Virus record (IMG/VR): IMGVR_UViG_3300037493_004043
Span: 1-20,995 of that record
Length of the DNA: 20,995 bases
DNA from: a virus
Strand: one strand, 5' to 3'
Under the pieces are notes generated by a model, which saw only the letters and a program-made list of their open reading frames with translations, was not told where the DNA came from and ran no database searches. Below, piece by piece: positions 1 through 20,995 of the stretch (position 1 is the stretch's first letter; each line of letters opens with the position of its first letter). The position numbers and the translations under genes were made by a program.

Positions 1-77
1 ACCGGTGCTACATCAACAACCACGCCATCTTCTGTCAACACTTGGCGAATCTCTTTGTTTGCGGTCTTTAGTTTCAT
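1..77 (-). CDS. Unknown phage protein, N-terminus only (cut by window edge)
   Basis: An ATG at 77-75 opens a reading frame that runs off the left edge after about 25 codons, beginning MKLKTANKEIRQVLTEDG. A GGGAG Shine-Dalgarno lies about 10 bases upstream, and a good sigma-70-like promoter sits just behind it (107-135). It lies directly downstream of the large terminase gene on the same strand, where portal or other head genes are common, but the visible residues do not allow a family call. Having its own promoter suggests separate control from the terminase operon. Confidence 0.6.
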   Translation of the reverse strand, partial: MKLKTANKEIRQVLTEDGVVVDVAP

Positions 78-106
78 ATCTATCTATCTCCCTGCTTGAT
101 GTAGAT

Positions 107-135
107 AATATACACTCTAAGTATATACACGTCAA
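107..135 (-). promoter_or_regulatory. Sigma-70-like promoter for the leftward gene at 77
   Basis: On the minus strand TTGACG (135-130) and TATATT (112-107) are separated by exactly 17 bases, close to the sigma-70 consensus. It lies in the AT-rich gap between the terminase stop and the ATG at 77. A palindrome at 122-142 covers its -35 box, so it is probably repressible. Confidence 0.7.
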
Positions 136-142
136 GTATATA
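122..142. promoter_or_regulatory. Candidate operator, copy A (TATATAC-N7-GTATATA)
   Basis: Perfect 7-base inverted arms TATATAC (122-128) and GTATATA (136-142) flank a 7-base centre. The core TATAC-N7-GTATA recurs with identical spacing at 4596-4612 and 10670-10686. This copy covers the -35 box of the promoter at 107-135, so a bound protein would block RNA polymerase. That it is bound by the phage repressor at 10399-10620 is inference. Confidence 0.6.
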
Positions 143-154
143 GGGATATATATT

Positions 155-1327
155 TCAGACAGCCCCCCAGCCCTTACGCTGTCCGATCACCTGCCAAGCG
201 TACGCCATCGCGTCGACCACGTCATCATGCCTGCCAACGGGAAAGGATAGCAGCTCATCTTGCCAGTAGGGTGGCAAGCCGTCAACGTGTATTACCTGCC
301 CTTGCTCGTACCGGGCTTCCAGTGGCCCAAAGCGGGTCACTTTGTCACGGTCTGGGCGTATCCCACGGATAGGCAGTTTCGTACGCCTCATAAGCTCCTG
401 AACGACAGCCGCCTGATACTGCACCTGCTCAATGCCAATCATAACCGGATGCCACTTATCAGCCATTGCCTCGATGAACCGCAGGACGCTGGCAAAGTCT
501 GCGCGGGTACGGTTGACATCCAGCACGTAGATCGTGCCATCTTCACCACGGCTCAGAGCTACCACAGCGGTGTAGTCGGCCTCCGCCTTGGTAGATATAG
601 CAAGGTCAACGCCAAGGTAGACCGGCAAGCCTTCAGGCGCATCGCCAAAGCGTAGCCACTCCCGCTTGATACGAGCGCCCGCCGCATCCACGAACTCCGC
701 CAGGTACTCTTGCCGGAAGGCAATCGATGGCAGTGACTCCCCAGCCTTGTCTACCTCAGCGGCATCAATCCAAGGGTTAGCCGTGGTTGGCATCTGCCAT
801 GACATCCAGTCTGGATCTACAGCCGCCATCGCGTGTAGAGTTTTGAAATAGTTTGAGCCTTTAGGCGTGGAAAGAAAGAAAGCATCTCCCCGGTAGTCTG
901 TGAGCGTTGGGCGGATGGCTTCCGTCCAGGCTTGCTCTAAGTGCCGCGCCATGGCGGCCTCATCAATGATGACCCGCTTGTACTTGCGTCCACGGGCTAC
1001 CGTGCTAGGGTCGTCCAAAGTCCAGTAATCGATTGCTGCCCCGGTTATCAGTTCGATGCGCGGTGCCGGGCTTTGCACAGCTCGCCTGATGACAGGAGCA
1101 TAGATTCTCTTATGATCGGCGTACGCCTCTTCTAAGAGCCTGTAGGTGGGAGCAAACCAAGCGCAAGGCAGACCGTCACGCAGTACCGGATCCGATAGCA
1201 AGTTACCGCCGAGTGTGGTTTTTCCAAACCTGCGCCCGCAGGCAAGAACATTGAACCGCTTTGCTTCCCGCAAGATGACCTGCTGGGCTTCATGTGGCCT
1301 TGGCAGGACTAGTCGAATGTCAGGCAA
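155..1327 (-). CDS. terL: Terminase large subunit (ATPase and nuclease)
   Basis: This is the packaging motor that pumps phage DNA into the prohead and cuts it. The 390-aa protein has a Walker A motif CGRRFGKTT (residues 30-38), Walker B VIIDEAA with the D-E pair at 122-123, and an RNase H-like nuclease half: GVD with Asp 241, GIEQ with Glu 300, and HDDVVDA with Asp 368/369/372. Length is slightly short but complete for this class of TerL. The likely start is a TTG at 1327, which overlaps the end of the methyltransferase gene by 19 bases; no strong Shine-Dalgarno is visible, so translation is probably coupled. The small subunit lies two genes upstream, with a methyltransferase inserted between the two terminase genes. 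Confidence 0.95.
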   Translation of the reverse strand: MPDIRLVLPRPHEAQQVILREAKRFNVLACGRRFGKTTLGGNLLSDPVLRDGLPCAWFAPTYRLLEEAYADHKRIYAPVIRRAVQSPAPRIELITGAAIDYWTLDDPSTVARGRKYKRVIIDEAAMARHLEQAWTEAIRPTLTDYRGDAFFLSTPKGSNYFKTLHAMAAVDPDWMSWQMPTTANPWIDAAEVDKAGESLPSIAFRQEYLAEFVDAAGARIKREWLRFGDAPEGLPVYLGVDLAISTKAEADYTAVVALSRGEDGTIYVLDVNRTRADFASVLRFIEAMADKWHPVMIGIEQVQYQAAVVQELMRRTKLPIRGIRPDRDKVTRFGPLEARYEQGQVIHVDGLPPYWQDELLSFPVGRHDDVVDAMAYAWQVIGQRKGWGAV

Positions 1328-2223
1328 GGCTGGTACGCTTTCTCAGCTGCAAGGATACGGGCTTTCGCTATCTCGATGTAGTCTGCGTCCATCTCGCACC
1401 CGATGAACCGGAAGCCTTCAAGGACAGCACCCCGCCCTGTAGACCCTGAGCCGGTGAACGGGTCAAGCACGATACCGCCGGGAGGTGTAACCATACGGCA
1501 CAAGTAGCGCATTAGGTCGGTAGGCTTTACGGTTGGGTGGAAGTTGTTCTCGCACCCATCGTCCCGGTCTTCCTTGCAGGCTTTAGGCGTGTAGAAGAAT
1601 CGTGCCGCTTCCCCCATGCCGCGCAGGACATCGTCACAACCATCATGTATGACGTTAGCAGGCCACCTGCCTAAGTCGTGTGAACCACAGAATCTTGGTT
1701 TTTTACCTACCCAAAACTCATCCACTACAGTTGCAGATCGGTCTTTTTCATCCCACTTTTCATCTGTCTCAATCCTGCAACCGTCAATATTGATTGCACC
1801 TGTACCGTATGCCTGCACGTTATCTGCCACCGTGCCTTTGAACGGCTTCCGTGCCATCGTTATAGGCTCCATGGCAGGCTTGAGTGCCGTACCCCATCCT
1901 TGCCTATCGTCTTGCAGGTTGTGAGACTTAGGGAAGCCAGAGCCGTACATCCATGCAATCATGTCGCGTATCTCAAACCCTGCATCTTCGATGCGTACCG
2001 CCATGCGGTGTTGCGTACGTGTCCCTGCAAACGCCAACAGATAACCGCCGGGCTTCAGTACCCGTAGGCACTGCTCCCATATCTCAACGCTTGGAACGTC
2101 ATAATCCCACCGCTTGCCCATGAAGGATAAGCCGTACGGCGGATCTGTTACGACAGCATCAACGGAAGCATCCGGCAGGGTTCGCAGGATGTCTAAACAG
2201 TTGCCGTGGTGTAGCTCATGCAT
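1309..2223 (-). CDS. Site-specific DNA methyltransferase (N6-adenine/N4-cytosine, DPPY type)
   Basis: An S-adenosylmethionine-dependent amino-methyltransferase that modifies exocyclic amino groups in DNA, probably protecting phage DNA from host restriction. The catalytic DPPY is at residues 27-30, near the N-terminus, and the cofactor motif DPFTGSG is at 254-260 near the C-terminus. This catalytic-then-cofactor order is that of the beta class. HPTVKP at 229-234 is typical just before the cofactor half. The middle (about 90-215) is the likely target recognition region. At 304 aa it is full length. Its ATG overlaps the end of the small terminase gene by 8 bases and its stop overlaps terL, so it belongs to the packaging operon. 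Target sequence cannot be read from the protein. No partner endonuclease is seen. Confidence 0.93.
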   Translation of the reverse strand: MHELHHGNCLDILRTLPDASVDAVVTDPPYGLSFMGKRWDYDVPSVEIWEQCLRVLKPGGYLLAFAGTRTQHRMAVRIEDAGFEIRDMIAWMYGSGFPKSHNLQDDRQGWGTALKPAMEPITMARKPFKGTVADNVQAYGTGAINIDGCRIETDEKWDEKDRSATVVDEFWVGKKPRFCGSHDLGRWPANVIHDGCDDVLRGMGEAARFFYTPKACKEDRDDGCENNFHPTVKPTDLMRYLCRMVTPPGGIVLDPFTGSGSTGRGAVLEGFRFIGCEMDADYIEIAKARILAAEKAYQPCLTFD

Positions 2224-2587
2224 TAGGCTTGTCTGCGTACTCCACGATGACCTTTACCGGGCTACCGTCTGCCCCGGTTTGTTCTACCCGGCTAGACCAC
2301 TCGGCCTTGTGCTTCCGTTCAAGCCACCATGCAGCCGCCTGCCATGTAGTCTTTGTGGCATCTTGGATAACGGCAAGGTTCCGCAGCTCCGCTTCACCTT
2401 CCGCTTTTTCTACAGCGTATGAAAAATCAGAATATTCCTTGAGCCAGTTGGCAAAGGTTGTCTGGTCAATACCAGCGGCAGCACAGGAAGCCCTGCGGGT
2501 GTTACCACCTCGCAGAGCCTCTGTTATCTTTGCCACGGTTGGCGGTGTGTACTTGGTTGGTCTACCCGCGTTTGGTTGTGCTGCCAT
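2216..2587 (-). CDS. Terminase small subunit-like DNA-binding protein
   Basis: A 123-aa helix-turn-helix protein. The N-terminal GRPTKYTPP followed by an ACAAAGID...FANWLKEY recognition-helix pattern, then a charged helix (VEKAEGEAELRN) and WWLERKHKAEW, is the pattern known from phage terminase small subunits, which recognise pac or cos DNA and load TerL. The position two genes upstream of terL supports this. Its start ATG lies within the end of the upstream small membrane gene (26-base overlap), with GGAAAG as a weak ribosome site. A plain HTH regulator is the alternative. Confidence 0.78.
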   Translation of the reverse strand: MAAQPNAGRPTKYTPPTVAKITEALRGGNTRRASCAAAGIDQTTFANWLKEYSDFSYAVEKAEGEAELRNLAVIQDATKTTWQAAAWWLERKHKAEWSSRVEQTGADGSPVKVIVEYADKPNA

Positions 2588-2768
2588 CTAAGTTCTTTCC
2601 AATCTCAGCGGAGGTAGCCCACATTAGAGCTGCCCTCATCTTTTCATCGCTGATGCCTTGCTTTTTAGCCCGTTTCTTCACATCGTTATACAGCCATCGT
2701 GTATACATCTCGTTGTATACCGCCAAGCATCCAGCACCGAGCAGGACACCAAGAGCAAAAAGAATCAT
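2562..2768 (-). CDS. Small single-pass membrane protein, unknown function
   Basis: A 68-aa protein with an N-terminal hydrophobic segment (about residues 1-18: MILFALGVLLGAGCLAVY) followed by a basic, soluble tail (VKKRAKKQG). This fits one membrane helix with a cytoplasmic C-terminus. Its ATG overlaps the upstream stop in an ATGA, so it is translationally coupled to the Tad2-like gene. It is away from the endolysin, so a holin role is unsupported, though small size and one helix do not exclude one. Confidence 0.75.
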   Translation of the reverse strand: MILFALGVLLGAGCLAVYNEMYTRWLYNDVKKRAKKQGISDEKMRAALMWATSAEIGKNLDGSTTKRG

Positions 2769-3004
2769 TTGGATACCTCCCCGGTTCGCGGGTCAAGCTT
2801 GACAACTGCCCAATCGGTAGCGAACAGGTCACCAGGTGATAGGGTCAACTCTTCCATCTGCCGTACCGCTTGCCCGGTTGTGTGTACCTCGAAAGCGTTC
2901 CATAGTTCCGAGTATCGCAGGAATACCGAACCTCCCCATTCACCCCGCCATACTGCATTACCGCCACCAGCCATCAAGGCTTGTATCACTTCACCGAATC
3001 TCAT
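2765..3004 (-). CDS. Tad2/DUF2829-like domain protein (possible Thoeris anti-defence)
   Basis: A 79-aa protein beginning MRFGEVIQALMAGG, with WRGEW at about 20-24 and ending in DLFATDWAVVK. The DUF2829 family, which includes the Thoeris anti-defence protein Tad2, is known for M-x-F-x-x-A-L-x-x-(L/M)-K-x-G near the start, a following R-x-x-W, and a terminal D-(L/I)-x-A-x-D-W. All three landmarks are present with normal spacing and length. Tad2 proteins bind cyclic nucleotide signals made by immune systems. The ATG at 3004 is chosen over an upstream TTG (3019) because it forms an ATGA overlap with the preceding gene and matches the family start. Family assignment is from recalled motifs, and ligand binding is inference. 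Confidence 0.72.
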   Translation of the reverse strand: MRFGEVIQALMAGGGNAVWRGEWGGSVFLRYSELWNAFEVHTTGQAVRQMEELTLSPGDLFATDWAVVKLDPRTGEVSK

Positions 3005-3432
3005 TTGATTATCATCCAATCGTGAGCGAGTATGTCAGTGCCCCTAAAGTAAGCAGGGCCGGCATGATGCCGGGTACCTGCGCCATCTAACTTGAACATC
3101 ACTAGTTGCCCGTGTTGTATGGCGTACTGGATTCTTGCTCCGTCCCGTGCCACATAGCGGGATTCCTTCATATGGATTAAGGCCGCGCTGAAGACCATCC
3201 GGCTTGTGTAGTGGGCTGTAGTAGGGGCAAAGGTTGCCACGGCATCGGTACACATCTGCTGGTATCCAAGGCGCTGGGCGTATTCGAGTAGCTCAGGGTC
3301 ACGTACCCACTTCTCGACGCTCTGCCGCCTAACGATGTTGTCGGCGTTAGACCAACTGCCGGTCTCGCTAAAGATTTCCATCGCTTGCCGGATGCGCTCT
3401 TTCTTTTCTTCGACACTAAACGCTTGCGCCAT
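3001..3432 (-). CDS. Protein with C-terminal Tad2/DUF2829-like domain and N-terminal HTH-like extension
   Basis: A 143-aa protein in two parts. Residues 80-143 carry the Tad2-like pattern: MVFSAALIHMKESRYVAR at about 79-96 and TDILAHDWMIIK at the end. Residues 1-78 are an extra helical region with basic and aromatic residues (ERIRQAMEIF, VRRQSVEKWVRDPELLEYAQ) that may be a helix-turn-helix. The residue after the conserved Arg is not the usual Trp, so the pocket may differ. The next gene downstream is a second, minimal copy of the same domain. Its ATG lies 17 bases inside the end of the DUF3310 gene. An internal ATG at 3198 could give the domain alone, but lacks a good ribosome site. Confidence 0.68.
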   Translation of the reverse strand: MAQAFSVEEKKERIRQAMEIFSETGSWSNADNIVRRQSVEKWVRDPELLEYAQRLGYQQMCTDAVATFAPTTAHYTSRMVFSAALIHMKESRYVARDGARIQYAIQHGQLVMFKLDGAGTRHHAGPAYFRGTDILAHDWMIIK

Positions 3433-3652
3433 TGATTTCGTCTGCTTCCTTGATTACCCGATCAGCGTACTTGGCATCATGTGTAACTAGAAAAGCCATA
3501 TACCAGAGCGCCTTGATAGCATCTTCATCAGACTTCCCCTTGTGGGGGCAACGTTGCAGATACTTGATTACATTGCCCGCAGCAAAGTCTAAGCCCCAAT
3601 CCTGGACAACATCAATGGCTTGTATCTTGGTTGTTCGGTAGTGTTCGTTCAT
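3416..3652 (-). CDS. DUF3310 family phage protein
   Basis: A 78-aa protein with the family landmarks HY near the start, IQAIDVVQDWGLDF, GNVIKYLQRCPHKG and a D-A-I-K-A-L-W-Y helix. DUF3310 proteins are small phage proteins, often near nucleotide metabolism or replication genes; their biochemical role is not established. Translation is coupled at both ends: ATGA with the upstream stop and a 17-base overlap with the downstream start. Confidence 0.85.
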   Translation of the reverse strand: MNEHYRTTKIQAIDVVQDWGLDFAAGNVIKYLQRCPHKGKSDEDAIKALWYMAFLVTHDAKYADRVIKEADEINGASV

Positions 3653-3990
3653 ACGGCAACCGCTACGCTCTGCTTACACATCATGCGGTCGATGTTGTAG
3701 CTCACTGCCCAGATGTCAGCAAGCACGTCTGCAACCTTCAGGTTGCCAATCCAGAAAGGATTCTGGATGCAATCGCCGTACCAATTATTGCAGTCAAAGA
3801 TGCCGGTGTCATCACCCGTCATAGCAACCATCAGGTGAAGGTCACCCTTGGTCAAGTGAATCTCTGAATGGTCGCTTGATACCTGAATCTGTAGCGGGCA
3901 ATCGATAACGCCGAACGGCTCAACGCGGTTGATGGTCTGTTGTGCGAGGTCACTGAGTACCTCGGCTAAAGTCTTTGTCGTTTCTGTCAT
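3649..3990 (-). CDS. Unknown acidic phage protein
   Basis: A 113-aa protein, not recognised. It starts at the ATG at 3990 (MTETTKTLAEVL), preceded by GGGAG at an 8-base spacing; an in-frame TTG at 4005 lies upstream of that ribosome site and is unlikely. The sequence alternates short strands (PLQIQVSSD, EIHLTKGDLHLMVAM) with a Trp-rich C-terminal half (NNWYGD, NPFWIG, ADIWAVSY), suggesting a compact alpha/beta domain. No signal peptide or membrane helix is seen. It follows the ssDNA-binding-like gene across a hairpin at 4010-4031. Confidence 0.75.
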   Translation of the reverse strand: MTETTKTLAEVLSDLAQQTINRVEPFGVIDCPLQIQVSSDHSEIHLTKGDLHLMVAMTGDDTGIFDCNNWYGDCIQNPFWIGNLKVADVLADIWAVSYNIDRMMCKQSVAVAV

Positions 3991-4009
3991 TGTTTTATCT
4001 CCCAAGATT

Positions 4010-4031
4010 GGGAGGGATTCTAGCCCCTCCC
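4010..4031 (-). other. Hairpin upstream of the ribosome site of the gene at 3990
   Basis: GGGAGGG (4010-4016) and CCCTCCC (4025-4031) form a perfect 7-base stem with an 8-base loop in the leftward mRNA. No U-run follows, so it is not a normal terminator. It lies a few bases upstream of the GGGAG ribosome site for the gene starting at 3990, and its CCCTCCC arm could also pair with that site, so it may tune translation or protect the mRNA end. Confidence 0.5.
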
Positions 4032-4050
4032 GGTTACACGTTACCCGTAT

Positions 4051-4542
4051 CTACTCGCCTTCAAACGGATCTACGATGTCATCAACCACTACAGCCTTGC
4101 GTAGCGGCTTTGTAGCTGCCACCTTGACCGGCTTCACGGTCTCGATCATGTTGGTGTATTCACCGTTGAGTTTTTGCCGTGTACCAACTACAACCTGCCA
4201 TTGACCAGATTTGAGCGCGTTAATGTCAAGTGCGGCATATTGGTTACGGTCAAGGTGTCTACCAAGCATCGAGTCTAAGAGAATCGTAAGCTTGGCTTTT
4301 TCATTGCCGTATGCGGTCTTTGTGTACTGAACAAAGCGGAAGGGCTGCCCGTCATCATCGCCGACTTCAGTAGTCTCAAAAACAAACTTGTAGTTTGCTT
4401 CCAGGACTGTCGGATCATCAAACGATTTGCCTTGTACTGCTTCGATGTCAATCAAGGCGCAGATGTAAACACCTGACTCAGCGACTGCGAACTTCTTACC
4501 AGTTCCTTCGCTATACGAACCATGCTGTGCAAAGAATCCCAT
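4051..4542 (-). CDS. Probable single-stranded DNA-binding / DUF669-like replication protein
   Basis: A 163-aa protein. Its strand-rich pattern (GVYICALIDIEAVQG, NYKFVFETTEV, YTKTAYGNEKAKLTILLDSMLGR, LKSGQWQVVVG, NMIETVKPV) resembles phage replication proteins of the DUF669 / OB-fold ssDNA-binding type. The tail is acidic (VVVDDIVDPFEGE), as in many SSBs that recruit partners through the C-terminus. The start is well supported: AAGGAG 7 bases before ATG 4542. It is the first gene behind the promoter/operator at 4592-4621. The family call rests on pattern and on the replication genes nearby. Confidence 0.7.
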   Translation of the reverse strand: MGFFAQHGSYSEGTGKKFAVAESGVYICALIDIEAVQGKSFDDPTVLEANYKFVFETTEVGDDDGQPFRFVQYTKTAYGNEKAKLTILLDSMLGRHLDRNQYAALDINALKSGQWQVVVGTRQKLNGEYTNMIETVKPVKVAATKPLRKAVVVDDIVDPFEGE

Positions 4543-4591
4543 TACTTACTCCTTTGAGCCATCCGGCTCTTCACGGCACTATTGCCACATC

Positions 4592-4621
4592 GTTATATAC
4601 CCTAGCGGTATATTCTGTCAA
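4592..4621 (-). promoter_or_regulatory. Promoter for the ssDNA-binding-to-terminase operon
   Basis: On the minus strand a perfect TTGACA (4621-4616) is followed after 18 bases by TATAAC (4597-4592), or after 16 bases by TATATA (4599-4594). It precedes the gene starting at 4542 and, given overlapping genes down to 155, probably drives that whole block. The operator palindrome at 4595-4613 occupies the spacer and the -10 region. Confidence 0.68.
4595..4613. promoter_or_regulatory. Candidate operator, copy B (ATATACC-N5-GGTATAT)
   Basis: Perfect 7-base arms ATATACC (4595-4601) and GGTATAT (4607-4613). The core TATAC (4596-4600) - N7 - GTATA (4608-4612) matches copies A and C in sequence and spacing. 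It sits between and over the promoter elements of the operon that starts at 4542. Confidence 0.62.
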
Positions 4622-4624
4622 ACT

Positions 4625-4996
4625 CTATTTTGTGATTCGCATTTGCGGCACTTCAAGGTCTCCATAAATCCATGTTGGGTATGGAGTATGTTCACCAATC
4701 TCATGTGTATCTGGAATCATCAAAAACTCGTCATACATCAAACCATCAAGACGGCAGAACGAACCACGAGCGCCATCGCACTCAACCATCAGCACGGTGT
4801 CTCCATCAAGTACTAGATGTGTTTCAAAGTCTCGCCGCATTGCCCAGCGGTGCAAAGCCAATCGGCCACCAGCTTCAAGCCAAGCAATAGCCAAGTCAAG
4901 CAGGTACTCGTACTTTTTGCCGTTCTGCTTACGATCCAGTTCAGCACGTTGTTTCAGCTGACTCCATGTCAAAAACTCAAGATCCATTGTTTTCAT
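4625..4996 (-). CDS. Unknown phage protein
   Basis: A 123-aa protein, not recognised. The N-terminal half is helical and charged (TWSQLKQRAELDRKQ, YEYLLDLAIAWLEAGG). The C-terminal half is strand-like and Trp/Tyr-rich (HLVLDGDTVLMVECDG, FLMIPDTHEIGEH, YPTWIYGDL). Two close ATGs (4996 and 4987) could serve as start and the ribosome site is weak (AAGAAAG). It ends only four bases before the -35 box of the downstream promoter, so it is the last gene of the upstream replication operon. A very large hairpin lies in its 5' leader. Confidence 0.72.
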   Translation of the reverse strand: MKTMDLEFLTWSQLKQRAELDRKQNGKKYEYLLDLAIAWLEAGGRLALHRWAMRRDFETHLVLDGDTVLMVECDGARGSFCRLDGLMYDEFLMIPDTHEIGEHTPYPTWIYGDLEVPQMRITK

Positions 4997-5011
4997 TCTT
5001 TCTTGGCAATG

Positions 5012-5150
5012 CAGTTCCCCGCCTCAAGCGGGGGAACTGTTTTGCTCTTTTAACTACCCCTCCAGCCCTCTCTTTCGGGCTGGGGGGTGAGAGTCTGAGA
5101 GAGGGGGGATTTATCACCTGTTCCATTTCTCTATACTTAAGAGGAACGGG
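5012..5150 (-). other. Three strong hairpins in a 167-base intergenic gap
   Basis: Between the helicase stop and the ATG at 4996 lie three stem-loops. 5012-5039 has an 11-base stem with a one-base bulge (CAGTTCCCCGC / GCGGGGGAACTG). 5056-5088 pairs ACCCCTCCAGCCC with GGGCTGGGGGGT, again with a bulge. 5117-5150 pairs CCTGTTCC with GGAACGGG with one mismatch. None is followed by a U-run in the leftward mRNA. The first is followed by TTTT on the plus strand and could stop plus-strand readthrough. Role unknown: transcript processing or stability are possibilities. Confidence 0.55.
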
Positions 5151-5163
5151 TCAAGGGAACACG

Positions 5164-6504
5164 TCAAAACATACTAAAAGGACTGTAGTATTTGGCTCCT
5201 CTCTGGCCGTTGGTAGCCTTCAACATTGATTCATTTTCCAAGCCTTGCAGAGCCTTAACTACATCGGCTTTACGCTTCTTGATGCCTTCAGATATCTGCT
5301 GGCTGGTCTGCCCCGGCTTCTCTGAGATGTAGTCCAGGATAGCTTGATCCAGTGTCTTTTCTTCCTTGCCATCTATCCGTCTGATTTCCAAATCTGTATC
5401 AGAGTTGGCATGAATCCGGAACTCAAAGTTTAGTTGATTCTCGAATGGGCTACGCCGTTGCTTCACGGTCTTCACCGTGTAGTGCCCTTCCTTGTTTTCA
5501 ATCGACAGCACGGTTTCTGCCTGCGCGGCTATCTCTACTGCCCCACGCATACTTTCGTGCCCCAGTGAGCCTGTAGCGCCCTTACGGGCATGGTGTAGAA
5601 CCACGAGTGCCGCGCCTGCATCCGTTACCTTTTTGAAGTGCTGGTAAAGTTGCGACATTTCCGAGTTGCTATTCTCATCAAGGTTATGTACCCGGACAAA
5701 AGTATCAACGATGACAATGTCTATACCCTTCTCCTTGACAAAGTCTACGATGTCGATTAGGTCATCCGGATCCGTAAACTTGATGTTCTCATTGACAAAA
5801 GAATGAAGCCCTCGGCAAGCATCCGGATAGAGCAAGTGGAACCGGTTATTGTACTCACCAACTCCCATCTCTTCATTGACATATAGAATCTTTGACACAA
5901 CGCAGGGGGCAAGGCTCATCCACATCCCGCCACACTGAGCAGCTCGCACAAGGTCTGCCGCCATCCAAGACTTACCGCTACTTGGCGGGCCTGCAAAGTA
6001 ATGGATGGCTTGCCGGGCTATGACGTGCGGGACAATCCACTCAGTATCCCGGCTCTTAGCTGCTTCCTCCTGCAACCTATCCCAGTCCCAAGGTATCTTT
6101 TTCTTTCGTGGTTCCTTGACCTCTACCGCCTTGGCACGGTCTGCTAGTAAGTCCTTAACGGCTACCTCCTTTGTATACATCTCGCGTACGCTTAGTGACC
6201 ATTCAGCCCAAGCACGGGAAACCTTGTCTTCGACTTCATGCGGAAGGAGCGGCGGATCGCAATGCTTTAGGTTCCAGTCCTGAGCGAATGCAACCGCTAG
6301 GTCATAGTGAAACTGTCGCTCCCGCAGATAGCCAACCATCGCGGTAACGGCATTGTCTCTGCCGCCGTAAGGCCCGCCACCTTCGGGGTGTTGCTGCATA
6401 AGCTTGTCATGCGTGTATTCAGCATCGGACTCACCACGCACCCGGTTCTGCCGCTCCGGCTTGGCATCCGGTACCAATGGGATATCCCAAAAATCATTAT
6501 CCAA
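5164..6504 (-). CDS. RepA-like helicase ATPase with primase C-terminal-like and winged-helix regions
   Basis: A replicative helicase of the RecA/RepA-like (AAA_25) type that would unwind phage DNA next to the primase. Counting from the TTG at 6504 (446 aa), the start resembles the helical PriCT-type linker of primases. Walker A GPPSSGKS is at 172-179, Walker B IDIVIVD ends at 267, and the sensor LVVLHHARKG is near 304. The last 70 residues (AILDYISEKPGQTSQQIS...) look like a winged helix. The frame is open back to 6573, but the TTG at 6504 has GGAG 7 bases upstream and overlaps the primase stop (TTGGATAA), favouring coupled restart. Fusion to the primase by a +1 frameshift is the alternative. 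Confidence 0.88.
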   Translation of the reverse strand: MDNDFWDIPLVPDAKPERQNRVRGESDAEYTHDKLMQQHPEGGGPYGGRDNAVTAMVGYLRERQFHYDLAVAFAQDWNLKHCDPPLLPHEVEDKVSRAWAEWSLSVREMYTKEVAVKDLLADRAKAVEVKEPRKKKIPWDWDRLQEEAAKSRDTEWIVPHVIARQAIHYFAGPPSSGKSWMAADLVRAAQCGGMWMSLAPCVVSKILYVNEEMGVGEYNNRFHLLYPDACRGLHSFVNENIKFTDPDDLIDIVDFVKEKGIDIVIVDTFVRVHNLDENSNSEMSQLYQHFKKVTDAGAALVVLHHARKGATGSLGHESMRGAVEIAAQAETVLSIENKEGHYTVKTVKQRRSPFENQLNFEFRIHANSDTDLEIRRIDGKEEKTLDQAILDYISEKPGQTSQQISEGIKKRKADVVKALQGLENESMLKATNGQRGAKYYSPFSMF

Positions 6505-7363
6505 AATAGTGCTCCATAACTTCCGGCAAGTCTGCTCTGACAATAGCCAGCAAGAATGACCATCGTGCATCAAGTTTGCTTTTTACGCAAGCCTGCTCCA
6601 CCTCAAGAAAGAAAGTGTCTAAGCATCCGGTGTAGCGTCCAGAAGCGTGGCGAATCATCGGGCTTGCGTGTCCCAGCTCGCCAGCCTTAGCGGAAGCCAG
6701 CAGGGCATCAAGCCTATCATCACCGAACGTCTCAACCAACAAGGATTCCTTGTAGGTTGGCTTCATGCCGCCACCTTTGAGCAGCTGCACCGGTTTAGGG
6801 TTGTCCGGGTCTTTCCAGTTGAGTGTCCCCGGTACCCGCAGGATTCGATCTAAGTTGGCCACGTTATCGGTGCCGGGAAGTATGGCATTGGCAAAGCTGC
6901 GCACCTTGGCTTCCACCGCCGTGCGTTCTTTGGGTGATGTCACCCGCATGGGTTTAGGTGCAACCTTGTAGCCGTGCCAACCGTTACCGGTTGCTACCAC
7001 GATGTCGCAGTTGTCAAGTAATTCTTTACTACTGCCCGGCACCTTAGAATCTAGATCCAACCAAAGAGCGCCAACGTGCTCAATGGATTCCTTGCCGAGC
7101 TTACGCCCTGGCCCTTCAGGTGCAGCCCTTGGACACACACCTACATAGACATCGTAACCACGTATGGCAAGGCTGATGATGTGCTGGGTCAGGGCTTGAC
7201 CCTCTTCACCCTTCAGACAATGGGGCAATCGGTAGGTGGTTCGGTTAGCGTGTGGCTTGACCTTGCTTAGAGGTCGAATCTCGATGAAGCCGTCAGAGTA
7301 CGGTTTGAATAGATGCCGGAGAAAGGCGATAGCCTGACCCGCATCCGTGGCAAGAATTGCCAT
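6497..7363 (-). CDS. Prim-pol (archaeo-eukaryotic-type) DNA primase
   Basis: A primase/polymerase of the AEP superfamily that would make primers for phage replication. The 288-aa protein has the metal-binding LDLD (residues 102-105), the nucleotide-site ATGNGWHGYK (124-133, the S/T-x-H-like motif region) and LDRILRVPGTLNWK (171-184), a hallmark of phage and plasmid prim-pols. The protein stops just after LLAIVRADLPEVMEHYFG, inside the region where many relatives continue through a helical linker into a helicase. The next gene supplies that continuation in the +1 frame. Start ATG 7363 has TAGG upstream. Leftward operon with the helicase. Confidence 0.88.
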   Translation of the reverse strand: MAILATDAGQAIAFLRHLFKPYSDGFIEIRPLSKVKPHANRTTYRLPHCLKGEEGQALTQHIISLAIRGYDVYVGVCPRAAPEGPGRKLGKESIEHVGALWLDLDSKVPGSSKELLDNCDIVVATGNGWHGYKVAPKPMRVTSPKERTAVEAKVRSFANAILPGTDNVANLDRILRVPGTLNWKDPDNPKPVQLLKGGGMKPTYKESLLVETFGDDRLDALLASAKAGELGHASPMIRHASGRYTGCLDTFFLEVEQACVKSKLDARWSFLLAIVRADLPEVMEHYFG

Positions 7364-7380
7364 GGGTGATACCTAGTTTT

Positions 7381-7450
7381 CCTTCAAGATACCTACTTCA
7401 GGAAACCCCCGGTAGCTACTCCGGGGGCTGGCAAAGCCAAACCTTGAAGG
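7381..7450 (-). other. Nested multi-hairpin structure in the primase leader
   Basis: The 102-base gap between nuclease and primase holds an outer stem CCTTCAAG (7381-7388) / CTTGAAGG (7443-7450). It encloses a GC-rich hairpin CCCCCGG (7406-7412) / CCGGGGG (7421-7427) and a small one TGGC-AAA-GCCA (7429-7439). Together this is a three-way-junction-like fold in the leftward mRNA, just upstream of the primase ribosome site. The inner hairpin is followed in the transcript by only three U residues, so it is at best a weak attenuator. Confidence 0.5.
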
Positions 7451-7465
7451 ATAGGTTCACCCACA

Positions 7466-7825
7466 TTATACACCAAAAGTAAAGCCCACATGATCGGCTA
7501 TTGCCTTGGCAGCATCGTGCCACGTGTAAGCCACCACAAACTTGTACCCGTGCGGCTGAAGCGCATCACGGAAGGAAACCTGCCCCGGTGTCAACCTGCC
7601 TTTACCTGCCTTCATCTCAACGAACAAGCCGGGTACGGGGCAGGGTAGGAAGATGTCCCAGACACCCGGCTTGACTCCCATAGCTTTGAACTTTGCAGCT
7701 GTACGCGGGTCACGGTAGCCGCCGTTAGGGCAATGGTATATGGTTGCAAGCTCAGGGTGCTTAGACTGCATCAGGCGTACCCAAGTGATTAGAGCAATCT
7801 GCTCGCGGTCTTCAAGATGCTTCAT
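7466..7825 (-). CDS. VRR-NUC domain nuclease (Holliday junction resolvase-like)
   Basis: A 119-aa stand-alone VRR-NUC protein. It shows E-x-x-x-Q-x-x-x-x-x-W near the start, HCPNGGYRDPRTAAKFKAMGVKPGVWDIFLP (catalytic Asp in GVWD), GLFVEMKAGKG (catalytic E-x-K) and a following Gln (TPGQ). This is the PD-(D/E)xK core expected of the family at normal phage length. Such enzymes cut branched DNA and probably resolve replication or recombination intermediates before packaging. Its ATG overlaps the end of the sigma gene by 14 bases with GAGGG upstream. Confidence 0.9.
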   Translation of the reverse strand: MKHLEDREQIALITWVRLMQSKHPELATIYHCPNGGYRDPRTAAKFKAMGVKPGVWDIFLPCPVPGLFVEMKAGKGRLTPGQVSFRDALQPHGYKFVVAYTWHDAAKAIADHVGFTFGV

Positions 7826-8633
7826 ACGTTACCCTCAGTTGCGCTAGTGCCTTGTTGATGCGCTCTTTGACCACTGCCGGAGGTATGCGGTACCGGCTTG
7901 CTACCATGTGGATGGTCTGCGGTATCCGTCCATCAAGCCCAAGGTGTAGGGCTATCATCTGCCGGGTCTCGTCATCAAGAGCGCCCAAGGCCGTCATAAG
8001 GGTACCGCCTTCAGACTCAGCAAAGTACTCATCCTCTGCCGATACTGTAGATCCGAAGATGGCAGTATCACCAAGCACGAGTTGAGACCCTTGTACCGGG
8101 GTCTCGATTGACATCGGCTCGATGCCGGATGCCGTACGGCATATCTCGATGGTTTCAAGGGTCATACCGGAGCGTTCGGATAGTTCTTCATCGGTTGGTG
8201 GTCTTCGTAGCTCAATCTCCAGGATGACATAGAACCGCTTTAGTTTGTGCCACTTCACGAGCGCGTGTTCGGCAATCCGGATGGTGCGGTACTGGTTGCT
8301 TTGGTAGCGTCTAAGCTTTTGATAAATCCAAGGATGCGCGTAAGTGCTGAAGCGCAAACCCCGCTCAGGTTCCCACTTTTCGATTGCACGAATGAGACCC
8401 TCAACGCAATATTGACACGCATCCGTGAAGTGCTCCTTGTGCTTGATGACCTTGCATACCTCACGAATGAAAGCGTAGTTGTGGCGGATCATAGCCTCAA
8501 AACAATCATCTTTATGGATGTCTTGCGACCAGCCGTAGTGTAGTAAAACCATCTCCTCGTGAGACAACAAACGCTCCGGAGCCTTACTCAAAGCCCGGAG
8601 CGTCTGCCGAATGATACTTGGTCTTACCTGCAA
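7812..8633 (-). CDS. Phage-encoded sigma-70 family RNA polymerase sigma factor
   Basis: A sigma factor that would redirect host RNA polymerase. Region 2 is clear: FEAMIRHNYAFIREVC, an aromatic/acidic YCVEGLIRAIEKWEPERG and FSTYAHPWIYQKLRRY, the -10 recognition helix. A region 3-like IELRRPPTDEELSERSGMT follows, and the C-terminal IALHLGLDG...VASRYRIPPAVVKERINKALAQLR fits a region 4 helix-turn-helix. So it is a full three-region sigma (273 aa), not a short ECF type. The open frame reaches 8738, but that start would lie 115 bases inside the methyltransferase. The TTG at 8633 has AGGA 7 bases upstream and overlaps the methyltransferase end by 10 bases; an ATG at 8657 lacks a ribosome site. Confidence 0.87.
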   Translation of the reverse strand: MQVRPSIIRQTLRALSKAPERLLSHEEMVLLHYGWSQDIHKDDCFEAMIRHNYAFIREVCKVIKHKEHFTDACQYCVEGLIRAIEKWEPERGLRFSTYAHPWIYQKLRRYQSNQYRTIRIAEHALVKWHKLKRFYVILEIELRRPPTDEELSERSGMTLETIEICRTASGIEPMSIETPVQGSQLVLGDTAIFGSTVSAEDEYFAESEGGTLMTALGALDDETRQMIALHLGLDGRIPQTIHMVASRYRIPPAVVKERINKALAQLRVTYEAS

Positions 8634-10075
8634 GCCTGTATCCTGGAACCAATCCATCGCATGACAGGTACAGCCATTGAGTTCCCTATCGCCTTGTAGC
8701 GTGGCCCGTCTGGAGTGATTGGGAGTATATCTGTCCAACCATCCGGGAAGCCCTGCAAACGTTCACATTCGGTCGGTGTCAGCCTTCGTACCGCCATGCC
8801 TTGCATCAGGTGCTTATCTTGACTGGTTGCAATGGTGTACGCCTTTTCATCCTGCCCCATATAACCACTGCCACCGGTTCCAGGCTTTGCTATCCCGCCG
8901 TTAGTACCGGTGTAATGTCCAAGCCCTCGTATCTTGAATGTATGAGCAGGCTGAATAATCATCGGGGTATTGCGTCCGCTGGCATTTGAGTTTGTGCCTA
9001 ACGTGCTGGCTATCGGACTGGTTCGCAACTCACCGAGCTGGTTCTGCGCGAATGACTCCACCACGTAGTTGATTGCATGATGGCTTGTCGTGGCTGGTTG
9101 CGTAGACTGGATGCAGTTCGCTACCTCACTCTTTACGGCACTAAAGGTGTTAGCCTTGGCATCTTCACGAACCGAATACACAGTAGGTTGAACCACAAGG
9201 CCTGTTGATCTGATATCACCAACATCAAAGCAGTTGAGCGTGTTGGTTACATCATCGCTTACCCACGTTTCAAAGTCCTCTGTACTCTGCGCCCGTCGTG
9301 ACTTACGGAAGGTTTGCTGTACTAGTGGTGTATTACCTCCACCTGTACCCCAGCGAGCTGCTACCGTTGGTGAAACATCTACAGGGCCAGATACACGGCT
9401 GTCATTTGGATGGTGATCGTACATTACCGGTATCAAGGTTTCGGTGTTTGGGTCGTACCTGCAACCAGTGCCAGTCGTAAGGCATTGGGCAGTTTCTTGC
9501 CCCGACGCTCGGCTCTTCGTAGGATTCCCTCGCAAGCTTTCTGGCTCAAATAATACTTCTGCTGCACGTCTGCTGTCCCCTGAAGAATGTGCGACAACAA
9601 AGACTCTGCGCCTTCGCTGTGGTACTCCGAAGTACTGAGCGTCAAGCACTCGGTAAGCGAACCCATACCCGAGTTGCCCCAACGCCCCAAGGAAGGAACC
9701 AAAGTCCCGTCCTCCGCTGGATGACAAAACACCGGGGACGTTTTCCCAGATAACCCATTCAGGCTTAAAGTGGTCAACCATTCCAAGGAAGGTGAGGGCA
9801 AGGTTACCCCTTGGGTCTTCAAGCCCTTTACGCAATCCGGCAACTGAGAAACTCTGGCAGGGAGTTCCTCCAACGATAAGGTCAACTGCTCCTCGATCAA
9901 TATCCCACTCCTTGTATCTAGTCATGTCCCCAAGGTTCGGCACTCCTGGAAAGTGATGCGCCAACACCTGAGACGGAAACCGCTCAATCTCTGCAAAGGC
10001 TACGGGAGTCCAGCCTAAGGACTCCCATGCAACGGATGCGGCTTCGATGCCACTACACACACTCAGGTATCTCAC
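8624..10075 (-). CDS. C5-cytosine DNA methyltransferase with large repeat-bearing insert
   Basis: Transfers methyl groups to C5 of cytosine in a specific site, probably shielding phage DNA from restriction. Counting from GTG 10075 (483 aa): SVCSGIEAASVAW (motif I) at the start, GGTPCQSFS with catalytic Cys 73 (motif IV), ENVPG at 111 (motif VI), QRRRRVF at 153 (motif VIII), then a roughly 230-residue insert before RRLTPTECERLQGFPDGW and YKAIGNSMAVPVM (motifs IX-X). The insert holds several degenerate A-x-T-L...N-T-P-(L/M)-(V/I) units and is the target recognition part. GTG 10075 is preferred over GTG 10117: it has AGGGGG four to five bases upstream and forms GTGA with the preceding stop. Confidence 0.93.
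   Translation of the reverse strand: MRYLSVCSGIEAASVAWESLGWTPVAFAEIERFPSQVLAHHFPGVPNLGDMTRYKEWDIDRGAVDLIVGGTPCQSFSVAGLRKGLEDPRGNLALTFLGMVDHFKPEWVIWENVPGVLSSSGGRDFGSFLGALGQLGYGFAYRVLDAQYFGVPQRRRRVFVVAHSSGDSRRAAEVLFEPESLRGNPTKSRASGQETAQCLTTGTGCRYDPNTETLIPVMYDHHPNDSRVSGPVDVSPTVAARWGTGGGNTPLVQQTFRKSRRAQSTEDFETWVSDDVTNTLNCFDVGDIRSTGLVVQPTVYSVREDAKANTFSAVKSEVANCIQSTQPATTSHHAINYVVESFAQNQLGELRTSPIASTLGTNSNASGRNTPMIIQPAHTFKIRGLGHYTGTNGGIAKPGTGGSGYMGQDEKAYTIATSQDKHLMQGMAVRRLTPTECERLQGFPDGWTDILPITPDGPRYKAIGNSMAVPVMRWIGSRIQACR
9433..9900 (-). CDS. Candidate overprinted gene inside the C5 methyltransferase (+1 frame)
   Basis: A 155-codon open frame entirely inside the methyltransferase gene, same strand, +1 frame. 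Its second half reads SEGAESLLSHILQG, then QQKYYLSQKACEGILRRAER and RGKKLPNALRLAL. From memory, the YYLS-x-KA-x-x-GILRRAxxRGKxLP pattern recurs in many annotated phage proteins, which would mean the alternative frame is itself conserved. The only ATG is at 9666 (77 aa); upstream starts would be TTGs. It could equally be reached by frameshift from the methyltransferase start. It could also be a passive shadow of a conserved methyltransferase stretch (motif VIII onward), so confidence is modest. Confidence 0.4.
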   Translation of the reverse strand: MIEEQLTLSLEELPARVSQLPDCVKGLKTQGVTLPSPSLEWLTTLSLNGLSGKTSPVFCHPAEDGTLVPSLGRWGNSGMGSLTECLTLSTSEYHSEGAESLLSHILQGTADVQQKYYLSQKACEGILRRAERRGKKLPNALRLALVAGTTQTPKP

Positions 10076-10380
10076 TTGACCCCCTGCGCTTTGAGTATGG
10101 CTGGCTTTGTCTCCCACTCGTACCGCAAAGCGTCCTTAGCTGCGGCAATCATGCCAAGCAAAAGCAGGGCGCTCACAGCACAAATAACACCTGCCCGGAT
10201 AGAATCCCGAATCGCACGGTTACGGCTCAGGTAGGCTGCCCTGTGGGCTTCCAAGGCATAATGCCGCTCACGTACCAACCTTGCTTGCTCCTGCTGGTCT
10301 TGCCACTCTGCCATACGGCAAGCCATACAAATGGAATCGTTATCCATAACATCATGCGCACAGTCGTTGCATCGTTGCAT
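10072..10380 (-). CDS. Zinc-ribbon plus transmembrane protein, unknown function
   Basis: A 102-aa protein. CNDC (residues 4-7) and CMAC (18-21) give a C-x2-C-x10-C-x2-C zinc-ribbon pattern. A charged, probably coiled helix follows (EWQDQQEQARLVRERHYALEAHRA), then a hydrophobic segment GVICAVSALLLLGMIAA (about 64-80) that should span the membrane, and a short basic tail. Function unknown; the layout suggests a membrane-anchored binding protein. ATG 10380 has GGGAG 8 bases upstream. Its stop overlaps the methyltransferase GTG (GTGA), and it follows the repressor in the same leftward operon. Confidence 0.8.
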   Translation of the reverse strand: MQRCNDCAHDVMDNDSICMACRMAEWQDQQEQARLVRERHYALEAHRAAYLSRNRAIRDSIRAGVICAVSALLLLGMIAAAKDALRYEWETKPAILKAQGVK

Positions 10381-10398
10381 CGTCTTTCTCCCTAACCT

Positions 10399-10620
10399 TT
10401 AGTTGTCAAACGTCTCTGTCTCTACGGTCGGTTTGATCCGACTCTTACGGCGAATAGTCAAGAGCCTTGCCAAGTCTTCTTCCGCCATATCCATGGCTTG
10501 GGCGAGCTTGGTGAGGTTAGCGGCCTGTGGTGTCTTCTTGCCCTGCATCCAGTCGGATACTTGCGGCTGGGTTGCACCGATACGTCTTGCCAACTCTTGC
10601 TGGCTTAGTCCTCTAATCAT
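10399..10620 (-). CDS. Small XRE/Cro-type helix-turn-helix repressor
   Basis: A 73-aa DNA-binding protein: LSQQELARRIGATQPQVSDW is a clear HTH (residues 5-24), followed by KTPQAANLTKLAQAMDM and a basic tail. It has no C-terminal peptidase or dimerisation domain of the CI type, so it resembles Cro or short repressors. It sits at a divergent junction with the plus-strand recombination genes, the classic place for a phage switch. No ribosome site precedes ATG 10620, and the predicted -10 box ends 6 bases before the ATG, so the mRNA may be leaderless. It is the best candidate to bind the TATAC-N7-GTATA sites, by inference. Confidence 0.87.
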   Translation of the reverse strand: MIRGLSQQELARRIGATQPQVSDWMQGKKTPQAANLTKLAQAMDMAEEDLARLLTIRRKSRIKPTVETETFDN

Positions 10621-10626
10621 GCAATC

Positions 10627-10656
10627 TATATACCATATGTATATAATATATGTCTA
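10627..10656 (-). promoter_or_regulatory. Candidate promoter giving a leaderless repressor mRNA
   Basis: On the minus strand TAGACA (10656-10651) and TATATA (10632-10627) are 18 bases apart. A start site about 7 bases below the -10 box falls on the repressor ATG at 10620, which has no Shine-Dalgarno. A further inverted repeat, TATATAC-N5-GTATATA (10627-10645), overlaps it and could serve autoregulation; its spacing (5) differs from the other operators. Confidence 0.5.
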
Positions 10657-10660
10657 CTCC

Positions 10661-10688
10661 TTGCATATATATACCTATAGTGTATACT
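10661..10688 (+). promoter_or_regulatory. Rightward promoter for the recombination operon
   Basis: TTGCAT (10661-10666) and TATACT (10683-10688, five of six consensus bases) are 16 bases apart, 33 bases before the first plus-strand ATG at 10721. The operator at 10670-10686 fills the spacer and overlaps the -10 box. It points away from the repressor gene. Confidence 0.58.
10670..10686. promoter_or_regulatory. Candidate operator, copy C (TATAC-N7-GTATA)
   Basis: TATAC (10670-10674) and GTATA (10682-10686) with a 7-base centre, identical in core and spacing to copies A (122-142) and B (4595-4613). It lies between the divergent repressor and recombination genes and over the rightward promoter, as expected for a repressor-controlled switch. 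Confidence 0.6.
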
Positions 10689-10720
10689 AGTGATGTGCCA
10701 CGGGGTACGGGAGAATAACA

Positions 10721-10897
10721 ATGACAGACCCTAACTTGACAGCCGCTCAAATCGCAGACGTTTGGGCATATGCGGAATCTAACAACTTGGTTGATGGCGA
10801 TGACTTCAACCTTGACGGTAACAACTTCCTCTGCTTCATGCAAACAGAAAACCGCCGCATCGTGTTTGTGAATATCGTCTGGGTGTATACAGTATGA
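10721..10897 (+). CDS. Small acidic phage protein (58 aa), unknown
   Basis: A 58-aa protein beginning MTDPNLTAAQIADVWAYAES. GGGAG lies 7 bases before the ATG, and the stop forms ATGA with the ERF start. The first 20 residues form a helix-like TAAQIADVWAYAES segment, then an Asp/Asn-rich stretch (LVDGDDFNLDGNN) and a strand-like end (RRIVFVNIVWVYTV). Not recognised. As the first gene of the rightward operon it should be expressed early. Confidence 0.75.
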   Translation: MTDPNLTAAQIADVWAYAESNNLVDGDDFNLDGNNFLCFMQTENRRIVFVNIVWVYTV

Positions 10898-11379
10898 CAA
10901 CATCGGAAACCATCGGGGCTATTGCCCCGGCACTCATCAAGGCACAAAGCCAGATGCAGGGCATCACCAAAGAGGGCAAGAATCCTGCCTTCAAGTCCAA
11001 GTATGTAACGCTTGATTCCATCCTTGACACCCTGCGCCCTATCCTTACATCGAACGGCTTGATGCTTACGCAGGGTAGCCAAGAGCCGCAGGTTATGCAG
11101 GCAGTAACCGTAGAATCGCGCATCATCCATACAAGTGGTGAATGGATCGCAACCACGGTAACCATCCCGGTAACTAAGCCGGATGCTCACGGGCTGGGTT
11201 CAGCTCTTACTTATGGCCGCAGATATTCCGTGTCCGCCCTGCTCGCTATATCGGCAGATGAGGACGATGATGCTAACGGCGCGGTAACGCCTCAGGATGG
11301 CTATCGTAGAGGCCCACAGGGCAACATCGTGATAGATACGCCAATCAAGCCAGCACCGGGAAGGCCGTTATCAAGATGA
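10894..11379 (+). CDS. erf: ERF family single-strand annealing protein
   Basis: A 161-aa recombinase that anneals complementary single strands, used by phages for circularisation and recombination. ERF landmarks: KEGKNPAFKSKYVTLDSILDTLRPIL (residues 26-51), ESRIIHTSGEW, and DAHGLGSALTYGRRYSVSALLAISADEDDDAN (about 97-128), the most conserved block. The C-terminal tail is proline-rich and short, as is common. Coupled to the genes on both sides through ATGA overlaps. Together with the Gam-like gene it makes a lambda Red-like recombination set lacking a visible exonuclease. Confidence 0.93.
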   Translation: MTTSETIGAIAPALIKAQSQMQGITKEGKNPAFKSKYVTLDSILDTLRPILTSNGLMLTQGSQEPQVMQAVTVESRIIHTSGEWIATTVTIPVTKPDAHGLGSALTYGRRYSVSALLAISADEDDDANGAVTPQDGYRRGPQGNIVIDTPIKPAPGRPLSR

Positions 11380-11606
11380 TAAGTAAAAGCGATGCAGTGT
11401 GGCTGCTGAAGAAAGCCATGGAGTACGGCATGACCTACACCGATGGTGTGTACAAAAATCATCAAATGGTAACGATGAACGCTAACGGTTACTGGGTTAT
11501 TCCAATCAATCGCGGTGCTGGCTTCACGATTGAACTCGGATACAAAAAGCAGTTTTCATGGCTTGGTTCACCTGACGAACTAAAGGAGATAGGCAATGGG
11601 ATTTGA
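11376..11606 (+). CDS. Unknown small phage protein (76 aa)
   Basis: A 76-aa protein between ERF and the Gam-like gene. Its ATG overlaps the ERF stop (ATGA), and the Gam-like gene starts 11 bases before its end, so it is embedded in the operon. The N-terminus looks helical (SKSDAVWLLKKAMEYG) and the rest is short strands with aromatic residues (NGYWVIPINRG, YKKQFSWLG). No family recognised. Confidence 0.78.
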   Translation: MISKSDAVWLLKKAMEYGMTYTDGVYKNHQMVTMNANGYWVIPINRGAGFTIELGYKKQFSWLGSPDELKEIGNGI

Positions 11607-12162
11607 CATTATAGACGGTGAGTTGTGGGACGAAGAAACGGGCGAGTATGCCGGCCCTGCTTCCGGTTGGATCAAGGGCAACGAGTCACCTGAAGACCTC
11701 GCACTGCTGGTGATGCGTAAGCGGATGGACATCGAGGCAGCCATCCAAGGCGAAAAAGATAAGCTCGATGCCATCACAAACAACGTGGCACGGATGCTTG
11801 GCAAGCACGTTGCACGGCTTGAATGGTTAGAGGCTCAGTACAACGCACAGCTGCAAGACTATGCCATGAGCCAACTACCGCGCAAGGCTGACGGCACACT
11901 GAAGGGTAAGACCTGGACGTGCCCCTATGGTACGGTTGGCTTCAGAACGGTTGCCCCACGGGTTGCCGTGGAGGCTGAGGATGTAGCCTTGGCATGGGCG
12001 CGGAAGAACTGCCCGGCTACCATCAAGATAAAAGAATCCATCTTGGTTAGCCAACTGCCAGAGCCGATAAAGAGCGCGATGTTAGAGCATCCAGCGGATG
12101 CTTTGAAGGCTGGCTTTGTGGTTCACCCTGAAGCGCAAGCAGTCACCATCAAGACGGTTTGA
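11596..12162 (+). CDS. Gam-like host-nuclease inhibitor / Gp157-like protein
   Basis: A 188-aa protein with a long charged helix region in the middle (MRKRMDIEAAIQGEKDKLDAI ... WLEAQYNAQLQDYA, about 38-95), then KGKTWTCPYGTVGFRT and RVAVEAEDVALAWARKNCP (about 108-140). A coiled helix followed by a 'K-T-x-x-x-P-x-G-T-V-x-F-R' strand is typical of Mu-Gam/Gp157-type phage proteins, which protect DNA ends from host exonucleases such as RecBCD. It pairs naturally with ERF. Start ATG 11596 has AAGGAG 7 bases upstream. Exact subfamily is uncertain. Confidence 0.78.
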   Translation: MGFDIIDGELWDEETGEYAGPASGWIKGNESPEDLALLVMRKRMDIEAAIQGEKDKLDAITNNVARMLGKHVARLEWLEAQYNAQLQDYAMSQLPRKADGTLKGKTWTCPYGTVGFRTVAPRVAVEAEDVALAWARKNCPATIKIKESILVSQLPEPIKSAMLEHPADALKAGFVVHPEAQAVTIKTV

Positions 12163-12188
12163 CAATCTATATCCACATGGTGTATACA
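12159..12188 (+). promoter_or_regulatory. Promoter before the HTH gene at 12223, with degraded operator
   Basis: A perfect TTGACA (12159-12164), overlapping the Gam-like stop codon, is followed after 18 bases by TATACA (12183-12188). Inside it, TATCC (12170-12174) - N7 - GTATA (12182-12186) is a one-mismatch version of the operator core with the same spacing. This suggests a weaker or diverged repressor site. Confidence 0.5.
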
Positions 12189-12222
12189 CTGTGTGGGTAT
12201 AACTACCCAAGGGAGATAAGTA

Positions 12223-12747
12223 ATGGGAGCGACACATACAACTGATAGAGAAAAACAACTCTTTCAGCATCTAGTTTCTAGTGGGATGTCTGTGCATAAA
12301 GTATCAAGGCTTACTGGCCGTAGTCATGCTTGCATTACAAATAATGTAGACACCGATGGTGTGGCGGGAAATCAAACGTCAATTTGGACTGATGAAGATA
12401 TGTACAAAATCTTTGATCTCCACAGCGCTGGCAAGCGTGTTGTAGACATATCCCGTGAGATGAATCGTCCGAATCAAACGGTTAGCAGTATCATCCGTAG
12501 GGTAAATTCGAAGCATCAAAGAGCCTATGCAAAATGGCTTGAGCTACAAAAGCAAGAAGAAGAATCACCGGCTCTTGTGATGGAATTTCAGACGGTTGAA
12601 GCACAAAAGCAAGATGAGCCTGAGCACCCCGGTATTGACTGGCAGGCTAAGTGGTGTGAGGCTCAACAGCAGATAGCAGAGCTCAGGGAAATCAACTCGA
12701 TACTCAAGGGCTACGTCAGACACCTGCAAAGACTTAACGAGCAATAG
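12223..12747 (+). CDS. Helix-turn-helix protein with C-terminal coiled coil, probable regulator
   Basis: A 174-aa protein with two DNA-binding-like segments. Residues 7-40 (REKQLFQHLVSSGMSVHKVSRLTGRSHACI) form a resolvase-like HTH, and 53-92 (IWTDEDMYKIFDLHSAGKRV ... VSSIIRRV) a second, Myb/SANT-like one. The C-terminus (about 137-174: WQAKWCEAQQQIAELREINS and onward) is predicted coiled coil, suggesting oligomerisation. It has its own promoter, AAGGGAG upstream of ATG 12223, and a terminator right after it. Base composition in the first 300 bases is visibly more AT-rich than in its neighbours, consistent with a separate origin. Function not assigned; a phage regulator is likely. Confidence 0.77.
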   Translation: MGATHTTDREKQLFQHLVSSGMSVHKVSRLTGRSHACITNNVDTDGVAGNQTSIWTDEDMYKIFDLHSAGKRVVDISREMNRPNQTVSSIIRRVNSKHQRAYAKWLELQKQEEESPALVMEFQTVEAQKQDEPEHPGIDWQAKWCEAQQQIAELREINSILKGYVRHLQRLNEQ

Positions 12748-12811
12748 GGTAAACTGTTAGCACCCGCAAGGGAAATCAAAAACAACAACTGATGCCGGAC
12801 TGATGGAAGGA

Positions 12812-12840
12812 GACCCGATCTAAACAATCGGGTCTTTTTT
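12812..12840 (+). terminator. Rho-independent terminator of the rightward operon
   Basis: GACCCGAT (12812-12819) and ATCGGGTC (12827-12834) form a perfect 8-base stem with a 7-base loop, directly followed by six T. It lies 65 bases after the last plus-strand stop codon. Confidence 0.92.
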
Positions 12841-12844
12841 CGTC

Positions 12845-12869
12845 AACTTGTAAGGTTTTCTTACAAGTT
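12845..12869. other. Second perfect hairpin between converging operons
   Basis: AACTTGTAA (12845-12853) and TTACAAGTT (12861-12869) make a perfect 9-base stem with a 7-base loop. There is no U-run after it on either strand, so it is probably an accessory stop or mRNA-end stabiliser between the two facing terminators. Confidence 0.5.
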
Positions 12870-12870
12870 C

Positions 12871-12915
12871 AAAAAGTGACCCGGCGGTTTGAGCATATGC
12901 AGAGGCTTGCCGGGT
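12871..12915 (-). terminator. Rho-independent terminator of the leftward tail/lysis operon
   Basis: In the leftward transcript ACCCGGC (12915-12909) pairs with GCCGGGT (12885-12879), followed by CAC and five U (12875-12871). The loop is long (23 bases) but contains a GCATATGC palindrome. It begins 14 bases after the endolysin stop. Confidence 0.65.
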
Positions 12916-12928
12916 TCGTTGCTAGATT

Positions 12929-13465
12929 CTACCAGTCGATGTGTACAAAGCCGCCATTGCTGCCAAGCTCGCGCCATGCTCTGGCTTTCCTGTAAACCCC
13001 GTCACCCTCGCGCTTGACTGCATCTTCATCTTCCATCTCTGGGGACGTATTGCCCTCAACCGTCTTGACCCCCCAGGGGAAAACACCGGTCACGATACCG
13101 ATGTGGGCAAGCCGGTTGAGTGGTGCAAACCAAAAGCAGATAAGGTCACCGATTCTTACTTTGGTATGGTCGGCTTCCGCATCCTTCACGGATAACCAAT
13201 TCTTCGTACGTCGCGCCCAGTTGCCATGATCGGGACAGTATGCCGAGCGTGGCCAGTCTGCCGGGATGGTTAGGTCGAGGTCATGAGCTGCATTGCGTAG
13301 CCTGTAGACAACGAAAGCAGCACACCAAGGGCTACCGGGTGGCACAGGTGGAGTGGTTGAGGCTTGGTAGATTTCTACCGCCTTGCCCCTGTTGTCCCCG
13401 GTCTCAACTACACCAACATTATCGATGGCTTCCTTAGCTGCACCTAAAGCGATAGGTCTACTCAT
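12929..13465 (-). CDS. CHAP/NlpC-P60-type peptidoglycan hydrolase (endolysin)
   Basis: A 178-aa single-domain cysteine peptidase/amidase, likely the endolysin that cuts cell-wall peptide links at lysis. GSPWCAAFVVY carries the catalytic Cys (about residue 48), IGDLICFWF precedes AHIGIVTGV with the catalytic His, and VEGNTS supplies the third polar residue. No cell-wall binding domain and no signal peptide are seen, so a holin would be needed; none was recognised nearby. ATG 13465 has AAGGA about 10 bases upstream. It is the last gene of the leftward structural operon, followed by a terminator. Confidence 0.85.
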   Translation of the reverse strand: MSRPIALGAAKEAIDNVGVVETGDNRGKAVEIYQASTTPPVPPGSPWCAAFVVYRLRNAAHDLDLTIPADWPRSAYCPDHGNWARRTKNWLSVKDAEADHTKVRIGDLICFWFAPLNRLAHIGIVTGVFPWGVKTVEGNTSPEMEDEDAVKREGDGVYRKARAWRELGSNGGFVHIDW

Positions 13466-13506
13466 GGTGATATATTCCTTTTGTCGATCTTATCTCCCGA
13501 CACCCC

Positions 13507-13548
13507 GGTGGGCAGTACTCCTCGTTTGCCATTCCCTTGCTGCCCACC
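13507..13548 (-). other. Hairpin between tail gene and endolysin
   Basis: GGTGGGCAG (13507-13515) and CTGCCCACC (13540-13548) form a perfect 9-base stem with a 24-base loop in the 95-base gap. No U-run follows in the leftward mRNA, so transcription probably continues into the endolysin; the structure may cap the 3' end of the tail message. Confidence 0.5.
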
Positions 13549-13560
13549 ACCCCTTTTTCC

Positions 13561-16494
13561 TTAGGCGAAAGTCTCGCCGTCATCCACACTTACCAGCTGC
13601 GTGATACCTGCCGCTGTGTCGTGGTAGTAAAGATACCAGTTACCAAGCCTCCAAGATATTGCCGTTTGGTCGTTCTGTACCCCGCTGGCTACTACCGCAC
13701 TACTTGCCGTGATAATGTTGCCCTGTGGGTCATAGATGACCCTGTGTAGGTCATTGCCTGTATGCCGGAAGACTACGCACCGCTTACCCATCGGGTTGAT
13801 GCCTACGCTAACGTGCGTCCCTGCCGCACTTACTACTGTAGCCACTGATACGGTACTCCCCTCATCGTCGGTGTAATACGAATCTATGCCACCGCCTGAT
13901 TGATTCTCAACTAAGATATACAACCTGCCGGATGCGCTGGTCGGGTCGTAGGCAATCGCTACACAGTCAACCCCGGTTATGCCGGTCGTAACCTCAACGT
14001 AGTTAGATCCGTTAGGCCCATCGGCAAAGTGAAGCACCACGGTATGTGATTCCACATTGGCATAGCAGAGCCGCTGGTTAGGGGCTACATCAACCGCCAG
14101 GCAACCACCTGCCGCCGTCAAGCTGCGGAACCAAGAGCGGAAGCGGTGCGAGGTGTGAAGCGGATCTAGACCTATATTGTTAGTGCCTTGGATGGCATCA
14201 TGGTTACTTTCACCAAGCCCCCAGGGAGTGGACGTGTAGTACCTTCCCTCAGCATCCAGCGTGGAATCTGTCCCTCGGTTGGCACTCGTGGTTGCTAGTA
14301 GCAAGTCAACTGTACCGGTGGCGGCAGGGTCTCCTGCGCTGTCCAAGATAGCACCGTGAGCGATGCCCCGGAGCAAGGAGCCACCAGCCAGATATAAGGC
14401 TGCATCCGTGCCGCCGTTGATGTCGAAAGGATCGTAAAGGTCGGGCGGGAAGTTGCCATTGATGCGGTCAAAGAGCGTCTGGGCGGTAATGGTACCCTGC
14501 GCCAACTGATGCCCGTATGCGAACTCCGTGCCGGTTGTGGCGTGTGGGGTTGCAAGGATGCCGCCACCGTACAACCAAGTAGAGTAGCCCGTAACGCCGT
14601 TCAAGAAACAATCGCTAAGCGGTGGTTGACTCACAGTGCAGGTAGCACCAGCCGGGTATGCTACCGAGTTGGTTGCCGTCCATCCAGGATGTCTCACGAT
14701 GCCATCATCTGATGTATTGATTTGAGTAACTAACCCGCTGATGGTCACCGGTTGGACGCTGTAGGAAGTTACCCCGGTAGCACCGCCTACAGTCATCTGC
14801 CACCATACATCGGATTCTTCTTCAGTCCTTCCATCGCGGTCTTGTTGCCAGAATCGTCTGCCGTAGTAGTAGGTAGTTGTGTCTACCTCTGCAACTATTG
14901 CCGGTGTGATGCGCTCGTACTGAGCCGTGAAGGTATCTGGCACATAGGTTGAATCGGTGTTGGTATAAACCAGAGTGGTTGTACCGATGTCAATGGATCC
15001 GCTGAAAACGCGCAACCGTCTGCAGCTAGTGATGCCCCAGTAAGCCGTGTCGAAAGATTCGTTACCGGCATACGCGGCATTGGTTAGGTTCTTCCGTGGG
15101 TACGGGTTGTCTTTGTCTTCGGCAGCGGGCAATGCTCCAAAACTCCACACATCAGGTGAGCAAAGGTCAAGGGTTACGGTGCTGTATGCGGTCGTAGGAG
15201 CCACAACCTGCCACCGTTTGGTGTTGTTCTTATAGTCGGCCAACTCGATGTAGCCGGTCTGGTTGGTGCCGCTTTGCGCCTTGATTTGTATCTGTAGATA
15301 CCGGTATCCACTCATACCCTCATACGGTGTATATGTCCGGTCGTTAGTGGTGCCAGCAATAGCCCGGTTGTTTGTCTCAGCGATTGACCAGCCGTTGAAG
15401 CGGAAGCCCCGGAACATCACCCGCGTATCTGCTGAGTAGTCCCCGTTGGCTATTAGCCCAAGGCTTGAGAGCTGCGCGCTTATCCATTCGGGTACGTCAT
15501 TCAATGAAGTGCTTAGAGTGTTGCTGCCGTAGGTCGGGTCGGTTAGCACCGTGGTGGTGCTGTAGGCTACAAAGGTATCCTGACCACCGTATGAGCCACC
15601 TGAGCTTATAACCGTACGGGTGCCGCCGTCATAGCCGGTAACGAAAACATCGAGGTTGTCGGGATATGCGCCTTCCCATGCTCGAACCCTGCCGACAATA
15701 GACACATTGCGATCAAGGCATGATGACGTGCTGATGGTTCCAGATGCCGTGCTGACAATACCAAAGCCGTCGGTCTCGCCCAAGATACTTAGGCTCCATT
15801 CCGTGGCGCTCTGGTTATGGAAAGTGTGAGCATGGGTTATGTCGTGTACGGTGGTGCCGTTGACCTTTACAAGGCTTACCGCAAAGTCGTGCCGGACATC
15901 CCCAGCGCATGAACCGGAAGCGGAAAGCGTAGCCGTATAGTTTGCAGTTACTCTTGATAATGCCGCAGCTGACACCGCAACCGACCCACTGTTAGCAGAT
16001 AGGCTACAAGCCGCTGTAGCGCCCGATGTGGTCATCTCGTACCAAGTGTAAGAGGTTAGGCTAGGGAACTGGGTAGGTGCACTGGTTGAGGAAAAAGCCG
16101 CTTCGGCAATATTCCAAAGTTTATCCACGCTAACGGATGCTGAGAAAGTACCAGCGCAAGTTACGCTGACATCTTTGTAAGTTGTGCCCCCGGTTTCGCT
16201 GCCGGATGCCAACACAACATAAGAGGAGTTACTGCTACCGTGGCCATTGTTGACCGTGATGTTTGCCCTAAGCTCCCAAGTCCAAGCCGCGCCAGGGGAG
16301 GGTGCCACGATGTAATCAACAATGGCAAGGCTACCTGAAAAGCCTAGATGCCCACCAAAAGTAAAGCCGGTTTGATACTCATCGTAATCCGGCTCTAGTG
16401 GTTGGGTGTCAAAAGGATTCCAGATACGGGCAAGCACGTTCTGGGTGTGGCTCATCGTGAGCGTGGCAGTTCGGGTGCCGTCAATGTATGCCAT
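13561..16494 (-). CDS. Large tail fibre / receptor-binding-like protein with C-terminal beta-propeller-like region
   Basis: A 977-aa structural protein. It is rich in Thr, Ser, Gly and short beta-strand patterns throughout, as in tail fibres and host-contact proteins. The last 200 residues look like a beta-propeller of the BNR/Asp-box type: TDDEGST at about 875-881 and SVDDGETFA at the very end both fit the S/T-x-D-x-G-x-T Asp-box, and paired strands such as RLYILVEN and HRVIYDPQGNI lie between. The N-terminal 20 residues may attach to the preceding baseplate protein. ATG 16494 follows the upstream stop by two bases. No enzymatic residues can be assigned. Specific receptor unknown. Confidence 0.75.
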   Translation of the reverse strand: MAYIDGTRTATLTMSHTQNVLARIWNPFDTQPLEPDYDEYQTGFTFGGHLGFSGSLAIVDYIVAPSPGAAWTWELRANITVNNGHGSSNSSYVVLASGSETGGTTYKDVSVTCAGTFSASVSVDKLWNIAEAAFSSTSAPTQFPSLTSYTWYEMTTSGATAACSLSANSGSVAVSAAALSRVTANYTATLSASGSCAGDVRHDFAVSLVKVNGTTVHDITHAHTFHNQSATEWSLSILGETDGFGIVSTASGTISTSSCLDRNVSIVGRVRAWEGAYPDNLDVFVTGYDGGTRTVISSGGSYGGQDTFVAYSTTTVLTDPTYGSNTLSTSLNDVPEWISAQLSSLGLIANGDYSADTRVMFRGFRFNGWSIAETNNRAIAGTTNDRTYTPYEGMSGYRYLQIQIKAQSGTNQTGYIELADYKNNTKRWQVVAPTTAYSTVTLDLCSPDVWSFGALPAAEDKDNPYPRKNLTNAAYAGNESFDTAYWGITSCRRLRVFSGSIDIGTTTLVYTNTDSTYVPDTFTAQYERITPAIVAEVDTTTYYYGRRFWQQDRDGRTEEESDVWWQMTVGGATGVTSYSVQPVTISGLVTQINTSDDGIVRHPGWTATNSVAYPAGATCTVSQPPLSDCFLNGVTGYSTWLYGGGILATPHATTGTEFAYGHQLAQGTITAQTLFDRINGNFPPDLYDPFDINGGTDAALYLAGGSLLRGIAHGAILDSAGDPAATGTVDLLLATTSANRGTDSTLDAEGRYYTSTPWGLGESNHDAIQGTNNIGLDPLHTSHRFRSWFRSLTAAGGCLAVDVAPNQRLCYANVESHTVVLHFADGPNGSNYVEVTTGITGVDCVAIAYDPTSASGRLYILVENQSGGGIDSYYTDDEGSTVSVATVVSAAGTHVSVGINPMGKRCVVFRHTGNDLHRVIYDPQGNIITASSAVVASGVQNDQTAISWRLGNWYLYYHDTAAGITQLVSVDDGETFA

Positions 16495-16496
16495 GG

Positions 16497-18740
16497 CTAC
16501 ACCCCTGCGCTAACGTAAACCGCCCGATAGGATGCCCTGCGTACATTGAAAAGAGTACTGCTGCCGGGCGTGTTCTCCTGCACAAACTCTATCTGCGGGA
16601 TGGCAATAATCCGATAGTTGCCCAGTACGGCTACCCCATCCGTATCCATCAGCTTGATAACATCACCAAGCCAGACCGGTCTATTGCTGTTGTTGTAAAC
16701 CAAGAATGTCGCATCGAACTCAATCATCGTACGCCCGGTGGTAAGCCGGGTGTAGAGCATCAAACAGGCAGCCGTAACCGCATCAAGGGTATTGAGCGCC
16801 GGGTCTCGGTACTGGTAGCAGACTGGCCTACCTCGCCAGTTCCGTGGACGGCTTGCCGGTGCTGTGGCCGCTATCTCTGCCGCTGAATCTATCTGCGTGT
16901 AAGGTATAAAAATGCCGGTGTTAGGGTCTTGCCCAATGACAGTTACCTGAGTACATTCCGCTTCCTCGTTGTAACTGTTGAGCGTACGAATCACCCTTTG
17001 TGGGCGTAGCTCTTCAGCCACTCCCGCCGTGGTTGCGGTTGATATGCTCTGGTATAGCGTCATCGTGGAAGCAGTAGAAGCCGCAGCAACATCCAGCCAC
17101 TGGTAGTAATAGCCTGTAGCGGTAGGCGTCCAACCGGTTATCCAAGTCGCGTAATATTCTTGCTTTATCCTGTCTAAGAAAGATGCAACCGTGTCACCGT
17201 AATCAGGAGCAAGCGTGTACTGTCCCTTACTAACGTTGGTCGTGTACGGCAACTCTTGATATGGATAATCACCAATAAAGACTGGGGCTATGGCATCATC
17301 GTAACCAGCGATAAGTAGCAGATCAAGAACAGCACTGCCAGCCTGCACTCCATCGTAAGGGTAAGATTCAACCAACCACGCAAGGTCAAAGTCGCCGGTA
17401 CGATCCGTGCCTGTATATACATAAGTTGCCCAGCTTGCTGTTGTGTCACGGTCGAGAAACTCAATCTTTGGCGGCTGAAGCGTACCCCGGAAGATGTCTA
17501 TGTAAGTCACCACAGCCGGGTAAACAGCAGGGCCATCACCAAGTGCAATCCTTACCGGTCGGTCGGATGTTACGTTAGGTTTTTGTACCCCTGCATCAAT
17601 CAATGCCTTAGCGATAGCACCAATGGTGCAGGTTGCTTTGCCATCTTCATCGACCGCTATGCTCAGGCTCTGGATGTACTGCGTCACATCTACTGTCCCA
17701 TCGTAGGTAGCACCGACAGGAGCATCGTAGACCGCTTCAGTGGAGTACAAACCAAGTGAACCTGTACCTGCACCGGTTAGCGCAACCTTTGCCCTTACGC
17801 TCTTGATGACACCGTTAGGCGTGTATGCCGTGCCGTCTGCCTTCACGACCGACCCGGTAAAGGTATATGCACCAAAGCCCGCATTATCACCTGCATAGGT
17901 TGGCGCAAAGGTAGCACCTACCGGAGGGGGATACCGCAGGGCTTTGATCTGACTTAGCACATAACCGCTGGTTTCAAAGTTGCACTTTGCGAGCTGCACC
18001 GTGGCCTGCCCGGTTGGTACCAGCCAGGAGAACGCGGCAGCAGGGAGGATGTTATTTTGTATGTCCGGGTCAAGGTCTTCAAAGACATGACTAAAACTAG
18101 TGCCATCTGAGGTTGTTACCAGCAACTCGCGCCGCCGTGCTGGAATCATCATTATAGAGATGAAGTCAGATCGGCTAGACTTTGCCTTGGTAGTGCCAAC
18201 CGCAGGAGCGATGTTGGAATCTCCACGCTCATAAGTGCCAACCACTAGACCAGACTTAAGCACCTGAGCAGTGCCGTTAGCAGCAAACCAGACCTCAACG
18301 CTTCCAGCCGAACCGACACCCCACCCGGCTTTTAGTATCACCGTCTTGTCGGTGTCCTTTAGTCCAGGAACGTACAAGGAAAGGTAGACCGCTTGATTGA
18401 CACCGAAGGCAGTTGTAAGCGTAGCCCGCTCAGTGACGTTGAGGCTTTGCAGGTAGTAATCACCGGATGATCTAATCTGCATCTGCTTCCAACTTGCCGC
18501 AGTAATCAAGGTGTAGTCGGTCTTTTGGTACCGTGCATACGATCCGCTGTAGGTTGTACTCCACGCGGCAGTTACCGGGAGTGGAGCAAGCATCATAGTT
18601 AGCGTGGCCGGGTCTTGCCAGATGTTAGAGCTGTTAGTTAGGTCTATCTTTGTGCCGTCAAGCGCAACCATCAACCTACCGAACTGTGGCCTAGGCTCAA
18701 CTACATCGAACTCTACTTTTAGTTGGTGGATGTTAGCCAT
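16497..18740 (-). CDS. Tail tip / baseplate protein
   Basis: A 747-aa structural protein directly after the tape measure, where distal-tail and tail-tip (baseplate hub) proteins lie in siphophages. The N-terminal 20 residues and a strand-rich, Gly/Thr-rich body are compatible, and the middle (FGAYTFTGSVVKADGTAYTP) resembles carbohydrate-binding or concanavalin-like modules. The C-terminal third (RVIRTLNSYNEEAECTQVTV, VWLGDVIKLMDTDGV) resembles hub domains that check the orientation of frames. No lytic motif is clear. Its ATG overlaps the tape measure stop as TAATG. The precise family is not recognised. Confidence 0.7.
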   Translation of the reverse strand: MANIHQLKVEFDVVEPRPQFGRLMVALDGTKIDLTNSSNIWQDPATLTMMLAPLPVTAAWSTTYSGSYARYQKTDYTLITAASWKQMQIRSSGDYYLQSLNVTERATLTTAFGVNQAVYLSLYVPGLKDTDKTVILKAGWGVGSAGSVEVWFAANGTAQVLKSGLVVGTYERGDSNIAPAVGTTKAKSSRSDFISIMMIPARRRELLVTTSDGTSFSHVFEDLDPDIQNNILPAAAFSWLVPTGQATVQLAKCNFETSGYVLSQIKALRYPPPVGATFAPTYAGDNAGFGAYTFTGSVVKADGTAYTPNGVIKSVRAKVALTGAGTGSLGLYSTEAVYDAPVGATYDGTVDVTQYIQSLSIAVDEDGKATCTIGAIAKALIDAGVQKPNVTSDRPVRIALGDGPAVYPAVVTYIDIFRGTLQPPKIEFLDRDTTASWATYVYTGTDRTGDFDLAWLVESYPYDGVQAGSAVLDLLLIAGYDDAIAPVFIGDYPYQELPYTTNVSKGQYTLAPDYGDTVASFLDRIKQEYYATWITGWTPTATGYYYQWLDVAAASTASTMTLYQSISTATTAGVAEELRPQRVIRTLNSYNEEAECTQVTVIGQDPNTGIFIPYTQIDSAAEIAATAPASRPRNWRGRPVCYQYRDPALNTLDAVTAACLMLYTRLTTGRTMIEFDATFLVYNNSNRPVWLGDVIKLMDTDGVAVLGNYRIIAIPQIEFVQENTPGSSTLFNVRRASYRAVYVSAGV

Positions 18741-20329
18741 TAGAATCTACCCATTATGCCGGGTTGACCGTTGCGCCTACCCTCATCTCGGATAAGCCTA
18801 CGCATGGCTCTTTCAAGGTCTGTACCTGCCGGTATAAGCCCATTGCCGAACCTACCGTAGGAAGCGTTGACGGCCCCAACCTCGGCACCTGTCAAGCCTA
18901 TGGCACCCATCGCCCCACCGCCTAAAGTCTCACGCCGTAGGGTCAAAGCGTCTGCCGTGTCTTTCGTGTTGGTTGCAATGCGGAGAAGTAAATCTTCAGC
19001 CTCAGCAGTGCGACCCATGCCCGGCTCTTCACCCGGTTTGAATAACGGGCCGAAAGGCTTCGGTACTTCTCCTGCCTGTGGTGCTTTTGCCCCTGCCATC
19101 TTACCGATGATGCTGTCTGCAAACTTTTGAGCATCCGCAAAGGGCTTACTAAAGTCAACACCACCCATAATATCTGTGGCTGTTGTAAACCCGTATCTTG
19201 CTTCCAGGTCGGCTAACTCTTTGGCTGCTCGCTCTTTTGAGTACAGCCCACTGTTTCTAAAAGAATCAATCTTGTCGGCCTTGTCTACAAATTCCGAAAA
19301 CTTTGGATCGTTGTAAAAAGGAATCTTGGCAAACATCTGCCGAAACTGGTTCATGATGTTTTGAAACATCGTGCCTATGTTTTTAAAGGTGTCGGAAAGT
19401 ATGTCAGGTATAGATGCAGTAACAGCAACGATTGAAGCCAGTAACCTATCTACGCTTGCTTGAACCTTGCCATCGGTAAACCCCTTGGTGAAGTCTTGCA
19501 TAGGCCCGAAAAACTTTTCGGTGATGTCCGCAAGCACTCCGCTATCCATCATGCGCCCAAGAAAGTCAGTTGTGTACTGTATGTAAGGAGTCAAGATGGT
19601 AATCATCTTCTGACCTATCTTACGCATCGTGCCTTCCCAAGCGTCCTCAAGCGATGCTAACTTTGTAGCGGTGTCATTCTGCAAGCCGTCCAACATCCCT
19701 GAGTATTTGGTATCAATGATGTTAACAAAGGCTTCAAATACCTTCATCTCTTGGCCCTGCTCAAGCCCGCCACCCTTGTCAAACTTTATGCCTTGCTTGG
19801 CAAAGTCTGAGCGGTTCATGCCAAACATTGAGAGCTGCCCCATGTCTGGAATCTGGCCGCCTTTCAACTGCTGAACCATGTTCAGCAATGAGGCCAACTT
19901 CTCCTCACTAGCACCGAAAGCCGCGCCAAGGTTTGCAAGGCGTGGAAGCATGGCGTTCGTTTCAACGCCTGTTGCTTCAAGCCCTACCGCTAGGTTTGCC
20001 AACTGAGAAAAGGTGAAAGGTGAAGGGCCGGCAACCTTGCGAACCATGTCTAATACTTCAGCTGCCTTCTTGCCGCTACCGGTGATGGCGGTAAGCCGTG
20101 AGTTGAGAGACTCAAAAGAAACAGCCGCGTCAAAGGCAGTCTTGCCAAGCATACCGAAACCGGCAACAGTACCGGCAACAGCCACACCACCAATAGCCCC
20201 AAGGGCTGACCCGGCACCTTGGGCTTTTTGTGCGACTTGGCCTAACCCGCTTTTGACTTTGTCAAGGGCAGATACAATCTGCCCCATGCCATCTACGCCG
20301 AGCTTTACGGTAAGTTGTGCTACTGTCAA
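18740..20329 (-). CDS. Tail tape measure protein
   Basis: Sets tail length and is ejected with DNA at infection. The 529-aa protein starts with a helical segment (LDKVKSGLGQVAQKAQG), then a Gly/Ala-rich hydrophobic stretch (about 41-65: SALGAIGGVAVAGTVAGFGMLG), then AFDAAVSFESLNSRLTAITGSGKKAAEVL, the typical tape-measure entry pattern. Heavily helical afterwards. At this length the tail should be short for a siphophage, near 80 nm by the usual 1.5 angstrom per residue rule. The start is a TTG at 20329, overlapping the stop of the frameshifted chaperone as TTGA, with AGGGG six bases upstream. It overlaps the next gene by one base. Confidence 0.88.
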   Translation of the reverse strand: MTVAQLTVKLGVDGMGQIVSALDKVKSGLGQVAQKAQGAGSALGAIGGVAVAGTVAGFGMLGKTAFDAAVSFESLNSRLTAITGSGKKAAEVLDMVRKVAGPSPFTFSQLANLAVGLEATGVETNAMLPRLANLGAAFGASEEKLASLLNMVQQLKGGQIPDMGQLSMFGMNRSDFAKQGIKFDKGGGLEQGQEMKVFEAFVNIIDTKYSGMLDGLQNDTATKLASLEDAWEGTMRKIGQKMITILTPYIQYTTDFLGRMMDSGVLADITEKFFGPMQDFTKGFTDGKVQASVDRLLASIVAVTASIPDILSDTFKNIGTMFQNIMNQFRQMFAKIPFYNDPKFSEFVDKADKIDSFRNSGLYSKERAAKELADLEARYGFTTATDIMGGVDFSKPFADAQKFADSIIGKMAGAKAPQAGEVPKPFGPLFKPGEEPGMGRTAEAEDLLLRIATNTKDTADALTLRRETLGGGAMGAIGLTGAEVGAVNASYGRFGNGLIPAGTDLERAMRRLIRDEGRRNGQPGIMGRF

Positions 20330-20873
20330 AATATGCCCCTCGTTGCTTTAATCACGGCTACTTCGTGTTTCTCCAGATCCTGAGCAATCACGGCAACTTC
20401 CCAAATCTGCTCCAGCGTTAGGTCGACTTCAGATGGATGACGGTGTAAGTATTTCACGCAGTAATACGCGATGACGCTGCCTACACCGCCAAGTCGTTTT
20501 TTGCTTCGTCTACCTCTTTGGTTACACTGACATCAATATACTTACCGATGAACGACCAGTAGATAGCGTAAAAGGCTTGAGTATTCTTCCGGCTTAGGTC
20601 AAGCAGTACGCGGATGAAAGCCGCATCGCTTGGGTCATCCATATCCGGTATGTAGCACTTGCCGATAATCAGACAGTTGACCAACAGGTTTGGAGCCATC
20701 TCGGCGTAAGACATCCTGATTCTTTGCAGCTCACTTGCATCCGGGAAGTAGTCTGCCGCCTTTGGCTGGCGGAACTTTACTGTCGCTCCTTCACCAGCCC
20801 ACTCGCTTAAGTCTACTTCTAGGATGCCGTGTTCTACTTCAGGTTCAACCGCCTTGATGGCTTTTATTCCCAT
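20326..20873 (-). CDS. Tail assembly chaperone gpGT, -1 frameshift product
   Basis: The longer chaperone form, made when ribosomes slip -1 at A AAA AAC (20502-20496) near the end of the gpG-like frame. After the slip the frame continues for 56 codons, beginning RLGGVGSVIAYYCVKYLHRH and ending TRGIF, and stops at TGA 20328-20326, exactly overlapping the tape measure TTG. No stop interrupts it. Total about 182 aa from ATG 20873. This is the same layout as lambda G/GT: two proteins with a shared N-terminus, just before the tape measure, that bind it and recruit tail tube subunits. Confidence 0.82.
20441..20502 (-). promoter_or_regulatory. Programmed -1 ribosomal frameshift signal
   Basis: The heptamer A AAA AAC (20502-20496) is in frame as X-XXY-YYZ, one of the most efficient known -1 sites. 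After a 7-base spacer, CGGTGTA (20488-20482) pairs perfectly with TACACCG (20447-20441), enclosing a smaller hairpin GTATT/AATAC. The spacer and stem placement are those of a stimulatory structure, and the 0-frame stop is inside the stem. Confidence 0.8.
20481..20873 (-). CDS. Tail assembly chaperone gpG-like, unshifted product
   Basis: A 130-aa protein from ATG 20873, read to TAG 20483-20481. It is helical, with IKAVEPEVEHGILEVDLSEW at the start and FRQPKAADYFPDASELQRIR (about 35-55) resembling phage tail chaperones. Position between the tail tube gene and the tape measure is diagnostic. The start ATG overlaps the upstream stop as TAATG; a GTG at 20882 is possible but less likely. The slippery heptamer lies 12 bases before the stop codon. 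Confidence 0.85.
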   Translation of the reverse strand: MGIKAIKAVEPEVEHGILEVDLSEWAGEGATVKFRQPKAADYFPDASELQRIRMSYAEMAPNLLVNCLIIGKCYIPDMDDPSDAAFIRVLLDLSRKNTQAFYAIYWSFIGKYIDVSVTKEVDEAKNDLAV

Positions 20874-20995
20874 TATGCCCACGCAGTCGTAACGCCGTTA
20901 GCACCGAGCATTATTGTCGCTGTCTCTGTTACCGCTTCACCGTTAGCAATACCAATGCCGGTAGCAGTCACGATGCCGATGTAGGTCTTAGCAGT
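20873..20995 (-). CDS. Tail tube (major tail) protein, C-terminal end only
   Basis: The last 40 codons of a gene entering from the right edge, in frame from 20995 to the TAA at 20875-20873. The visible part (YIGIVTATGIGIANGEAVTE, then TATIMLGANG) is strand-rich with Gly/Thr/Ala, like the end of a phage tail tube or its Ig-like appendage. It lies immediately upstream of gpG, where the major tail protein normally is. Family assignment is from position. Confidence 0.6.
   Translation of the reverse strand, partial: TAKTYIGIVTATGIGIANGEAVTETATIMLGANGVTTAWA

Follow-up and report, generated by a model that had tools for sequence, protein, structure and literature searches.

Descriptions of nucleotide sponges mostly concern small proteins that occur singly, and a viral locus in which two Tad2-like genes lie in tandem, one of them extended at its N-terminus, raises the question of what the second gene and the extension are for. 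We examined such a locus in a 20,995-base IMG/VR virus record (IMGVR_UViG_3300037493_004043, positions 1-20,995), the whole of which is referred to here as the window. An initial annotation had proposed that two adjacent genes, called A and B below, encode Tad2/DUF2829-like proteins with coupled translation, that B is fused to an HTH-like N-terminus, and that this fusion could make B a regulator rather than a sponge.

Organization of the locus

The genes of interest lie on the minus strand, where the order from 5' to 3' is a gene without a family, a DUF3310 gene, B, A, a gene for a 68-aa protein, terS, a DNA methyltransferase gene and terL (Table 1). Neither Pfam nor PHROG-type profile searches gave a family match for the first of these genes, which opens a tightly packed stretch running into B and then A. 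The DUF3310 gene is directly 5' of B and overlaps it by 17 nt, and the 68-aa protein is the right-hand neighbour of nearly all of the arrays found in relatives. The methyltransferase and TerL were assigned by reading translations, the latter being backed by a comparison with the TerL proteins of cultured phages, among which only remote relatives were found (best 55% over 42%). No match to A, B or the B' protein introduced below was found among cultured phages, and no relative was found in the host genomes searched.

Table 1. Features of the Tad2-like locus and its immediate surroundings in the window.
Feature	Position	Strand	Description and basis
Gene B, 143 aa	3001..3432	-	N-terminal helical region and C-terminal Tad2-like domain; array head
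B N-terminal region, residues 1-78	3199..3432	-	AlphaFold helices; HTH-like, putative
B Tad2-like domain, residues 79-143	3004..3198	-	Pfam alignment and fold match
Gene A, minimal Tad2-like, 79 aa	2765..3004	-	PF11195, fold, family profile
ATGA overlap, B stop/A start	3001..3004	-	Sequence; translational coupling
DUF3310 gene	3416..3652	-	Pfam PF11753, 48.7 bits
Gene without a family, ATG 3990	3649..3990	-	Start and junctions kept in relatives
Covarying hairpin GGGAGGG...CCCTCCC	4010..4031	-	Just 5' of gene 3649..3990
Small conserved protein, 68 aa	2562..2768	-	Hydrophobic N-terminus; 3' of A
Terminase small subunit (terS)	2216..2587	-	phrog_4102, 110 bits

Two other places in the window drew our attention. 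A gene at 4625-4996, coding for 123 aa, had a Tad2-like appearance by eye, an assignment that was not upheld on profile comparison. Farther away, an Rfam abiF RNA (RF03085) was detected at 12879-12914 on the minus strand, scoring 39 bits where the gathering score is 37; it adjoins a gene at 12929-13465, and no obvious AbiF toxin gene is nearby. An abiF RNA has also been reported in the cyanophage S-CREM1 (PMC9964418), and the one in the window could be a phage-borne antitoxin decoy.

Gene A is a minimal Tad2-like protein

The open reading frame of A spans 2765-3019 and had been listed as starting at the TTG at 3019, which would give 84 aa. The start codon is almost certainly the ATG at 3004 instead, giving a protein of 79 aa that begins MRFGEV, because relatives with a different upstream gene also begin at this motif; most relatives of A use the equivalent start. 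The overlap between B and A reads ...ATC AAATGAGATTC..., in agreement with the ATGA coupling originally proposed. The same -4 junction is the commonest in the arrays of relatives (57 cases), and in 20 cases the junction is -19, where an in-frame start lies another 15 nt upstream.

A exceeds the cut-off of Pfam family PF11195 (Tad2-like, formerly DUF2829), scoring 26.1 bits against a cut-off of 25 (E 1.2e-5). A profile built from 47 small array paralogs, the A family, matches the solved proteins SPO1 Tad2, ModTad2, SptTad2 and AcrIIA7 with E-values from 9e-9 to 8e-7. The AlphaFold model of A, which like that of B is a monomer, has a pLDDT of 85.9, and its five best Foldseek matches in the PDB are all Tad2 or AcrIIA7 structures (TM about 0.6, probability 0.99-1.00, E 0.008-0.2), after which the probability drops to 0.08. 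A also retains F..A/V..L....G....R..W as its entry motif and D-x-x-x-x-D-W near the C-terminus, with R25, W28, D69 and W70 kept at 90% or more across the 47 paralogs, and dN is well below dS in all comparisons, indicating strong purifying selection. Searches of PDB chains with the single sequences of A and B gave chance-level matches only, so that family profiles are needed to link either protein to Tad2, and neither protein was matched in PADLOC or NCBIfam.

Gene B carries a Tad2-like domain with Ala in place of the usual Trp

For B the Pfam score is sub-threshold when the protein is taken alone (16.7 bits against the same cut-off of 25, E 0.011, residues 79-142), and 29 of 30 B relatives match PF11195 weakly, the best at E 0.004. 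This shortfall is the one point in favour of the view that B lies outside the Tad2 family and resembles it by chance. We regard that view as barely credible: B scores 57 bits with an array Tad2 profile (built partly from B relatives), it is linked by profile to the A family, and a joint profile of B and B' reaches SPO1 Tad2 at E 0.002. The model of B has a pLDDT of 77.3 overall and of 81-92 in the C-terminal domain, and Tad2 or AcrIIA7 structures, all at probability 1.00, fill the first seven places among its PDB fold matches (E 8e-4 to 0.011), with the eighth match at 0.20. Individual Foldseek hits have only modest E-values (0.008 at best for A, 8e-4 for B), yet no rival fold appears among the matches of either model. 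The homology of B to Tad2 therefore rests on family profiles and fold rather than on a single-protein Pfam score, and the original assignment of both proteins to this family stands, each having a profile link to Tad2 and a model that matches solved Tad2 or AcrIIA7 structures best.

The absence from B of the Trp that usually follows the entry Arg had also been pointed out, and it proved to be both real and general. B keeps the Arg (Arg96) and has Ala99 at the position of the Tad2 Trp, and this Ala is invariant in the alignments of B (all 30 proteins) and of B' (all 25). Among the accessory proteins of the arrays, 205 of 231 have a Trp 2-5 residues after a basic residue. A D116-G117-x-G119-x-R121 loop is likewise invariant in B and common to B'. 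To locate such residues, the pocket segments described for Tad2 (loops beta1-beta2 and beta3-beta4 and strand beta4; PMC12043709) were mapped through the strands of the B model. Of the 19 positions in these segments, 7 are invariant in B and B' alike (A99, D116, G117, G119, R121, A127 and F129), as against 6 of 46 elsewhere (one-sided Fisher p 0.036), a weak enrichment that was tested after looking, is partly due to glycine turns and is suggestive only. Given the replacement of Trp by Ala and the different conserved loop, it is plausible from the sequences that B and A bind different ligands; having lost the usual Trp, the Tad2-like domain of B may also bind nothing. Both halves of B have dN well below dS in all comparisons.

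The pair belongs to an array of variable content

With B, A and B' as queries, 139 related viral loci were gathered at first and more later on, the DUF3310 gene forming the left border of the array and terS the right. Across 102 distinct loci the interval between these borders holds one to six Tad2-like genes, and in 102 of 102 there is exactly one extended head protein, which is B in 45 loci and an alternative, B', in 57, and never both. Because this set had been found with array genes, a second count was made on loci found through terS alone. That sample comprised 80 loci, 50 of them with the whole DUF3310-terS interval, and all 50 again had exactly one head (25 B, 25 B'), together with zero to four small, diverged accessory Tad2-like genes. 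Two loci without a DUF3310 border, L137 and L365, have Tad2-like genes and neither B nor B' in the 1.5-2.1 kb 5' of terS, so rare exceptions to the one-head rule are possible; most contigs that lack this border end too early for the presence of a head to be judged. Seven of the 102 loci have an array made of the head only and none has an array without a head, which suggests that the head is the core of the array and the small paralogs are accessory. The B-A pair of the window is a small form of this variable array.

Accessory domains within one array share a median identity of 28%, which makes them old paralogs or imports rather than recent duplications. This strong divergence, along with the wide variation in array content, is what would be expected of a plain set of sponges in which B, A and the paralogs each capture a different signal, the array diversifies in response to the differing signals of its hosts, and the N-termini of the heads serve oligomerization or localization only. 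Tad2 proteins do differ in ligand, with gcADPR, His-ADPR and cyclic dinucleotides all represented (PMC12043709, PMC13299392), and the segments expected to form the pocket retain conserved residues in both B and B'. What such a set leaves unexplained is the retention of a single head while the sponges come and go, a point to which the N-terminal domains of the heads are also relevant.

The arrays show several further peculiarities. At L124:4591-5139 and in L196 (same contig), residues 1-66 and 105-182 of a single open reading frame each form a Tad2-like domain. This is a natural tandem fusion; the initial annotation had raised the possibility that A and B form a hetero-oligomer. Most B'-type loci contain a thyX gene that separates B' from the small Tad2-like gene A (in L085:5381-6010 it scores 149 bits with Pfam Thy1), and no open reading frame of that size was seen at this place in B-type arrays. 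Some accessory Tad2-like proteins of 105-120 aa (L017:6429-6791 and similar) have no Trp and are extended at the C-terminus by about 40 conserved residues. Finally, the 62,434-bp contig IMGVR_UViG_3300042429_000522, about twice the size of the other long contigs, holds a B-type array (L058/L082) and a B'-type array (L156) in different places, and is either two genomes joined in assembly or one genome with both types.

Heads with different N-terminal domains

The initial annotation had described the N-terminus of B as HTH-like. An extension of about 78 aa is indeed present and is predicted to be helical, with AlphaFold placing helices at residues 7-24, 27-32, 39-42 and 46-54 ahead of a disordered linker at 61-76; the block before the linker is modelled with moderate confidence (pLDDT 62-83). 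By eye it resembles a homeodomain-type HTH (..RRQSVEKWVRDPEL..). The Pfam HTH models nevertheless matched the N-terminus of none of the 30 B proteins, and on the strength of the model we describe this region as HTH-like but unproven.

The case is clearer for two other proteins. The N-termini of B' proteins match Pfam HTH_23, above the cut-off in L068 (29.1 bits, cut-off 24.6), and an array protein of L136 has a resolvase-type HTH_7 (37.0 bits, cut-off 23.8) followed by a Tad2-like domain that includes the Trp. The Tad2-like domains of B and B' are clearly homologous (33% identity, hhalign 98-100%), whereas their N-termini are without detectable relation, no profile similarity between them having been found by profile comparison. 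Two findings favour the suggestion that B acts as a regulator and not as a sponge, namely the HTH in B' and the presence of exactly one head per complete locus; the lack of an HTH match for B itself holds the suggestion back. That the N-terminus of B is not provably an HTH suits the plain set of sponges; the HTH of B' and the different HTH of L136 are both left without a role in it, and on balance we consider such a set, including the proposed reason for its diversification, somewhat unlikely.

A further reading starts from the surroundings of the array. The array keeps a constant position between DUF3310 and terS, it abuts terS, the methyltransferase gene and terL, and the HTH region of B' has weak matches to terminase small-subunit families. 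The heads might thus be regulators of packaging or of late genes, with the Tad2-like part serving as a structural or oligomerization module. Profile comparison with TerS gave a weak link for the B' HTH and none for the N-terminus of B, so that a kinship of the latter with TerS, as with the HTH of B', is unsupported. Moreover, head type is almost independent of terS lineage, which is not what would be expected of a partner of TerS. On a terS tree the head type changes 29 times, as compared with an average of 32.3 in shuffles; two TerS sequences were each found with both B and B'; and among pairs of TerS sequences at least 97% identical the head type differs in 39 of 92. A packaging role for the heads is, in our estimation, highly improbable. 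The near-independence from terS indicates that head types with different N-terminal domains are exchanged freely, even among phages that are otherwise nearly identical.

A probable RNA element upstream and the search for control sites

For a regulator of the Acr-Aca kind, an inverted-repeat operator would be expected in the promoter of the operon. The hairpin at 4010-4031 has a stem of 7 bp, and across 17 relatives 92.4% of cells are paired, with 28 double changes as against 0-5 in slid controls. It varies in sequence but keeps its pairing, which points to RNA, and a ribosome-site region with a strictly conserved GGGAGATAA comes after it. From these alignments the hairpin looks like a conserved RNA element that precedes the gene stretch, such as an attenuator or a processing site. 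The hairpin occurs with both B and B' head types, and this allele-independent element was the sole conserved one found 5' of the array, where no allele-specific operator was detected. Promoter and terminator scans gave results at chance level. A 308-aa open reading frame at 7812-8738 on the minus strand resembles, by eye, a sigma-70-family factor; the phage may therefore use promoters of its own, to which the sigma-70 consensus of the promoter scan may not apply.

These results bear on the idea that the phage listens to the very alarm that it goes on to silence. B and B' could act as transcription factors, detecting an immune nucleotide of the host with a Tad2 pocket put to new use and then turning on the sponge bank, perhaps together with neighbouring genes, a proposal that we think unlikely. 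Decidedly unlikely is a signal-gated scheme in which B, upon sensing such a nucleotide, de-represses the sponge array only when the alarm has been raised. The fusion of a ligand-binding fold to a DNA-binding domain in B' and L136 fits this scheme, as does the conservation of the Tad2-like half in B and B' despite their different N-terminal halves. At the same time, the pocket Trp has been lost, no operator was found, and a response induced so late would lag behind the alarm.

Discussion

The explanation that we favour, tentatively and at somewhat less than an even chance, is that the locus is an array directed against signalling, at the head of which stands a regulator whose Tad2 pocket has been remodelled, in an arrangement similar to that of Acr-Aca proteins. 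According to this explanation, A and the up to five further small Tad2-like proteins found in relatives would be sponges for nucleotide alarm signals of the Thoeris or CBASS type. B would be a conserved two-domain head that combines a pocket remodelled by the exchange of Trp for Ala and the invariant DGxGxR loop with a DNA-binding N-terminal domain; it would bind DNA near its own operon and repress it, and ligand or partner binding by its Tad2-like half would either add to counter-defence or release the repression. Nucleotide binding and sponge activity are proposed for A and the accessory proteins by analogy, since the Tad2-family members that have been tested sequester immune nucleotides (PMC12043709), and we infer that the array neighbours of the head are counter-defence genes. 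DNA binding by the heads, control of the array and a coupling of ligand binding to DNA binding are similarly to be regarded as putative. Several observations count against the favoured explanation: the N-terminus of B matches no HTH model and is modelled with moderate confidence, no allele-specific operator was found, the Tad2-like domain of B lacks the usual Trp, and A and B do not have the insertion associated with the binding of cyclic dinucleotides.

The closest known relatives are the solved Tad2 proteins, namely Tad2 of Bacillus phage SPO1 (gp34.65; 8SMF, 8SMG, 8WJE), ModTad2 (9EIB, 8V3E) and SptTad2 (8WJD), with which A and B share fold and family profile. A functional Tad2 sponge is a homotetramer; the models compared here are monomers. 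The solved Tad2s carry an insertion of 17-35 residues, whereas A is shorter and has none; B differs from them in having no Trp after the entry Arg and in its extra N-terminal domain, and the arrays of relatives differ in placing up to six paralogs in tandem. We know of no N-terminal HTH in AcrIIA7. This Tad2 homologue and named type II CRISPR inhibitor (8KBI-8KBM, 8WJC, 9KZR) also matches A and B in profile and fold; its insertion is longer, and according to a PDB entry title its solved complex binds 1',2'-cADPR and cGG. In Tad2 a long insertion after beta2 has been tied to the binding of cyclic dinucleotides (PMC12043709). By length and alignment this insertion is absent from A and B, whose models have 4 and 2 residues, respectively, between the strands.

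The closest working parallel is found in bifunctional anti-CRISPRs, in which an HTH and an inhibitor domain share one polypeptide that represses its own anti-defence operon (PMC10901769, PMC9410906). AcrIIA1, AcrIIA15 and AcrIF24 (PMC9410906, PMC10901769, PMC9001735) all join an HTH to a counter-defence function, as we propose for B, and the operon under the control of AcrIIA1 contains other acr genes. The proposed likeness is one of architecture, with no kinship in sequence expected. The counter-defence halves of these three proteins bind Cas proteins and not nucleotides, and DNA binding by B, unlike that of the Acr-Aca proteins, is putative. The mode of action that we propose for the array, signal sequestration, is shared with the sponges Acb4, Acb2 and Tad1 (PMC11722364, PMC12043709), although their folds are unrelated to those of A and B and no head-of-array fusion is described in those papers. 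In the open-access texts that we searched, we found no description of HTH-Tad2 fusions or of Tad2 arrays. Public structure libraries do hold viral proteins of 147-239 residues annotated as Tad2-like, so extensions as such are not new.

A group of phages thus carries a bank of diverged Tad2-like proteins under one fused head, the N-terminus of which is demonstrably an HTH in B'. If the head regulates the bank, sponges would join the anti-CRISPRs in having built-in control, and if its Tad2-like half serves as a sensor, a viral receptor for the immune messengers of bacteria would have been found. In either case, one fold may serve the phage both to disarm its host and to regulate or sense. The diverged paralogs also offer a ready panel in which to look for new ligands, and hence for new immune signals.
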